Origin: Oscillospiraceae bacterium
Lineage (GTDB): Bacteria; Bacillota; Clostridia; Oscillospirales; Oscillospiraceae
Assembly: GCA_902765595.1 (NCBI GenBank)
Contig: CACXAQ010000004.1
Coordinates: 113,865 to 177,864, forward strand
Length of the DNA: 64,000 bases
Direction: 5' to 3'
Shown: piece after piece, positions 1-64,000 of the stretch
How positions within the stretch are numbered: position 1 is the stretch's first letter
Layout of the letters: every line of letters starts with the position of its first letter
Program-made: the position numbers and the translations under genes
The notes under the pieces: model-generated
What the model was told of the DNA's origin: nothing
Databases searched by the model: none
The model's input: only the letters and a program-made list of their open reading frames with translations

Positions 1-1255
1 GGGCCAGCGTGGCAGGGTTACAGGAGACGTAGACCACACGATCCGGAGCCATGGAGGCCACTGCCTTGACCGCATCCTCATTCATGCCCTTGCGGGGCGG
101 GTCGACTACAACGATCTTTGGCCGCAGGCCGCGCGCCGCCAGCGTTTTTGCCGCCTCACCCGCATCTGAGCAGAGGAACTCCACGTTGTGTATACCGTTT
201 CGTTTTGCGTTCTCGCCTGAGTTTTTCACCGCCTCCGGCACGATTTCCGCGCCGATGACCGTTCCTGCGTCTCTCGCCATACGAAGACTGATGGTCCCGG
301 CTCCGCAGTAAAGATCGAAGACAAGATCTTCCGGCCCCGCTGCGGCATATTCGGCGGCCTTTTCATACAGACGCTCCGCCTGGGGCGGATTGATTTGAAA
401 AAAGGCCTGGGGTGCGATCTCAAACGCCAATCCGCAGAGATAGTCATGGAGCACGGCTTCTCCCCATAAGGTGTAAAAATCCCCGCTCAAGACTGTGTTT
501 CCCCGGGTCTTGTTGATGTTCAGAACGATCCCGGTCAGCTCCGGGCAGCGGGCGCGCAGATGTGCGATCAAGGCTTCTGTTTTTGCTCCAAAACCCTTGG
601 CAGAGGTTATGCAGAGCAAGGCATCCGCTGTCTTCGCGGCCTGCCGGCAAAACACGTGCCGCACGGTACCGCGCCCGCTTTCCTCGTCATAGGCAGAAAG
701 ACCTTCGCTGCGTAGAAACTCCGTTACCGCATCGGCACAGCGACAGCTCAGCTCCGTTTGCAGGAGACAGTTCAACACCGGAATCAGTTCGTGGCTTCTC
801 TCCCGATAAAAACCGAAGGCGGGCATACCATTATGATTTGCGACAGCAAAAATGGCCTTGTTGCGATAACTTTGGGTCTGCTCGCTTCCCAGGATCTCCT
901 TTGCCCGTACACGCTGCTTCCCGATGTGAAAGAGCGCGGCGTTGACCCGGTCCAGCTTGAAGCGAAGCTCCTCTTCGTAGCTCATGTGACGGGTATCACA
1001 GCCCCCGCATTTGCCGTAATAAGGGCAATCCGGCTCCACGCGGCCGGGCGAAGTGAGTAAAAGTCGTTCGCCTTTGGCATAGACGGCGCTGCCGGTGACC
1101 TTGAGGAGCTTGATGACCCACTGTTCTCCCGGCAGAGCATGCGGAACGAAGACTGCCCGCCCATTCAGATGGCAAACGCCAAGCCCTTCTGAGCTCCAGC
1201 CGTCGATCGTAACCGTATATACGTTGTTTTTCCTTAATTCTTCCATGTCATTCAT
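1..1255 (-). CDS. rlmD: 23S rRNA (uracil-C5)-methyltransferase, RlmD/TrmA family (3' end cut by window edge)
   Basis: This is a SAM-dependent RNA uridine C5-methyltransferase. Reading the minus strand from ATG at 1255 (a second in-frame ATG is at 1246) gives one open frame of about 418 codons that runs off the window. It opens with a TRAM-like beta domain. The motif CPYYGKCGGC follows, which together with a further cysteine ligates a 4Fe-4S cluster in RlmD-type enzymes. The SAM region reads DLYCGAGTISL. The catalytic region reads DPPRKGMNE and then VYVSCNPATLA, where the Cys of SCNPATLA is the family nucleophile. The truncation at the C-terminus is caused only by the window edge. RlmD, RlmCD and TrmA cannot be told apart from sequence alone. 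The Fe-S motif argues against TrmA. Confidence 0.9.
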   Translation of the reverse strand, partial: MNDMEELRKNNVYTVTIDGWSSEGLGVCHLNGRAVFVPHALPGEQWVIKLLKVTGSAVYAKGERLLLTSPGRVEPDCPYYGKCGGCDTRHMSYEEELRFKLDRVNAALFHIGKQRVRAKEILGSEQTQSYRNKAIFAVANHNGMPAFGFYRERSHELIPVLNCLLQTELSCRCADAVTEFLRSEGLSAYDEESGRGTVRHVFCRQAAKTADALLCITSAKGFGAKTEALIAHLRARCPELTGIVLNINKTRGNTVLSGDFYTLWGEAVLHDYLCGLAFEIAPQAFFQINPPQAERLYEKAAEYAAAGPEDLVFDLYCGAGTISLRMARDAGTVIGAEIVPEAVKNSGENAKRNGIHNVEFLCSDAGEAAKTLAARGLRPKIVVVDPPRKGMNEDAVKAVASMAPDRVVYVSCNPATLA

Positions 1256-1377
1256 CTTAACACAGAGAAGGTCCTCTTGCAATCGAAAGCCAGTGAAACA
1301 TTTTTGGAAAACTTTCTATTTCATATTCTTTTCCCGTATTCAAATACTATATCCGTAATTCTCTGAGGAGGCGCAAC

Positions 1378-1725
1378 ATGAGAAATAAAATCATTTGCAT
1401 TCTTTTCGCGGCATTCCTTTGCATGATCCTGTGCGGATGCGGTATGGATCAAACGGGCAACAGACCCGGGACGAATGACATGGACATCCTCCCGGACGTG
1501 ACGCCTATGATCTCTCCTGACACACAGGATGGTGTTGTCAACGATCATGACGGAGTCATTGGCAACAGTCACACCGATGGGGCCGACCATGACGATCACA
1601 ATGACGGCGGCACCAGCAGCGGCACCAACGGGACTGCCAACGGCGGCACCAACGGCGGCACCAGCAGCGGTACCAATGGAAGCACCTCTCCTACCACAGC
1701 ACCTGGAACCACTCAAAATCCGTAA
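1378..1725 (+). CDS. Small secreted lipoprotein with Gly/Thr/Asn/Ser low-complexity tail
   Basis: A predicted 115-aa lipoprotein of unknown function. Residues 1-20 form a signal peptide with a hydrophobic core, followed by the lipobox LCGC with Cys21 as the lipidation site. The mature part is acidic at first (many Asp/His, residues 30-75). It then becomes a repetitive tail of GGTSSGTNG-like and NGGTNGGT units, with no recognisable domain. A strong Shine-Dalgarno (GAGGAGG) lies 6 bases before ATG 1378. The gene is divergent from the rRNA methyltransferase and is followed by a hairpin terminator, so it is probably monocistronic. The low-complexity tail looks like a flexible tether. No function can be assigned. 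Confidence 0.75.
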   Translation: MRNKIICILFAAFLCMILCGCGMDQTGNRPGTNDMDILPDVTPMISPDTQDGVVNDHDGVIGNSHTDGADHDDHNDGGTSSGTNGTANGGTNGGTSSGTNGSTSPTTAPGTTQNP

Positions 1726-1748
1726 GGAAAAGGGCGCGCCCTGAAAGG

Positions 1749-1768
1749 AAAGGACGCGTCCTTTTTCT
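1749..1768 (+). terminator. Rho-independent terminator after the lipoprotein gene
   Basis: AAAGGACGCGTCCTTT is a self-complementary stem followed by a T-rich run, 24 bases after the lipoprotein stop codon. Confidence 0.6.
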
Positions 1769-1819
1769 TGCTTTTCTGTTGCTGTGGGGGTATCATACGA
1801 TCAAGAAAGGAGGGCCCCC

Positions 1820-2431
1820 ATGCTTTTTGTCTCATACGGAAATGTCGATTCGGTTCCATCAGATCCCGATGGCCTGGGGCTTTCCGAATACCGGCTTGAT
1901 CGCCTTGCGAAACTGCAGCCTGCAGAGAAGCGCAGACAGAGCATCGGCGCAGAGCTTTTGTTGGTAAAAGAGCTTTCTGCGGTTGGGGAAGCGTTTCCGG
2001 TCCCACTGCACATTGGATCGGGAATAAACGGAAAGCCCTGTCTGTTGGATTCGACCATTCATTTTAATCTTTCCCATTCCGGTCACTTTGCGGCCTGCGC
2101 GGTCTCGGACGCTCCTGTTGGTCTTGATATTCAGGTTATTAGCCCCTGCAGGGACGCGGTTTTGCGTCGCTGCTTCTGCCTCGACGAACAGGAATACGTC
2201 AGATCCTCGACAGACCGGGACGAGGCCTTTACAGAGATATGGACCCAAAAGGAGAGCTACATGAAAGCCTTGGGACTAGGCCTTCGAATACCCATGGATT
2301 CATTTTCCGTATTCGATTTGCCGGATGGCGCTTCTGCCTGGCATACGGCTTTGGAAGGAATGCACATATCGGTCTGCTCTCTCACCGGATCGGCTATCCC
2401 GGACACCGTCACCAAAAGGAAACTGCCGTAG
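1820..2431 (+). CDS. 4'-phosphopantetheinyl transferase, Sfp type
   Basis: This enzyme transfers 4'-phosphopantetheine from CoA to a carrier-protein serine, activating acyl, peptidyl or aryl carrier proteins. The 203-aa product carries the Sfp signatures in order: FNLSHSGHFAACAVS with GLDIQ (Mg/CoA binding) near the middle, and WTQKESYMKALGLGL (W-x2-KES-x3-K). The start at 1820 is chosen because AGGAGG sits just upstream at about 1809-1814. An upstream GTG at 1784 is in frame but has no such site. The protein is slightly shorter than Sfp (about 224 aa). No NRPS or PKS genes are in the window. It may serve fatty-acid synthesis (ACP), or clusters elsewhere. It converges on dapA with a shared terminator. 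Confidence 0.85.
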   Translation: MLFVSYGNVDSVPSDPDGLGLSEYRLDRLAKLQPAEKRRQSIGAELLLVKELSAVGEAFPVPLHIGSGINGKPCLLDSTIHFNLSHSGHFAACAVSDAPVGLDIQVISPCRDAVLRRCFCLDEQEYVRSSTDRDEAFTEIWTQKESYMKALGLGLRIPMDSFSVFDLPDGASAWHTALEGMHISVCSLTGSAIPDTVTKRKLP

Positions 2432-2453
2432 GTTCAAGCCTGCGGCAGTTTCC
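2418..2453. terminator. Bidirectional terminator between the Sfp-type gene and dapA
   Basis: The stem GGAAACTGCCG pairs with CGGCAGTTTCC around a short loop, with CTTTTCTT on the + side. The hairpin overlaps the last codons of the phosphopantetheinyl transferase gene and lies just past the dapA stop codon. Confidence 0.75.
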
Positions 2454-2458
2454 TTTTC

Positions 2459-3346
2459 TTATACCAGATTGAGCTCGCGCATGACGCCACGCAGCGTGTC
2501 CAGATGCCCTTCGGAGATCTGCGTCAAGGGAAGGCGCAGGACCCCGCTGTCAAGATCCAGCAGATGCATGGCTGCTTTGACGGGCATGGGGTTGGTCTCA
2601 ATAAAGAGCGTGGAAAAGAGAGAGGCATACTTACAGTAAAGCTCTGTCGCTGCGGCGTAATCCTGCTCAAGGCAAAGCTTGCAAAGCTTGGAGACCACGG
2701 CGGGGACCAGGTTGCTGGCTACCGAAATCACGCCCAGTGCGCCAAGCGCCATCATGGGGACGGTGTTGTCGTCGTTCCCGCTCCAGAGATTCAGTTCGTC
2801 ACCGCATAGGCTGCGCGTTTTGGCGATAAGGCTGAAATCTCCGGAGGCCTCCTTCACGCCGTTGATGTTCGGGTGTTTCGAGAGCGCCTGGTAGGTCTCG
2901 GCGCTGATCCCGATTCCGGTGCGGCTGGGGACGTTATATAGGATCATGGGGATGTCAACACGATCTGCCACGTAGCTGAAATGCTCGATCAGCCCCTTTT
3001 GAGAGGTCTTGTTGTAATAGGGTGTTACCATTAGTACGGCATCAGCGCCGACAGCCCTGGCGTTCTCCGCTTTTTTAAGCGCGGCGGAAGTGTTGTTTCC
3101 GCCGATGCCAACGATCACTTTCATTTTCTCACGACAGGCGTTCACGGTAAAGCGGACCAACTCATTGTGCTCATCCTGGCCCAGGGTGGCGTTTTCACCG
3201 GTGGTGCCGCAAACCACGATGGCGGCGGTGCCGCCTTCATATTGCATTTCCAGATTTTTCTGCAGTCGGCTGTAATCGATGCCCTTTTCGTCAAACGGGG
3301 TCACGATTGCGGTGCAGGAGCCTTGAAAGACAGGGTTTTTGCTCAT
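2459..3346 (-). CDS. dapA: 4-hydroxy-tetrahydrodipicolinate synthase
   Basis: It condenses pyruvate with aspartate semialdehyde, the first committed step toward diaminopimelate, lysine and dipicolinate. The 295-aa protein is of standard length. It shows VCGTTGENATL (substrate-binding threonines), MLYNVPSRTG (with the catalytic Tyr) and GVKEASGD (the Schiff-base lysine). The start at 3346 follows AGGAGGAAGCT. An in-frame ATG 33 bases upstream lacks a ribosome site. The only good promoter match upstream is of sigma-E type (3380-3408). That would suit a mother-cell role in spore dipicolinate supply. This is inference, because a vegetative promoter could have been missed. Confidence 0.95.
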   Translation of the reverse strand: MSKNPVFQGSCTAIVTPFDEKGIDYSRLQKNLEMQYEGGTAAIVVCGTTGENATLGQDEHNELVRFTVNACREKMKVIVGIGGNNTSAALKKAENARAVGADAVLMVTPYYNKTSQKGLIEHFSYVADRVDIPMILYNVPSRTGIGISAETYQALSKHPNINGVKEASGDFSLIAKTRSLCGDELNLWSGNDDNTVPMMALGALGVISVASNLVPAVVSKLCKLCLEQDYAAATELYCKYASLFSTLFIETNPMPVKAAMHLLDLDSGVLRLPLTQISEGHLDTLRGVMRELNLV

Positions 3347-3379
3347 AGCTTCCTCCTGAATGGATTTGGATTTCTGCAC

Positions 3380-3408
3380 AGTGTATGGGCTTCACCGCCT
3401 CGATATGC
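3380..3408 (-). promoter_or_regulatory. Sigma-E-like (mother-cell) promoter upstream of dapA
   Basis: On the minus strand GCATATC, 14 bases, then CATACACT. The Bacillus sigma-E consensus is KHATATT, 14 bases, CATACAHT. The predicted transcription start is about 27 bases before the dapA ATG. The match is by eye. Confidence 0.55.
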
Positions 3409-3417
3409 GCTCTACCA

Positions 3418-3446
3418 TTGAAATCAGGAGATAATTCTGTTATACT
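3418..3446 (+). promoter_or_regulatory. Vegetative promoter for the SpoIID-like/queA/tgt run
   Basis: TTGAAA (3418-3423), a 17-base spacer, then TATACT (3441-3446). It lies 31 bases before the GTG start of the next gene. Confidence 0.65.
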
Positions 3447-3477
3447 ACAAAAAATGTCTTTGAGAGGGGGATAATGT

Positions 3478-4794
3478 GTGAGGAAGATCCGAAAGATCCT
3501 ATGCGCTGCATTTTGCACATTGCTTCTGTTTTCCCATTATGTCTCTTTTGCTGCGCTCGCTGAAGATGCCTCGTCCCTGCGCAATCTGAAGGGAACGATC
3601 CCTTCGGAGAGTCCAGAACTGGACAGGGCCAACTACGTGGACGGCAGCATGTATGATAATCCGCCGACTGACGTGGAATATGTGCGCATCGGCCTTTGCT
3701 ACGGAGAAAAAGCAGCGGAGTTTGCTGTGTTTGAGAACACAAATGAAAGCGGCTTTTCCATCGGCGTTTATGATTGGCAGCGTCATTTTGTAGAGTATCT
3801 TACCACAGACCACGACTCCTTGACGGTCCTCTACTCGGATGTTGAAGAAGAGGGACTGGTGGTCCTTGCCGGAGAAGAACAAGAGTGTATCTATCAATCT
3901 GGTGCCAATGCAACTGTCGCGATCCAGCCAATCAACGGGGAGACCCTGTTTTGTGAAAACAGCTACCGCGGCGGTTTTGAGTGCTGCAAGACTTATGGGC
4001 AAAAGATGATTGTGGTAAACTGCGTCGGACTTGAGGACTATGTCAAAGGCGTGATCCCTTATGAAATGGCCGTCGGCTGGCCCATGGAGGCGCTGAAAGC
4101 TCAAGCGGTCTGCGCGCGTACTTATGTGGTTTATAACCAAAACCAGTTCGCGGAGTATGGCTTTGACCTGAACGACGGAACCCTTTGCCAGGTGTACAGC
4201 GGGACCGGCGGCGCGAACTGGTGGACGGACCAGGCCGTCGACGAAACAAGGGGAGAGCTTGTGCGTTACAAGGGCGAGATCTGCGAGATCTATTATTCCG
4301 CCGGGGACGGTGGGGCGACAGAGGATGGGCGCTATATGTTTGATACAGAGCGGCCTTATCTCTGCGGAAAAGTAGATCCTTTTGAGGCGGCGGAAGAATA
4401 CTACTACAGTTCCTGGAGCCAGATATACGATGGGGACGATATCAGGATCAAACTTCTCCTAAAGCAAAATTATCTGAAAATGACGATCGATCTGGAAACC
4501 ATCGCAAAACTTGAACCGGAGTATTCCGCCCTGGGAAACGTGGTCGCCGTTACCTTTATCGATGAAAACGGGAAAAGACTGCGCCTGGAGGGAAGAGACA
4601 GCTATATTGCTTTGGGCTTGCCGTCCTGTCGTTATCAGCTCAAACAGAGCGAGGGGAGTTTCCAATTCAAGGGAAGCGGACTTGGACATAACTGCGGGAT
4701 GAGCCAGTGGGGCGCCAAAGCCATGGACGAAGTGTATGGCTATGATTACAACGATATCATTCGATTCTATTTCACGGGAGCTTATATTGCATGA
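3478..4794 (+). CDS. SpoIID/LytB-domain secreted protein
   Basis: This 438-aa exported protein belongs to the SpoIID/LytB family. SpoIID is the lytic transglycosylase that thins septal peptidoglycan during engulfment. Residues 1 to about 28 are a signal peptide. Residues about 190-215 hold [20 protein letters not shown], the conserved region with the catalytic glutamate. The C-terminus holds [15 protein letters not shown], the second family hallmark. Translation starts at GTG 3478 behind GAGAGGGGG; the ATG at 3474 is out of frame. The gene overlaps queA by 4 bases (ATGA), so the two are translationally coupled. The N-terminal 100 residues are not typical of Bacillus SpoIID, so it may be a SpoIID paralogue rather than SpoIID itself. 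Confidence 0.85.
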
Positions 4795-5813
4795 AAAGAA
4801 CGGATTTCTCCTTTGATCTTCCGGAGGAACTGATCGCGCAGACGCCGCTGCAGCGCCGGGACGCGTCGCGCCTGCTGCATCTGGATAAAAATACCGGCGC
4901 GCTGGAGCATGCGCATTTCTATGATCTTCCCCGCTTTCTGCGAAAAGGGGACTGCCTGGTGCTGAACGATTCCAGGGTTTTGCCTGCCCGTCTGATCGGG
5001 ACCCGCTCCAGCGGCGGCGGCGTGGAGCTGGTGCTGCTGCGGGACCTTGGTGATGGAAAATGGGAGTGCCTCAGCCGCCCCGGGCGCAAAACAAAACCCG
5101 GGACCGAGCTTTCTTTCGGTGATGGGGAGCTGACGGCCACGGTCCTGGAAGTGGCGGAGGGCGGCAACCGGATCGTCCAGTTTCACTATGAAGGCATCTT
5201 TTTGGAGGTCTTGGAACGTCTGGGGAAAATGCCGCTTCCTCCTTATATCCGGGAGGAGCTGCAGGATTCGGAGCGGTATCAGACGGTCTATTCCCGAGAC
5301 CTCGGAAGCGCCGCGGCCCCCACTGCCGGGCTCCATTTCACAAAAGAGCTTCTGGCCCAAATCGAGGACATGGGCGTAAATATTGCGTATGTCACCCTTC
5401 ATGTGGGGCTCGGTACCTTTCGCCCCGTTAAGGAAGAAGAAATCGAGGATCACCCGATGCACGCGGAGTTTTGCATCGTACCGGAGCGCACAGCGGAGCT
5501 TGTAACAAAGACCAGGCGCGAAGGCGGCCGGATCGTTTCCGTGGGGACGACTTCCTGCCGCACGTTGGAGAGCTTTGCCAAAGAGGACGGTACGCTGGAG
5601 CCCTGCTCCGGATGGACCAATATCTTTATCTATCCCGGGTATCGGTTTAAGTGCGTGGACGCGCTGGTGACCAACTTCCATCTGCCGGAAAGCACGCTCA
5701 TCATGCTGGTTTCGGCTCTGGCCGGACGGGAGCATGTATTGAATGCCTATCGGGTCGCCGTGGAGGAGCGCTATCGTTTCTTCTCCTTCGGCGATGCGAT
5801 GTTCATCGATTAA
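4791..5813 (+). CDS. queA: S-adenosylmethionine:tRNA ribosyltransferase-isomerase
   Basis: QueA transfers and isomerises the ribosyl part of SAM onto preQ1-tRNA to give epoxyqueuosine in the wobble position of GUN anticodons. The 340-aa protein opens with [17 protein letters not shown] and has the family blocks [23 protein letters not shown] and [11 protein letters not shown]-like [12 protein letters not shown]. It lies directly before tgt, the enzyme of the preceding step, with 16 bases between them. The gene overlaps the upstream SpoIID-like gene by 4 bases. This queA-tgt-yajC order is a common bacterial cluster. Confidence 0.97.
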
Positions 5814-5829
5814 GAAAAACGGAGACGCC

Positions 5830-6960
5830 ATGTATCGACTTATAAAACAAGAAGGACGCGCGCGACGGGGCGAATTTGAGACGCCCCACGGAACAGTCCA
5901 GACGCCCGTATTTATGAATGTTGGTACCCAAGGTGCCATTAAGGGGGCGCTTTCTGCCAGAGATCTGAAAGAGATCGGGTGTCAGGTGGAACTGTCCAAC
6001 ACCTATCATCTCCATGTGCGCCCCGGCGATTCGCTTATAAAGCAGATGGGCGGCCTGCACCGCTTCATGACCTGGGACGGCCCGATCCTGACAGACAGCG
6101 GCGGCTTTCAGATCTTTTCCCTTGCATCCCTGCGGAAGATCAAGGAGGAGGGCGTCCGCTTCAACTCTCATGTGGACGGGCGGCACATCTTTATGGGGCC
6201 GGAGGAGAGCATGCGGATCCAGGCAAATCTGGGCTCCGACATTGCCATGGCCTTTGACGAGTGCATCAAGATCCCATCCCCGAGAGATTACGTGGTGCGC
6301 TCCTGTGATCGTACCGTGCGCTGGCTGGAACGCTGCAAAAAAGCGCTTGCGGAGTATAACGCCGAGGACGACGCGGTGAATCCGGGCCAGATGCTTTTTG
6401 GCATCAACCAGGGCGCGGTGTTCCATGACATTCGTATCGAGCACATGAAGAAGATCGCGGAGCTGGATCTGCCGGGCTATGCCATCGGCGGCCTTGCGGT
6501 AGGGGAGACCCACCGGGAGATGTACGACACCATCGAGGCGGTGGAGGAGTATATGCCCAAAGACAAGCCCCGGTATTTGATGGGGGTCGGCACGCCGGGC
6601 AATATCATTGAATCTGTCGCAAGGGGCGTGGACTTTTTCGACTGTGTGATGCCGGCAAGAAACGGCCGCCACGGCCATCTCTTTACCTGGAGCGGCATTA
6701 TCAACATCAAGAACGAAAAGTATCAGACGGACGAGCAGCCCATTGATCCGAAGTGTGATTGTCCGGTATGCCGGCGGTATTCCCGGGCCTATCTGCGACA
6801 TTTGTTCAAGGCAGAGGAAATGTTGGCCATGCGCCTTGCGGTGGGACACAACCTGTATTTTTATAATTCCCTGACACGCAGGATCCGGGAGAGCTTGGAC
6901 GAGGGAAGCTTCGACAGCTTCCGTCGAAATTACACAGAAATCCTGGATAAAAGAATTTAA
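5830..6960 (+). CDS. tgt: Queuine/preQ1 tRNA-guanine transglycosylase
   Basis: Tgt exchanges guanine 34 of tRNA-Asp, Asn, His and Tyr for preQ1. The 376-aa product has the usual length. TDSGGFQIFSL contains the general acid/base Asp. GVGTPGNII and DFFDCVMPARNGRHG contain the catalytic nucleophile Asp. CDCPVCRRYSRAYLRHLF is the C-x-C-x2-C...H zinc site. The start at ATG 5830 is supported by GGAG 8 bases upstream. An earlier in-frame start would overlap the end of queA. The tRNA-Tyr at 23602 has a GTA anticodon and is a substrate type. Confidence 0.97.
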   Translation: MYRLIKQEGRARRGEFETPHGTVQTPVFMNVGTQGAIKGALSARDLKEIGCQVELSNTYHLHVRPGDSLIKQMGGLHRFMTWDGPILTDSGGFQIFSLASLRKIKEEGVRFNSHVDGRHIFMGPEESMRIQANLGSDIAMAFDECIKIPSPRDYVVRSCDRTVRWLERCKKALAEYNAEDDAVNPGQMLFGINQGAVFHDIRIEHMKKIAELDLPGYAIGGLAVGETHREMYDTIEAVEEYMPKDKPRYLMGVGTPGNIIESVARGVDFFDCVMPARNGRHGHLFTWSGIINIKNEKYQTDEQPIDPKCDCPVCRRYSRAYLRHLFKAEEMLAMRLAVGHNLYFYNSLTRRIRESLDEGSFDSFRRNYTEILDKRI

Positions 6961-6965
6961 GGTTC

Positions 6966-6994
6966 TTGCATTTGCCGTGCTTGGCATGTATAAT
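6966..6994 (+). promoter_or_regulatory. Promoter upstream of yajC
   Basis: TTGCAT (6966-6971), a 17-base spacer, then a perfect TATAAT (6989-6994), ahead of the yajC ribosome site. Confidence 0.7.
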
Positions 6995-7027
6995 AAGCCT
7001 ATACTTTTTTCGGAGGTTCACCCCAAT

Positions 7028-7366
7028 ATGTTTATTTTTCTTGAAGCGGCCCAGCCCACTGCAGGCCTGATGGATCCCATGTTCATCATTATGATCGTGG
7101 CGATGTTTGCGATTATGTATTTCCTCATGATCCGCCCGGAGAACAAGCGGAAGAAAAAGGCCGAGGAAATGCGCAACTCCCTGAGCATCGGCGATGAAAT
7201 CACCACCATCGGCGGTATGACCGGCAAGATCGTTCAGGTCACGGAAGATACTGTTACTTTTGAGACTGGCGAAGACCGGGTTCGGATCCAGACAAAGAAA
7301 TGGGCCATCCAGACCACCGCAAAGCTTGAGGCTGAGGAAGCCGCCAAGTATAAACGCAAAAAATAA
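7028..7366 (+). CDS. yajC: Preprotein translocase subunit YajC
   Basis: An accessory subunit of the SecDF-YajC complex, anchored in the cytoplasmic membrane. The 112-aa protein has a single membrane helix near the N-terminus (about FIIMIVAMFAIMYFLMIRP). This is followed by a basic stretch and the conserved block GDEITTIGGMTGKIVQV. The tail is rich in Ala, Glu and Lys. The start at ATG 7028 is backed by CGGAGG upstream. The sequence between 6977 and 7027 is open in frame, but it is the promoter and leader. secD/secF are not in the window. Confidence 0.93.
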   Translation: MFIFLEAAQPTAGLMDPMFIIMIVAMFAIMYFLMIRPENKRKKKAEEMRNSLSIGDEITTIGGMTGKIVQVTEDTVTFETGEDRVRIQTKKWAIQTTAKLEAEEAAKYKRKK

Positions 7367-7376
7367 TTGAATGCTT

Positions 7377-7421
7377 CACCCCCACAGGGAATAAGATGTT
7401 GTGATCTTATCTGTGGGGGTG
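7377..7421 (+). terminator. Long hairpin between yajC and the next membrane-protein gene
   Basis: CACCCCCACAG pairs with CTGTGGGGGTG, and inside it ATAAGAT pairs with ATCTTAT, giving an 18-bp interrupted stem followed by TTCTT. It could terminate yajC transcripts. Its 3' arm is also GGGGGTG, a possible ribosome site for an ATG at 7427, so it could alternatively mask translation of the next gene. Confidence 0.6.
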
Positions 7422-7465
7422 TTCTTATGGGCAAAATGGGAATAGGAGGAGGGAGCCTGCGCCTG

Positions 7466-7861
7466 ATGATCAAAAGCATGCTGCTTTGGACGCTCACAGC
7501 GTTGGCGCTTCTCACATTTTTCTCTTTTATTTTAAGCCGGACCGATACAGGTTCAGATGTGATCGGCTATGTTAGCTCGGGCATCAGCTTTCTCTGCGCT
7601 GTGGCAGCCGGTGCGGCTTCCGCGAAAAAGAACAGGGACAGGCCTTTGCTGCAAGGCCTGTTGACCGCGATTGTTCTTGTGATCCTCTTACTGACAATGG
7701 GCTTTCTCGCCCATGGGCAGTATTTGAATGCGTCAGGCATCCTCAGCGTTGTGACCTTTACCATATCCGGTGTGCTCTTTGGCCTTGTGATGTTCGGCAG
7801 CTTCAGACGAAAGAAAAGCAAAAAGGGACTGAAACGATCCCGAGCTTTCAGAAAAGGTTGA
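7466..7861 (+). CDS. TIGR04086-type four-helix membrane protein
   Basis: A 131-aa integral membrane protein with four hydrophobic segments and a basic tail (RRKKSKKGLKRSRAFRKG). It resembles the small YrzE/TIGR04086 membrane family often found beside yajC in Clostridia, whose function is unknown. I place the start at ATG 7466, 13 bases after AGGAGG. An ATG at 7427 in the same frame would add 13 residues and would use a ribosome site buried in the preceding hairpin. Confidence 0.7.
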   Translation: MIKSMLLWTLTALALLTFFSFILSRTDTGSDVIGYVSSGISFLCAVAAGAASAKKNRDRPLLQGLLTAIVLVILLLTMGFLAHGQYLNASGILSVVTFTISGVLFGLVMFGSFRRKKSKKGLKRSRAFRKG

Positions 7862-8009
7862 CATAATTCTTTCCGAATAAAACTTTTTTCAGGCGAAAAA
7901 AACACAAGATGTAGGCGAATGAGGGGAAAAAGGGGGATCGGAATCACAATAGTTTGTGTCAATAAGTTACAAGAGTTTACATAAAAGATTATTTTTTTGG
8001 AAAAAGGAC

Positions 8010-8038
8010 TTGATTACTTTGCAAATTTGTAATATATT
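8010..8038 (+). promoter_or_regulatory. Promoter in the AT-rich gap before the 8105 gene and xerD
   Basis: TTGATT (8010-8015), 17 bases, TATATT (8033-8038). The 243-base gap from 7862 to 8104 is strikingly AT-rich compared with its surroundings. I see no gene in it. Confidence 0.55.
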
Positions 8039-8104
8039 GTTGTCGAAGCGTCGTTATGTCAATCATTTTCTTATGATACTTCGTGCGGGGCAAGATCCAG
8101 TCGT

Positions 8105-8593
8105 ATGAATATGTCGGATCGTAATGCCTCAAGAGGAGATGTATCGTTTTCCTATCGCCTGATCATCTTTGCATTTTTTGTAACCGGCGTTTTCCTGGCG
8201 TTTTTCGGTTCCGTTTCGCTTCCGGCGGCACTCACGCCGAGGCTGTTTCTATGTGGGATGTTGGGGACCGTGATGCTTTCCTCCGCTTCTTTGTTCGGCG
8301 GCGTGCTTCTGCCGGCCTGTGCTTTGGCTTCCGGCGCCTTTTCGGAGATGATCGCTGTGTCCTGGTTTTCATGCTGGACGGAGGGCGTCAAGGATTATCG
8401 CACATTGCTGGGCAGCGTTGTTTTGGTTCCGGTATTCTTTCTCTGCGCATTTCATGGCATGGCGGTTTCGGGCGCCGTACAGTCAGCGTTGACAAGCGGC
8501 AGCCCCAGTGCAAAAATCACCTGCCAGCGCGAGATTTTTGCCGTTGTATTCTTTGCTGTGGCTGGCTTTGCCGCCATCTTCTATTTTACTTGA
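8105..8593 (+). CDS. Unrecognised polytopic membrane protein upstream of xerD
   Basis: A 162-aa protein with about four hydrophobic segments (around residues 18-38, 45-75, 100-122 and 140-160) and short polar links. I do not recognise its family. In Bacillus the gene upstream in the xerD (ripX) neighbourhood is spoIIM, also a small polytopic membrane protein. A distant relation is possible but I cannot show it. No strong ribosome site precedes ATG 8105. An internal ATG at 8111 or an upstream alternative cannot be excluded. It is 30 bases from xerD and probably co-transcribed. Confidence 0.65.
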   Translation: MNMSDRNASRGDVSFSYRLIIFAFFVTGVFLAFFGSVSLPAALTPRLFLCGMLGTVMLSSASLFGGVLLPACALASGAFSEMIAVSWFSCWTEGVKDYRTLLGSVVLVPVFFLCAFHGMAVSGAVQSALTSGSPSAKITCQREIFAVVFFAVAGFAAIFYFT

Positions 8594-8623
8594 GAGACAT
8601 CCTGCGGAAAGGAGGGGGATTCC

Positions 8624-9514
8624 TTGACAAACGAGGAATGCATGAAGCTCTTTGAGCACTACTTAAAAGAAGAAAAAAAGGCTTCTGCCAATACCCTCAG
8701 TTCCTATCTTCGGGATATTCGTCAGTTCTCTTCTTATCTGGACGTTCATACTGACTCCGGGATCGCGGATGCGGGAGAAGAAGAGCTCTCCGAATACATC
8801 AACTGGCTGAAAGCAAACGGAAAGTCTGTTGCGACGGTTTCCCGCAGCATCGCCTCCTTGAAGAATCTCTATTCTTATTTGTGCCTGAGACAGATCACGG
8901 TGACAAACCCTGCCTCTCATCTTGTGACGGATAAAGGGACGCAGAAGCTGCCCCAGATCCTGACCAGCAAGGAAGTGGAGCTGCTTCTGGATCAGCCGGA
9001 GTGTGTGGACGCCAAGGGGTATCGGGACCGGGCCATGCTGGAGCTGCTGTATGCCACCGGCATGCGCGTGACCGAACTGATCGATCTGAACATATCCGAT
9101 GTGAATCTCGGCGCGGGCGTCGTCCGCTGCGAGAGCAGGGGGAAAGAACGTTATATCCCCATGTATCCCGCCGCCATCAAGGCGCTGACCGATTACATTG
9201 AATTGGTCCGCCCCCAGATGCTGGCGCTGCCCGACGAGGAGTCCCTGTTTGTGAATGTGAGCGGTGAGCGGATGTCTCGCCAGGGCTTTTGGAAAATCAT
9301 CAAGTATTACCAGAAAAAAGCCAAGATCGAAAAGGACATCACCCCCCATACGCTGCGCCATTCCTTTGCTGCCCACCTGTTGGAAAACGGCGCGGACATT
9401 CACGCCATCCAGGAGATGCTTGGTCACGCGGACATATCCTCTACCCAGGTTTATTCGCATTTGGTGAAGAAGCAACTCAAGGATGTCTACAACAAAGCCC
9501 ATCCAAGGGCTTGA
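8624..9514 (+). CDS. xerD: Site-specific tyrosine recombinase XerD
   Basis: XerD with XerC resolves chromosome dimers at dif. The 296-aa protein has the N-terminal SAM-like DNA-binding domain (residues about 1-95). The catalytic domain follows with the R-H-R-H/W-Y set: TGMRVTEL (first Arg), HTLRHSFAAHLL (His and Arg), LGHADISSTQVYSHL (His and nucleophile Tyr). Translation starts at TTG 8624, 4 bases after AAAGGAGGGGG. An ATG at 8642 would lose the strong ribosome site. The gene converges on RNase P RNA across one shared terminator. A second, more divergent tyrosine recombinase is encoded at 47708. Confidence 0.93.
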   Translation: MTNEECMKLFEHYLKEEKKASANTLSSYLRDIRQFSSYLDVHTDSGIADAGEEELSEYINWLKANGKSVATVSRSIASLKNLYSYLCLRQITVTNPASHLVTDKGTQKLPQILTSKEVELLLDQPECVDAKGYRDRAMLELLYATGMRVTELIDLNISDVNLGAGVVRCESRGKERYIPMYPAAIKALTDYIELVRPQMLALPDEESLFVNVSGERMSRQGFWKIIKYYQKKAKIEKDITPHTLRHSFAAHLLENGADIHAIQEMLGHADISSTQVYSHLVKKQLKDVYNKAHPRA

Positions 9515-9521
9515 CCGAAAT

Positions 9522-9554
9522 AAAAAAACGGACGCTTATGCGTCCGTTTTTTTA
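9522..9554. terminator. Bidirectional terminator shared by xerD and RNase P RNA
   Basis: AAAAAACGGACGC, a TTAT loop, then GCGTCCGTTTTTTT. The A-run on one side and the T-run on the other serve both strands. Confidence 0.9.
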
Positions 9555-9898
9555 TGAGTTGGCCTGTAAGCCGGGTTCTGTCGTGAACGACCATCTATCT
9601 AGGCCAATGGTTGCCCATTGGCTCGAGCCACCTCCTGAGAGCGGCCGGGCCAGCCTGTTGCTCTCCCACGGTGTTGCTCCGGATAGAGTTTACAGCACCG
9701 ACATGTCTCCATGCGGCGGGTGAGCTCTTACCTCGCCTTTCCACCATCACCGCGCCGAGGCGCGGCAGTCTATTTCTGTTGCACTTGTCCGAGGGTCACC
9801 CCTGGCGGGCGTTACCCGTTATCCTTGCCCTGTGGAGCCCGGACTTTCCTCATGTACCGGCTTTCGCCGTGCACCCGCGGTCGTTCGGCCAACTCACA
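9555..9898 (-). ncRNA. rnpB: RNase P RNA component, bacterial type A
   Basis: The catalytic RNA of RNase P, which makes the 5' ends of tRNAs. On the minus strand the conserved region GAGGAAAGTCCGGGCTCC occurs early. CAACAGAAATAGACTGCC and GGAAAGGCGAGGTAAGAGC follow. The 3' region AGAACCCGGCTTACAGGCC closes the molecule. Helix P1 is visible: GAGTTGGCC near the 5' end (+ positions 9887-9895) pairs with GGCCAACTC near the 3' end (9556-9564). A good promoter lies just upstream (9905-9933) and a terminator just downstream. About 344 nt, normal for a type A RNA. Open frames overlapping it are spurious. Confidence 0.95.
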
Positions 9899-9904
9899 GG
9901 CTGT

Positions 9905-9933
9905 ATTGTACCCATTTGAAACGACAAAGTCAA
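9905..9933 (-). promoter_or_regulatory. Promoter of rnpB
   Basis: On the minus strand TTGACT, 17 bases, TACAAT. The expected start is near 9898, which matches the outer end of helix P1. Confidence 0.85.
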
Positions 9934-9942
9934 TAAAAATTC

Positions 9943-9971
9943 TTGTAATGAAGAGAGGAAAGAATTATAAT
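9943..9971 (+). promoter_or_regulatory. Promoter of murD
   Basis: TTGTAA (9943-9948), 17 bases, perfect TATAAT (9966-9971), divergent from and just next to the rnpB promoter. Confidence 0.75.
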
Positions 9972-10017
9972 AAATAAGTTAGATTTCCAATTCAATTTAG
10001 CTGGGGGATGCAGAATT

Positions 10018-11400
10018 TTGACTTTACAGGAATATGTAGATTCTTTGAAAAATAAGCGGATCGCGGTTCTTGGGATCGGGGTAAGCAACACGCCGCTCAT
10101 TGAACTGCTGGCGCAGAATGGCTGCGATGTGACCGCCTGCGATAAGCGTAACCCGGAACAGATGGGTGAGCTGGGGCAGAAGCTGCAGGCCCTGAGTGTG
10201 AAGCTAAAACTGGGGGAGGATTATCTGGAGGACCTGGATCAGGACGTGATCTTCCGCACCCCCGGCCTCATGCCTTTTGATCCCCACCTGGAGGCCGCCA
10301 AAGCGCGCGGTAGCTTGATCACTTCGGAGATGGAGGTGTTTTTGCAGCTCTGCCCCTGCAAGGTGATCGCCGTTACCGGAAGCGACGGGAAAACCACCAC
10401 GACCACCATTATTTCCGAACTGCTCAAGGCGGCGGGCTATCGGGTCCACGTCGGCGGCAACATTGGCCGTCCGCTGCTCTGCGACACGCCGCTGATGCAG
10501 CCGGAGGACTATGTGGTGTTGGAGCTCAGCTCCTTCCAGCTGCACAGCATGATTTGCCGCCCGGACGTTGCGGTCATCACCAATCTAACGCCCAATCATC
10601 TGGATAAGCATAAAGATTTCCAGGATTACATCGACGCCAAGCGCGCGATTTATGAACATCAGGATCGCTCCGGACGTCTTGTCCTGAATGCGGACGACGC
10701 ACATACGGACTATTACAGAGCTTCCGCCCCCGGACAGGTCAGCCTGTTTTCCGACCGGCAGTTCGTTTCACAGGGTACCATGCTCAAGAATGGGACCCTC
10801 TGCTGGATGACGGACGGCGTCGCGGAGGCCATTGTCCGGGCGGAGGTGATCCGCATCCCCGGCGAGCACAATGTGCTCAACTATTTGGCTGCTTTTGAGG
10901 CTGTGAGAGGCCTTGTCAACGCGGAGACCTGCCGGGAAGTGGCGAAGACCTTCCCGGGCGTGGCGCATCGCCTGGAGCTGGTACGGGAGCTGCGCGGGGT
11001 GCGGTATATCAATGACTCCATTGGCTCCAGTCCCACCCGCACCATCGCGGGCCTCCATGCCCTCAAGACCAAGCCCATCATTATCTGCGGAGGCTACGAC
11101 AAGAAGATCCCCTTCGACAACCTGGGGGATGAGCTTTGCCTGAACGCCAAGGCTGTGGTGCTGACGGGGCATACGGCGGAAAAGATCCGTGCTGCGATCC
11201 TCGCTTCTTCTCACTATGAGGATTCCGGGCTGCCTGTCTGCATGGTGGAGGATTTCCGTGAGGCAGTCCTGACCGCTTCCCGAATGGCAGGGGAGGGCGA
11301 TATTGTGCTGCTTTCTCCCGCCTGCGCGTCCTTTGACCACTTCCGCAACTTTGAGGATCGCGGCAATACTTTTAAACAGATCGTGATGGAGATACAATAA
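10018..11400 (+). CDS. murD: UDP-N-acetylmuramoyl-L-alanine--D-glutamate ligase
   Basis: MurD adds D-glutamate to UDP-MurNAc-L-Ala in cytoplasmic peptidoglycan synthesis. The 460-aa protein has the Mur ligase order. There is an N-terminal nucleotide-binding domain with GIGVSNTPLIELL. The ATP P-loop VTGSDGKTTTT is at about residues 119-129. NLTPNHLDKH follows, then the C-terminal domain with YINDSIGSSPTRT and GGYDKKIPFDNL. Translation starts at TTG 10018, 9 bases after GGGGGA; the ATG at 10008 is in another frame. The gene stands outside the usual dcw cluster here, with one base between it and the next gene. Confidence 0.96.
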   Translation: MTLQEYVDSLKNKRIAVLGIGVSNTPLIELLAQNGCDVTACDKRNPEQMGELGQKLQALSVKLKLGEDYLEDLDQDVIFRTPGLMPFDPHLEAAKARGSLITSEMEVFLQLCPCKVIAVTGSDGKTTTTTIISELLKAAGYRVHVGGNIGRPLLCDTPLMQPEDYVVLELSSFQLHSMICRPDVAVITNLTPNHLDKHKDFQDYIDAKRAIYEHQDRSGRLVLNADDAHTDYYRASAPGQVSLFSDRQFVSQGTMLKNGTLCWMTDGVAEAIVRAEVIRIPGEHNVLNYLAAFEAVRGLVNAETCREVAKTFPGVAHRLELVRELRGVRYINDSIGSSPTRTIAGLHALKTKPIIICGGYDKKIPFDNLGDELCLNAKAVVLTGHTAEKIRAAILASSHYEDSGLPVCMVEDFREAVLTASRMAGEGDIVLLSPACASFDHFRNFEDRGNTFKQIVMEIQ

Positions 11401-11401
11401 G

Positions 11402-12655
11402 ATGAAAATATCAGAGATTCGCCCGGAAGTCTATGAGATGGCCCACCGGGCGGAGGAAGCCTGCCGGGAGCGTTTTTCGGAGATCGACCGGGTGGCGGAG
11501 ATCAATACCCGTCGGGTGATGGAGGCTTTTCAGGACCACCGGGTTTCAGACAGCTGTTTCGCCGGGACTACAGGCTATGGCTACGACGATCTGGGTCGGG
11601 AAACCCTGGACAAGATCTACGCCCAGCTTTTCGGGACCGAGTCCGCTCTCGTGCGGATCGGCTTTGTGAACGGCACCCATGCCCTGACTGCCGCCATGTT
11701 TTCTCTGGCGGCTCCGGGGGAGACCGTCCTGGCCGTGACCGGCACGCCCTATGATACCCTCCGCAGCGCCATCGGCATCAGCGGGGACGGCTTTGGATCC
11801 TTGAAATTTTATGGGATAAACTATGCGCAGGTGGATCTTGCGGCAAATGGGGAGCCGGATTATGACGGCATTCGCGCTGCCGCGTCCGACCCCAAGGTCA
11901 CCGGCGTGATGATTCAGCGCTCCCGCGGTTATGGAGAGCGCAAGGCGCTGACGGTGGATGAGATCGGCCGGATCTGCGAAACGGTTCGAAGCGTGAATCC
12001 ACACGCCAAAATCATGGTGGACAACTGCTATGGAGAATTTACCGATGTGATCGAGCCTACCCACGTGGGCGCGGACATCGTGGCCGGTTCTCTGATCAAA
12101 AATCCCGGCGGCGGGCTTGCGCCTACCGGCGGATACGTGGCCGGAAAAGCGGACTTGGTGGAACGGGCCGCCGTTCGGCTCACGACCCCCGGGATCGGCG
12201 GGGAGTGCGGCTCCACACTGGGGAACAACCGCCTGCTGTTCCAGGGCTTGTTCATGGCACCGCATATCGTCGCCCAGGCCTTGAAAACGTCTGTTTTCTG
12301 CGCTGCCATGATGGATGAAATGGGCATCGAGAGTTCTCCTGGCGTCAATGAAAAGCGCTCTGACATCATCCAGATGATCAAGCTGGGCTCTCCCGAAAGG
12401 ATGAAGCGTTTTTGCCTGGGGATCCAGGCCGGGGCACCGGTTGACTCCTATGTAACGCCGGAGCCCTGGCCCATGCCGGGCTACGACTGCCCGGTGATCA
12501 TGGCGGCCGGAGCCTTTGTCCAGGGCTCTTCCATTGAGATTTCTGCAGATGGGCCGATGCGTGAGCCGTATATCGTTTACATGCAGGGCGGCCTGACCTA
12601 TGAATCCGGAAAACTTGGCATCATGATGGCAGTGAGTGCCATGTTGGAGGGCTGA
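11402..12655 (+). CDS. Methionine gamma-lyase-family PLP enzyme (YnbB, 'aluminium resistance' type)
   Basis: A 417-aa fold-type I PLP enzyme related to cystathionine/methionine lyases. Visible motifs are CFAGTTGYGYDDLGRETLD near residue 55, the PLP aspartate in IMVDNCYGEFTD, and the Schiff-base lysine in GSLIKNPGGGLAPTGGY. This subfamily is annotated as 'methionine gamma-lyase family protein' or 'aluminium resistance protein'. Its physiological substrate is not established to my knowledge. It starts one base after the murD stop codon and is followed by yunB. Co-transcription with murD is likely. Confidence 0.88.
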   Translation: MKISEIRPEVYEMAHRAEEACRERFSEIDRVAEINTRRVMEAFQDHRVSDSCFAGTTGYGYDDLGRETLDKIYAQLFGTESALVRIGFVNGTHALTAAMFSLAAPGETVLAVTGTPYDTLRSAIGISGDGFGSLKFYGINYAQVDLAANGEPDYDGIRAAASDPKVTGVMIQRSRGYGERKALTVDEIGRICETVRSVNPHAKIMVDNCYGEFTDVIEPTHVGADIVAGSLIKNPGGGLAPTGGYVAGKADLVERAAVRLTTPGIGGECGSTLGNNRLLFQGLFMAPHIVAQALKTSVFCAAMMDEMGIESSPGVNEKRSDIIQMIKLGSPERMKRFCLGIQAGAPVDSYVTPEPWPMPGYDCPVIMAAGAFVQGSSIEISADGPMREPYIVYMQGGLTYESGKLGIMMAVSAMLEG

Positions 12656-12665
12656 GGCGCATAGA

Positions 12666-12683
12666 ATGCATGGAGGTGACTCC

Positions 12684-12689
<6 letters not shown>
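12666..12689 (+). promoter_or_regulatory. Hairpin covering the ribosome site and start codon of yunB
   Basis: ATGCATGGAG and CTCCATGCAT form a perfect 10-bp stem capped by GTGA, a GNRA tetraloop in RNA. The 5' arm and loop contain the GGAGGTGA ribosome site, and the 3' arm contains the ATG. Confidence 0.6.
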
Positions 12690-15343
<2,654 letters not shown>

Positions 15344-15346
15344 AAT

Positions 15347-15385
15347 TGCAAAGAACGCCTTCCGAATCGGAAGGCGTTCTTTGCA
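15347..15385. terminator. Terminator after ligA
   Basis: GCAAAGAACGCCTTCCG is followed almost directly by its complement CGGAAGGCGTTCTTTGC, a very stable stem. Confidence 0.75.
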
Positions 15386-15395
15386 CATAGAGGAA

Positions 15396-15424
15396 GAGCC
15401 CCTCTCCATTTCGGAGAGGGGCTC
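15396..15424 (-). terminator. Second hairpin, probable terminator of the flavin enzyme gene
   Basis: GAGCCCCTCTCC pairs with GGAGAGGGGCTC around a 5-base loop, 34 bases beyond the stop codon of the minus-strand gene. The T-tract is weak. Confidence 0.55.
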
Positions 15425-15457
15425 CGGTATGCTTTGTGACTTGCGCAGTCCGAAGAC

Positions 15458-17518
15458 TTAGATCTTCATGGCCACGTCCCACGCGCGCCAGATGGCGGTG
15501 CGCAGGTTGCCGATGGTGACGCAGTCACCCACACGGTGGATGTGCGGGCCCTTGCCGCCGACGGGAGTGGGAACGAAGCCGATGCCGTTGACGATGTCGT
15601 CATACTCGACCTCGGTGACCTTGCCGTCCTTGCCGCGGATGACAACGGTCTTGTCCTTGATCTCGGTGATAGTGGACTCCAGGAAGGCGGGAACCTTCTT
15701 GTAGAGCATCATATCACGCAGGAAGGAGGCGTTGGCCAGGCACACGTTCTGAGCGGGGACCAGGTCCTTCGCGTACTCAACGATAATGGGGTGCTTGCCC
15801 TGGAGGATCATCTCGTAGGCAGCCTCGCAGGAGGACTGGCCGCCGCCGAAGAACACGACCTTGTCGCCCACGGGCTTCTTCTCGCGGAGAAGCTGGGTGA
15901 AGGTGATGCACTTCTCGAAGCCCTTGACGTTGGGCATGGTTCTGGGAATCGCGCCGGTGGCGACGACGATCTCGTCAAAGCCGCGCAGAGTGCCCAGGTC
16001 GGTGACCTCGGTGTTGAAGCGGATGTCGATGTCCTGAGCCTTCATCTCGCGCTCGTACCACTTCAGGAGCTGCTTGTCGTTCTCCTTGAAGCTCATGGCG
16101 GAGGCGGTGAGGAACAGACCGCCGATCTTGTCGGTCTTCTCAAAGATCACGGGCTTATGACCGCGCTTTTTCAGAACCAGAGCGGTTTCGCAGCCGCCGA
16201 TACCGGCGCCGATGATGGCGACCTTCTTCGGGTTCTTGGTGGGAACGATCTTATAGCGGTTGTGCTGCATCGTGGGCGGATGCAGAGCGCAGCGGCCAAG
16301 GTGCAGGGAGTCGGGCAGAGCCTGAATGTTGGCGGTACCCTTGAACTTGGCGAAGTTGAAGCAGCCGTTGTGGCAGCGGATGCAGGGCTTGATCTCCTCG
16401 TGACGACCCTCGCGGATCTTGGTGATCCAGTCGGGATCGCACAGGTTCTGACGGGCAATGGCGATGGCGTCCAGACGGCCGGCAGCGATCTCTTCGGCGG
16501 CCTTGACAGGATCCATACGGCCGGCACAGGCCACAGGAGCATTGGTGAACTGGCGGATGTGCTCCACGTCGGCCAGGTTGCAGTTGTCCGGCATGTACTG
16601 AGGCGGATGAGCCCAGTACCAGGCGTCGTAAGTACCGTTGTCGCAGTTGAAGAAGTCATAGCCGGCGTCTTCCAGGTACTTGATGGCCTTCTCGGACTCG
16701 GCCATATCGCGGCCAAACTCTACGAACTCTTCGCCGGGCATGGCGCCGTGGAACCAGCTCTTGGTCTTGGACACGACGGAGTAACGCAGGGACACGGGGA
16801 AGTCCGCACCGGCCTGACGCTTAATGCTCTGGACGATCTCCACGGGGAAGCGGAAGCGGTTTTCGAAGGAGCCGCCGTACTGGTCGGTACGGTTGTTCCA
16901 GTTGGCAATGGTGAACTGGTCCAGCAGGTAGCCTTCGTGGACGGCGTGGATCTCAACACCGTCAACACCGGCGTCACGCAGCTTCTTGGCGGTCTTGCCG
17001 AAGGCGTCGACCATGGTGTGGATCTCTTCCACAGTCATGGGACGGGAGAGCATGTCCTCCTGCCAACGGTTGGGGGTGGCGGAAGCGGAGGCGCAGCTGA
17101 AGCTCACGTCCACAAAGGGGCTGGCAAGCTTGCCCAGCAGGGGGTTCTTGTTGAGCATGACCATCCAGGAGGTGACGGCCATGGAGCGGCCGAAGCCGGC
17201 GGCCAGCTGGATAAAGAGCTTGGCACCGGTCTTGTGGAATTCGGGCATCCACTCGGCCAGTTCCTTGAACATGCGGTCGTTCTGCCACAGCCAGCGGCAG
17301 CCCATGGTGTCACGGACGCACTGCATGCCGGGGAGGATCAGGCCAACGCCGTCCTGCGCACGCTGGAGCAGGAAGTTTGCGGCTTCTTTATCGAAATGGC
17401 AGGGCTCGAGCCAGCCGAAGAGGGAAGTGCCGCCCATGGAGCACTGAACAATGCGGTTCTTGATCTCTACATTGCCGATTTTGAACGGGGTAAATAAGGC
17501 GCTGTATTTTTCGTCCAT
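15458..17518 (-). CDS. Old Yellow Enzyme-type NADH:flavin oxidoreductase with 4Fe-4S and FAD/NAD domains
   Basis: A 686-aa redox enzyme of the 2,4-dienoyl-CoA reductase/BaiH/cinnamate reductase class. Residues 1 to about 370 form the FMN TIM barrel with the DNGTYDAWYW and DAIAIARQNLCDPDW regions. CIRCHNGCFNFAKF (residues about 377-390) with a later Cys makes the Fe-S site. Residues about 420-686 are the FAD/NAD domain with VAIIGAGIGGCETAL. It likely reduces an activated C=C bond; the substrate cannot be told, and bile acid, steroid and enoate are all possible. The codon use is strongly C/G-biased with few rare codons, as in highly expressed genes. A 48-codon gene precedes it by 37 bases behind a shared promoter. 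Confidence 0.85.
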   Translation of the reverse strand: MDEKYSALFTPFKIGNVEIKNRIVQCSMGGTSLFGWLEPCHFDKEAANFLLQRAQDGVGLILPGMQCVRDTMGCRWLWQNDRMFKELAEWMPEFHKTGAKLFIQLAAGFGRSMAVTSWMVMLNKNPLLGKLASPFVDVSFSCASASATPNRWQEDMLSRPMTVEEIHTMVDAFGKTAKKLRDAGVDGVEIHAVHEGYLLDQFTIANWNNRTDQYGGSFENRFRFPVEIVQSIKRQAGADFPVSLRYSVVSKTKSWFHGAMPGEEFVEFGRDMAESEKAIKYLEDAGYDFFNCDNGTYDAWYWAHPPQYMPDNCNLADVEHIRQFTNAPVACAGRMDPVKAAEEIAAGRLDAIAIARQNLCDPDWITKIREGRHEEIKPCIRCHNGCFNFAKFKGTANIQALPDSLHLGRCALHPPTMQHNRYKIVPTKNPKKVAIIGAGIGGCETALVLKKRGHKPVIFEKTDKIGGLFLTASAMSFKENDKQLLKWYEREMKAQDIDIRFNTEVTDLGTLRGFDEIVVATGAIPRTMPNVKGFEKCITFTQLLREKKPVGDKVVFFGGGQSSCEAAYEMILQGKHPIIVEYAKDLVPAQNVCLANASFLRDMMLYKKVPAFLESTITEIKDKTVVIRGKDGKVTEVEYDDIVNGIGFVPTPVGGKGPHIHRVGDCVTIGNLRTAIWRAWDVAMKI

Positions 17519-17555
17519 TACATTTCCTTCTTTCTTGAATTTTAGTGATTAGGCC

Positions 17556-17702
17556 TTACTTGAAGAAGCTCTTCACGTAGTTGTAGGGCCATACGATCAG
17601 ATCGCCCAGGAGACGCACAACGTCTCTGACCTTGAAGTACAGGTCGTCATCAAAGAGAAACGGAAACTTTTTCTCGAAGAATGCCTTGACCTTCTGCAAC
17701 AT
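17556..17702 (-). CDS. 48-aa conserved-looking small amphipathic protein ahead of the flavin enzyme
   Basis: An unrecognised 48-aa protein translated from ATG 17702, which follows GGGAGGG by a normal spacing. It is rich in Phe and Lys (AFFEKKFPFLFDDDLYFK) with a Trp-Pro-Tyr motif near the end. It could form two amphipathic helices and bind a membrane or the downstream enzyme. It sits in the same transcript, between the promoter at 17789-17818 and the flavin enzyme. A longer open frame to 17786 exists, but the extra part lies in the leader. No function can be assigned. Confidence 0.6.
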   Translation of the reverse strand: MLQKVKAFFEKKFPFLFDDDLYFKVRDVVRLLGDLIVWPYNYVKSFFK

Positions 17703-17788
17703 TGCTTTTTTCCCTCCCGTTAAAAAATAAATGATCCAGCCCGGCGAGATACCAAACCAGGCTGATCTCACCATAGGAATACGCATAC

Positions 17789-17818
17789 ATTATACTGGAA
17801 AACGAGGGCTTTCGTCAA
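17789..17818 (-). promoter_or_regulatory. Promoter of the small protein/flavin enzyme operon
   Basis: On the minus strand TTGACG, an 18-base spacer, then TATAAT. The predicted leader is about 80 nt. Confidence 0.75.
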
Positions 17819-17943
17819 CCCTACAGATTGCCTTTTTTGTACAGGAACCATGATAAAGGGAAGAAAAAACTCTTAAAAACATGTATGATTTATACAAAAA
17901 CAAAGCACTCGTTTTGTACAGTTTTTTGATAAAAACATAACAA

Positions 17944-17970
17944 GAAGAGGACGCCTCAAACGTCCTCTTC
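17944..17970 (-). terminator. Terminator of glnS
   Basis: GAAGAGGACG and CGTCCTCTTC pair around a 7-base loop, with a T-rich stretch following on the minus strand. The 120 bases to its left are AT-rich with no gene seen. Confidence 0.75.
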
Positions 17971-17990
17971 CTACAAAGATTTACAAAGGT

Positions 17991-19676
17991 TTATTTCTTG
18001 AAGCTGTCCTTCAGCGCCACGGCGCGGTTGAAGACCAGATGTCCGGGAGCGGCGTCCCGGTTGTCCAGGCAGAAATAGCCCTGACGCATGAACTGATAGC
18101 CGGTGGAGTTCTTGCCCTTTTCCGGCATGGGCGCATCTGCCAGGCAGGCCTCGACCTTGCAGCCGTTCAGGATCTGGAGGCTGTCAGGATTCAGACAGTC
18201 CAGAAAATCCTTGTCCGGGCCGTCGGGCTCAGGATCGGCAAAGAGGTAGTCGTACAACCGCACCTCCGCGTCGGCGCAGTTGTTGGCGTCTACCCAGTGA
18301 ATGGTGGCGCCCTTGACCTTGCGCCCGTCGGCGGGGTCTCCGCCGCGGCTCATGGGATCATACTCACACAGGATCTCCACGACCTTGCCGTTCTCGTCCT
18401 TGACACAGCCGGTGCAGGTGACCAGATACGCGCCCTTGAGACGGACTTCAAAGCCGGGGTGGAGACGCTTGTATTTGGGAGCGGGGACTTCCATAAAGTC
18501 CTCTTCCTCGATCCAGAGATTTCGGGAGAAGCTGACTTCCCGTGTGCCGTCCTCAGGCTTGAGGGGGTTGTTTTCCACAGTCAGCAGCTCGGTCTGTCCC
18601 TCGGGGTAATTGGTGACGGTGAGCTTAACGGGATGGAGGACCGCCATGACGCGCTGGGCGTTGGCGTTCAGATCATCCCGCAGGCAGCTTTCCAGCAGGG
18701 CCCAGTCCACGGTGGAATCCACCTTGCTGACGCCGATGCGTTCACAGAAATCGCGGATGGATTTGGAGGTGTAGCCTCTCCGCCTAAGACCGCAGAGGGT
18801 CGGCATCCTGGGGTCGTCCCAACCGGAGACCCGGCCGTCCTCCACCAGTCTGCGCAGCTTACGCTTGGACATGACCGTGTAGTTGATGCCGAGCCGTGCA
18901 AACTCGATCTGTCTGGGCTTGTGCCCGGGGATGGAGACATTGGAAACCACCCAGTCGTAGAGGGGCCGATGGGCCTCATATTCCAGAGAGCAGAGGGAAT
19001 GAGTGATGCCCTCCAGCGCGTCCTGGATGGGGTGGGCGAAGTCGTACATGGGGAAAATGCACCACTTGGTGCCCTGGCGGTGATGCTCGATGTAACGGAT
19101 CCGGTAGAGCACCGGGTCGCGCATGTTGAAGTTTCCGCTGGCCAGGTCGATCTTGGCACGGAGGGTGTATTTGCCCTCCTCAAATTCGCCCGCGCGCATC
19201 CGGCGGAAGAGATCCAGGTTCTCCTCAATGGGACGGTCGCGCCAGGGGCTGAGGGCGGGACGGGTGGTGTCGCCCCGGTATTCCTTGAACTGCTCCGGGG
19301 TCAGCTCGCACACGTAAGCAAGGCCCTTTTCGATCAGCTCAATGGCATATTCATAGGTCTTTTCAAAATAATCCGAACCGTAGAACAAGCGGTCGCCCCA
19401 GTCGAAGCCCAGCCAGTGGATGTCCTCCTGGATGGCATTGACGTATTCGGTGTCCTCCTTGGCGGGATTGGTATCGTCAAAGCGCAGGTTGCAGATGCCT
19501 CCAAAGTGCTCGGCCGTGCTGAAGTCGATGGTCAGCGCCTTGCAGTGGCCGATATGCAGATAGCCGTTGGGCTCGGGCGGGAAACGGGTATGGATCTGCA
19601 TGCCGTAGCAGGAGCCGCCCTCGGCAAGATCCTCCTGCACAAAGGCTTCAATAAAGTTTCTTGCGTTCTCTTCCAT
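17991..19676 (-). CDS. glnS: Glutaminyl-tRNA synthetase
   Basis: A class I synthetase that charges tRNA-Gln directly. The 561-aa protein has the Rossmann-fold signature PPEPNGYLHIGHCK (HIGH) at the N-terminus. The KMSKS-equivalent is VMSKRKLRRLV. GlnRS-specific blocks DDTNP and FARLGINYTVMSKRK distinguish it from GluRS. The C-terminal beta-barrel anticodon domain is present. The start at ATG 19676 follows TTGGAGAGGATTTCC; the ATG 36 bases upstream has no ribosome site. Many Clostridia make Gln-tRNA via GatCAB, so a direct GlnRS suggests an acquired or alternative route; gatCAB is not in the window. Confidence 0.96.
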   Translation of the reverse strand: MEENARNFIEAFVQEDLAEGGSCYGMQIHTRFPPEPNGYLHIGHCKALTIDFSTAEHFGGICNLRFDDTNPAKEDTEYVNAIQEDIHWLGFDWGDRLFYGSDYFEKTYEYAIELIEKGLAYVCELTPEQFKEYRGDTTRPALSPWRDRPIEENLDLFRRMRAGEFEEGKYTLRAKIDLASGNFNMRDPVLYRIRYIEHHRQGTKWCIFPMYDFAHPIQDALEGITHSLCSLEYEAHRPLYDWVVSNVSIPGHKPRQIEFARLGINYTVMSKRKLRRLVEDGRVSGWDDPRMPTLCGLRRRGYTSKSIRDFCERIGVSKVDSTVDWALLESCLRDDLNANAQRVMAVLHPVKLTVTNYPEGQTELLTVENNPLKPEDGTREVSFSRNLWIEEEDFMEVPAPKYKRLHPGFEVRLKGAYLVTCTGCVKDENGKVVEILCEYDPMSRGGDPADGRKVKGATIHWVDANNCADAEVRLYDYLFADPEPDGPDKDFLDCLNPDSLQILNGCKVEACLADAPMPEKGKNSTGYQFMRQGYFCLDNRDAAPGHLVFNRAVALKDSFKK

Positions 19677-19710
19677 GGAAATCCTCTCCAAGTCATAAAA
19701 ATACCCCTGC

Positions 19711-19739
19711 ATTATAAACGAAATCCCATACGATTACAA
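19711..19739 (-). promoter_or_regulatory. Promoter of glnS
   Basis: On the minus strand TTGTAA, 17 bases, perfect TATAAT, ending 35 bases before the ATG. Confidence 0.8.
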
Positions 19740-19809
19740 CCATAAATCGCAAAATCACCAACAGGAATCGAGTAAAGATCCCAGATCGTATTATCCTGCA
19801 TGGTCTGCC

Positions 19810-19838
19810 TTGCCGATAAAGCGTTTTTGTAATATAGT
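19810..19838 (+). promoter_or_regulatory. Upstream promoter-like site before the aminotransferase
   Basis: TTGCCG, 17 bases, TATAGT. A transcript from here would carry about 170 nt of leader. No coding frame or recognised riboswitch is seen between it and the aminotransferase gene. Confidence 0.45.
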
Positions 19839-19956
19839 GAACGAAAAAAAGAACGATATCACAGCGCTGAAGCAGAGAGTGAGCATGCTTTGAACTCTGT
19901 GAGGAGGGTAGACTTTCTCCATTGTGCCGGACGGGATCGGTGATCGGGAAAAAGGC

Positions 19957-19984
19957 TTGACACCGGCTCCTGCCATGATATACT
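19957..19984 (+). promoter_or_regulatory. Promoter of the aminotransferase/aldo-keto reductase pair
   Basis: Perfect TTGACA (19957-19962), a 16-base spacer, then TATACT (19979-19984). Confidence 0.75.
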
Positions 19985-20013
19985 TTTTCCAATATTCCGA
20001 AAGAAGGGATCGC

Positions 20014-21182
20014 ATGAGAAGCTTATCCACAAGAACAGAGGGATTTACCGATTCCGTGATTCGGCGCATGACGCGGATCTCCAATCAATACGGTGCGGTC
20101 AATCTTTCCCAGGGCTTTCCGGATTTTGACCCGCCGAAAAAAATCCTGCAGAGGCTCGGCGAAATGCCGGGAGAAAACTATCATCAATACTCCATTACCT
20201 GGGGCGCCCAGAATCTGCGAGAGGCGATCGCCCGGAAGCAGAGCCATTTTATGGGGATGGACATTGACCCGAACCGGGAGCTCGTCGTCACCTGCGGCAG
20301 CACCGAGGCCATGATGGCCGCTGTCATGACTGTGACGGACCCGGGAGACAAATTGATTGTTTTCTCTCCCTTTTACGAAAACTATGGGGCGGACGTGATT
20401 CTCTCCGGCGCACAGCCCATCTATGTCCCTCTCCACCCGCCCACTTTTGATTTTGACCCGGAGGAGCTGGAAGCAGCGTTCCGGCAGAATCCCAAAGCTC
20501 TGATCCTCTGCAATCCTTCCAACCCCAGCGGAAAAGTCTTTACTCGGGAAGAGCTGCTGCAAATCGCTCCCTCGCGGAAAAGTATGATACCTATGTGATC
20601 ACGGACGAGGTTTATGAACACATCGTTTATAAGCCCTATCAGCACGTGTATTTTGCCTCTTTGCCCGGCATGCGGGAGAGAACGATATCCTGCTCCTCTC
20701 TCTCCAAAACCTATTCCATTACCGGCTGGCGCCTGGGTTACATCATTGCGCCGGAAGAGGTGGCGGAGCGGGCCAAAAAGGTCCATGACTTTCTGACCGT
20801 CGGAGCCGCGGCCCCCTTGCAGGAGGCGGTCGTCCCGGGGCTGTACTTTGAACAGAGCTATTATGATGATCTGCTGGCGCTCTATACCCATAAGCGGGAT
20901 CTGCTGCTGAAAGGTCTGGATGAAATCGGGATCGAGCATAACGTGCCGCAGGGCGCGTACTATGTGCTGCTGGACATATCCCGCTACGGTTATCCGTCCG
21001 ACCTGGAATTCTGCGAAGACCTGGCCCGGGACGTGGGCGTCGGCGCGGTGCCGGGCTCCAGCTTTTTCCACGAGCCTGTCAATCATCTGATCCGACTTCA
21101 CTTTGCCAAAAAGGATGAGACGCTGCAGGAGGCGCTTGAACGCCTGAAGCGGATAGACGAAAAGATCAAGCCCAGAACATAA
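20014..21182 (+). pseudogene. Class I/II PLP aminotransferase, interrupted by a one-base frameshift
   Basis: Two adjacent frames together make one complete aspartate/kynurenine-type aminotransferase of about 389 residues. The first part (20014 to about 20560) starts MRSLSTRTEG behind AAGAAGGG. It includes NLSQGFPDFDPP and CNPSNPSGKVFTREELL. The second part resumes as AEKYDTYVITDEVYEHIVY and carries the PLP lysine in SLSKTYSITGWRLGYI. The break is in GCTCCCTCGCGGAA (about 20562-20575). Adding one base would restore a continuous reading such as ALAEKYD. It may be a true mutation or an assembly error. Both halves are well conserved, which favours a recent event or error. It lies directly ahead of an aldo/keto reductase. 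Confidence 0.85.
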
Positions 21183-21196
21183 AGAGGAGGAACCAT

Positions 21197-22327
21197 ATGG
21201 AAAACAATCGCTTTTTCCCGGAGATCCACGGAAATCTCGGCTTTGGCTGCATGCGGCTGCCCCTGATCGGGGAGGAGGTTGACCAGGAACAGTTTTCGCA
21301 GATGGTGGATGCGTTTCTGGACGCCGGTTTCAATTATTTCGACACGGCCCACGGCTATCTGGGCGGCCGGAGCGAGACGGCTCTCCGCGCCGGGCTGACC
21401 AGCCGCTATCCCCGGGATCGTTACCTTCTGACCAATAAGCTGACGGGAAACTACTTTGAGAAGGAAGAGGACATCCGCCCGCTCTTCCAGCAGCAGCTGG
21501 ACGCCTGCGGCGTGGAGTACTTTGACTTTTATCTCATGCACGCCCAGGGACGGCGGAACTACGACCATTTTAAAGACTGCCGTGCTTATGAAACTGCTTT
21601 TGCGCTGAAGGCGGAAGGCAAGGTGCGCCATGTGGGCATTTCCTTCCATGACAGCCCCGATATGCTGGAGCGGATCCTCAACGATTATCCTGAGATCGAG
21701 GTCGTGCAGATCCAGTTCAACTATCTGGACTATGAAAACCCTGCCGTACAGAGCCGGGCTGTTTACGAGGTGCTGGAGCGGTATGGGAAACCTGTACTGA
21801 TCATGGAGCCTGTTAAGGGCGGTACCCTTGTGAAGCTCCCTAATGAGGCACAAGCGGTGCTGGATGAGCTGGGAGGCGGCAGCAACGCGAGCTACGCCAT
21901 TCGCTTTGCGGCGAGCTTCCCCCAGGTGAGCGTGGTTTTGTCCGGTATGAGCGATCTGGAGCAGATCCGGGACAACACGGGCTTTATGAAGGATTTTCGG
22001 CCTCTGGACAATCGGGAGCTGACGGCTGTTGCAGCTGTACGGGATATTTACCTGGACCAGAATATGATCCCTTGCACTGCCTGCCGGTACTGTGTGGACG
22101 GCTGCCCGATGCAGATCCGCATCCCGGATCTCTTTGACGCCATGAACCTGAAAAAAGCCTATGGAAACTGGGGCCAGGAGGCACGGTATCGGAACGAGCT
22201 TACCAAGGACAGCGGAAAAGCCTCCGACTGCATTCGCTGCGGTCAATGCGAGAGCGTGTGTCCCCAGCATCTTCAAATCCGGGATCTGCTGGTCAAGGTC
22301 GCGGAAGAGTTCGAAAAAGAAGAATAA
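21197..22327 (+). CDS. Aldo/keto reductase with C-terminal double 4Fe-4S ferredoxin domain
   Basis: A 376-aa NAD(P)-linked reductase. The TIM barrel (residues 1 to about 285) has GFGCMRLPL, the catalytic region DTAHGYLGGRSE (Asp-Tyr) and LMHAQGRRNYDHF. Residues about 296-372 add a ferredoxin module with CTACRYCVDGCP and CIRCGQCESVCPQHL, two typical 4Fe-4S motifs. It is therefore an iron-sulfur aldo/keto reductase of the kind frequent in anaerobes. The substrate is unknown. The ribosome site AGGAGGAACC is strong. It probably shares the aminotransferase promoter, 14 bases downstream of that gene. Confidence 0.92.
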   Translation: MENNRFFPEIHGNLGFGCMRLPLIGEEVDQEQFSQMVDAFLDAGFNYFDTAHGYLGGRSETALRAGLTSRYPRDRYLLTNKLTGNYFEKEEDIRPLFQQQLDACGVEYFDFYLMHAQGRRNYDHFKDCRAYETAFALKAEGKVRHVGISFHDSPDMLERILNDYPEIEVVQIQFNYLDYENPAVQSRAVYEVLERYGKPVLIMEPVKGGTLVKLPNEAQAVLDELGGGSNASYAIRFAASFPQVSVVLSGMSDLEQIRDNTGFMKDFRPLDNRELTAVAAVRDIYLDQNMIPCTACRYCVDGCPMQIRIPDLFDAMNLKKAYGNWGQEARYRNELTKDSGKASDCIRCGQCESVCPQHLQIRDLLVKVAEEFEKEE

Positions 22328-22338
22328 GCGTTACTGTA

Positions 22339-22373
22339 AAAGACCGCCGGAACAAAGCCCGGCGGTCTTTTCG
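22339..22373. terminator. Bidirectional terminator between aldo/keto reductase and GH25 genes
   Basis: AAAGACCGCCGG and CCGGCGGTCTTTT form a 12-bp stem with an 8-base loop. Confidence 0.85.
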
Positions 22374-22389
22374 TACACAAACGCGTTGT

Positions 22390-23334
22390 TCAGTTGTCTG
22401 CGCTTTCCGCTTCTTCGTTGGCGGAATCCGGCGTGGATACGGGCCTAAAGAGCATATCCGTATCCACAGGGCCTTCGATCCCGGGAACGGTATCACTGAT
22501 CGAATACTGCCACATGTCAAGCGTATAGTAAAAGCTTGGCCAGCACAGGTCCGGGGGATTGATGGGAAGAGCGAACCAGAAGGAATAATCCGTCAGGCGG
22601 GAAAGATCATAGCCATGATAGCCGATCTGACGGTTGAAATACACGGAAACGTCAAACCCGGCCTGTTTGATGCGCTCACAAAAAGCAACGGCACAATCGG
22701 TGCGGGTCTCCATATCCAGATCCCGTGTCCGGGCGATGGCGGCGTCCTCGTTGGAGACATACTCCCAGTCATACACGATGGGCAAGTCCGGTACCCGGTC
22801 CTGCAGGGCATTCAGGGTGAATTCCGCCTCTTCCAGCGCTTCGGCTTTCGAGATCGCCTGTGAATAATAATACACACCCACAAGAAGGCCGTTCTCCTTG
22901 GCCTCCCGGTAGTTCTTTTCAAACCAGGGGTCGTTGAAGAGCCCGCCCTCCGTATACCCCCGGCGTCCGATCCGAATATAGGCGAAGTCGATGCCGGAAT
23001 CCGCAACCTTTTTCCAGTCGATGTCATACTGATGCTCGGACACATCCACACCGCGCAGGGCCGTGTAGGCGGTGCCGTAATAGACAGGGGAGCCGTCGAC
23101 AAGGCGAAACTCTTCCTTGGAAAACGGGTTCACATCCACGCCTTCCAGCGGCGTGATCCATGTCCAGCCGATGTGGTCATAGACCTGGACCTGACCCTCA
23201 TGCGGATCTATGTAGCTGATATCATCTGCACTGTTTCGAAAAAGGGGACGAGCTACTAAAAGCCCCAGAGCAATCCCGATCACGAGGATCAGAAGCAGGA
23301 GCAGAACGGTTCGCGGGCGTACTGCAGTTTTCAT
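22390..23334 (-). CDS. Membrane-anchored GH25 lysozyme (muramidase)
   Basis: A 314-aa cell-wall hydrolase. One N-terminal membrane segment (about residues 10-28) anchors or exports it. A linker of about 70 residues follows. The GH25 barrel then begins at RGVDVSEHQYDIDW, with DFAYIRIGRRGYTEGG, GVYYYSQAIS and the catalytic pair region PIVYDWEYVSN. The C-terminus has MWQYS, as in GH25 enzymes. It cleaves MurNAc-GlcNAc bonds. The start at ATG 23334 follows AGGAGATCC; upstream in-frame starts lack this site. No cell-wall binding repeats are seen. Confidence 0.92.
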   Translation of the reverse strand: MKTAVRPRTVLLLLLILVIGIALGLLVARPLFRNSADDISYIDPHEGQVQVYDHIGWTWITPLEGVDVNPFSKEEFRLVDGSPVYYGTAYTALRGVDVSEHQYDIDWKKVADSGIDFAYIRIGRRGYTEGGLFNDPWFEKNYREAKENGLLVGVYYYSQAISKAEALEEAEFTLNALQDRVPDLPIVYDWEYVSNEDAAIARTRDLDMETRTDCAVAFCERIKQAGFDVSVYFNRQIGYHGYDLSRLTDYSFWFALPINPPDLCWPSFYYTLDMWQYSISDTVPGIEGPVDTDMLFRPVSTPDSANEEAESADN

Positions 23335-23369
23335 AAGGATCTCCTGTATTTTGTGTGTACTGATATGAT

Positions 23370-23398
23370 ATCCTACCACAGTTCGACAAAGAATTCAA
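23370..23398 (-). promoter_or_regulatory. Promoter of the GH25 gene
   Basis: On the minus strand TTGAAT, 17 bases, TAGGAT. Confidence 0.5.
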
Positions 23399-23458
23399 TT
23401 CCAAGTGGCTCGCCAATCAAAAATTGCCGAATCTTATCTCTTTTTCAAAAAGTTTTTA

Positions 23459-23487
23459 TTGACAAAACACTTCGGATTTGCTATTAT
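23459..23487 (+). promoter_or_regulatory. Promoter of the tRNA-Thr/tRNA-Tyr unit
   Basis: TTGACA (23459-23464), 17 bases, TATTAT (23482-23487), 18 bases before the first tRNA. Confidence 0.85.
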
Positions 23488-23505
23488 CATCAGGCCGGTG
23501 AAAAT

Positions 23506-23581
23506 GCTGGTGTAGCTCAGTCGGTAGAGCAGCTGATTTGTAATCAGCAGGTCGGGGGTTCGAGTCCGTCCACCAGCTCCA
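23506..23581 (+). tRNA. tRNA-Thr (anticodon TGT)
   Basis: A 76-nt cloverleaf with CCA encoded. Acceptor GCTGGTG pairs with CACCAGC. The D arm is GCTC/GAGC. The anticodon arm GCTGA-TTTGTAA-TCAGC gives TGT (reads ACN, Thr). The T arm GGGGG-TTCGAGT-CCGTC has one apparent G-G mismatch in the middle of the stem. Confidence 0.95.
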
Positions 23582-23601
23582 CCATGAGCGAAATTGAATA
23601 T

Positions 23602-23686
23602 GGGGGAATTCCCGAGTGGCCAAAGGGGACAGACTGTAAATCTGCTGGCAATGCCTTCGGTGGTTCGAATCCACCTTCCCCCACCA
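23602..23686 (+). tRNA. tRNA-Tyr (anticodon GTA)
   Basis: An 85-nt class II tRNA with a long variable arm and CCA encoded. Acceptor GGGGGAA pairs with TTCCCCC. Anticodon loop CTGTAAA gives GTA. T arm GGTGG-TTCGAAT-CCACC. It is co-transcribed with tRNA-Thr. The GTA anticodon makes it a target for Tgt/QueA encoded at 4.8-7 kb. Confidence 0.95.
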
Positions 23687-23687
23687 G

Positions 23688-23722
23688 AAAGCGAGTCATC
23701 CTTTCGGATGGCTCGCTTTTCT
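23688..23722 (+). terminator. Terminator of the tRNA unit
   Basis: AAAGCGAGTCATCC pairs with GGATGGCTCGCTTT (one G-U pair) around a short TTTC loop, followed by T residues. Confidence 0.85.
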
Positions 23723-23739
23723 TCGATTGGGTGATTGTG

Positions 23740-23827
23740 AAGGTGGATTCGAAAGGCGGCTCTTGGCGACAGTCCGGTGGACTGTCGCAACCGCCGTGGC
23801 TTTTCCGCAGAAAAGCGAATCCACCTT
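23740..23827. repeat. 88-bp nested palindrome derived from a tRNA T-arm
   Basis: The outer arms AAGGTGGATTCG (23740-23751) and CGAATCCACCTT (23816-23827) are exact inverted repeats. Inside are GCGACAGTCC-GGT-GGACTGTCGC (23766-23788) and GCTTTTC-CGCA-GAAAAGC (23799-23816), plus GGCGG/CCGCC. The right arm continues as CGAATCCACCTTCCCC, identical over 16 bases to the 3' end of tRNA-Tyr at 23666-23681. It codes for nothing. Confidence 0.7.
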
Positions 23828-23839
23828 CCCCAGATCATG

Positions 23840-23866
23840 AAAAGACGTCCGCCCGGACGTCTTTTT
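23840..23866 (+). terminator. Terminator-like hairpin before the FtsX gene
   Basis: AAAAGACGTCC-GCCC-GGACGTCTTTTT, an 11-bp perfect stem with T-tract, 14 bases before the next promoter. Confidence 0.8.
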
Positions 23867-23879
23867 GTCTCGTTGTTCC

Positions 23880-23908
23880 TTGAACAGGATCTTTTGATAT
23901 GTTATCAT
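23880..23908 (+). promoter_or_regulatory. Promoter of the FtsX permease/ATPase operon
   Basis: TTGAAC (23880-23885), 17 bases, TATCAT (23903-23908). The leader of about 160 nt holds two hairpins, ACAGGGTTTACAACCTGT and ACAAGG/CCTTGT (around 23920-23960), which might act as an attenuator. Confidence 0.6.
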
Positions 23909-24073
23909 GATTAACAAAACAGGGTTTACAACCTGTGTACAAGGCCTTTGGACCTTGTTTATCGGATTTGCCTGCGTGGAAGAACGGCACTGCGGACTAC
24001 GCCTGTTCCAGCGGTTGATCGATACCGTCAGGCGGGTCGGATTTGGAACGTTCCACGGAAAGGGGGGGAGCAT

Positions 24074-27000
24074 ATGCGGATCTTGGGTATGGTGTTGAGC
24101 GGGCTGCGCGGCAGAAAGCGGGACACGGCTGTTCTGGGCGGTATTTTGCTCCTCGCCTTTCTTTTCCTGACACTGTCTTCTATCCTTCTGGCTTCCTTCT
24201 CGGAAACTGCGCGACAGCAGCGTCAGGCGCTGCACGGAAAATGGCAGATGATGTATTACGGCACGGATGATAAGACCGCAGCACGCTGTGCCGAGGTGTC
24301 CGACCTGGCACAGATCCGTCTCGTGGGTAAAACCAAGGATGCGGAGCTGGTGGGGACTGTCGATGAACAGGTGATGGCCCTCGGCAGCCTGAATCTGGAG
24401 GAAGGCCGCCTGCCGGAGAACGAGAATGAGATCCTGCTTGTCCTGGGGCGCATGGCGAAGGAGCCGACCGTCGGGGAAGAAGTGGACCTGGTCTATCTCT
24501 ATGATTACATGCGCGGCGGACGCATGGAATGGGGCAGCGAGATCCAGGACGCAGTCCTGCGATCGATCCGGGGAACGATGCATGATCCCAACGGAAACGA
24601 GATCCGCTGGGAGGATCTGCAGGAACAATTCCATGATGACGTCATAAAGTACTACGACCCAGTAAACCGTCGGATCGATTTTCCACGGAATAATACGGGG
24701 GCGTATGGCGGGACACGGGTGCAGCTTCCTCCGGACATGGAGCTGGAAGACGCCATGACTTCCATGGAGGACGAGCTGCTTTACGCCTGGGCGATCAACT
24801 GCTTCGGCGGTTCCGATTATCCCTCGGCGCCGCCTTTCCGGATGTCCTTTGTGAACGCTTATCCGGGCGGTTTGTACAGTTATGAGAGCTTTCTTATCAA
24901 CGTCAAGAACAGAAGCAACCAGGTCAGTTTTCTTGGCTGGGCCTTCGCAGACGATATCCGCGGTACGTCTATGGCGCTGACCCAGACAAGCCAGGCACTG
25001 CTGTACAAAACATATACGGTGGTAGGGTACCTCTCACCCTATGCCGATCATTGGGATGTTCGAGGATACGCCATGCCTGACGCCTTTGTCGCGCCGGAGG
25101 CCGCTGAGGCGCAGCTTTCCGCCCTTCGCCGCGCGGAGCAGGACTACTATGAGGGTGCGCCAAGCTTTGAACCTTCCAGCATCCTGCTTATGACGCCGGC
25201 ACAGAATGCAAAGGCGCCTCTGGCGGAGCAGATCCTTCCGATCTATTGTGAACTGCAGCCGCCCTATTTTCGCGTTGAAGGGCTAATGGCCGATTCCATG
25301 GAGCTGCAGCAGGGTTTCCTGATCGGGCTTGATCCTGATACGGGAGAGGAAAAGGCCCTGCAGATGCAGGTTTACGGCTCCAGCTACTACCTCCAGGCGG
25401 ACGACGGGACCTGGCGTGCCTTGAGCGGCGATCCGACCGTAGCCTCCCGATGGGCAGAGTTTGAGAAACTCCTTCAGCCGATCCAGCCGGAAGATCTGAC
25501 GATGACCGATCTGGAAGAGGGGAGCCGCTATGCTCTGAGGCTGAATCAATATGCCTATCCGCCCTCCAACAGTGCTGAAAGCACCATCCAAATGCTTTGC
25601 AGCGGTGTGCTGATCGGCGTCGCGGCGACCTCCACGTTTCAAGTGTTTTGGGTCCAGCTCCGCAGGCGCAGGATGCGTCTTTCCACGCTGATGTCCATTG
25701 GCGCTACAGACGGACAGATCCTGCGGATGCTGCTGCTGGAAATCGCGCTTCTGCTGACTGCCGCCTGCCTGCTTGGGGCCGGCCTGGGCTTTGCACTTTC
25801 CCGATTCATCACAGGCGCAATGAAGACAGCGTATTTCGTACCCTGGGCTGCTCTCTTGACCGGGATCGGGCTTTGCCTGTCTGCGGTGCTGATCAGCGCC
25901 TTGATCCCCATGCTGCTGGTGCTCCATGTGTCGCTGACCGGGCGGGAACAGCTGAGCAGAAGAATTCTCCGGCTTCGTCGGCCTGATAGGATCAAACGGC
26001 AAAGCTATTTGGGCATCTTGCTGCGGCAGATGCGGGCAGACAGGGGCAGGAGCGCCTTGCAGCTTGCGCTTGCCGCCATGCTGGCGCTGATCTGCTTGAT
26101 GACGGTCTATCTTTGTCACAGTGCCTACGGAAACTATCGCAAATCGATTACCGAGAGCGGAATGCCGGACTATGAGCTTGTTGCGCCCTATGGGATGAGT
26201 GGACTGTATTTGGACGGATTTCTGGAAAATGCCGCGCCCTTCACAGAAGGAGCGTACCTGTCCGTCTCCCGGGAAGCGCCGAATGTCTGGCTGCATTGCG
26301 ATGAATATGTGGATAGCAGCCCTATTCTGCGCACGCTGCAGTCGCTCCCGGAGGCGGCATCCATGTTCCGTCAGCTCCCGGGAGGGGAGAGAGGTTTTTC
26401 CGTGCGTGTTCTCGGGTTCAGCCAGGAGGATGTGAGACTGCAGAAGATCCTTTCCTCTCTGCCCGAAACAGCGTTCGACAAGGATGCTTTCGCGTCCGGA
26501 GATGCCTGCATCCTGCTGGTCCCCCGCTATATCCCTGACGGACAGCTTGTTGGGCGCCTCGACGTGGACGAGGCAACGCTGGAAGAGCTTCGCGAGGATG
26601 AGAAGGCGGGCCGCCTGCTGGATCTGCACTTTGAACGGGCCTATCGGGACGCCGGTATGGAGGACCAAGCGATCCGGGCGGGCGGGGTGATCACCTTGAC
26701 GGCCTTCAGCCAGACCATCTCCGGCGAGCAGATGCTGGAGCGTTCCGTTGAGCGCAGTATTCGCGTGGAGGCTGTGATCTCCACGTTGGCGGAGCCGATT
26801 TGGCCCCTTTCTGCCGAATGTCCCAGCCACGTGCTGATCGCGAGCGATTCTTTGGTGCGGCAGCTATATCCTTCTGCCAATACCCGTATGACGGCAGCGC
26901 AGGCCAGAAACCACCGGATCATGGCAGAAATCTTTTATCCTGACTGCTATGGTCTGACCCGTTTCGTCGCCGTAAACAAGGAGGACTGCGACCCCATCGC

Positions 27001-27502
27001 GCAGGACACCGCCGTCTCCGATCTGGCGGACGCTTACGGCCTGGATATTGTGAACCACCGGATGCAGAAGGAAAGGGAACAAATCAACGCACAGCGGCGC
27101 TGGATGCTGTTCCTGCTGCTTGGCATTGAAATGGCGCTTGTCCTCTCGACTTTGTCCTATTCTGCCGCAGGCATGGCGGCTGAACAGGACAGATACCGCT
27201 ACGGTACCCTGCAGTCTCTCGGCGTGACCGACCGGCAGATGCTGTGGGGCGAGGCTCTGCGTTCTCTCGGTGTGGCGCTTGCATCGCTGCTTACCGCTCA
27301 TTTGGTCCTGCTGCTTGTGCAGCTCGCTTCTGCGGTGCTGAGCGGAAGCTTCCGCGCTGCGCTCATGCTGGCGCTTGAGAACTATCCCTGGACTGCGCAT
27401 GGCTTGGTTTGTGGGGCTTATATTCTGGTCTATGTGTTCCTGCAGACCATGCCGATCCTGCGCGTCACAAAGCAGAGACCGATCCAGAACATGAGGAGCT
27501 GA
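24074..27502 (+). CDS. Large FtsX-like ABC transporter permease
   Basis: A 1142-aa membrane protein. One helix lies near the N-terminus (residues about 19-42). A large extracytoplasmic domain follows to about residue 500. A first FtsX block of three to four helices (about 500-640) is followed by a second large outer domain (about 690-1005). A second FtsX block (about 1010-1135) ends in RVTKQRPIQNMRS. This double layout fits the MacB/BceB-like permeases that act on lipids, peptides or antibiotics at the membrane rather than as channels. The start at ATG 24074 follows AGGGGGGGAG; the frame is open upstream to 23948 without a ribosome site. It pairs with the ATPase gene 6 bases downstream. No two-component system adjoins. 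Confidence 0.88.
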   Translation: MRILGMVLSGLRGRKRDTAVLGGILLLAFLFLTLSSILLASFSETARQQRQALHGKWQMMYYGTDDKTAARCAEVSDLAQIRLVGKTKDAELVGTVDEQVMALGSLNLEEGRLPENENEILLVLGRMAKEPTVGEEVDLVYLYDYMRGGRMEWGSEIQDAVLRSIRGTMHDPNGNEIRWEDLQEQFHDDVIKYYDPVNRRIDFPRNNTGAYGGTRVQLPPDMELEDAMTSMEDELLYAWAINCFGGSDYPSAPPFRMSFVNAYPGGLYSYESFLINVKNRSNQVSFLGWAFADDIRGTSMALTQTSQALLYKTYTVVGYLSPYADHWDVRGYAMPDAFVAPEAAEAQLSALRRAEQDYYEGAPSFEPSSILLMTPAQNAKAPLAEQILPIYCELQPPYFRVEGLMADSMELQQGFLIGLDPDTGEEKALQMQVYGSSYYLQADDGTWRALSGDPTVASRWAEFEKLLQPIQPEDLTMTDLEEGSRYALRLNQYAYPPSNSAESTIQMLCSGVLIGVAATSTFQVFWVQLRRRRMRLSTLMSIGATDGQILRMLLLEIALLLTAACLLGAGLGFALSRFITGAMKTAYFVPWAALLTGIGLCLSAVLISALIPMLLVLHVSLTGREQLSRRILRLRRPDRIKRQSYLGILLRQMRADRGRSALQLALAAMLALICLMTVYLCHSAYGNYRKSITESGMPDYELVAPYGMSGLYLDGFLENAAPFTEGAYLSVSREAPNVWLHCDEYVDSSPILRTLQSLPEAASMFRQLPGGERGFSVRVLGFSQEDVRLQKILSSLPETAFDKDAFASGDACILLVPRYIPDGQLVGRLDVDEATLEELREDEKAGRLLDLHFERAYRDAGMEDQAIRAGGVITLTAFSQTISGEQMLERSVERSIRVEAVISTLAEPIWPLSAECPSHVLIASDSLVRQLYPSANTRMTAAQARNHRIMAEIFYPDCYGLTRFVAVNKEDCDPIAQDTAVSDLADAYGLDIVNHRMQKEREQINAQRRWMLFLLLGIEMALVLSTLSYSAAGMAAEQDRYRYGTLQSLGVTDRQMLWGEALRSLGVALASLLTAHLVLLLVQLASAVLSGSFRAALMLALENYPWTAHGLVCGAYILVYVFLQTMPILRVTKQRPIQNMRS

Positions 27503-27507
27503 ATATC

Positions 27508-28194
27508 ATGGAACCCATCCTGCAGACAATCGAGCTTCGAAAAACCTATTCGCCCGGCACGCCTCAGGCGATGGAGGCACTGCGCGGCATCAACCTCAGC
27601 TTTGAAAGGGGACGCTATTACGCTATCGTGGGCAAGAGCGGCTGCGGCAAATCCACGCTGCTGCATTTGCTCGGCGCGCTCGACGTTCCCACAAGCGGAA
27701 AAGTCCTTTGCGAGGGAGAGGATGTTTTCAGCCGTTCTCGCCGGGAACTTGCCATATTCAGACGACGGCAAATCGGCTTCGTCTTTCAGTCCTATAACCT
27801 GTTGCAAGAGCATACGGCGCTGGAAAACATCCTGATGCCGCTCCACCTGGACGGCAGGGAAGCGGATGAGGACTATCTTAATCGGATTCTGAAACTGCTT
27901 GAAATCGGGAACCTGCTGAATAAGTATCCGGCACAGCTTTCCGGCGGCGAGCAGCAGCGGGTTGCCATCGCGAGGGCTATGGCGGCGAAGCCCGCTATTG
28001 TGCTGGCAGATGAGCCAACCGGAAACCTGGACCCGAAAACCAGCCAACAGACCCTATCCCTGCTGAAGGACACGGTGGCCCAGATGGGTCAGACCTTGAT
28101 CCTTGTGACGCATGATATGGACGTGGCGGCACAGGCCCAGGAACAGATCCGCATCCATCAGGGAGAAATCGTGGAGATCACCCGGCGCGACTGA
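27508..28194 (+). CDS. ABC transporter ATP-binding protein (MacB/LolD type)
   Basis: A 228-aa ATPase partner of the FtsX permease. Walker A is [14 protein letters not shown], the Q-loop is FVFQSYNLL, the signature is [14 protein letters not shown], Walker B is [12 protein letters not shown] and the H-loop is LVTHDMDVA. These are features of the MacB/LolD/FtsE class. The start at ATG 27508 follows AGGAGCTGAATATC and lies just after the permease stop codon. The terminator stem overlaps its last codons. Confidence 0.95.
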
Positions 28195-28208
28195 GCGTCC
28201 GGGTGATC
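28176..28208 (+). terminator. Terminator overlapping the end of the ATPase gene
   Basis: GATCACCCGG and CCGGGTGATC form a 10-bp stem spanning the stop codon, followed by CCTTTCT. Confidence 0.6.
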
Positions 28209-28213
28209 CCTTT

Positions 28214-28243
28214 CTATATGCGGGTGCCATCATGTGATACACA
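28214..28243 (+). promoter_or_regulatory. Possible sigma-E promoter of the cotJ operon
   Basis: CTATATG, about 15 bases, GATACACA, resembling the sigma-E consensus. The Bacillus cotJ operon is sigma-E dependent, which makes the site plausible; the sequence match is imperfect. Confidence 0.4.
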
Positions 28244-28310
28244 CTTTTTCTCCTGCTCTCATAGGATACCGCGAGGGAATCCTCAGTTGAAACACAGGAG
28301 GAATCGTATT

Positions 28311-28757
28311 TTGGAAGCAAATCGACCTGATGAGGGACGCTACCGTCTGGGTAATCTGCCGAATCCTGCGCCCCTGGCGGCGGCCTATGTACCCATGCAG
28401 GACAGCACAGAGCCCAGCTACGCGACCAATGAAGCGCTTTCGCGTGGAACTTTATTTCCCGGGCTTGACCTCCCGTTTATGAATATCGTGAACCCGGATC
28501 TGGACGAAACGCCTATGACCGAGATGATGGCCATCGACTTCGTGGTGGATGAGCTGGAGCTTTATCTGGATACGCACGCCGGAGACCGGGAAGCATTTGC
28601 CATGTATCAGACGATGCTGGCCATGCAGAAGGAAGCACGCGAGCGCTATGTGAGCATGTGCGGCCCCATTCAGCAGAAAGATCAGCTCGGCATGGATCGT
28701 TATGTGTGGCTCAACGGTCCGTGGCCCTGGGAATTTTCGAAAAACAGGGAGGGCTGA
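28311..28757 (+). CDS. Spore coat protein, CotJA-CotJB fusion
   Basis: A 148-aa protein that joins two normally separate coat proteins. Residues about 10-60 match the CotJA pattern (LPNPAPLAAAYVPMQ, then SRGTLFPGLDLPFM). Residues about 65-145 match CotJB (MMAIDFVVDELELYLDTH, MYQTMLAMQKEARERY, WLNGPWPWEF). There is no stop or restart between them. In Bacillus, cotJA, cotJB and cotJC are three genes. The TTG start at 28311 is supported by AGGAGG 8 bases upstream; the open frame upstream is not translated in my view. cotJC begins 3 bases after its stop codon. Confidence 0.85.
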   Translation: MEANRPDEGRYRLGNLPNPAPLAAAYVPMQDSTEPSYATNEALSRGTLFPGLDLPFMNIVNPDLDETPMTEMMAIDFVVDELELYLDTHAGDREAFAMYQTMLAMQKEARERYVSMCGPIQQKDQLGMDRYVWLNGPWPWEFSKNREG

Positions 28758-28760
28758 GAG

Positions 28761-29357
28761 ATGTTTGTTTATGAAAAGAAACTGCAGTTTCCGGTAAAAA
28801 TCGCAAAACCCAATCCGAAGCTTGCCAAGGTCATCATTAGCCAGGTGGGCGGACCGGATGGTGAACTCGGCGCCTCCATGCGCTACCTCAACCAGCGGTA
28901 TTCCATGCCGTATCCTGAACTGAAAGGCCTGCTGACGGATATCGGCACGGAAGAGCTTGGCCATATGGAAATGGTCGCAGCCATCATCCATCAGCTGACC
29001 CGAAAGATGAGCACGGAGGAGATCCTCCGAAGCGGCCTTGACACGTACTTCGTGGATCATACCGCAGGCGTTTATCCCACGGCGGCCTCCGGCTTCCCCT
29101 GGAGCGCAGCCTCCATGCAGGTGAAAGGCGACGTGCTGGCGGATCTGAACGAGGATTTGGCGGCGGAGCAGAAGGCTCGCGTGACCTATGATAATATCCT
29201 GCGGCTCAGCGACGACCCGGACGTGAACAATGTGATCCGCTTCCTGCGGGAGCGGGAGATCGTCCACTACCAGCGCTTTGGCGAGGGCCTGCGCCTTGCC
29301 ATGGAGAAAATGGATCAGCGCAATCTTTACGCGGTCAACCCGTCCTTCGATCGCTGA
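28761..29357 (+). CDS. cotJC: Spore coat protein CotJC, manganese catalase-like
   Basis: A 198-aa ferritin-like protein related to non-haem manganese catalases and a component of the inner spore coat. The metal-ligand pattern is visible as DIGTEELGHMEMV (first E-x2-H) and DLAAEQKARVTYD with REREIVHYQRFGE (second set). It is co-transcribed with the CotJA-CotJB fusion, as in other spore formers, and followed by a strong terminator. Length and motifs match Bacillus CotJC (about 189 aa). Confidence 0.95.
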   Translation: MFVYEKKLQFPVKIAKPNPKLAKVIISQVGGPDGELGASMRYLNQRYSMPYPELKGLLTDIGTEELGHMEMVAAIIHQLTRKMSTEEILRSGLDTYFVDHTAGVYPTAASGFPWSAASMQVKGDVLADLNEDLAAEQKARVTYDNILRLSDDPDVNNVIRFLREREIVHYQRFGEGLRLAMEKMDQRNLYAVNPSFDR

Positions 29358-29369
29358 CTGGAGCTGTAC

Positions 29370-29400
29370 GATCCCCGGGATCATTCCCGGGGATCTTTTT
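29370..29400 (+). terminator. Terminator of the cotJ operon
   Basis: GATCCCCGGG and CCCGGGGATC with a 6-base loop, followed by TTTTT. Confidence 0.9.
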
Positions 29401-29500
29401 CATTTCCGCAGGATTCTTCCTGAAACAGCAATTGCCCCTTGAATCTTGTCGTTCTTTCTGCTATGTATATTCCTTAGAGAATCGAAAGGAACATGGCGAA

Positions 29501-30898
29501 ATGTCGAAGTTTCGAGAACTGTTTTCTCCCCGGGATATGAGCGTGGGAAAGCCCTGGAAGCGGATCGCAGAGTTTGCGTTTCCGCTTCTGATCGGGAATT
29601 TTGCCCAGCAGCTCTATAATACGGTCGACGCCGTAGTGGTCGGCAACAGCAAATGGGGCTATACCGCCCTGGCTTCCGTTGGAAATGCTGCGCCGGTGCT
29701 GAATCTGCTTCTGGCGCTGTTCGTTGGCATTTCAACCGGCGCCGGCATCCTGGTGGCCCAGCATTTCGGGGCAAAGAACAGCGAGGCCCTTGCCAGGACA
29801 ATAGGCAACTGTATCAGCCTGACAGCAATCGCAAGCCTTATCATTATGGTCGTGGGTCCCTTGATCACAGGGCCGCTGCTTCGTGCGGTGGGGACGCTGC
29901 CGAGCATGTATGACGGCTGCAAGTCTTATCTAAGCATCTTTTTCTATGGGATCGCCGGCGGATTCTTTTATAATATGTTTGCCGGCATCCTGCGCGGCCT
30001 GGGGGATTCTTTTTCTGCATTGCTGTACTTGATGGTCACGGCTGCCCTGAACATTGTGCTGGACCTGGCGTTTGTGGGAGATATGGGCGTTGCGGGCGTC
30101 TCTCTTGCCACGGTGATCGCCCAGTTTGTCTCCGCGATTCTTTGCCTGCGGAAGCTTCTCTCCCTGAAGAGTGTGTTTAGCCTTCATAAGCGGGATCTCC
30201 GCCCCGAACGGACATACGTCAGTCGGATCCTGGGGCTCGGGCTTCCGTCCGGCCTGACACAGGCCATTTTCTCCTGCGCCATGATGGTGGTACAGCGGCT
30301 CATCAACAGCTTTGACGACGCCATGTTCGTCGCCTGTAATGTGATGGTCATGCGGGTGGACGGCTACGCCATGCTGCCGAATTTTAGCTTCGGGCAGGCT
30401 ATGGGCACCTACGCGGGACAGAATATCGGTGCCAGGCGCCTGGACCGGCTGAAGGACGGGACCCGTCAGGGCCTCATGATGTCGGTGGGCACCGCGCTGG
30501 TGCTGACGCCTGCGGTCCTGCTGGCCGGGCCGACGCTGATGCGTCTTTTTACGCCTGAGCAAGGGCTGATCGACCTCTCCATGCAGATGATGTACATCCT
30601 GGCCGCAGGGTATATCGCCATGTCTGTGACCCAGGTCCTGCAGGGGGTGATGCGGGGAGCGGGAGATACGGTGACCCCCATGTGGATCAGCTTTGGAACG
30701 GCTATCGGGCTGCGTCTGCCTCTGGCCTATATCCTGGTTGCTTTGGTCCGGAATGCCGGCGCGCCGGTTCTGACGCAAGAGAAGATGGTATTCGTATCGC
30801 TGCTTGCAAACTGGATCCTGGGCATGGTGCTGACGATCCTGCTGTTTAAGCTCGGCAAATGGAAAAGAAAGCTGCCGCAGATGGATTCGGATGCTTGA
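29501..30898 (+). CDS. MATE family efflux transporter
   Basis: A 465-aa polytopic membrane protein with about 12 helices arranged as two six-helix halves, as in the MATE superfamily of Na+ or H+ coupled multidrug exporters. The first half begins FAFPLLIGNFAQQLYNTVDAVVVG, typical of the family. The matching segment in the second half is GLPSGLTQAIFSCAMMVVQ. The DinF/NorM-like 'G-x-GD-S' segments LRGLGDSFSA and MRGAGDTVTP recur in both halves. The start at ATG 29501 is preceded by AAAGGA at 10 bases. Substrate unknown. Confidence 0.92.
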   Translation: MSKFRELFSPRDMSVGKPWKRIAEFAFPLLIGNFAQQLYNTVDAVVVGNSKWGYTALASVGNAAPVLNLLLALFVGISTGAGILVAQHFGAKNSEALARTIGNCISLTAIASLIIMVVGPLITGPLLRAVGTLPSMYDGCKSYLSIFFYGIAGGFFYNMFAGILRGLGDSFSALLYLMVTAALNIVLDLAFVGDMGVAGVSLATVIAQFVSAILCLRKLLSLKSVFSLHKRDLRPERTYVSRILGLGLPSGLTQAIFSCAMMVVQRLINSFDDAMFVACNVMVMRVDGYAMLPNFSFGQAMGTYAGQNIGARRLDRLKDGTRQGLMMSVGTALVLTPAVLLAGPTLMRLFTPEQGLIDLSMQMMYILAAGYIAMSVTQVLQGVMRGAGDTVTPMWISFGTAIGLRLPLAYILVALVRNAGAPVLTQEKMVFVSLLANWILGMVLTILLFKLGKWKRKLPQMDSDA

Positions 30899-30948
30899 AA
30901 TCAAACAGCAACAGAGCCGGGACTTCTAATCACCAGGTCATTTTATAC

Positions 30949-30977
30949 TTGAAATTCGCTCAGATCTGTTATACAAT
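30949..30977 (+). promoter_or_regulatory. Promoter of tRNA-Leu
   Basis: TTGAAA (30949-30954), 17 bases, TACAAT (30972-30977), 11 bases before the tRNA. Confidence 0.85.
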
Positions 30978-30988
30978 ACCATGCGCAT

Positions 30989-31074
30989 GCCGGTGTGTTG
31001 GAATGGTAGACGAGGCGGACTCAAAATCCGTTGCCAGCGATGGCGTGTGGGTTCGAGTCCCACCACCGGCACCA
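30989..31074 (+). tRNA. tRNA-Leu (anticodon CAA)
   Basis: An 86-nt class II tRNA with a long variable arm and CCA encoded. Acceptor GCCGGTG pairs with CACCGGC. Anticodon arm CGGA-CTCAAAA-TCCG gives CAA (reads TTG). T arm GTGGG-TTCGAGT-CCCAC. Confidence 0.95.
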
Positions 31075-31113
31075 CGTCGTCGCGGACTTCGTATCGTTCG
31101 CGACGGCGTTTTC
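31075..31113 (+). terminator. Terminator of tRNA-Leu
   Basis: CGTCGTCGCG and CGCGACGGCG pair (one G-U) around a 14-base loop, followed by TTTTC. It begins directly after the tRNA CCA. Confidence 0.8.
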
Positions 31114-31161
31114 TATTTCAAAGCAAACGCCATCTCTCATTCACTCCGTCGCTCCTCCTTT

Positions 31162-31242
31162 CCGCAAAAGGTCACGCTCGGCTTGCCTGCCCGCTTGTAA
31201 ACGCGCTCACAACGGCGCGCTGTCGCTACCGACCTTTTGCGG
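31162..31242. repeat. Inverted repeat at the left side of the non-coding block
   Basis: CCGCAAAAGGTC (31162-31173) and GACCTTTTGCGG (31231-31242) are exact 12-base inverted repeats about 57 bases apart. The stretch between has no supported gene. Confidence 0.6.
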
Positions 31243-31278
31243 GCTACAAAGTTTGTCGTTATAATGACCATCGGCTGG

Positions 31279-31446
31279 CGAAATCAATCGAGAATTCGAT
31301 TGATTTCGCTGCCAAACGACAGGTTTGGCAGCGAATGATTCTCAAAATCATTCGCCATATGCTCATTGCAATGAGTATATGGCAAAACAGCCGTGCTGTT
31401 TTACCGCGCAGCAAAGCTGCGCGGCGAAAAGCTTTTTCGCTTTTCG
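31279..31446. repeat. Array of seven abutting hairpins
   Basis: Seven stem-loops follow each other with no spacer. They lie at 31279-31308 (CGAAATCAATCG arm), 31308-31332 (GCTGCCAAAC arm), 31332-31354 (CGAATGAT arm), 31355-31382 (CCATATGCTCATTG arm), 31384-31402 (AAAACAGC arm), 31404-31424 (CCGCGCAGC arm) and 31425-31446 (CGAAAAGC arm). Most stems are 8-12 bp with loops of 3-7. The last three hairpins plus the right edge of the fourth recur in inverted orientation at 37895-37983. No coding frame runs through it that looks real. Confidence 0.85.
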
Positions 31447-31520
31447 CCATCATATAACGTTTCCGCGGTTTCAGAAAGAGCCGCGAATACTGCACATCCA
31501 CTGAGTCCTTCTTCCTTTTC

Positions 31521-31703
31521 AAATCGGAGAACTCACGTGGGTTCTCCGATTTGGTTTTAAACGAAGGATCGGATTTGGATTGCCAAGGCACATCAAAAAG
31601 GAGAGAATCCGAACAGGATCCTCTCCTTTTTGGTGGCAAGCCTGCGGCTGGCAATGATCCGCTTCGCTCAAACAGGCCGGAGGGAATACCCAATCCCCTC
31701 CGG
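31521..31703. repeat. Three further strong hairpins in the same non-coding block
   Basis: 31521-31552 has AAATCGGAGAAC paired with GTTCTCCGATTT. 31595-31631 has AAAAAGGAGAG paired with CTCTCCTTTTT plus an inner ATCC/GGAT, a textbook terminator shape. 31677-31703 has CCGGAGGG paired with CCCTCCGG. No gene is supported between 31114 and 32263. Confidence 0.7.
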
Positions 31704-31914
31704 CACCGACCCATGGGAGACGAAATTGGTTCGGTTTTGGGTCGTCTGGGTGCTTTGCAGGAAAGATAGGGTACCCGAAAGGGGAATAGCAATAGAGCGA
31801 AATACTTCAGCAAACTAATGTAACCGCTTTTAGATAAATATTTAACATGGATTTTACAAGCTGTTCACGGGCTATTCAGCATTTTTTGACGGGGCTGTGC
31901 TACTATAATAATGC

Positions 31915-32060
31915 TCGCAAGAGCGGTACATACAAAAGACTGGCGGTGCATCTTTCCGATGCCGCGGCCTCGCCGCGGATAAAGCCTACGGATGGTTGCA
32001 TCCTCGGAAGCCAGAAGCTCTTCTACTTGGGCGTGGTCCAAATGGCGGACCACGCCCAAG
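31915..32060 (+). ncRNA. Candidate structured small RNA, family not recognised
   Basis: A TATAAT at 31904-31909 (no good -35) could start a transcript near 31916. The next 145 bases hold many short stems: GCTC-GCAA-GAGC, GCATC/GATGC, GCGGC-CTC-GCCGC and GGATG-GTTG-CATCC. They end in a perfect 14-bp hairpin (32026-32039 with 32047-32060). No T-tract follows the last stem. I see no open frame with a ribosome site. It matches no riboswitch consensus I know. Confidence 0.35.
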
Positions 32061-32110
32061 ACCATTATCGTTCGGTTGCAAAAAATATAATTTAGCATTA
32101 CTAAAGGCCC

Positions 32111-32139
32111 TTGAAATGTTGGATGATATGTGATAGAAT
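32111..32139 (+). promoter_or_regulatory. Promoter of trxA
   Basis: TTGAAA (32111-32116), 17 bases, TAGAAT (32134-32139). The leader is about 118 nt. Confidence 0.75.
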
Positions 32140-32263
32140 GCCCGCAAGAAAGATGTGGTGTATGATCGATCCCTGGAAGGGGAATCCTTTTTTACATGTC
32201 TATTCTTGCTTCATCTATGAATAACGCGTATATTGAGAATGATTTATCCGAAAGGAGAACCCT

Positions 32264-32575
32264 ATGTCTGAAATCGTATTGACCAAAGATAACTTTGAGG
32301 AAGAAGTCCTTCGTTCCGACAAGCCCGTTCTGGTAGACTTCTGGGCCACCTGGTGCGGCCCCTGCCGCATGCTCGCCCCCGTGATCGCCCAGATTGCGGA
32401 GGAGCAGGAAGGAAAGATCAAGGTAGGCAAGATCGACGTTGACGAGCAGCCTGAGCTTGCCGTGCGTTACGGCATTGCGAGCATCCCCACACTCAAGGTC
32501 TTCAAAGACGGCGAGGTGGTCAAGTCCTCCATCGGCGTGATCCCCAAACCCATGATCGAGGCTCTGTTTGAGTAA
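32264..32575 (+). CDS. trxA: Thioredoxin
   Basis: A 103-aa cytoplasmic disulfide reductase of classical length. The active site is [12 protein letters not shown] at about residues 25-36. The cis-proline region is [14 protein letters not shown]. The ribosome site GAAAGGAGAACCCT precedes ATG 32264. It is probably a single-gene unit with its own promoter and terminator. Confidence 0.97.
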
Positions 32576-32593
32576 GCCTTCGGCAAAGTGAAG

Positions 32594-32640
32594 CAGCACC
32601 CACCATCTCGTGAGAGCACGAGGCGGTGGGTGCTGTTTCT
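32594..32640. terminator. Terminator of trxA
   Basis: CAGCACCCACC and GGTGGGTGCTG form an 11-bp stem around 20 bases, followed by TTTCT. It also lies at the end of the minus-strand deacetylase gene. Confidence 0.75.
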
Positions 32641-32641
32641 A

Positions 32642-33415
32642 TTAGTCTCCCGCTTCCGGCAGACAGTGCATGTGGGTTTGACCCAGTACACGAAAGCCCT
32701 CTGCGGCTTTGGCAAAACGGCGGATGCCGTGGTCTGCCGAGCGCAGCTTCAGGTACAGTCGGATCGCCTTGGCCTCCGCACATCCCTCCGGAAACTGAGA
32801 GCGGTGACAGGAGAAAATTGCGTCCAGCTGCCGGTCCAGAAATCCGGATGTATTGATGGTCCGGTTTGGCTTTGCCGTCATATAATAGGCAAGGGCTTTT
32901 ACCGGCGCCGGAGAAGCCCCATATCCTGCCATCAGGTCCTTGTATGGTGCAAAGCAGGCGATCTGCCGCGCGGCGGCGCCCACATTTCGATGGTCGGCGT
33001 GACACTCGCTGCTCACATCCGGGTCGGGGGCAAAGATCACGTCCGGCTTAAAGTCTCCTACGACTTTTGCCAGAGCTTGGATCAGCTCCTTTTGCTCGTA
33101 GAATCCGCCATCGCAGAAACCCAAAAAGCGCAGATCCTGTACGCCAAGCATACTGGCGGATCTCCGGGCCTCTTCCATGCGGATGGGGATCAGGTCCGTC
33201 GGCGTAGTCCCTGCTGGCGCGTTTGCAAGGCCGTAGCGCCCGTCGATGCAGATCACAAAGCAAACCCGCTTTCCAAGGGATGCAAGCTTGGCTGCGGTCG
33301 CACCTGCGCCGATCTCAATATCATCCGGGTGCGGTCCGACGAAGAGAAAACGCTCAAAAGATTCCAAGTCCGGCAGGGGGGCGGCAAAGCGAAGGACGGC
33401 TTTCGTCAGGCTCAT
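32642..33415 (-). CDS. PIG-L family deacetylase
   Basis: A 257-aa zinc-dependent N-deacetylase of the PIG-L/LmbE family (MshB, BshB and related enzymes). The zinc and catalytic motif is GPHPDDIEIGAG (HPDD), and CHADHRNVG supplies the second zinc histidine. Targets are N-acetyl sugars or small conjugates; the substrate here is unknown. The start codon overlaps the stop of the upstream MFS gene by 4 bases, so the two are translationally coupled. That suggests import of a sugar conjugate followed by deacetylation. Confidence 0.9.
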   Translation of the reverse strand: MSLTKAVLRFAAPLPDLESFERFLFVGPHPDDIEIGAGATAAKLASLGKRVCFVICIDGRYGLANAPAGTTPTDLIPIRMEEARRSASMLGVQDLRFLGFCDGGFYEQKELIQALAKVVGDFKPDVIFAPDPDVSSECHADHRNVGAAARQIACFAPYKDLMAGYGASPAPVKALAYYMTAKPNRTINTSGFLDRQLDAIFSCHRSQFPEGCAEAKAIRLYLKLRSADHGIRRFAKAAEGFRVLGQTHMHCLPEAGD

Positions 33416-34914
33416 GCCTCGACCGCCTTCTTCCTGTTTTCCAGCTCTTCACAAATGCGCTCGTATTCCAGCTCGTCCAGCTTGTAATGCTTCTTGTAAA
33501 GAAGATAGGAGACCAGCATCAGCAGGAAGGGCAGCACGGTCATGACAAGGAGAAGACCGCCGCTTTGATAGGGCATCACATCCTGCAGCAGGGCCGCGAT
33601 CTGCTGATTCTTGCTGGCTTCGGTGATCAGCTGCTCATTGCACTGCATTTCCAGATCGGAGATTCCGTTGGTGAAGTGCAGAGTATTGAAAAGGATGTAA
33701 GCCAGGTACGCGATCGCAACATTCAGCGCGGAGGCGAGCTTGGTAATAAAGGGACGGAGCGAGGTGATGATGCCTTCGTCCCGTGTGCCGCGTTTATACT
33801 CATTGTATTCCACGGTATTCATGACAGAGATCATCATGATGAGGTAAAAGCCGTACTGCCCGAAGTTGGCGAGCATATAGCCTACGGTCAACACAAGGAA
33901 CTTGAGGTCGTATCCGAAGGGGAAGGCCGTACCCTTCTTCATAACAAAGCAGATCAGCATGAGGATATAGCCGAGGGTACCGACGAGCATCATCACGTCC
34001 ATAAACCGTTTGCGCTGCAGACGGCGGGAGATGGCGGGATAGAAGATCATCAGGAAACCGGTGACGGCCATGCCGACGATCTGGAAGAGGGAGAAGAAAC
34101 CGCCCTCGTAGCCAAACTCCATGTAAATGTAGTTCATCCCAACGCCGGAGAGGACGATGCCGTTGCCGATCTGCTGGATCAGGAGGATGAGAGAGATCCA
34201 CAGCAGCTGATCGTTTCCGGTAATGGTGCCCCAGATCTTTTTGAAGCTGACGGGGGGCACCGGCTCCACGCTGGAGTCGCGCTGCTCCTTGACGCCTATG
34301 ACGGTGATGGCGAGGAAAGCCGGCGCGAGGATGGCGATCACCAGGGCAATCACGCCGTAAGCCGTGATGGCGTTTCCGCCGATGGCGTGCTCGCCGTTGG
34401 TGAGCATGGGGATCAGGACAGATGCGGTCAGGCCGCCGATACCGGCAAACAGCGTCGCTCTTGCGGTGAATTTGTTCCGGGTATCTGCATTGGAGCTGAG
34501 GGCGGGAACCATGCCCTAGTAGCTGATGTCATGCATGGTGTAAGTGATGCTGTAGAGGAAATACATGACGCCGAAGAAAATGACGAAGGGCCAGCCGCGG
34601 AGCCTTACGTTGAAGGTCAGATAGATGACGATGGAAGTCGTGACGATGCCGATGACCAGCCAGGGCTTGAATTTGCCCCAGCGAGTGCGGGTGCGTTCGA
34701 TGATATTGCCCATGATAGGGTCGTTCAGCGCGTCGAAAACACGGGCGGCGATCATGATGACGGTGATCACACCAAGCTGGGAAGCGTTCAGGCCCTTGGT
34801 GTAGAGCACAAAGAGCATGAGAAAGCTTGTGATCAGATTGTAGACCATGTCCCGGCCAACGGTGCCGAGGGGGAAGAACCAAAGATTTCTGCGGGTAATG
34901 GAGTCTTCTTTCAT
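33412..34914 (-). pseudogene. GPH-family sugar/cation symporter (MFS), interrupted by one in-frame TAG
   Basis: A glycoside-pentoside-hexuronide:cation symporter of about 500 codons, split by TAG at 34516-34518. The first 132 codons (from ATG 34914) include VFDALNDPIMGNIIERTRTRWGKFK, abbreviated here as the DPIMG and RTRWGKF hallmarks. They end at MHDISY. The next frame reads on in the same phase as GMVPALSS and continues to 33412 with normal helices. In this family the position after DISY is usually Trp (YWGM), so TGG to TAG is a one-base change. TAG is the stop of other genes here (43375-43377, 2429-2431), so recoding is unlikely. It may be a recent null allele or a sequence error. The downstream deacetylase gene would lose translational coupling only if the second part is not translated. 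Confidence 0.88.
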
Positions 34915-35051
34915 GAAATCATCTCCTTTTCTTCATATTAGCACCGTCTTGCTGCCCTGGCAAGAAGGGAAGCGGGGCAGATCTGCTGGTTTATATCATT
35001 TAGCCTGTCCGAATATGATCTCCACGTGGGGATTTTGGATATTCTGCATGC

Positions 35052-35080
35052 TTGACGAAGGGAGTAAAGAGGTTTAAACT
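35052..35080 (+). promoter_or_regulatory. Promoter of the type III glutamine synthetase gene
   Basis: TTGACG (35052-35057), 17 bases, TAAACT (35075-35080). A second -10-like TATAAT lies at 35113-35118, without a recognisable -35. Confidence 0.6.
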
Positions 35081-35137
35081 TTGTTTCAGCAAAGAGAACG
35101 GCTTTTTGCAGATATAATCAGAAATGAGGTTGAACTT

Positions 35138-37226
<2,089 letters not shown>

Positions 37227-37228
<2 letters not shown>

Positions 37229-37268
37229 AAAGCACCCTGTACGAAATCATTCGTACAGGGTGCTTTTT
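37227..37268. terminator. Bidirectional terminator after glnN
   Basis: AAAAGCACCCTGTACGAA pairs with its complement ending GGGTGCTTTT around ATCA; the stem is 18 bp or longer with A and T tracts on both flanks. Confidence 0.92.
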
Positions 37269-37872
37269 ATGTTTCGGGATCCGGGATCTCCAGAATACGG
37301 TAACCGCAGGCGTTGATGATGGTGGTTCCGCCGTATTCCAGGTCGCCTTTCTGTCGGTGATGATAGCTGGGATGGATGTGTCCATGGATAAGATAACGGG
37401 GATGATATCGGTCCATCAGTTTCAGGAACGAATGAAAACCGCGATGTACCAGGTCTTCGTCATCTCCGAGACCCCGGGCCGGTGCGTGCGTCAGGATGAT
37501 ATCAACGCCCTTCATGCGCCATAGCTTCCATCGCAGTTTCAGGATCCGGGCAGCCATCTGCCTTTCCGTATATTGATGGGGACCTCCATTATAGAGCGGG
37601 CAGCCGCCCAGCCCCATGATCCGAAGACCCTTGACCTTGACAAGCTGGCCGTCGATGCAGTCGCAGCCTTCAGGGGGGTTCTTTTCGTAGCTGCCGTCAT
37701 GGTTGCCGTGGACATAGAGAAGGGGAGCACGGCCCATGGTGACGAGAAAGCTCAAATATTCGGATTTCAGGTCTCCCGCCGAAAGGATCAGGTCGATCCC
37801 ATCAAGCTTGCCTGGCCGATAATAATCCCAAAAGTAAGGACTCTCTTCGTCGGAAATCAGGAGCAGCTTCAT
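37267..37872 (-). CDS. Calcineurin-like metallophosphoesterase
   Basis: A 201-aa phosphoesterase. The metal ligands occur in the family order: LLISDEESP (atypical, where D-x-H is expected), SAGDLKSEYLS (GD), YVHGNHDGSY (GNHD), ILTHAPARGLGD and LIHGHIHPSY (GHxH). The first motif reads D-x-E rather than D-x-H, so one metal ligand may differ. Substrate unknown. The ribosome site AGAAGGGATCGAC precedes ATG 37872. The hairpin-array repeat lies directly upstream. Confidence 0.85.
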   Translation of the reverse strand: MKLLLISDEESPYFWDYYRPGKLDGIDLILSAGDLKSEYLSFLVTMGRAPLLYVHGNHDGSYEKNPPEGCDCIDGQLVKVKGLRIMGLGGCPLYNGGPHQYTERQMAARILKLRWKLWRMKGVDIILTHAPARGLGDDEDLVHRGFHSFLKLMDRYHPRYLIHGHIHPSYHHRQKGDLEYGGTTIINACGYRILEIPDPET

Positions 37873-37894
37873 GTCGATCCCTTCTTATAGTGAT

Positions 37895-37983
37895 TATATG
37901 ATGGCGAAAAGCGAAGAAGCTTCTCGCCGCGAAGCTTAGCTGCGCAGCAAAACAGCCAAGCTGTTTTGCCATATACTCATTAT
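37895..37983. repeat. Inverted second copy of the hairpin-array element
   Basis: Read on the minus strand this matches the right part of the array at 31279-31446. ATGAGTATATGGCAAAACAGC is followed by GCTGTTTT, a CGCAGC...GC hairpin with some decay, and then TTTTCGCCATCATATA. Loops differ while stems keep pairing, for example AAAACAGC-CAA-GCTGTTTT here against AAAACAGC-CGT-GCTGTTTT there. It lies between two minus-strand genes and ends at the stop codon of the BMP-domain gene. Confidence 0.8.
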
Positions 37984-39914
37984 CAGTTGTTTTCGGGGTG
38001 GATCGCGAGGATTCTTGCGGTTTCAACAGCCTCGGGACGGAGGTTTTCAGGCGCCGGAATATGACCGTTTACATTCTCACAGAGCCAGTCTATGCGCATG
38101 ATCTCATCCGGAGTAAAGCTGTGACTGCCATCATTTCTTTGGACACCGTCCTGGTCGAGAATGGGGCAGCAGAAGGGATCAAACCAGCCGCCGCGCAGGT
38201 CATGGACCAAATGCTCCGCAAGGCGGCGGATCCCGATCGGAAGCTCGGAGGAAAACTGAACGTCGATCACGCCGCTTCCCATGCCCCACCAATAGTTGAT
38301 GGCCTGCTTTTCCTGGTTTTTACCCAGAGCGTCCCAGGCGCCGCTGAAGATACTCTGCACCACCTGCACATAAAAGCGGCCCCAATCCCAGCAGGGAAGG
38401 GCAAGGGGCTGGAGAGAACCGTCCTCTCTGAGGCGATACGTGCCCCAGTCCAGGGCCCAGTGTGCGTGTTTCGGATCTGTTGCGTCCCGGTTGGAGATCA
38501 CGGTGATCTTGCGTTCCAGCAGCTCCACCAGGGGGTCCGGCGTTTCAGACGACCAGAGCAGATCGATCCGGGCACGGGGATTGGTCATCTGCGCCCCCAG
38601 AGCAAAGGCGTTGATCTCCGCAGGAACGCCGACGATGGGATAGCCGGAAATATAGCCGATCCGATCCTCCTTCGCCATGGCGCCCGCAATCGCGCCGGTG
38701 ATGAATTTGGCCTCATACGTTCGGCTGTAATAGGTGCGCAGTCCGGTATAGGGCTGCGAAAGGGCACAGGCCATGATGCGAACAGAGGGGTTCAGCGCCG
38801 CGATCTTGCGACAGACTCCGATCATCTGGGGAGTCGTGGCGAAGATCAACTCTGCGCCATCTTCGACCGCGTTTGTCATGGCTCGCTCATAGTCGTGATC
38901 CAGAGCCCAATATTCTTGGATCGATACTTTGTCGCCCAGCTCTTTTGCCAGCTCCCGCTCACCCTGAATGTGCGCACGGGTCCAGGCGCTCACCTGGGGG
39001 TCATAGGCATAGATAAAAGCGACCTTTAGATGGTCCGGTCTGGCGATGCCGATGATCTTGTTGATGAGGCCCTTCTCCTTGCTCTCCGGCGCTGTGCTGA
39101 CCGAAATGGCGCTGGGAAGGACGCCGGATTTGATGTCGGGCCACAGGCTTTCCAGGGTCTTGCGCAACTCATCGCTGCTCAGGGCCTTCAGCTCCTGGAA
39201 GGAAAAAACCTGCAGGCAGATCAGCAGCGCGTCTGACACGGTCCCGGGCAGAGAAGCGCCGCCAAGGCGCGTGTATGCAGACTGAAAACGGCTGTACAGC
39301 GCGAGAAAAGCGCGTTCTTCATCCGTGGACCAGACATGATCCTTTTCATAGCCCATGGCTTTCTGCAGCTTCTGGTAGCATCCGGTCTTGGAAAAACGGA
39401 TCTGATAAAGGCTGCAGAGAGGATAAAACTCCATGAACTCATAATATCGCTGAATGACCGGATCATCCGAGTATACCGGCAGGATACGCGTAACGATGCC
39501 GGGAATGCTCGGCGCATCATAGCTCTTTAAAACGCTGACCCGCTTATTGCCTTCGGCAACATAAAACCGACCCAGATACTCGTAACAGCGGATCGGATCC
39601 CGGATGCCCTCGTCACTCAGATGGGCCTCGCACAGAGACATCCATTTCATGGCAAACTCTGTTTCTTCACCCAAAAGCGGCATGAAATTGCCGGCGAAAG
39701 CGGCGCGGCGCCCGGCGGATCTGGTCCCAACAATGGTCTCGGAGGGGATGCTTACAAGGCCGATCTCCACGCTCCCCGCGGACATAGATTCATCCAGGAT
39801 CTCGTCCAAAACCTGCGGATATGGATAGTTCCCCTGGTTGACGGCATTTTTATAGTATTTTTGCCCGCGCTTGAGTGCGAGAGCATATTGTTCGGCGGCT
39901 TCCTGACGGCTCAT
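37983..39914 (-). CDS. BMP-domain protein with N-terminal ParB-like region, no signal peptide
   Basis: A 643-aa protein. Residues about 295-560 resemble the BMP/Med family of nucleoside-binding lipoproteins (HLKVAFIYAYDP, FATTPQMIGV, AKFITGAIAGAMA, IGYISGYPIVGVPAEINAFALG). Residues 1-290 form a different domain with YVAEGNKRVSVLKSY near 119, which resembles the ParB/sulfiredoxin-like nucleotide motif. There is no signal peptide or lipobox, so it should be cytosolic, unlike transporter binding proteins. The C-terminus (about 560-643) is unassigned. Start chosen at ATG 39914; a longer form is not seen. Function unknown; a nucleoside sensor or regulator is a guess. Confidence 0.75.
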   Translation of the reverse strand: MSRQEAAEQYALALKRGQKYYKNAVNQGNYPYPQVLDEILDESMSAGSVEIGLVSIPSETIVGTRSAGRRAAFAGNFMPLLGEETEFAMKWMSLCEAHLSDEGIRDPIRCYEYLGRFYVAEGNKRVSVLKSYDAPSIPGIVTRILPVYSDDPVIQRYYEFMEFYPLCSLYQIRFSKTGCYQKLQKAMGYEKDHVWSTDEERAFLALYSRFQSAYTRLGGASLPGTVSDALLICLQVFSFQELKALSSDELRKTLESLWPDIKSGVLPSAISVSTAPESKEKGLINKIIGIARPDHLKVAFIYAYDPQVSAWTRAHIQGERELAKELGDKVSIQEYWALDHDYERAMTNAVEDGAELIFATTPQMIGVCRKIAALNPSVRIMACALSQPYTGLRTYYSRTYEAKFITGAIAGAMAKEDRIGYISGYPIVGVPAEINAFALGAQMTNPRARIDLLWSSETPDPLVELLERKITVISNRDATDPKHAHWALDWGTYRLREDGSLQPLALPCWDWGRFYVQVVQSIFSGAWDALGKNQEKQAINYWWGMGSGVIDVQFSSELPIGIRRLAEHLVHDLRGGWFDPFCCPILDQDGVQRNDGSHSFTPDEIMRIDWLCENVNGHIPAPENLRPEAVETARILAIHPENN

Positions 39915-39996
39915 GGTTCTTGTCCTCCGCTGTCACTCATAGTTTGCCTTATTATAGCCGCAGCCTTGGAAAAATCAATTGGAAAACTGCACAAAA

Positions 39997-40638
39997 TCAG
40001 CGGGTTTTCCGCAGCATCAGGATATTGCTGACAAGGGAAGCGCTGTGCTTGCGCACGTAATCGTCAAACTCGTCTCGCCTGATGTAGTACATACGCCCCC
40101 AAGAGGAGATGCGGAGCCATTCTTCATCCAGGCCCGTGGCGCAGACGTAATGGGCGCGGGCTGAGCTGGCGGGAGTATAACTGCCGTCAGCTTTTTGTAC
40201 GTAAAAAGTCAAGCGGTGCTTTTCCCATACTGCGGGAAAGCTGGGACCCACGGAAAAGATCACCGGAATATCCTGCCCCAGCAGCTCCTCCATACGATCC
40301 CAGAATCTGCCGCCGGAAACCGCCCAGAAGGAGCGGTAGGGAAGCCCGTATTTTCGAAGGAGCCGATTCATCCCTACGGCCAGGAGAAGTCCGTTGATCC
40401 CAAAGGGCTGGATCAAGGGAAAGTATTTGCGACACAGTTTCGCAAGCTCCCGATTATAGTCCTCCTGAGGAATCAGATCCGCACTCTGTCCGGAGAGGTA
40501 CAATACAGTATCCAGCGCAGCGACAGGACCGCAGCCGCATACGCGGATGGATTTACTCTCGTTCCACATCTGACTTCCGCCGTAGGAAACGATCCCGTTT
40601 TTCTGCACACGGACATAAGGCTGTTTCAAAGCAATCAT
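39997..40638 (-). CDS. Papain-like C39-type peptidase-domain protein
   Basis: A 213-aa protein without a signal peptide. SIRVCGCGPVAALD (residues about 30-44) has the Cys-Gly-Pro arrangement of C39-like cysteine peptidases. ARAHYVCATGLDEEWLRISSWG (about 160-181, motif HYVCATGLD) provides a candidate catalytic His and the following Asp/Ser-Trp-Gly strand. Such domains are found as bacteriocin-processing or housekeeping peptidases. The target here is unknown. It lies upstream of the BMP-domain gene on the same strand, 82 bases away, and is divergent from the MoxR gene. Confidence 0.65.
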   Translation of the reverse strand: MIALKQPYVRVQKNGIVSYGGSQMWNESKSIRVCGCGPVAALDTVLYLSGQSADLIPQEDYNRELAKLCRKYFPLIQPFGINGLLLAVGMNRLLRKYGLPYRSFWAVSGGRFWDRMEELLGQDIPVIFSVGPSFPAVWEKHRLTFYVQKADGSYTPASSARAHYVCATGLDEEWLRISSWGRMYYIRRDEFDDYVRKHSASLVSNILMLRKTR

Positions 40639-40695
40639 TTTCTCAGCTCCTTACGGACAGTATACTTTATTTTTCTCCTTCTTTCAATCCCGGGA

Positions 40696-40724
40696 TGGAA
40701 AAGAGAAAAGCACTGTGCTATAAT
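40696..40724 (+). promoter_or_regulatory. Weak promoter match for the MoxR-VWA operon
   Basis: TGGAAA, 17 bases, perfect TATAAT (40719-40724), 30 bases before ATG 40754. Confidence 0.5.
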
Positions 40725-40753
40725 CTGTTGGAACAAACATACGGAGGCGCAAT

Positions 40754-41671
40754 ATGATCAGTTTTTTACGGCAAGAGGGGATTGAGGAGTCCGTTTTGGA
40801 GCAGGTAGCAGCTTTTCACAGCCGCTTTCCGGCATCCGAGGAGCAGGCACATCGGATCCCGCAGCCGAAGTTTCACTATTACGGAAAAGAGATCTGGCAG
40901 CAGGCCCTGACAGCGCTGCTGGCAGGGGAGAACCTGCTTCTGGTAGGGCCGAAAGCAACCGGGAAGAACGTCCTGGCGGAGAATCTGGCGGCGGTGTTCG
41001 GCAGACCGGAGTGGGATATTTCCTTTTATCTGAACACCGACGCCGCGTCTCTCATCGGAACCGATACCTTTCGCGGCGGAGAAGTCTGTTTTCGCAGCGG
41101 CCCCATAACCCAGTGCGCCGAACAGGGCGGTTTCGGCGTGCTGGACGAGATCAACATGGCGAAGAACGAATCTCTGGCCGTGCTCCATGCCACGCTGGAC
41201 TTTCGGCGGATCATTGACGTGCCGGGCTATGAACGCATCACGCTGCGGCCGGAGACCCGCTTCATCGCCACCATGAACTACGGCTACGCCGGCACCCGGG
41301 AACTGAACGAGGCCCTGGCCTCCCGCTTTATGGTCATCAATATGCCCATCATTTCCCAGGATAATCTGCAGAAGCTGCTTCTCTCCCAGTTCCCGAAATT
41401 GAAAGAAAGCTATGCCGAGCAGCTTTCCGGCCTGTTTCAGGACATTCGGAAAAAGTGTGACAGCTCGGAGATCTCCACCAAGGCCCTTGACCTGCGCGGG
41501 CTGCTGGCCGCCATCAACCTGGTGGAGAACGGACTGCCGGTGGGGCAGGCTCTGGAAATGGGCATCGTGAACAAATCCTTTGATCCCTTTGAGCGCCAGC
41601 TGGTGGCCGATCTGATCACGGCCCGGATCCGGCAGGATCTGCGGGCGGATGATCTGTTTTTGAAAGAATGA
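40754..41671 (+). CDS. MoxR-type AAA+ ATPase
   Basis: A 305-aa AAA+ ATPase. Walker A is LLLVGPKATGKNVLAENLA (about residues 63-81, with Asn instead of Ser/Thr after GK). Walker B is GFGVLDEINMAKNE. Sensor 1 is FIATMNYGYAGTRELNEAL and an arginine finger follows in ALASRF. The family (MoxR, NorQ, CbbQ, RavA) remodels a client protein together with a VWA-domain partner. The next gene encodes such a partner and overlaps it by 4 bases (ATGA). The client cannot be read from the neighbourhood: no cbb, nor or mox genes are nearby. Confidence 0.9.
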   Translation: MISFLRQEGIEESVLEQVAAFHSRFPASEEQAHRIPQPKFHYYGKEIWQQALTALLAGENLLLVGPKATGKNVLAENLAAVFGRPEWDISFYLNTDAASLIGTDTFRGGEVCFRSGPITQCAEQGGFGVLDEINMAKNESLAVLHATLDFRRIIDVPGYERITLRPETRFIATMNYGYAGTRELNEALASRFMVINMPIISQDNLQKLLLSQFPKLKESYAEQLSGLFQDIRKKCDSSEISTKALDLRGLLAAINLVENGLPVGQALEMGIVNKSFDPFERQLVADLITARIRQDLRADDLFLKE

Positions 41672-43377
41672 ACGAGGTCAGTGAGCAGCAGCGCAGACGC
41701 GCGGTCAATCAGATCTGGAACGCGGCGAAGGATTATCACTTCGCGCCGGATTTCAAGGCCTATGACAGCGAGGGCAGCGCAGACGTCTATTGGAACAGCA
41801 TTATCGGCGCCGTGAGGCGGCATTATGAATACCCCAAGCTTGCCGCCGTGCTTTCTGCGTTTCAGCAGTATGAGGATTCTGACACCTATGAGGGCCTGTT
41901 CTGGCTGGGTCTGGAAAACGCGGTATATCAGAAGGAACTGGCGGAACGGCCGGTCCTGGCAGAGCTGCGGCGTGATTATGCCGAGCGCTTTCTAAAAGTC
42001 TATGGCGCCCTTGCGCAGGATGACTATCATCTCTACGACTGCCTGGCCTGCGCGCATTACCGGAGAGCCCTGGGCGAGGAGCCCAGACTGAACCGTTATG
42101 ATATAAGCCTGCTGGATGAGCTGGAGTTTTCCCCGGAGATGGACACGGACGAGATCGTGGACCGGGCAAAGAGCCTTTTTGAACGCTGGTTTCAGATCAC
42201 GACTGAGGAACGGAGAAGAGAGAAGAAACCGCTTCTCCTCCGACTCCGAAAAGGCGGAAAGCAGAAGGGGAGGGGGCGTTACCGGCGCTTTGGGATCGGC
42301 ATTGTCGACCATCCAGACAGGATCTATGCCCCGGAAGCGGATGAACTTCGGGAAGAGGACAGCCCTGCCACCAAACTCAGCGCGGCAGAGCTTCGCCGAT
42401 TCATGACGGGGAAATACGGCGAGGCCATGTATCCTCCCCAGCAGATCATGGAACTGGAGCGCAAGCTCTGCGTGGGCAATCACGCCTTTTGTCACCTCCA
42501 TTTTACCAAGGGCGTTCCGGCCGCGGCAAAGATCCAGAACGGCTTTGAAGCGCTGAAAAAGGAGCAGGAGAGCAAGCAGATCGAGAGGAACCGGCAGTTT
42601 TACCGGGATCATCTGGCGGAAAACAGGACGGCGATCTCCAGGCTTGCCTCCAGGATCCAGAATTCGGTCCTGCTGTATCTGCAGCCGTCTTCTGTGCGCT
42701 CCGATGCCGGAAAGCTGGATGGAGGCCGGGTGTGGCGTGCTGCCTGCCTGCAGGACGGAAAGGTCTTTCAGCGGACCGAGCAGGGGAATATGGGCGATCT
42801 GAGCGTGGATATCCTGCTGGACGCCTCCACCTCTCAGATGAACCGGCAGGAGACCGTCTCCACCCAGGGGTATATGATCGCGGAGGCCATGAACCGCTGC
42901 GGCATTCCCTGCAGGGTCATGTCCTTCTGTTCCATGACCGGATACACCATTTTGCGGGTCTTTCGGGACTATGGGGAGCAGCGGGAAAACGATAAGATCT
43001 TCGAATATGTCTCCAACGGCTGCAACCGGGACGGCCTTGCCGTACGCGCTGCCCATGAGCTGATGAAGGACAGCCCCTATGAACATAAGGTCCTGATCCT
43101 TCTTTCGGACGTGAAGCCTCACGACGCCATGCGCATCCCCACGGAGGATGGAGAGTATCTCGCCTATGAAAAGGACGCCGGTGTCCGGGATACCGCGGCG
43201 GAGGTCCGCAGAGCCCGGGCGGACGGGATCTCGGTGATCTGCGTATTCACCGGCGACGAGGCCGATCTTCCGGCGGCAAAGCTGGTTTACGGCAAGGATT
43301 TCGCCTGGATCCCATCGGTTGAGCTGCTTGCAGACGCGGTAGGGAACCTGCTGCAAAATCAGATCCGGAATCTGTAG
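41668..43377 (+). CDS. VWA-domain partner of the MoxR ATPase (NorD/CbbO-like)
   Basis: A 569-aa cytoplasmic protein. The C-terminal half is a von Willebrand A domain with a MIDAS motif LSVDILLDASTSQMNRQ (D-A-S-T-S, about residue 379). It has the later Thr/Asp positions in SFCSMTGYTI and LILLSDVKPHD. The N-terminal half is helical and basic around 200-215 (RKGGKQKGRGRYRRFG). This layout matches NorD/CbbO proteins that bind metal and present clients to the ATPase. It overlaps the ATPase gene by 4 bases and ends at TAG before a strong terminator. It and the ATPase form a two-gene operon. Confidence 0.85.
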   Translation: MNEVSEQQRRRAVNQIWNAAKDYHFAPDFKAYDSEGSADVYWNSIIGAVRRHYEYPKLAAVLSAFQQYEDSDTYEGLFWLGLENAVYQKELAERPVLAELRRDYAERFLKVYGALAQDDYHLYDCLACAHYRRALGEEPRLNRYDISLLDELEFSPEMDTDEIVDRAKSLFERWFQITTEERRREKKPLLLRLRKGGKQKGRGRYRRFGIGIVDHPDRIYAPEADELREEDSPATKLSAAELRRFMTGKYGEAMYPPQQIMELERKLCVGNHAFCHLHFTKGVPAAAKIQNGFEALKKEQESKQIERNRQFYRDHLAENRTAISRLASRIQNSVLLYLQPSSVRSDAGKLDGGRVWRAACLQDGKVFQRTEQGNMGDLSVDILLDASTSQMNRQETVSTQGYMIAEAMNRCGIPCRVMSFCSMTGYTILRVFRDYGEQRENDKIFEYVSNGCNRDGLAVRAAHELMKDSPYEHKVLILLSDVKPHDAMRIPTEDGEYLAYEKDAGVRDTAAEVRRARADGISVICVFTGDEADLPAAKLVYGKDFAWIPSVELLADAVGNLLQNQIRNL

Positions 43378-43387
43378 CCATGAAAAT

Positions 43388-43415
43388 GCCCCGCGTGTGA
43401 ATGAACACGCGGGGC
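43388..43415. terminator. Terminator between the VWA gene and pfp
   Basis: GCCCCGCGTGT and ACACGCGGGGC form an 11-bp stem with a 6-base loop. A T-run follows 5 bases later on the + strand. Confidence 0.85.
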
Positions 43416-43430
43416 TGACGTTTTTCTGTC

Positions 43431-44672
43431 TTATTTTGCCAGGACCTTCTTGAGCCGGGCATAGCGGGGGAGGGAATGCTCCAAGGGCAGCACAGGCTCA
43501 CCCTGGATCAGGGGCAGCACATAGTCGATAAATTCGTGCTTAAGGCCGTTGCGTTCCTCGTTGAGCCATTCCAGGGGGACTTTCTTTTCGAAGTTTGCCA
43601 CGGATTCCAGCGGCAGCAGCACCAGCTTGCAGCGGTACTTTCCGTCCACATACTCGCGCTGGAAGGCGACCATCTTGCCGGTGGTGCCGGAAACAGCCTG
43701 ACGCACCGCTTCACGGCCGGCATTGCAGGCCTCGTCGATATCCGTCTGGGAGGCCAGATGCGCGCCGCAGCGCTGCAGCAGGCTCAGCTCGATCCCGCGG
43801 ACCTTGGCGCCGGTGTGCGCTTTCACGATGCTGGCCAGAAGCGTGGCCAGACCGCCCAACTGCGCGTGACCAAAACCGTCGGTAGCGGAGGTCTTGGCCT
43901 CGGAAACGAAGCTGCCGTCGGCATAGTGGATGCCCTCGGAAACGGCGACCAGGACCTTGCCGGTGGCGGCATAGACCCGCTTTACGTCGGAAAGGAAGCG
44001 ATCCATGTCGAAGTCCACCTCAGGCAGATAGATCAGATCCGGGCCGGAGCCAAACTCGGTGGCAAGAGCGGCGCTGCCGGCGAGCCAGCCGGCGTGACGG
44101 CCCATGATCTCAACAATGGTGATCATGCCGTTATCATAAACCCGGGCGTCCTTGTTGATCTCCATGCAGGAGGTGGCGATATACTTGGCGGCGCTGGCAA
44201 AGCCGGGGCAGTGGTCGGTGCCGAAAAGATCGTTGTCGATAGTCTTGGGTACGCCCATCACGCGGCACTCATAGCCCACGGACTCCATATAGCGGCTGAT
44301 CTTGTTGCAGGTGTCCATGGAGTCGTTGCCGCCGTTATAGAAGAAATAACGCACATTGTACTTCTTGAAGATCTCCAGGATGCGCTTATAGTCGGTGTCG
44401 TCCTTTTCGGGATCGGCGATCTTATAGCGGCAGGAGCCCAGCTCGGAGGAGGGGGTGTGCAGCAGAAGCTTCAGCTCTTCCGGGTCCTCCTCGTCCATCA
44501 CATACAGCTTATCCTCCAGCACGCCCTTGATGCCGTGGGCGGCGCCATAGACCTTTGTGATCTCCTCCGCGTCCAGCGCGGCGCGGATCACACCGTAAGC
44601 GCTGGCGTTGATGACGGCGGTAGGGCCGCCGGACTGGCCAAATATGGCAGCTCCGATCAGTTTTTCACTCAT
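43431..44672 (-). CDS. pfp: PPi-type phosphofructokinase (diphosphate:fructose-6-phosphate phosphotransferase)
   Basis: A 413-aa phosphofructokinase. FGQSGGPTAVINAS is the N-terminal phosphate site, FYNGGNDSMDTCNKI the donor site, GVPKTIDNDLFGTDHCPGF the catalytic site and EIMGRHAGWL a later family motif. Two residues decide the donor. The second position of the GGDG-equivalent is Asp (GGND) and PKTIDND has Lys where ATP enzymes have Gly (PGTIDND). Both are diagnostic of PPi use. It would make the step reversible and save ATP. It is divergent from fba, the next step of glycolysis. Confidence 0.93.
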   Translation of the reverse strand: MSEKLIGAAIFGQSGGPTAVINASAYGVIRAALDAEEITKVYGAAHGIKGVLEDKLYVMDEEDPEELKLLLHTPSSELGSCRYKIADPEKDDTDYKRILEIFKKYNVRYFFYNGGNDSMDTCNKISRYMESVGYECRVMGVPKTIDNDLFGTDHCPGFASAAKYIATSCMEINKDARVYDNGMITIVEIMGRHAGWLAGSAALATEFGSGPDLIYLPEVDFDMDRFLSDVKRVYAATGKVLVAVSEGIHYADGSFVSEAKTSATDGFGHAQLGGLATLLASIVKAHTGAKVRGIELSLLQRCGAHLASQTDIDEACNAGREAVRQAVSGTTGKMVAFQREYVDGKYRCKLVLLPLESVANFEKKVPLEWLNEERNGLKHEFIDYVLPLIQGEPVLPLEHSLPRYARLKKVLAK

Positions 44673-44728
44673 TCGATTGTTCCTCCAAAAAATAATTAAA
44701 AAAATGTGTTTTTTGTGAAAGGTGCTTC

Positions 44729-44757
44729 TTGATTCTGGGCAGGTTTGAGAATATAAT
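44729..44757 (+). promoter_or_regulatory. Promoter of fba
   Basis: TTGATT (44729-44734), 17 bases, perfect TATAAT (44752-44757), 57 bases before ATG. Confidence 0.8.
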
Positions 44758-44776
44758 AGAAAAGCAAATTTGTAAA
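44748..44776 (-). promoter_or_regulatory. Possible promoter of pfp, overlapping the fba promoter
   Basis: On the minus strand TTTACA, 17 bases, TATTCT. The -10 elements of the two divergent promoters overlap, so polymerase binding could be mutually exclusive. Confidence 0.45.
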
Positions 44777-44814
44777 TATGCTATTTGTACAAAATTTGAC
44801 AAGGAGAACTGAAA

Positions 44815-45783
44815 ATGGCACTGGTAACTACAAAAGAAATGTTTGCGAAAGCCTACGACGGCGGCTATGCCATCGGCGCTTTTAACGTCAACAATATGGA
44901 GATCGTCCAGGGGATCACCGAGGCGGCAGGGGAGCTGAAGAGCCCCGTCATCCTGCAGGTGTCCAAGGGCGCCCGCGCCTATGCCAACCACACCTACCTG
45001 GTGAAGCTGGTGGAGGCCGCCATCATCGAGAATCCCGATATCCCCATCGCGCTGCATCTGGACCACGGCGACACCTTCGAGCTGTGCAAGAACTGCATCG
45101 ACGGCGGCTTTACCTCCGTTATGATCGACGCTTCCTCCAAGCCCTTTGAGGAGAACATCGCCCTGACCCGCCAGGTCGTCGAGTATGCCCATGATCACGG
45201 CGTTGTGGTCGAGGCTGAGCTGGGTACCCTGGCCGGCGTGGAGGACGAGGTCAACGTGGAGCACGGCAAGGAGAGCTACACCCACCCCGAAGAGGTGGAG
45301 GAGTTCGTGTCCCGCACCGGCTGCGACTCTCTGGCCATCGCCATCGGCACCTCTCACGGCGCGTACAAGTTCAAGGCCTCTCAGTGCACCCGCAATGCCG
45401 AGGGCATTCTGGTCCCGCCTCCGCTCCGCTTCGACGTGCTGCATGAGTGCATCAAGCGTCTGCCCGGTTTCCCCATCGTTCTGCACGGCTCTTCCTCCGT
45501 CCCGCAGGAGTTCGTGAAGATGGTCAACCAGTACGGCGGCAATATGCCCGACGCCATCGGCATTCCTGAGGATCAGCTGCGCGAAGCCGCGAAGCTGGCC
45601 GTCTGCAAGATCAATATCGATTCCGATATCCGTCTGGCCATGACCGCCAACATCCGCAAGTACTTTGTCGAGCATCCCGATCACTTCGACCCGCGCCAGT
45701 ATCTCAAGCCCGCCCGCCAGGCTGTGAAGGACATGGTCGCCCACAAGATCGTCCACGTCCTCGGCTCCGACGGCAAGGCCTGA
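44815..45783 (+). CDS. fba: Class II fructose-bisphosphate aldolase
   Basis: Zinc-dependent aldolase that splits fructose 1,6-bisphosphate. The 322-aa product shows GAFNVNNMEIV, the zinc and catalytic region ALHLDHGDTFELC, EAELGTLAGVEDEVNVE and IGTSHGAYKF. IVLHGSSSVP and CKINIDSDIRLA complete the phosphate and metal sites. The codon use is strongly biased to C-ending codons, as expected for a highly expressed glycolytic gene. The ribosome site is AAGGAGAACTGAAA. The product of the divergent pfp gene is its substrate. Confidence 0.97.
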   Translation: MALVTTKEMFAKAYDGGYAIGAFNVNNMEIVQGITEAAGELKSPVILQVSKGARAYANHTYLVKLVEAAIIENPDIPIALHLDHGDTFELCKNCIDGGFTSVMIDASSKPFEENIALTRQVVEYAHDHGVVVEAELGTLAGVEDEVNVEHGKESYTHPEEVEEFVSRTGCDSLAIAIGTSHGAYKFKASQCTRNAEGILVPPPLRFDVLHECIKRLPGFPIVLHGSSSVPQEFVKMVNQYGGNMPDAIGIPEDQLREAAKLAVCKINIDSDIRLAMTANIRKYFVEHPDHFDPRQYLKPARQAVKDMVAHKIVHVLGSDGKA

Positions 45784-45848
45784 GTTTTCAACGCTCCACC
45801 CTATAATAGAGATAAGCCTTAGAAAGATAGATTCTGGAGGTGGCAAAT

Positions 45849-47501
45849 ATGAGCCAAAGACCCGAACGCGCCAGATTTGCGGTGAAACCCGCTGACAAGC
45901 CCGCCGGCTCTCTGGATATGATCCTGATCGGACGGCTTGCGCTTGCGGCCGCGCTTCTGATCGCTTCTATTTTTGTCGGCAACAAGATCGTGAAGATCAT
46001 CATGCTTGTCCTTTCGGCCCTTGCGTCCGGCTATGACCTGGGGATCAAGGCGTTCGACAGTATTCTGGACGGGGACTACTTTGCGTCTCCCGTGCTGGTG
46101 CTCTTCGTCGCGTTTGTTTCGTTCCTGATCGGCTTCGGTGCTGAGGGCGCCGCCATGCTGCTGATTTATCAGCTTGGCCTGATCGTGATCGCCTATGCGC
46201 AGAAGCTCACCCGCGGCTCCGCCTTTGCCCTCCTGAAAGGACAGGACGAGGAACTGAGCGAACGGGCAGGGGAGCTGTACAAGGAAGACGACGCGCTGAA
46301 GATGGACATGGAGCCTGCGGCTCTTCACAGCGCCAACTTCGTGCTGAAGATCGGCCTGATCCTGGCCCTGCTTTATGTGTTCCTGCTGCCGCTGCTGGGG
46401 GATTACAGCTATCGTGTGTCCATCCATCGCGGCCTGATGATCGCTCTGACGGCGATCCCCGCGTCTGTTGTGGCGGCGATGCCCTACACCGCGCTGGTCG
46501 GACTGTGCTTCGGCACGAAGCGGGGCGTCCTGTTCCGCAATGCCAAGGCCATGGAGCGTACCGCCGAGGCGAATGTGGCGGTCTTCGACAAGGCCGGCGT
46601 GTTCTCTTCCGGCGAGCCCGAGCTCCAGTCTGTGGACGCGGGCGTACTGGATGAGCGGACCTTCATGAGCTTTGTGGCTCATGCGGTGTACTATTCCGAG
46701 CAGGCCTTTGCCAAGGCGATCCCGCAGCTCAACGAGCAGGATTACAAGCTGGACGTCATCAGCGATTTCGTGGACGTGCCCGGCTGCGGCGTGGAGCTCA
46801 AGATCGGCGGATCTCCCGTGGTGCTTGCCACCAGGGCCTATCTGACGGCAAGAGGCATCCAGCTGCCCGAGACAGAGGATGACGGCGAGACTTATTATCT
46901 CACCGTTGCCGGCCGCTATGTCGGCAGCCTGAACATTTCTTCCCAGGTCAATGAGAACGCCTCCGAGCTGCTGGACAGCGTCCGGGATGCCGGCTTCCGG
47001 GAAACGATCCTGCTGACCGAAGAGGGAGCAGGGGAGAGCCGCCGCCTGGCCGAGGAGCTGGGCGTGGACGACGTTTACGCCGAGTGTGATACCGAGCGGA
47101 AGCTGCACCACCTGGAGGAGCTGAATCAGAGCAGCCGCAACCACGTGATGTTCCTGTACGCAAACGGCGTGGAGACCCACACCGCAGCCGATGTGGACGT
47201 CCGGCTGAACCGCAAGGCCAAGTATGCCGACCTGATGATCCCGGCCGATAACAGCGCCGCATTGCCTTTTGCCATTCAGATCAGCCGCAGGATGAGCCAG
47301 GTCGCCAAGGAGAACGCCATCTTCGTTTTCGCCGTGAAGGCGCTGATGGTCTTCCTGAGCATGATCGGCTACTGCAGCATCTGGTTTGTGATGTTCATGG
47401 ATGTGGCAGCCGTTCTGGCTACGCTGCTGAACGCCATTCGCGTCACCAAGGATCCTTTGATCGATCTGCGCAGAATGGCTGCGGAGGACGACCAGGACTA
47501 A
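45849..47501 (+). CDS. P-type ATPase-like pseudoenzyme (degenerate P1B fold)
   Basis: A 550-aa membrane protein aligned by motif order with heavy-metal P1B ATPases, but lacking their catalysis signatures. The phosphorylation site DKTGT(L)T reads DKAGVFSSG (D247). The SEHPLAxAI nucleotide motif reads SEQAFAKAI (283-291). TGDN is TEEG (390-393). GDGINDAPAL is ANGVETHTAA (438-447). The membrane CPC motif is replaced by AAMPYTAL (209-216). The actuator TGE(S) loop is not seen between residues 120 and 165. Remnants such as GTKRGVLFRNAKAMER, GCGVELKIGG and the final paired helices keep the fold recognisable. It starts at ATG 45849 behind GGAGG and is probably preceded only by a -10 (TATAAT, 45802-45807). 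It likely cannot pump; a scaffold or regulatory role is inference. Confidence 0.8.
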   Translation: MSQRPERARFAVKPADKPAGSLDMILIGRLALAAALLIASIFVGNKIVKIIMLVLSALASGYDLGIKAFDSILDGDYFASPVLVLFVAFVSFLIGFGAEGAAMLLIYQLGLIVIAYAQKLTRGSAFALLKGQDEELSERAGELYKEDDALKMDMEPAALHSANFVLKIGLILALLYVFLLPLLGDYSYRVSIHRGLMIALTAIPASVVAAMPYTALVGLCFGTKRGVLFRNAKAMERTAEANVAVFDKAGVFSSGEPELQSVDAGVLDERTFMSFVAHAVYYSEQAFAKAIPQLNEQDYKLDVISDFVDVPGCGVELKIGGSPVVLATRAYLTARGIQLPETEDDGETYYLTVAGRYVGSLNISSQVNENASELLDSVRDAGFRETILLTEEGAGESRRLAEELGVDDVYAECDTERKLHHLEELNQSSRNHVMFLYANGVETHTAADVDVRLNRKAKYADLMIPADNSAALPFAIQISRRMSQVAKENAIFVFAVKALMVFLSMIGYCSIWFVMFMDVAAVLATLLNAIRVTKDPLIDLRRMAAEDDQD

Positions 47502-47521
47502 GACCTTTCCAAACTGATCCG

Positions 47522-47555
47522 TCAGCGCCTCTTCCGATCGAAGAGGCGCTGATTT
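47522..47555. terminator. Terminator after the P-type ATPase-like gene
   Basis: TCAGCGCCTCTTC and GAAGAGGCGCTGA form a 13-bp stem with a 5-base loop, followed by TTTC. Confidence 0.8.
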
Positions 47556-47566
47556 CGTCCCGGGAC

Positions 47567-47595
47567 TTGACAGGCCGAGATCTCTTTACTATAAT
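47567..47595 (+). promoter_or_regulatory. Consensus promoter of the second tyrosine recombinase gene
   Basis: Perfect TTGACA (47567-47572), a 17-base spacer, perfect TATAAT (47590-47595). Confidence 0.9.
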
Positions 47596-47640
47596 ACCAT
47601 TGACGGGGAAGTGTAAGCGGACCCGTTACAAAAAAGAAAC

Positions 47641-47674
47641 AAAATCTCGCATAATATAAATTTAGCGAGATTTT
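47641..47674. promoter_or_regulatory. dif-like inverted repeat in the recombinase leader
   Basis: AAAATCTCGC (47641-47650) and GCGAGATTTT (47665-47674) are exact 10-base inverted arms separated by 14 AT-rich bases (ATAATATAAATTTA). Within it, ATTATGCGAGA on the minus strand is reminiscent of a Xer half-site (TTATG...). It lies 34 bases before the recombinase ATG. It could equally be an RNA hairpin or an operator. Confidence 0.5.
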
Positions 47675-47707
47675 AGCCCCGTTTTTTCGGGAAAGGAGCG
47701 CTTCTCT

Positions 47708-48703
47708 ATGAAACTGGATGAAATCAACGATGTGCCGGACATCGTCATGGAATTCTTGGAATACCATTCTACCGTGCGCGGTCATTCCGATCGCACGGTC
47801 ATGGCCTATTATCTGGATCTGAAGATCCTGTTTCGTTTTCTGAAACGCAGACGCCGTCTGGTGGATCCTGCGACGCCTTTTGATGAGATCGATATTACCG
47901 ACGTTGACCTGGACTTTATCAAAGCCATCCGGATCGAGGAGCTGTATCGCTATCAGTCTTTTTCGCCGGAGTCTTCCCAGTCTCTGTCTGCAGCCAGCCG
48001 CTGCCGCCGGACCTCCACGGTCAAGTCCTTTTTCAATTATCTCACCACCAAGCGTCATCTGCTGGAGAAAAATGTTTGTCAAGAACTTGACATGCCCAAG
48101 CGTCAGGCCAGCTTGCCCCGATACCTGGAAGAAGCGGAATGCGAACGACTGCTGAACGCCTGCGACGGGCCCTACGGTCTGCGGGATTACGCGATCCTGA
48201 TGCTGTTCCTGTCCTGCGGCCTGCGCGTGTCCGAACTGGTTTCCTTAAATCTGACAGACGTCTATGAGGACCATGTGCGGGTCCTGGGCAAAGGCAATAA
48301 GGAACGGGTGGTGTATTTCGGCGAGGGCTGCCGGGAGGCGCTGGATGACTATTTAATGGTCAGAAATGTTGATAAAGTGAAGGAAAATGATAAAAACGCT
48401 CTGTTTATAAGCCAGAAAAATTGCAGATTCGGCGTCCGCGGCGTACAGCAGATGGTAGAAAAAAAGCTGCTGGAGGCGGGCTTGGACCCCACGAGGTATT
48501 CGCCCCATAAGCTCCGGCACACGGCGGCGACCCTGATGCTGAAAAACGGCGTAGACACCCGCGCGCTGCAGGAGGTCCTTGGACACAGCAATCTGAACAC
48601 CACCCAGATCTACACCCACCTGGACAACGCCGCGCTCCATGAGGCGGCCATGGCCAATCCCATCGGCCGCAGGACCCGGCAGGAACGGGAGGAAGACGAA
48701 TGA
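47708..48703 (+). CDS. Tyrosine recombinase, XerC/XerD-like (second copy)
   Basis: A 331-aa tyrosine recombinase. The N-terminal domain (about 1-150) contains an unusually basic LKRRRRLVD. The catalytic residues are in CGLRVSELVSL, SPHKLRHTAATLML and LGHSNLNTTQIYTHL, the standard R, H-x-x-R, H and Y. It is distinct from xerD at 8624. It could be XerC. It could also be a single-recombinase (XerH/XerS-like) system, since a dif-like repeat lies at its 5' side, but such systems usually lack a second partner. The ribosome site GAAAGGAGCGCTTCT precedes ATG 47708. It has its own consensus promoter. Confidence 0.9.
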   Translation: MKLDEINDVPDIVMEFLEYHSTVRGHSDRTVMAYYLDLKILFRFLKRRRRLVDPATPFDEIDITDVDLDFIKAIRIEELYRYQSFSPESSQSLSAASRCRRTSTVKSFFNYLTTKRHLLEKNVCQELDMPKRQASLPRYLEEAECERLLNACDGPYGLRDYAILMLFLSCGLRVSELVSLNLTDVYEDHVRVLGKGNKERVVYFGEGCREALDDYLMVRNVDKVKENDKNALFISQKNCRFGVRGVQQMVEKKLLEAGLDPTRYSPHKLRHTAATLMLKNGVDTRALQEVLGHSNLNTTQIYTHLDNAALHEAAMANPIGRRTRQEREEDE

Positions 48704-48832
48704 GCACTCCCCTTTGGTCATAATTATTTGAATGTCCTTTGAAGTTATCAGGGTGACGCTCGGAAATTTCCTTATTTGTTAAATACTTAGCAATTTACCT
48801 TTTGCGCTTTTTTTCCTGTTTTGCATAAAAAA

Positions 48833-48876
48833 ACAGCCTCGCGGGATCTGTCAAAGGATCGATCCTGCGGGGCTGT
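48833..48876. terminator. Terminator after the second recombinase gene
   Basis: ACAGCCTCGCGGGATC pairs with GATCCTGCGGGGCTGT (a few G-U or mismatched positions) around a 12-base loop. The flanks from 48704 to 48968 are AT-rich with no gene seen. An A-run lies just before the hairpin. Confidence 0.7.
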
Positions 48877-48968
48877 GTTGCGCTAATTGGATAAAAAAGT
48901 TATCAGAACATTAGAAATATAGATGAAATAGAATAATTCAGCCGAATATAGTACCACTCCCCTGCCGC

Positions 48969-50348
48969 TCAGCTCTGCTTCCGATTCCTGCCCAGGACGG
49001 CGGCAACGGCTTCGCCCACGTTTTTGACCGGGATCAGCTCCAGACCCTCGGGACAGCGGAGCTCATGGCGCACGTGGGCGGGGATCACACAGCGGTGGAA
49101 GCCCAGGCGGGCGATCTCGGTGAGGCGCTGATTCAGGTTGCTGACGCTGCGGATCTCACCTGCCAGGCCAACCTCGCCGATGGCGGCCAGGTCGCTGCCA
49201 AGCGGCCGATCCAGATAGCTGGAGGCCGCGGCCAGAACGGTCGCCAGGTCCGCAGCCGGTTCATCCAGGCTGAGGCCGCCTACCACGTTGATATAGGTAT
49301 CACAGTTGCCCACGGGGATGCCGCCCCGCTTTTCCAGCACGGCCAGCAGCATGGCGGCCCGGTTGTAGTCGATGCCGTTGGAACGGCGGGCCGCATTATA
49401 GCCGGCAGGGCTGACCAGGGCCTGGACCTCCGCCAGCAGCGGACGGCTGCCCTCCATGACCGAGGCCACGCAGGTGCCGGGGCTGTTTTCGGGGCGTCCG
49501 GAGAGCAGCAGCTCCGAGGGATTGGCCACGCAGCGCAGCCCCTCCTCGTTCATCTCAAACACGCCGATCTCGTTGGTGGAGCCGAAGCGGTTCTTGGCGG
49601 CCCGCAGGATACGGAAGCTGGTGCTCTGCTCGCCTTCGAAATAAAGCACGCAGTCCACCATGTGCTCCAGCACCTTGGGCCCGGCGATGCTGCCCTCCTT
49701 GGTGATATGGCCCACCACGAACACGGTGGTGCCGCGCTCCTTGGCAAGGCGCATGAGCCGCAGGGTACACTCCCGCACCTGGCTGACGCTGCCGGGGGCG
49801 GAATCCACCTCCGCGCTTGCAACCGTCTGGATGGAGTCCAGGATCAGGATCTCCGGGGATAGCTCCTCCACGGCGGCGAGAACGCTTTCCAGCTCCGTTT
49901 CCGCCAGGACGTAGAGTTCCTCGTTCTCTACGTTCAGGCGCTGGGCGCGCAGCTTGAGCTGCCGCTCGCTCTCCTCTGCGGTCACATAGAGCACCCGCCG
50001 GCCCGGCTCCAGCTGGGCGCACATCTGCAGCAGCAGCGTGGACTTGCCGATGCCCGGGGCGCCGCCCACCAGATTCAGCGAGCCCAGGACCGCGCCGCCG
50101 CCCAGGACCCGGTCAAACTCCGGAATCCCGGTGAGAAAGCGGATCTCCGCCTCGCTGTCCAGCTCCCGCATCCTTTTGGGCTTGTGCCGGGCAGCTCTCA
50201 CCCCGGAACCGCCGCGGGCCGGCGCTGAGTCCAGAGCCAGCTCCTTCAGACTGTTCCAGGTGCCGCAGGACGGGCATTTTCCCGCCCAGTTGGCGGTCTC
50301 CTGCCCGCATTCGGTGCAGACATAGACGCTTCTCTTTTTATTCGCCAT
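48969..50348 (-). CDS. radA: DNA repair protein RadA
   Basis: RadA is a RecA-like branch-migration helicase (459 aa). The N-terminal C4 zinc finger is CTECGQ and CPSCGTWN. Walker A is GAPGIGKSTLLLQ. The RadA-specific KNRFGSTNEIG motif is present. The C-terminal Lon-protease-like domain follows. The layout and length are standard. It is followed on the strand by cwlD-type and spoIVA genes. A ribosome site GGAGAAAAAAC precedes the ATG 50348. Confidence 0.95.
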   Translation of the reverse strand: MANKKRSVYVCTECGQETANWAGKCPSCGTWNSLKELALDSAPARGGSGVRAARHKPKRMRELDSEAEIRFLTGIPEFDRVLGGGAVLGSLNLVGGAPGIGKSTLLLQMCAQLEPGRRVLYVTAEESERQLKLRAQRLNVENEELYVLAETELESVLAAVEELSPEILILDSIQTVASAEVDSAPGSVSQVRECTLRLMRLAKERGTTVFVVGHITKEGSIAGPKVLEHMVDCVLYFEGEQSTSFRILRAAKNRFGSTNEIGVFEMNEEGLRCVANPSELLLSGRPENSPGTCVASVMEGSRPLLAEVQALVSPAGYNAARRSNGIDYNRAAMLLAVLEKRGGIPVGNCDTYINVVGGLSLDEPAADLATVLAAASSYLDRPLGSDLAAIGEVGLAGEIRSVSNLNQRLTEIARLGFHRCVIPAHVRHELRCPEGLELIPVKNVGEAVAAVLGRNRKQS

Positions 50349-50366
50349 GTTTTTTCTCCGTTATCG

Positions 50367-51098
50367 TCAGGCCACAGGGGCCGTGTATTGCAGGTAGGCG
50401 CTGAGCAGCGCCGCGGCAAAGGACCGTTGATATTTCTCGCTGCTGAGAAGCTGCAGATCCGAGAGATTGGACAGAAAGCCGCACTCCACTAGGATCGCGG
50501 GGCATTGGGCGTGGGCGGTCAGATAGAGCCCGGGCGAGGCCGGTTCCGCCACCCGCCGGTTCTCCGGCTGCAGAGCGGATAAGATGCAGCTATGGGTCAG
50601 CTCTCCCCAGCGCCGGCTCTCCTCCCCGGGGCCGTAGAGCACCTGGGCGCCGGAGGGCTGGGAGGTGGGAAAACAGTTCTGGTGGATGCTGAGGAGCAGG
50701 CCGTTGGGTACTCCGTTCACAAGCTCCGCCCGGTGGACCAGATCCTCATGCTCGCTGTAGGAGAGAATATCGGTACGGCGGCTGTCATCCTGGCGGGTCA
50801 TCACGGTCTCGCAGCCGTAAAAAGCCGCCAGATCCCGCAGCTTCAGGGCGATGGACAGGTTCAGGTCGCTCTCCTTCACGCCGTTGTAGGCCAGAGCGCC
50901 GCCGTCGATTCCGCCGTGGCCGGGGTCGATAATGAGGCAGGGGCGGGAGACGGCCGAAAGGGTCGGCTGCGCCGGGCGGATCTCCAGATGGGCCGCCCAA
51001 AACGCGCCGATCAGCAGCAGGATCGCCGCCAGGACCGTCAGGAGCCTCTGTTTCCGATAGGGGTCGCGCCCCGTTCTCTCGTGCGTTTCCGATTTCAT
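50367..51098 (-). CDS. cwlD: N-acetylmuramoyl-L-alanine amidase, CwlD-like
   Basis: A 243-aa Amidase_3 enzyme with an N-terminal membrane anchor (about residues 18-36). IIDPGHGGIDGGA holds the first zinc histidine, DSRRTDILSYSEHEDL and SIHQNCFP the others and GFLSNLSD the closing block. In spore formers CwlD removes peptide side chains on the way to muramic-delta-lactam in the cortex. The assignment to CwlD rests on length, anchor and the neighbouring spoIVA; another small cortex or vegetative amidase is possible. The start at ATG 51098 follows GAGGAGGAGC. Confidence 0.85.
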   Translation of the reverse strand: MKSETHERTGRDPYRKQRLLTVLAAILLLIGAFWAAHLEIRPAQPTLSAVSRPCLIIDPGHGGIDGGALAYNGVKESDLNLSIALKLRDLAAFYGCETVMTRQDDSRRTDILSYSEHEDLVHRAELVNGVPNGLLLSIHQNCFPTSQPSGAQVLYGPGEESRRWGELTHSCILSALQPENRRVAEPASPGLYLTAHAQCPAILVECGFLSNLSDLQLLSSEKYQRSFAAALLSAYLQYTAPVA

Positions 51099-51172
51099 TA
51101 TAGCGGCTCCTCCTCTCCAAGTCAAAGGGAATCATACGAATACCGGATGGAAAGCTTTAGAGAGAGTTCCGA

Positions 51173-52651
51173 TCAAAGCAAAATGCAGATGAGGCCGCTG
51201 CTGTCCTCGTTCACCAGGCGCTGCAGAGTTTCCCGGAGCCGGAGCTTGGCGTTCTCCGGCAGGGATTCGATGCGGGCGATCAGGCTCTCCTCCGCCAGCT
51301 CGTTGAGGGATTTGCCGAAAATGTTGGACTCCCAGATCCGATTCACGTCCCCGTCAAAGCCCTGGAGCAGGAAGCCCAGGATGTCCTCCGAGGCGGTGTC
51401 GCCGCCGATGGCGGGGTTCACCTCGCATTCCACCTGGGTGCGCAGCAGGTGGATGGCCGGGGCGCCGGCCCGGAGCTTCACACCGTATTTCCCGCCCTGA
51501 CGCACGATCTGGGGCTCCTCCAGGCGCATCTCCTCCGGCGATGGCAGCACCACGCCGTAGCCGGTGGCCTGGACCTGCTCCAAAGCGTCCCGCAGGCGGT
51601 CGTACTCCCGCTTTGCCGCGCTCATTTCCGTCATGGCGGACATCAGGTCTCCGTCGCTCTGGATGGATAGCCCGGTGTGCTCGCTCAAAAGCTGGTAATA
51701 CAGGCTTCTGGGCAGCTCCAAGGCCGCGTTTGCGGTGCCGAGGCCCAGATCCTCCCCCACGATGCGGGCTGCGGAGACCAGCTCGTTTTCCGAGAGCTTT
51801 TCCAGGATCTGCGTCCGGTCCCGCAGCTTTTCCGCCCCCTCTCCGGCCTCCCGGATGGCGGTATAGAGCGCCGTTTTCAGCGGGTCGTCCCCATCCAGGG
51901 CCTCCACCCAGGAGGGCAGGAAAAAGCCCATGGCCCGCAGCGGGAACTCCTCCAGACCCCGGCGCAGGATCTCCACGATCTCCTGCTCCCCCAGCTCCTG
52001 ACAGTTCACCGGCAGGCAGGATACGTCATAGCGCCGGCGGATCTCCTCCGCGATCTCCCGCGCCCTCTCCCCTGCCGGGTCCGCGCTGTTGAGCAGCACC
52101 ACAAAGGGCTTGCCGATGGCCTGCAGCTCCCGGATCACCCGGCCCTCCGGCTCGGCGTAGGCGTCCCGGGGCAGGTCGCAGATGCTGCCGTCGGTGGTGA
52201 CCACCACGCCCAGGGTGGAGTGCTCCCGGATCACCAGGGCGGTCCCCTGCTCCGCCGCCTGGGTCATGGTCACCTCGTGGTCGAACCAGGGGGTGGTCAC
52301 CAGGCGCTCCTGGCCGTCCTCGGTCTGGCCGGCGGCGCCGGGGACCATGTAGCCCACGCAGTCCACCAGCCGGACGGAGAGCTCGCTGTTTTCCCCCAGG
52401 GAGATGCTGACCGCCTCCTCGGGCACGAACTTGGGCTCGGCGGTCATGATGCTGCGGCCGGAGCCGCTCTGAGGCAGCTCATCCCAAGCCCGCTGGCGCA
52501 TATAGCTGTTCTCGATCCGGGGGATCACCAGGGTCTCCATAAAACGCTTGATAAAGGTGGACTTTCCGGTCCTGACCGGGCCCACCACGCCCAGCATGCA
52601 GGCTCCGCCGGTCCTGCGGCTGAGCTCCTGATAGATCTTGATTTCCGTCAT
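51173..52651 (-). CDS. spoIVA: Stage IV sporulation protein A
   Basis: SpoIVA is an ATPase that polymerises on the forespore surface to form the base of the spore coat. The 492-aa protein has the standard length and the Walker A GPVRTGKST. It has the conserved MTAEPKFVP and the AMGFFLPSWVEALDG region, plus the C-terminal domain that binds SpoVM in Bacillus. A sigma-E-like promoter lies at 52689-52717, as expected for a mother-cell gene. The gene begins at ATG 52651. Confidence 0.97.
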   Translation of the reverse strand: MTEIKIYQELSRRTGGACMLGVVGPVRTGKSTFIKRFMETLVIPRIENSYMRQRAWDELPQSGSGRSIMTAEPKFVPEEAVSISLGENSELSVRLVDCVGYMVPGAAGQTEDGQERLVTTPWFDHEVTMTQAAEQGTALVIREHSTLGVVVTTDGSICDLPRDAYAEPEGRVIRELQAIGKPFVVLLNSADPAGERAREIAEEIRRRYDVSCLPVNCQELGEQEIVEILRRGLEEFPLRAMGFFLPSWVEALDGDDPLKTALYTAIREAGEGAEKLRDRTQILEKLSENELVSAARIVGEDLGLGTANAALELPRSLYYQLLSEHTGLSIQSDGDLMSAMTEMSAAKREYDRLRDALEQVQATGYGVVLPSPEEMRLEEPQIVRQGGKYGVKLRAGAPAIHLLRTQVECEVNPAIGGDTASEDILGFLLQGFDGDVNRIWESNIFGKSLNELAEESLIARIESLPENAKLRLRETLQRLVNEDSSGLICILL

Positions 52652-52688
52652 AAAAAAACGCCTCCGCTCTCATGGTCTCGTTGCTACG

Positions 52689-52717
52689 AGTGTATGAGAG
52701 ACGAAGGCGGCATAGAA
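52689..52717 (-). promoter_or_regulatory. Sigma-E promoter of spoIVA
   Basis: On the minus strand TTCTATG, about 14 bases, CATACACT (52689-52696), the sigma-E -10 consensus. spoIVA is sigma-E controlled in Bacillus, which supports the match. Confidence 0.7.
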
Positions 52718-52734
52718 CAAGCCTGCAGAATGGC

Positions 52735-53499
52735 TCAATAGAAGGAGACGGTCTGCCCGTGGACTTGAGAGACGCGGAAATCCACCTGGGGATAGACCTC
52801 CCGCAGGCGGCGGGCCAGGTCCGGGATCACCGGGTTTTCGGTGCAGAAATGGTCGGCGTCGATAAGATTCACGCCCTTTTCCGCGGCCTCCAGGAACACG
52901 TGATACTTCACGTCGGAGGTCACATAGGTGTCGCAGCCCTTCTCAACGGCGCAGGAGAGCGCGTCTCCGCCGGCGCCGCCCATCACGGCGAGACGCCGCA
53001 CCGCCCGTCCCCCGGCCACATAGCGCAGGCCCCGGGTCTGCAGCCGCTCCTTGCAGCGGGCGAGGAAGTCCTCCAGGGGCACAGGCTCCGGGAGCGTCCC
53101 CACCCGGCCGCAGCCCTCCGGGTCCAGGGCCTCCTCCGGCTCCGCGCCCAGGAGACGCAGCAGCACGTCGTTGACCCCGCCGGGGGCAATGTCCAGATTC
53201 GTGTGCATGCAGACGGCGGCGATCCCCTTCTCGGCCAGCTCCATGGCCTTGCGCCCGGGGCCCTCCTCGGTGAGGGAGCGGAGCGGGTCAAAGATCAGCG
53301 GATGGTGAGACACGATCAGCTCCGCCCCCAGCTCCTCCGCCTCCCGGATCACGGGGAGGGTGATGTCCAGCGCCAGCAGACAGCGCGTGACCTGCCGCTC
53401 GCCATGGCCCAGGAGAAAGCCGGAGTTGTCAAAGCCCATCTGCAGGCTCAGGGGCGCCCAGCTCTCCACGGTATCAAAGATCTGTTTTACGCTTGGCAT
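52735..53499 (-). CDS. Nif3/YqfO-like dinuclear metal-centre protein (GTP cyclohydrolase I type 2-like)
   Basis: A 254-aa member of the Nif3/YbgI/YqfO family, whose members form hexameric toroids with dinuclear metal sites. Visible metal-site signatures are FDNSGFLLG, ELIVSHHPLIFD and CMHTNLDIAPGG. DADHFCTENP completes the set. The Nif3 biochemical role is not well settled in the literature as I know it. The start at ATG 53499 follows GAAGGAGAGGGAATC. It overlaps the 3' end of trmK by 13 bases, and the two genes are linked in many Firmicutes. Confidence 0.88.
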   Translation of the reverse strand: MPSVKQIFDTVESWAPLSLQMGFDNSGFLLGHGERQVTRCLLALDITLPVIREAEELGAELIVSHHPLIFDPLRSLTEEGPGRKAMELAEKGIAAVCMHTNLDIAPGGVNDVLLRLLGAEPEEALDPEGCGRVGTLPEPVPLEDFLARCKERLQTRGLRYVAGGRAVRRLAVMGGAGGDALSCAVEKGCDTYVTSDVKYHVFLEAAEKGVNLIDADHFCTENPVIPDLARRLREVYPQVDFRVSQVHGQTVSFY

Positions 53500-54167
53500 G
53501 ATTCCCTCTCCTTCAGTTCCCGAAAGATTCCCCGCAGCAGCCGAAGCCGTCCGGGGTCTCGTTCTCCCTGCTCCAGGCCCGCGATGCTCTTTTCCAGGCG
53601 TCTCAGCTGCAGCGAGAGAAATTCCGGCCACAGGGCCTCCCTCTCGATCAGGGGGAAGGCACCGGTATAGAGCTCCGCGTCCGTGAGCTTCATTTCGCCG
53701 CCGTAGCGGGCGCGCAGCAGGGCGTAGATGGCGCCGTTATCCCGCACCAGGCGCTCCTCCAGGATGGAAAAGCCGTTGTTCGTGAGCCAGTAGCGCAGCA
53801 CCTCGGCCCGGGTCATGGGCTGGAGGAGCAGCGTGTAGTGGGGGTCCAGGACCCACTCGGCCCGGTCCAGGATGCCGCAGATGGTGTCCCCGCCCATGCC
53901 GGCGATGACGATGGTATCCACCGCCTCCGGCTGGCAGCGTTCCAGCCCGTCGCAGAGGAGAAAGCGGATGCGCTGCTCCAGCCCCGCCTCCGCCGCGTTG
54001 CGTTTTGCGGCGTTCAGGGGGCCGACCCCGATATCGGCGGCGATGAGCGCGCCGGGATAGCCCCGCTTGGCCAGCGCCAGGGGCAGATAGCCGTGGTCCG
54101 TGCCCACATCGATGAGGCCGACGCCGTCTTCCACCAGCGCCTCAATGGCCTGCAGACGCCTGTTCAT
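53487..54167 (-). CDS. trmK: tRNA (adenine-22-N1)-methyltransferase
   Basis: TrmK methylates N1 of A22 in bacterial tRNA. The 226-aa class I methyltransferase has the SAM-binding LIDVGTDHGYLPLAL (motif I), DIGVGPLNAAKRNA, and TIVIAGMGGDTICGIL. These are typical of the TrmK/YqfN family. The N-terminus is short (MNRRLQAIEALVEDG); an alternative upstream start is not seen. A small DUF1858 gene lies 5 bases upstream. Confidence 0.9.
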   Translation of the reverse strand: MNRRLQAIEALVEDGVGLIDVGTDHGYLPLALAKRGYPGALIAADIGVGPLNAAKRNAAEAGLEQRIRFLLCDGLERCQPEAVDTIVIAGMGGDTICGILDRAEWVLDPHYTLLLQPMTRAEVLRYWLTNNGFSILEERLVRDNGAIYALLRARYGGEMKLTDAELYTGAFPLIEREALWPEFLSLQLRRLEKSIAGLEQGERDPGRLRLLRGIFRELKERESCQA

Positions 54168-54172
54168 GGCCG

Positions 54173-54373
54173 TCAGAGGGACTGCAGGTATTCCTTCAGG
54201 GCTTCCAGGAACTCGTCCGGGTCCACGCCGTGGGCGGCGCAGGCCTGCTCCACGGTCTCGCCGCTGGCCATGGCGCAGCCCATGCAGTGCATGCCGATCT
54301 CCATGAAGGCGGGCATGGCCTCCGGGCAGTTGGCCACGATATCGCCGATGACAGTCTCACGTGTGATTTCCAT
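54173..54373 (-). CDS. DUF1858 domain protein (redox-disulfide type)
   Basis: A 66-aa cytosolic protein. It carries the DUF1858 pattern including MHCMGCAMASGE, a C-x2-C pair thought to be redox-active, in a helical fold. The start at ATG 54373 is chosen for AAAGGAGAATTGG upstream; a longer frame runs into the GC-rich repeat. It is the first gene of a DUF1858-trmK-Nif3 unit. Role unknown. Confidence 0.8.
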   Translation of the reverse strand: MEITRETVIGDIVANCPEAMPAFMEIGMHCMGCAMASGETVEQACAAHGVDPDEFLEALKEYLQSL

Positions 54374-54399
54374 TCCAATTCTCCTTTCAATATTCGCTT

Positions 54400-54543
54400 C
54401 CCCCTCCGGGGGAAGTGGCGCGACAGCGCCGATAGGGGTGTGGGGCTTCCGCACATCCTGTTGAGGGCTTGTCCGCTTTGCCGGTTCTATGCCCCCTACC
54501 GCCCCAGTGTGAGCACTGGGACACCTCCCCCGAGGGGGAGGCT
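54400..54543. repeat. GC-rich palindromic intergenic repeat, copy 1
   Basis: Nested inverted repeats: TTCCCCC-TCC-GGGGGAA near 54398, GGCGC-GACA-GCGCC, CCCAGTG-TGAG-CACTGGG and CCTCCCCC-GAG-GGGGAGG at 54526-54542. The right part (from about 54491) shares a CCCCTACCGCCCCAGTG...CACCTCCCCC...GGGGGAGGCT unit with the repeat at 56840. Confidence 0.7.
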
Positions 54544-54568
54544 AAACAGAAGTGCTTCTCATAAAGAA

Positions 54569-54599
54569 AAAGTGGGACGCGACGGGCGCATCCCACTTT
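54569..54599 (-). terminator. Hairpin after the zinc-ribbon gene
   Basis: AAAGTGGGA and TCCCACTTT form a 9-bp stem around 13 bases, at the 3' end of the minus-strand gene at 54613. Confidence 0.6.
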
Positions 54600-54612
54600 C
54601 CTGTCAGGCTGA

Positions 54613-54891
54613 TCAGGCCTGCTCTCTCATCTTAGCAAAGCACTCGCTGCAGTAGACGGGACGATCGGACTTGGGCTCAAAGGGAACCTTGGCCTCGCCG
54701 CCGCAGGCAGCACAGGTAGCAGTAAAGAACTCCCGGGGACCGCGGGCCGCGTTCTTGCGGGCGTCACGGCAGGCCTTGCAGCGCTGGGGCTCATTCTGGA
54801 AGCCGCGCTCAGCGTAGAACTCCTGCTCACCGGCGGTAAAAACGAACTCTTTGCCGCACTCTTTGCAAACTAAGGTCTTGTCTTCGTACAT
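54613..54891 (-). CDS. Zinc-ribbon protein
   Basis: A 92-aa protein made of two zinc ribbons. The first is LVCKECGKEF with RCKACRDARK, the second is CAACGGEAKVP with YCSECFAKM, giving four C-x2-C pairs. This resembles small uncharacterised zinc-ribbon proteins common in Clostridia. The codon use is C/G-biased and the ribosome site (AAAGAGAGGATTCC) is fair. No known function; a nucleic-acid or protein-interaction role is possible. Confidence 0.8.
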   Translation of the reverse strand: MYEDKTLVCKECGKEFVFTAGEQEFYAERGFQNEPQRCKACRDARKNAARGPREFFTATCAACGGEAKVPFEPKSDRPVYCSECFAKMREQA

Positions 54892-54940
54892 TTTTGGAAT
54901 CCTCTCTTTTGATAGTTGCCGTTATCGGCTGTATTTGCGA

Positions 54941-55558
54941 TCAGCTGATGCTGATATCGCCGGGGTGAAGGGTTTGCGCCAGCTTGTGCCGGATGCGCTG
55001 CACAGCGTTGTCCACGGATTTCTCGTCCTTTTGGAGGGACCGGGCAATATCCCGATAGGACAGACCCTCCAGATACAGGTCCAGGACTTGCTTTTCCAGC
55101 TTGGACAGACACCGTGCGAACAGATCTTTCAGCTCTTCCTTGCTCTCTCTGGCCAGGATCAGATCCTCCGGGCTGCGGCGAAACGCCTGGGATGCGGCCG
55201 ATAACTGGGAACCGGGGTCATCGGAGAGTTGCTCAAGGGGCATGCTGTCGTTCAGCGGGAGATGCTTCAAACGGGAAGCGGATTTGATGGCGGAGTAAAG
55301 GCGCATGCGGATGCAATGCTCTGCAAAGCTGCGGAAGCTGGCGCCCTGCTCGGGGTCAAACTCACGAATGGCGGACAGGAGGCCGAACATGCCCTCCTGA
55401 ATCAGGTCCTCGCTGTCGCCCCCGGCCAGAAACAGGGGCCGGGCGCAGACACGGACCAGCTGCATATACCGTGCGGCCAGGGCTTCTTCCGCGGCGCGGT
55501 CGCCCGAAACGGCGAGCCGCTGCAGTTCAGCGTCAGATAAAGGGTACAGATCCATCAT
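54941..55558 (-). CDS. sigH: RNA polymerase sigma-H factor (sporulation sigma, SigH/Spo0H)
   Basis: A 205-aa sigma-70 family factor of the SigH class, which starts the sporulation programme with Spo0A. Region 2 is GDSEDLIQEGMFGLLSAIREFDPEQG with the core-binding and melting helix SFAEHCIRMRLYSAIK. Region 4 is LSYRDIARSLQKDEKSVDNAVQRIRHKLA, a helix-turn-helix for -35 recognition. A vegetative-type promoter lies at 55595-55622. The start is at ATG 55558; another in-frame ATG is the second codon. Confidence 0.9.
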   Translation of the reverse strand: MMDLYPLSDAELQRLAVSGDRAAEEALAARYMQLVRVCARPLFLAGGDSEDLIQEGMFGLLSAIREFDPEQGASFRSFAEHCIRMRLYSAIKSASRLKHLPLNDSMPLEQLSDDPGSQLSAASQAFRRSPEDLILARESKEELKDLFARCLSKLEKQVLDLYLEGLSYRDIARSLQKDEKSVDNAVQRIRHKLAQTLHPGDISIS

Positions 55559-55594
55559 TGCACACGAACTACTCTATATACTCATACACAGGAT

Positions 55595-55622
55595 ATTATA
55601 ACAAAAGTTCGGGCAAAGTCAA
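55595..55622 (-). promoter_or_regulatory. Promoter of sigH
   Basis: On the minus strand TTGACT, a 16-base spacer, perfect TATAAT, about 30 bases before the ATG. Confidence 0.75.
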
Positions 55623-55651
55623 TAGATTTCCTGTGCAAAAGTGAAAAATGC

Positions 55652-55775
55652 TGTGCACGCAAGGCGCGGGCCAATGCGGGATGCGGAATTGCGGGCGGCC
55701 ATAGGCCGCCCCTACGGGTTCGGCGGTAATCTGCGGGCGGCCAAAGGCTGCCCCTACGACCCCGTATCCTAAATG
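55652..55775. repeat. GC-rich intergenic repeat with two GCGGCC hairpins
   Basis: Two related units, GCGGGCGGCCATAGGCCGCC and GCGGGCGGCCAAAGGCTGCC, each followed by CCTACG, repeat about 50 bases apart between sigH and ruvB. Each can fold as a hairpin. No gene is supported in 55623-55782. Confidence 0.6.
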
Positions 55776-55782
55776 CTAAAAA

Positions 55783-56823
55783 CTAAAAACTGTCCATCTG
55801 CTGCTGGCCCATGTAGGCCACGCCCAGATGCTCATAGGCCTTGCGGGTGACGCAGCGGCCCCGGGGGGTGCGGGTGAGGAAGCCCTGCTGCAGCAGATAG
55901 GGCTCGTACATGTCCTCCAGGGTCACGGCCTCCTCGTTGATGGTGGCGGCCAGGGTCTCCAGACCCACGGGCCCGCCGCCGTAGAACTCGATGATGCTGC
56001 GCAGCATCTTCCGGTCCAGGGAGTCCAGACCCAGCTTGTCCACCTCCAGGCGGCTCAGGGCCTTGTCCGCCACCGCCCGGGTGATGATCCCGTCGGACTG
56101 GACCTGGGCAAAGTCCCGCACCCGGCGGAGCATGCGGTTGGCGATGCGGGGCGTGCCCCGGGAGCGGGAGGCGATCTCATAGGCCCCGTCCGGCTCGATC
56201 CGAACGTCCAGGATCCCCGCCGAGCGCAGCACGATCTTCTGCAGCTCCTCGGGGGTGTAGAGCTCCAGCCGCAGGGCCACGCCGAAGCGGTCCCGCAGCG
56301 GGGCGGTGAGCTGGCCGGAGCGGGTGGTGGCGCCGATGAGGGTGAAGCGGGGCAGATCCAGGTGGATGGAGTTTGCCGAGGGGCCCTTGCCCAGAATGAT
56401 GTCGATGGCGTAGTCCTCCATGGCCGGGTACAGGATCTCCTCATAGGCCCGGTTCAGCCGGTGGATCTCGTCCACGAAGAGGATGTCCCCCTCGTTGAGG
56501 TTGGTGAGCATGGCCACCAGGTCCCCGGGCTTTTCGATGGCGGGGCCGGAGGTGATGCGCATGTTCACGCCCATCTCGTTGGCGATGACGGCGGCCAGGG
56601 TGGTCTTGCCCAGGCCCGGGGGCCCGTGGAGCAGCACGTGGTCCAGGGGCTCGTTACGCAGCTTTGCGGCATTGATGAAGATCTCCAGATTGCCCTTGGC
56701 CTTCTCCTGGCCGATGTACTCGGTGAGGGTACGGGGCCGGAGGGAGCCTTCGGCGTGATCCTCGGGCAGGCTTGCCGTGGTGGTCAGCACCTCGCCGGTC
56801 TCTTCGGAAAAATTGATACTCAA
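55783..56823 (-). CDS. ruvB: Holliday junction branch migration DNA helicase RuvB
   Basis: RuvB is the AAA+ motor of the RuvAB complex. The 346-aa protein has Walker [17 protein letters not shown], Walker [11 protein letters not shown], the RuvB-specific [18 protein letters not shown] (sensor and arginine finger) and the C-terminal winged helix with [15 protein letters not shown] place the start at TTG 56823 (MSINFSEE...), 7 bases after AAGGTGATT; a longer open frame continues into the upstream repeat but is not real coding. A GTG at 56832 is an alternative. It is separated from ruvA by two repeat blocks, so it may be expressed apart from ruvCA. Confidence 0.94.
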
Positions 56824-56839
56824 TTGAATCACCTTCCTA

Positions 56840-56978
56840 ATTGGCGCCCCCTCCGGGGGAGCTGTCCGCGAAGCGGACTGAGGGGGTGTCCGTCCCCCAC
56901 GGATCTGACTGAGGGACGCGGGTTTTCCCCTACCGCCCCAGTGCTCACACTGGGGCACCTCCCCCACAGGGGGAGGCT
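56840..56978. repeat. GC-rich palindromic intergenic repeat, copy 2 (between ruvA and ruvB)
   Basis: GCCCCCTCC-GGGGGAGC (about 56845-56861), GTCCGC-GAAG-CGGAC, CCCCAGTGCTCACACTGGGG and CCTCCCCC-ACA-GGGGGAGG form a set of hairpins. The right half matches copy 1 at 54491-54543. The unit interrupts the ruv operon. Confidence 0.7.
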
Positions 56979-56980
56979 GT

Positions 56981-57141
56981 CTAAACACTCTACCTTCACA
57001 AATTCCTTCAGTTTTCAGGATTTATAGTTTTCAGTTTTTAGTTTTCAGGGGACGAGGGAACGAGAGACATATCCGCCGTCTACTAAAAACCGAACGCTAA
57101 ACACTAAAAACTAAACACTCTTACTTCACAAATTCCTTCAG
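56981..57141. repeat. Direct repeat duplicating the end of ruvA
   Basis: Two 31-base copies, 56981-57011 and 57111-57141, differ at two positions. Both contain CTTCACAAATTCCTTCAG, the complement of the last ruvA codons. The second copy is the real ruvA end; the first is an extra partial copy. Between them lies an AT-rich stretch with repeated TTTTCAG and CTAAAAACT-like words. Confidence 0.7.
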
Positions 57142-57732
57142 CACCTGCTTGATGATGGCCTGGGCGTCCAGGCCCGTGAGATCCATGCGCTTGAGCACCG
57201 GCCCCAGCTCCGCGCTGGAATAGCCCAGCACGGCCAGACCCGCCATGGCGTCGGCGAGGGCCTTGTTCTCCCCTGCCGGGGACGCGGGCGCGCTGATCGC
57301 GGGCAGGCTCCCCCAATCCGTCTCCCCCAGCTCCTTGCCGATCTTGTCCTTCAGCTCCAAAATCACCCGCTGGGCGATCTTTTTGCCGATGCCAGGGGCC
57401 ACGGTCAGGGCCTTCACGTCGTCGTTCAGGATGGCCAGAGCCAGGCTCTCGGGGCTGTTGTAGCTGAGGATGGAGAGGGCCGCCTTGGGCCCGATGCCGG
57501 AGACGGCGATGAGCATCTCAAAGCAGCGCTTCTCGCTTTTATCGAAAAAGCCGAAGAGATCGAAATTGGTCTCACCGATGCTCTCGGTGATATAGAGCTT
57601 GGCCCGTTCGCCGGGCTTCAGGCGGCTCAGGGTGTTGACCGTCACGTTCACGGCGTAGCCCACGCCGCCGCAGTCGATCACCGCCAGATTCTGGCTGATC
57701 TCGGCAACGGTCCCGCTCAGATGGTAGAACAT
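57121..57732 (-). CDS. ruvA: Holliday junction DNA-binding protein RuvA
   Basis: A 203-aa protein that forms the tetramer on four-way junctions. Domain I is MFYHLSGTVAEISQNLAVIDCGGVGY. Domain II has helix-hairpin-helix motifs SGIGPKAALSIL and VAPGIGKKIAQRVILELKDKIG. The flexible linker near 145-160 and the C-terminal RuvB-binding domain follow. The start at ATG 57732 follows AAGGAGGGAACAACG. The gene overlaps the 3' end of ruvC by 16 bases. Its last codons are duplicated downstream. Confidence 0.95.
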   Translation of the reverse strand: MFYHLSGTVAEISQNLAVIDCGGVGYAVNVTVNTLSRLKPGERAKLYITESIGETNFDLFGFFDKSEKRCFEMLIAVSGIGPKAALSILSYNSPESLALAILNDDVKALTVAPGIGKKIAQRVILELKDKIGKELGETDWGSLPAISAPASPAGENKALADAMAGLAVLGYSSAELGPVLKRMDLTGLDAQAIIKQVLKEFVK

Positions 57733-58229
57733 TCGTTGTTCCCTCCTTGATTCAAGAGGCTGGTGGTGCTGCGGGCATGGCACAGGGCCAGGGCCACGGC
57801 GTCCGCCGCGTCGTCGGGCCTGGGGGGCGCGGGGAGATTGCAGAGGCGCTTGACCATGTCCATCACCTGCTTCTTCTCCGCCTTCCCGTAGCCCGTCACC
57901 GCCTGCTTCACCTGCAGGGGCGTGTACTCAAAGATCTGCACCCCGGCTATCCGGCAGGCCAGCAGGATGACCCCGCGGGCATGGGCCACGGCGATGCCGG
58001 TGGTGATATTGGTATTGAAAAACAGCTCCTCGATGCTGACCGCGTCGGGCTTGAACAGGTCCAGCAGATCCGCCATGTCCCGGAAGATCTGCTCCAGCCG
58101 GCTGGAGAGGGAGGTATGGGCGGGGGTGGTGATCACGCCGCATTTGATGAGCCTCTGCCGGTTCCGCTCCGCCTCCACCACGCCGAAGCCGATGGTGGCC
58201 ACGCCCGGGTCGATGCCTAAGATCCGCAT
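57717..58229 (-). CDS. ruvC: Crossover junction endodeoxyribonuclease RuvC
   Basis: RuvC resolves Holliday junctions. The 170-aa RNase H-fold nuclease has the acidic catalytic set in MRILGIDPG, SIEELFFNTN and RPDDAADAVALALCH. The start at ATG 58229 is in good context (GGAGTTGATTTT). It is the first gene of the ruvCAB unit and overlaps ruvA. Confidence 0.95.
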   Translation of the reverse strand: MRILGIDPGVATIGFGVVEAERNRQRLIKCGVITTPAHTSLSSRLEQIFRDMADLLDLFKPDAVSIEELFFNTNITTGIAVAHARGVILLACRIAGVQIFEYTPLQVKQAVTGYGKAEKKQVMDMVKRLCNLPAPPRPDDAADAVALALCHARSTTSLLNQGGNNECSTI

Positions 58230-58351
58230 AAAATCAACTCCACAAGATATTGTAGCATATCCCGGGCCCTTACGCAAGCCAAATCGCGCGCCCGGGTGCG
58301 GGACGGCCCGGAAACCCGGCGCGTCGGAAACGATGGGAATCCGGCTGCGTC

Positions 58352-58380
58352 TTGCACTCTTCTGCCGCTTATGGTAGATT
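58352..58380 (+). promoter_or_regulatory. Promoter of the CotH-SLH gene
   Basis: TTGCAC (58352-58357), 17 bases, TAGATT (58375-58380), 31 bases before ATG. It is of the vegetative type rather than sigma-E or sigma-K. Confidence 0.55.
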
Positions 58381-58411
58381 ATAAACGAGAAAGCAAAGGA
58401 GATGTACCGCT

Positions 58412-60718
58412 ATGCATCGGATCCGTGTCATTTTCCCGAAGCAGATAGCCCTTCTGCTCTGTCTGATTTTTCTTGCCGGCAATCTGCCGCTGAGCGTACC
58501 GGACGCCGGGCCGGACTGGGAAGCGCTTTCCGTCACCTGTTATTCCGGCGATACGCCCTTTGAGGTCCGCGTAAAATCCCTGGACGGCAGGCTGTATCTG
58601 TTCCTGCCGGCATGTGCCGATCTGCGCGGGCTGACCGTCCATCTGAACGCGGCAGAGCGCAGCGGCGGGCTGACCCTCAGCGGCAGCCGGGGCAGCATGG
58701 CGCTTCGCGATGGCGACGTGCTGGATCTGACGGCGCTCTGCGGCGAGGGGCCTTACGATCTGCAGCTCACGGCCCCAGGCACGCTTGGCGCCGAGACCGA
58801 AGAGCTCAGCGTCTCTGTCGCCTCCGGCGTGGCCGCCCTGTTCCTGCGCAGCCAGGATCCCGCCGGTCACGGAAGAGACTGGGTGGAGGCCAGCCCCGAC
58901 AAATCCAACGCCGCGACCGGCTCCATGCTTTTGCTCAGCCCGTCCGGCGCGGTGGTTTACGACGGTGATCTGGGCCAGATCAAGGGCCGCGGCAATACCA
59001 CCTGGAGCGGCGTGAAGAAGCCCTATCAGCTCAAGCTCGATGCCAAGACGGACCTGCTGGAGACCGGGGATGAGGGCAACCGTGCCAAAACCTGGCTGCT
59101 GATCGCCAATTTCTCCGACCCCAGTCTGCTGCGCAATCAGCTGGCCCTTGCCTTCGGCGAGGGCCTTGGGATGGAATACAACATCCAGTGCCGCCCGGTG
59201 GAGCTGTATTACGACGGCGATTACCGGGGCAGTTATCTGCTGACGGAAAAGGTCCAGGTCAATGCCGGCCGGGTCGATATCTATGATCTGGAGGGCGAGA
59301 ACGAAGATCTCAACGAGGAGCTGGGGGATCTGGAAGCCCTGCCCCGGGAGACGGACCGGACGGAAAACGGCGCGAGCTATACCTACTGCGTGGGGATGAA
59401 GACCCCGGAGGACTACTCCGGCGGCTATCTGCTGGAGATGGATATGCCCATCCGCGCCGCCGAGGAGGCCTGCTGGTTCCGCACCAGCCGCGGCAGCTGC
59501 GTCGTGGTCAAGTCCCCGGAATTCTGCAGCCGGGAGGAAATGGACTACATCGCATCGCTCTATCAGGAGTTTGAGGACGCGCTCTATCAGGGCGGCACCC
59601 ACCCCGACACCGGCAAACGCTATACCGACTATGTGGAGCTTACGAGCATCGCCCAGTGCTACCTGGTCAATGAGCTGGCAAAGAACCTGGACGGTTTCCG
59701 CACCTCCGCCTACCTCTATCTGGACCGGGGCGCGGACCGGATGAAGATGGGCCCGCTGTGGGACTATGACCTGGCCTTCGGCGTGGGCTACGGAGACAGT
59801 GCCGAGGACAGCGCCCTGCAGGACCCCACGGGGATGTATACCATCCGCAGCAGCCTCTGCAGACAGCTCAACACCCAGGCCGATTTCCGGCTTGCCGTGA
59901 AAGCACTGTACAACGATATCCTGTACCCGCTGCTCACGAAAACGCTGCCGGGTGAGCGGGACGCGGCTTCCGGAAGCCTGCGTTCCTTTGCCTGGTACCG
60001 GGAGACCCTGGCGGACACCGCCGCAAACGACGCCCTGCTCTGGCACGGCGGCAGCGCGGACAGCTGGAACGACGCGGTCCGGGAGCTGGAGCGCTTTCTG
60101 ACCAGCCGCGCGGCGTTTCTCAAGGCCGAATTTGACCGCTGGGACGGCGAAAGCAGCCTCGAATACAGCGCTTTTCTCGATGTGGAGCCGGAGGCCTGGT
60201 ACTATGACCTTGTAAACCGGGCGAACAGCTATGGCCTGATGAGCGGAAAAACCCAGTCGATCTTCGCCCCCGACGGGACTACGACCCGGGCGGAGCTGGT
60301 CCAGGTCCTCTATCGCATGGAGGATCCTCTGCCCGAGACCGGAGAACCGGTCTTCCGGGATCTTCGCCCCGGCGCCTGGTATGTTCCGGCCGTGAACTGG
60401 GCCGCCGGGAGGAAGCTGGTCAGCGGAGATCCGGACGGGAGCTTCCACCCGGATCAGACCGCCTCCCGGCAGGAGCTTGCCCTGCTGCTGTACCGCTGCG
60501 CCGGCGCGCCGGAGACCGATCTGCGGAGCCTGGACCGCTTCCCCGACCGGGATGCGATCGGTGAAGACGCCCGTCCCGCCATGGCCTGGGCCGTGGAGAC
60601 CGGGCTCATGCCCTTCTCCCGGGAAGAGACCCTTCAGCCCCTGGCAGCCGTCAAACGCTTCGAGCTGGCTGCCGTCATGGTCGGGTTCTACGAAAAGCTG
60701 ATGCTGCCCGCCCCGTAA
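58412..60718 (+). CDS. Secreted CotH-family kinase with C-terminal S-layer homology domains
   Basis: A 768-aa exported protein. Residues 1 to about 30 are a signal peptide. Residues about 150-560 form the CotH kinase-like domain: IKGRGNTTWSGVKKPYQLKLD (about 190), NFSDPSLLRNQLA, ELYYDGDYRGSYLLTEKVQ and MGPLWDYDLAFGVGYG (catalytic Asp region). Residues about 584-768 are three SLH-like repeats (FLDVEPEAWYYDLVNRA with GLMSGKTQSIFAPDGTTTRAEL, then FRDLRPGAWYVPAVNWA with GDPDGSFHPDQTASRQEL, then a decayed one). CotH proteins phosphorylate coat proteins in spores; an SLH anchor implies a role on the cell surface. Target unknown. Confidence 0.9.
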   Translation: MHRIRVIFPKQIALLLCLIFLAGNLPLSVPDAGPDWEALSVTCYSGDTPFEVRVKSLDGRLYLFLPACADLRGLTVHLNAAERSGGLTLSGSRGSMALRDGDVLDLTALCGEGPYDLQLTAPGTLGAETEELSVSVASGVAALFLRSQDPAGHGRDWVEASPDKSNAATGSMLLLSPSGAVVYDGDLGQIKGRGNTTWSGVKKPYQLKLDAKTDLLETGDEGNRAKTWLLIANFSDPSLLRNQLALAFGEGLGMEYNIQCRPVELYYDGDYRGSYLLTEKVQVNAGRVDIYDLEGENEDLNEELGDLEALPRETDRTENGASYTYCVGMKTPEDYSGGYLLEMDMPIRAAEEACWFRTSRGSCVVVKSPEFCSREEMDYIASLYQEFEDALYQGGTHPDTGKRYTDYVELTSIAQCYLVNELAKNLDGFRTSAYLYLDRGADRMKMGPLWDYDLAFGVGYGDSAEDSALQDPTGMYTIRSSLCRQLNTQADFRLAVKALYNDILYPLLTKTLPGERDAASGSLRSFAWYRETLADTAANDALLWHGGSADSWNDAVRELERFLTSRAAFLKAEFDRWDGESSLEYSAFLDVEPEAWYYDLVNRANSYGLMSGKTQSIFAPDGTTTRAELVQVLYRMEDPLPETGEPVFRDLRPGAWYVPAVNWAAGRKLVSGDPDGSFHPDQTASRQELALLLYRCAGAPETDLRSLDRFPDRDAIGEDARPAMAWAVETGLMPFSREETLQPLAAVKRFELAAVMVGFYEKLMLPAP

Positions 60719-60736
60719 AAAACGAGACCCGTATCT

Positions 60737-60776
60737 GCAAAAGACCTGCTTTCCCGCCGGGAGGCAGGTCTTTTGC
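60737..60776. terminator. Terminator after the CotH-SLH gene
   Basis: GCAAAAGACCTGC and GCAGGTCTTTTGC form a 13-bp stem with a 14-base loop. Confidence 0.8.
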
Positions 60777-60846
60777 TGTCCCGGCTGCGGGCCCGACCCA
60801 AGCCATTACGGGGAATTTGCCAAAATCCCGGGGTTCCGTCGAGGCC

Positions 60847-60912
60847 GTGACAGATGACACTTCATGACGCGTCTGTTTCGCCCCGGTATCTGTCTGACGC
60901 GTCATCTGTCAC
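60847..60912. repeat. Inverted repeat at the 3' end of the RepA-like gene
   Basis: GTGACAGATGAC (60847-60858) and GTCATCTGTCAC (60901-60912) are exact inverted copies. The intervening 42 bases contain two GACGCGTC palindrome units and hold the stop codon of the RepA-like gene. Confidence 0.65.
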
Positions 60913-62160
60913 AGCCTCCCGGCTCCGGTACAGGGAGACGCTCCGTCCCCTGCTGCTTCGGCTGCGTTCCAGGGTCACGCCGTATTTCTTTTCCAGAACG
61001 TCTTCCGCCGCGTTCAGCTGACGCATGAGAATGCAGGGATCCGTCTCCGGCAGGTCCAGGGCCGCCTGCAGCTGGGTGGCGTTCCCCTGCCAGCCCTTTT
61101 GGGCCAGCTCCGCCGTCTTCTCCAGCAGCTCGCTGGTGATGGTGACGCCCTCGCTGTGCTCGCCCAGGCATGTCCAGCGCTTCCGGTCCTTGTCAAAGCG
61201 CAGGTCCAGGTTCTGATCCTCCAGATCCCGCCCGCCCACGGTGAGGATGGCGTCGTTGCTGTTGCGGGCGCGCTTATTGAGCAGCCAGAAGCCGTCCACG
61301 CCGCCGGAGATGCCGTTGGTGCCGGAGATGCGGTCCACCGGGTCCAGGGAGTCCTGCTTGCGGTTGTGATGCACCAGCAGCATGGTGAGATCAAAGCGGT
61401 CCGCCAGGCTTTTCAGCGCGCCGGTCACGGCGTAGTCCCCGGCGTAGCTGTAGTTGTCCCGGCCCAGCTCCCGGATCTTCTGCAGGGTGTCGATGATCAC
61501 CAGCTTCACCTTGGGCTGCTCCTGCAGGAAGCCGGAGAGCTGTTCTTCAAAGCCGTGGTTCATCAGCTCCGCCTCGGTGGCCAGATGGACCGGCCCCGGT
61601 TCCCCCTCCGTCACCAGGCTCAGGCGGTTTTGGAGCCTTGCCCGGGTGTCCTCCAGACTCACGTACAGCACCGGGCAGGCCCGGGTCCTGCGGCCGAAGA
61701 AGGGCGCTCCCCTGCTGACCTTGTCGGCCAGATCCAGCACCAGCCAGCTCTTGCCGATCTTGCTGGCGCCGGAGAGGATGTACAGGCCCCTGCCCAGCAG
61801 CCCCTCAACCAGAAACTGCTGCTTCGGCAGCTGCATCCGCAGCAGCTCTCCCGCGCTCACGGTCTCCAGGGTGGTGATCTTCATCCCCAGGGTCCGGTGG
61901 ATGTGCCGGACGGCCGCGGCCTCGTCGTAGCTGGGGATCTCCAGCATCACGTAGTCCAGGGTGTCCCCGGTGGAGCCGCAGTCCGGGCATCTCCAGATCC
62001 CCTCGCCGTAGGGGCCCCGGCCCTCCCAGAAGAAGGCGGCCTTGCCGCAGCGGGGACAGAGGATCATCCCGTCCCGGTAGCCCTTGCCGCTCTCCCGCAG
62101 ATAGCGCGGCAGCAGCGGACTCAGTTTTCTCCGGTACTCCCGGATCGTTTCCTGTTTCAT
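60862..62160 (-). CDS. RepA-like AAA ATPase with N-terminal zinc ribbon (mobile-element type)
   Basis: A 432-aa protein. Residues about 33-66 contain CPRCGKAAFF and RCPDCGSTGD, a zinc ribbon like those of primases. The RecA/RepA ATPase follows: Walker A YILSGASKIGKSWLVLDLA, Walker B VKLVIIDTLQ and LLVHHNRKQ. This layout is typical of plasmid and integrated-element replication or transfer proteins. The C-terminal 60 residues are basic. It is transcribed from a strong promoter (62238-62266) over a putative operator, and is flanked by TGAC-type repeats. No other element genes are near, so it looks like a single remnant. Confidence 0.75.
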   Translation of the reverse strand: MKQETIREYRRKLSPLLPRYLRESGKGYRDGMILCPRCGKAAFFWEGRGPYGEGIWRCPDCGSTGDTLDYVMLEIPSYDEAAAVRHIHRTLGMKITTLETVSAGELLRMQLPKQQFLVEGLLGRGLYILSGASKIGKSWLVLDLADKVSRGAPFFGRRTRACPVLYVSLEDTRARLQNRLSLVTEGEPGPVHLATEAELMNHGFEEQLSGFLQEQPKVKLVIIDTLQKIRELGRDNYSYAGDYAVTGALKSLADRFDLTMLLVHHNRKQDSLDPVDRISGTNGISGGVDGFWLLNKRARNSNDAILTVGGRDLEDQNLDLRFDKDRKRWTCLGEHSEGVTITSELLEKTAELAQKGWQGNATQLQAALDLPETDPCILMRQLNAAEDVLEKKYGVTLERSRSSRGRSVSLYRSREAVTDDASDRYRGETDAS

Positions 62161-62175
62161 AGCATTCTCCTTTCT

Positions 62176-62191
62176 AAGTTAAGTATAACTT
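62176..62191. promoter_or_regulatory. Operator-like palindrome in the leader of the RepA-like gene
   Basis: AAGTTA-AGTA-TAACTT, a 6-base palindrome with a 4-base centre, between the start site and the ribosome site. Confidence 0.45.
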
Positions 62192-62237
62192 GATTACGCA
62201 GGGAGTAAAATCAGCAGACCTCCCCTGCTTGTTCGGT

Positions 62238-62266
62238 ATTATACACCAATCTTGTTCATTTGTAAA
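62238..62266 (-). promoter_or_regulatory. Promoter of the RepA-like gene
   Basis: On the minus strand TTTACA, 17 bases, perfect TATAAT. Confidence 0.8.
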
Positions 62267-62300
62267 GAACTATTTTCAATTTGTTTATGAAAAGTGAACC

Positions 62301-62368
62301 ATGACGGATGACGGGTTTTTGAGACCCCGGGCATTTTTTACTCGTCATGACCGTCATGACCGTCATGG
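62301..62368. repeat. TGACGG/CCGTCA repeat cluster (iteron-like)
   Basis: ATGACGGATGACGGG at 62301-62315 is followed by CGTCATGACCGTCATGACCGTCAT at 62343-62366 (a run of 9-base units CGTCATGAC; given here only as unit and positions). Five short copies of the same TGACGG/CCGTCA word occur in 68 bases, in both orientations. The word is related to the GTGACAGATGAC repeat at the other end of the gene. Confidence 0.65.
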
Positions 62369-62450
62369 CGCCCCGGCCAGGGGCCCTCCCCTGCCCCGCT
62401 GCAGCTCGGCGCGGACCGGGGATCGGGCGCGAAGTTAGGACCGGGGGCGC

Positions 62451-62481
62451 AAAAAGACCGGGGCCGCTTTCGCGGTCCCGG
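62451..62481 (-). terminator. Terminator of the small basic protein gene
   Basis: CCGGGGCCGC-TTTC-GCGGTCCCGG with one mismatch. On the minus strand a TTTTT run follows the stem. Confidence 0.75.
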
Positions 62482-62508
62482 TTTTGGGTACGATGAACTT
62501 TTCTCCGC

Positions 62509-62823
62509 TCAGCCCAGCAGCACCTTGCGGGCCAGCCTTTTCACCAGGCTCTTCTTCCCGGTCTTCTTGCCCCGGTGCTTCCGGGCGTGGACCTTCTGGC
62601 GCACTTCCTCGGCGCGGCGGACGGCCTTTTTGATCTCCCGGGCCTTGCGCCTGGCCCGATGGAGGGCGTGCAGGCTCTTGCCTGTGCAGATGAGCAGAAA
62701 CAGCCCGCCCAGGGCCAGCCCCAGCTTCTTGGCGATCTCGCCCAGGCCCTTGCCCCGCAGCAGGTCAAGGCCCTTCTTCAGCAGATCCAGCAGGATCCCC
62801 AGCAGTTTCTTCAGCAGCTCCAT
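62509..62823 (-). CDS. Small, extremely basic membrane-associated protein
   Basis: An unrecognised 104-aa protein. Residues 1-35 are an amphipathic Leu/Lys repeat (LLKKLLGILLDLLKKGLDLL). A hydrophobic segment (about 34-50) may insert in the membrane. The remainder is very basic with many Lys/Arg (RARRKAREIKKAVRRAE, KHRGKKTGKKSLVKRLARK). The predicted charge is strongly positive. It could bind nucleic acid or membrane, or be a self-toxic peptide. The ribosome site AGGAGAAG precedes ATG 62823. It sits 19 bases from the YebC gene and may be co-transcribed with it. Confidence 0.6.
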   Translation of the reverse strand: MELLKKLLGILLDLLKKGLDLLRGKGLGEIAKKLGLALGGLFLLICTGKSLHALHRARRKAREIKKAVRRAEEVRQKVHARKHRGKKTGKKSLVKRLARKVLLG

Positions 62824-62842
62824 GGTCTTCTCCTAAGGAAGT

Positions 62843-63583
62843 TTATTCCGCGTCTTCCCAGTTGTGCCAGACGTTCTGCACGTCGTCGAAGTCCTCGAAC
62901 ATGTCCAGCATCTTCTGCATGTTCTTGGCGTCGTCCTCATTGGTGATCTTGATATAGCCGTTCTGGGGCAGCATCTCCACCTGGGCCTCCAGCAGCTTGT
63001 AGCCCTTGTCGGTGAGAGCCTCGGCCACGGCGGCCACGTCGTCCTCGGCGGTGTAGACGGTCATGGTCTCGCCCTCCGCCTCGAAATCGGCGGCGCCGGC
63101 GTCCAGCGCGTCCATCATCACGGTGTCCTCGTCCAGCTCCTCGTCCTCGTTGTCGATGACGATGACGCCCTTGCGGTCGAAGGACCAGCTGACGCAGTTG
63201 GCGGCGCCCATGTTTCCGCCGTACTTGTCGAAGTAGTGGCGGATCTCACCGGCGGTGCGGTTGCGGTTATCGGTCATGGTCTCCACGATCACGGCCACGC
63301 CCTGGGGGCCGTAGCCCTCGTAGACGATCTTCTCATAGTTCTCGGTATTGCCCGCGCCCAGCGCCTTGTCGATGGTGCGCTTGATGTTGTCGTTGGGCAT
63401 GTTGGCGGCCTTGGCCTTGGCGATCACGGCGGCCAGCTTGGAGTTGGAGCGGGGATCACCGCCGCCGCCCTCCTTGACGGCCACGATCATCTCGCGGGCG
63501 ATCTTGGTGAAGGCCTGGGCACGCTTGGCGTCCGCGGCGCCCTTGGTCTTCTGTATGTTGTGCCATTTGGAATGTCCGGACAT
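62843..63583 (-). CDS. YebC/PmpR-family regulatory or translation-associated protein
   Basis: A 246-aa member of the YebC/TACO1 family. These bind nucleic acid or ribosomes and influence transcription or translation of difficult sequences. The hallmark starts MSGHSKWHNIQ and continues with KGAADAKRAQAFTKIAREM, then NMPNDNIKRTIDKA and YEGYGPQGVAVIVE. The length is standard. It has its own promoter (63623-63651). Followed on the strand by the small basic protein. Confidence 0.95.
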   Translation of the reverse strand: MSGHSKWHNIQKTKGAADAKRAQAFTKIAREMIVAVKEGGGGDPRSNSKLAAVIAKAKAANMPNDNIKRTIDKALGAGNTENYEKIVYEGYGPQGVAVIVETMTDNRNRTAGEIRHYFDKYGGNMGAANCVSWSFDRKGVIVIDNEDEELDEDTVMMDALDAGAADFEAEGETMTVYTAEDDVAAVAEALTDKGYKLLEAQVEMLPQNGYIKITNEDDAKNMQKMLDMFEDFDDVQNVWHNWEDAE

Positions 63584-63622
63584 AAAAAACAGCTCCTCTT
63601 ATGCTAAAATTCAACCTCAGAC

Positions 63623-63651
63623 ATTTTAGCACAAGAGAAGCCTTCTGACAA
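63623..63651 (-). promoter_or_regulatory. Promoter of the YebC-family gene
   Basis: On the minus strand TTGTCA, 17 bases, TAAAAT, 40 bases before the ATG. Confidence 0.75.
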
Positions 63652-63675
63652 GTGCGGATTTCAATCTGTTCCGCT

Positions 63676-63728
63676 TTGGCCCCCTCGCCTAGAGGGGGCT
63701 GTCAGCCGTCAGGCTGACTGGGGGATAC
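63676..63728. repeat. GC-rich palindromic repeat, copy 3
   Basis: GGCCCCCTCGCCTAGAGGGGGC folds as a hairpin, followed by AGCC-GTCA-GGCT and GACTGGGGGA. It belongs to the same style of element as 54400 and 56840, but is shorter. Confidence 0.55.
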
Positions 63729-63783
63729 TGTCGGACAACAGAGCGCTCAAAGCAGGGCGCTGTGGAACGGGAGAATATCCCCC

Positions 63784-63911
63784 CGGCGCTTCGCGCCACC
63801 CCCCTTTAGGCAAGGGGGGCTATACGGAAGCGAAGGATCCCGGCGCTTCGCGCTACCCCCCTTTAGGCAAGGGGGGCTAAACGGAAGCGAAGGATCCCGG
63901 CGCTTCGCGCC
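63784..63911. repeat. 57-bp tandem repeat, about 2.2 copies
   Basis: The unit CGGCGCTTCGCGC...CCCCCCTTTAGGCAAGGGGGGCT...ACGGAAGCGAAGGATCC (full unit by position only: 63784-63840, 63841-63897, partial 63898-63911) repeats exactly at 57 bases with a few changes. Each unit contains the hairpin CCCCCCTT/AAGGGGGG. An apparent open frame on the minus strand is a 19-codon repeat and not a gene. The rest of the window to 64000 shows no gene. Confidence 0.8.
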
Positions 63912-64000
63912 ACCCCCACCTTGCCGCAATTGCCGTTCCCGGGCCTGCTTCGCGACGGCCCGCCAACGGCGCGGCTGCGGAAATTCCGGGCTTGCTTCTT

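Follow-up and report, generated by a model that had tools for sequence, protein, structure and literature searches.

Positions 45849..47501 of the window, the stretch of 64,000 nucleotides of Oscillospiraceae DNA analysed here, almost certainly encode a conserved non-catalytic descendant of the P1B-2 (Zn/Cd/Pb) ATPases. The membrane, P and N domains of the pump are kept, the actuator (A) domain is deleted and the ATP cycle is broken. The gene lies directly behind fba, which encodes a class II fructose-1,6-bisphosphate aldolase. This constant association with a glycolytic enzyme that requires a metal makes it possible to test whether metal handling is tied to central metabolism in Oscillospiraceae of the rumen and gut. 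In P-type ATPases, a textbook example, every domain has to move for the protein to work, and a conserved family without the actuator and the chemistry shows uses of the P-type fold without ATP.

45849..47501, plus strand: pseudo-P1B ATPase, fba-linked and A-domain-less, 550 aa (open reading frame, profiles, alignment and predicted structure)

Retained fold and lost catalytic parts

The gene holds 550 codons without a stop, and its ATG is preceded by a GGAGG ribosome-binding sequence. The protein matches NCBIfam TIGR01525 with 150.2 bits (E 9.1e-44; curated cut-off 346.25) and Pfam PF00122 with 16.8 bits (cut-off 28.1). It therefore lies under the curated cut-offs, and a name given by similarity would be that of a heavy-metal pump. 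A family alignment of 63 rows was built from the window protein, 53 genus-level rows picked for open frames and nine more distant ones, with near-copies such as L043 and L080 excluded. The profile of these proteins matches PDB chain 4umv (ZntA) with an E-value of 4.4e-63. All 63 match TIGR01525 at E 1e-10 or better, whereas only 30 match Pfam E1-E2_ATPase at 1e-3. The first-pass annotation of this DNA had described an intact frame of 550 codons with P1B kinship, and both points were confirmed. The structure model predicts a P-type fold with P and N domains and not the random mosaic that would have spoken against that description.

In the alignment of the window protein to canonical pumps from its order, DKTGT is replaced by DKAGV, SEHP by SEQA and TGD by TEE. 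GDGINDAP corresponds to YANGVE-TH, which is two to three residues shorter, and TGE is missing along with its domain; the A-domain loop has 67 residues compared with 152-158 in the canonical pumps aligned. These losses agree with those named in the first-pass annotation except at the membrane motif. There, CPC had been equated with AMP, which is the wrong place: CPC aligns to I-P-A (203-205), and AMP ends in the downstream Pro 212.

46455..46463, plus strand: M4 site I203-P204-A205 replacing CPC (alignment)
46587..46598, plus strand: degenerate phosphorylation motif D247-K-A-G, canonical DKTG (alignment)

Motifs and residues were counted at genus level in 60 proteins, namely the window protein and 59 pattern-fetched loci (L095, with a broken frame, was excluded, and L087 ends at a contig end). 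DKTGT, GDGxND, SEHP and CPC/CPH/CPS were each found in 0 of these 60. DKTG is present in two, and the bare strings TGE and TGD, counted anywhere in the protein, occur in six and four, respectively. A wider set of 43 proteins from 10 genera (42 adjoining fba and one at a contig end) contains no TGE[SP], DKTGT or GDGxND. Homologues that keep DKTGT or GDGxND had been named as evidence against a dead pump, and neither set holds one. Judged by its sequence, the protein cannot run a P-type cycle, and the signatures of a pump functional in metal transport (DKTGT, TGE, GDGxND and CPx) are all lacking.

Of the 43 relatives, 32 have Asp as the phospho-acceptor, and the other 11 carry Glu, Asn, Ser or Ala at that position. 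Glu is also found at position 247 in L026 and L027, two genus members outside the 60-protein set. Because the lineage tolerates replacement of this Asp, a function common to it does not need phosphorylation, which supports the non-catalytic role proposed at first reading.

CPC is retained in the relatives of genera g118 and g51, and an actuator-length loop with altered TGE is found in g74, g27 and g93, the loop being short in the other fba-linked types. The aligned sequences form a series (dead with A domain, dead without A domain, CPC kept or lost), and this natural series would let the ATP-free use of the fold be probed. P1B-like proteins of 513 and 584 aa with a short actuator loop were also seen in g95 (L122, L123 and L124) and g26 (L120), with no fba within the fetched stretch. 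Thus, actuator loss may have occurred more than once.

The fba locus and its distribution

The neighbourhood of the gene contains the following features.

43431-44672, minus strand: diphosphate-dependent phosphofructokinase gene (pfk), divergent from fba; in 54/60 loci
44729..44757, plus strand: sigma-70-like promoter match (10/12) upstream of fba, a consensus match only
44815..45783, plus strand: fba, directly upstream of the pseudo-P1B ATPase gene (TIGR01859, 360.5 bits, above cut-off)
45784..45848, plus strand: intergenic stretch between fba and the pseudo-ATPase gene, with a TATAAT that has no matching -35, GGAGG at its end and no stable hairpin (z +0.92)
47521..47553, plus strand: strong hairpin after the pseudo-P1B ATPase gene, where a transcript of fba and the pseudo-ATPase may end (its T tract is weak, and no terminator was called here)
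47567-47595, plus strand: perfect TTGACA-17-TATAAT match, following the hairpin, upstream of a XerC/D-like recombinase gene (xer)

In all 60 loci, fba lies directly upstream of the pseudo-ATPase gene in the same strand and order, with a gap of -119 to 81 bp (median 35.5 bp); a run of five T was found in 3/60 of the intergenic stretches. The hairpin stretch 47505-47565 (61 nt) has an MFE of -28.7 kcal/mol and a z of -4.40. The two genes likely form one operon, and the TATAAT between them may serve as an internal promoter. Aldolases of class II depend on a divalent metal ion, in most cases zinc.

When 60 genomes were searched, 27 of the 37 genomes of the window genus (its own included) matched over most of the protein at identities of at least 31 %; one of these matches, L024, ends at a contig end. 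In G003, one of the ten genus genomes without a full match, fba is followed at a contig end by the beginning of the pseudo-ATPase gene. The remaining nine, several of which are incomplete, have no fba of this kind, three of them having a distant paralogue. As pfk is also unmatched in the same nine, the joint absence says nothing specific, and co-loss of fba and the pseudo-ATPase was dropped as specific evidence. A match to xer was absent from these nine too, in a search that matched no genome and hence had no positive control.

A single peptide pattern run over genome contigs gave 60 loci, many of them from ruminants, with titles naming Oscillospiraceae, Ruminococcaceae, Lachnospiraceae, Clostridiales, Eubacteriales, Eubacterium, Clostridia, Candidatus Limivicinus and uncultured bacterium. 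In 59 of the 60 the frame runs without disruption until close to the C-terminus or as far as the contig end; in L095 it is broken. Matches across genus genomes and many assemblies exclude a single-genome oddity. Among 300 sampled genomes of the family, 21 matches in 20 genomes were obtained at E-values of 2.2e-131 or lower and the next stood at 5.0e-104, so that the full-length type is set apart from the other matches in this sample. At E 1e-95, a cut that would miss more diverged members, the family profile found only the own genome among 295 genomes of the order. In 391 genomes of the class it found the own genome and one frame of 709 residues that matches from position 134 in the style of a canonical pump.

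Adjacency to fba was also observed in g64, g125, g118, g51, g102, g74, g27, g93 and g43, in g51 as two copies in one genome. Two fba-pseudo-ATPase pairs (L131 and L132) lie on different contigs of genome G087, for which contamination is given as 6 %. The stretch downstream of fba was surveyed in genomes whose fba place was already listed, which is not a random sample; g115, g48 and g25, whose stretches were of insufficient length, are not in the count. By hand tally, fba stands without an adjoining P1B-like gene in 43 other genera; therefore, the aldolase does not generally need such a neighbour. Canonical pumps are found 0.7-2.3 kb downstream of fba in g52 and g57, and in one g27 genome the fetched stretch contains a canonical pump (L163) but no fba.

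Retained residues, selection and phylogeny

Three residues were equated with E202, K693 and D714 of ZntA via ungapped offsets in the ZntA alignment.

46143..46145, plus strand: E99, equivalent of ZntA E202 in the exit path (alignment; acidic in 43/43)
47337..47339, plus strand: K497, equivalent of ZntA K693, within N(x)7K (alignment)
47400..47402, plus strand: D518, equivalent of the metal-binding ZntA D714 (alignment)

For ZntA, PMC6305203 assigns the zinc site to C392, C394 and D714, places E202 in the exit path and describes K693 as its partner in closing that path; PMC8880997 describes K693 as a built-in counter-ion. Among the 43 proteins from 10 genera, position 497 is Lys in 42 and position 518 is acidic in 42. 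At genus level, position 99 is Glu in 57/60 and Asp in the other three. In the 59 proteins reaching the C-terminal helices, N489 (59), K497 (59), D518 (58, and one Glu) and N528 (57) are kept. The P1B-2 signature is thus present in M5 (N(x)7K) and M6 (DxG(x)7N), except that all 59 have Ala or Val in place of the Gly of DxG. The count for Q285 is fixed by construction, as the scan pattern required this residue. As aligned, the metal path has kept its exit half and lost its CPC half, and the ATP machinery is missing. Since two of the three zinc ligands of ZntA (the CPC cysteines) are lost, metal binding is doubtful, and the Lys and Asp could be retained merely as an intramembrane salt bridge. 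One fba-adjacent P1B-like protein of 629 aa, L140 of g43, has lost both the M5 Lys and the M6 Asp and sits on a very long branch.

The pseudo-P1B ATPase is under purifying selection. In eight pairs with dS below 0.5, dN/dS was 0.042-0.106, in line with the first-pass description of the protein as maintained and not decaying. Of 100 pairs with more than 72 % identity, 94 gave a dN/dS value, from 0.013 to 0.173, with dS saturated in many. In one genome pair the value was 0.106 for the pseudo-ATPase and 0.098 for the canonical pump, and five canonical-pump pairs ranged from 0.098 to 0.308. Across 26 sequences, 25 columns are invariant. Relative conservation was compared in 22 pseudo-ATPase and 26 canonical rows, which are unlike in overall identity (0.33 and 0.52). 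It is higher in the pseudo-ATPases for the N domain (1.16 vs 0.76) and M5-M6 (1.31 vs 1.06), and lower for M4 (1.11 vs 1.51) and the actuator remnant (0.51 vs 1.19).

On the phylogenetic tree, which has long branches and from which L140 and ten other rows were excluded, the fba-linked label needs two changes compared with a shuffled mean of 20.5. The free tree gives two origins of the fba-linked set, and a single clade was not rejected (p-AU 0.552, log-likelihood 0.68 higher).

Possible role and related proteins

The first-pass annotation had offered a scaffold, sensor or partner subunit. This was right in kind but unspecific, and it missed the position behind fba and the retained metal-path residues. 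We tentatively favour a protein that is co-made with the class II aldolase and acts as its non-ATP-driven, metal-responsive membrane partner, because this reading joins the zinc-pump ancestry, the retained exit-path residues and the fixed fba neighbour. Both proteins would be made from one transcript. E99, K497 and D518 (in M2, M5 and M6), as the remnant of the zinc exit path, would continue to detect or bind a divalent metal, or perhaps a proton instead, and the conserved cytosolic N domain might bind the aldolase or another ligand. The location, metal loading or activity of the aldolase could thereby follow metal status at the membrane. That a lineage of zinc pumps became dedicated to such a partnership, losing catalysis first and then the actuator while keeping the exit half, seems an unlikely history.

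A pure scaffold, in which the membrane part and the N and P domains anchor glycolytic enzymes without any metal and the Lys-Asp pair only joins M5 and M6, is rather unlikely. It would agree with the fixed position behind fba, the greater relative conservation of the N domain and the loss of CPC. However, the acid at position 99, the Lys at 497 and the acid at 518 are kept in 42-43 of 43 relatives while other sites decay, which seems beyond the needs of packing.

The loss of every catalytic signature, as first claimed, holds for the motif blocks and not for single residues. In the genus-level set, Asp247 (60/60), Lys248 (58/60), Gly250 (60/60), Thr/Ser390 (57/60), Lys418 (59/60), Glu/Asp442 (58/60) and His444 (60/60) are kept, and the invariant Asp247 is a hint that the P domain is not idle. 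A third reading is residual phosphoryl chemistry: with Asp247, Thr390 and Lys418 as HAD motifs I-III and Glu442/His444 in place of the GDGxND acids, the protein might be a sugar-phosphate phosphatase or a phosphate sensor, and its neighbours pfk and fba act on sugar phosphates. This is improbable, as the residues of motifs I-III are found but the acids of motif IV are replaced, leaving the set of four motifs incomplete. The Mg-binding Asp of GDG is lost, and the phospho-acceptor Asp is replaced by N, S, A or E in the 11 relatives mentioned and by Glu in the two genus members.

The own genome also encodes a canonical P1B-2 pump (contig C1) and a second dead P1B protein, and the fba-linked protein could be a regulatory subunit of either.

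Contig C16, 7119-9113: second dead P1B protein of the own genome (L033/L225; relatives L226-L237)

The C16 protein keeps the A-domain length. In the 13 aligned members of its family (the own one included), TGES is found in 0/13 and TGE is changed in all 13, the phospho-Asp is replaced by Gly or Glu in eight, and TGD and S-x-HP, motifs of the nucleotide side, are retained in 13/13. Of 12 members aligned at M6, eight have lost the acid there, two have Asp and two have Glu. Thus, the second family resembles the fba-linked type in its P1B ancestry, its changed TGE and its often replaced phospho-Asp, and differs in the A-domain length of its own-genome member, in keeping S-x-HP and TGD and in having mostly lost the M6 acid. 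Three further P1B-like proteins, L240 (G023), L242 (G004) and L247 (G019), have S or T at the phospho-Asp and no TGES, CPC or GDGxND. Dead P1B proteins of the second kind, counting these three as putative members, are present in 15 of 19 genus genomes with the fba-linked protein and in two of five without it (G004 and G023), some of the genomes being incomplete. This co-occurrence is unspecific and proves little about a pairing of the two families. With no shared operon seen either, a subunit role is quite improbable. Dead P1B proteins unlinked to fba exist, so catalysis loss is not bound to fba, and it seems to be common among P1B proteins of the window genus.

A decaying pseudogene or assembly artefact, to which the lost motif blocks and the one broken locus might point, was rejected as scarcely credible given the intact frames, the low dN/dS, the invariant columns and the many assemblies.

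Among known systems, the P1B-2 ATPases ZntA/CadA (PDB 4umv, 4umw) share with the pseudo-ATPase the fold, the order of membrane helices, the P and N domains, N(x)7K, the M6 Asp and the exit-path Glu. The pseudo-ATPase differs from them in lacking the actuator domain, TGE, CPC, DKTGT, SEHP, TGD and GDGxND and in being encoded behind fba. Its 550 residues compare with 593-749 in the canonical pumps examined (CopA apart). KdpB of KdpFABC has the catalytic motifs and hydrolyses ATP, which the pseudo-ATPase, from its sequence, cannot do. No such family was found described in open-licence PMC full texts, where human TMEM94/ERMA is the nearest idea. PMC12134183 argues on structural grounds that TMEM94 has a P-type-like fold that is non-catalytic, without TGES and with no ATPase activity found; the classification is disputed, as PMC13322241 terms it an ATPase. 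TMEM94/ERMA, as described in PMC12134183, is like the pseudo-ATPase in its P-type-like fold argued to be non-catalytic, and unlike it in being eukaryotic, in having ten helices and in retaining a domain analogous to the A domain.
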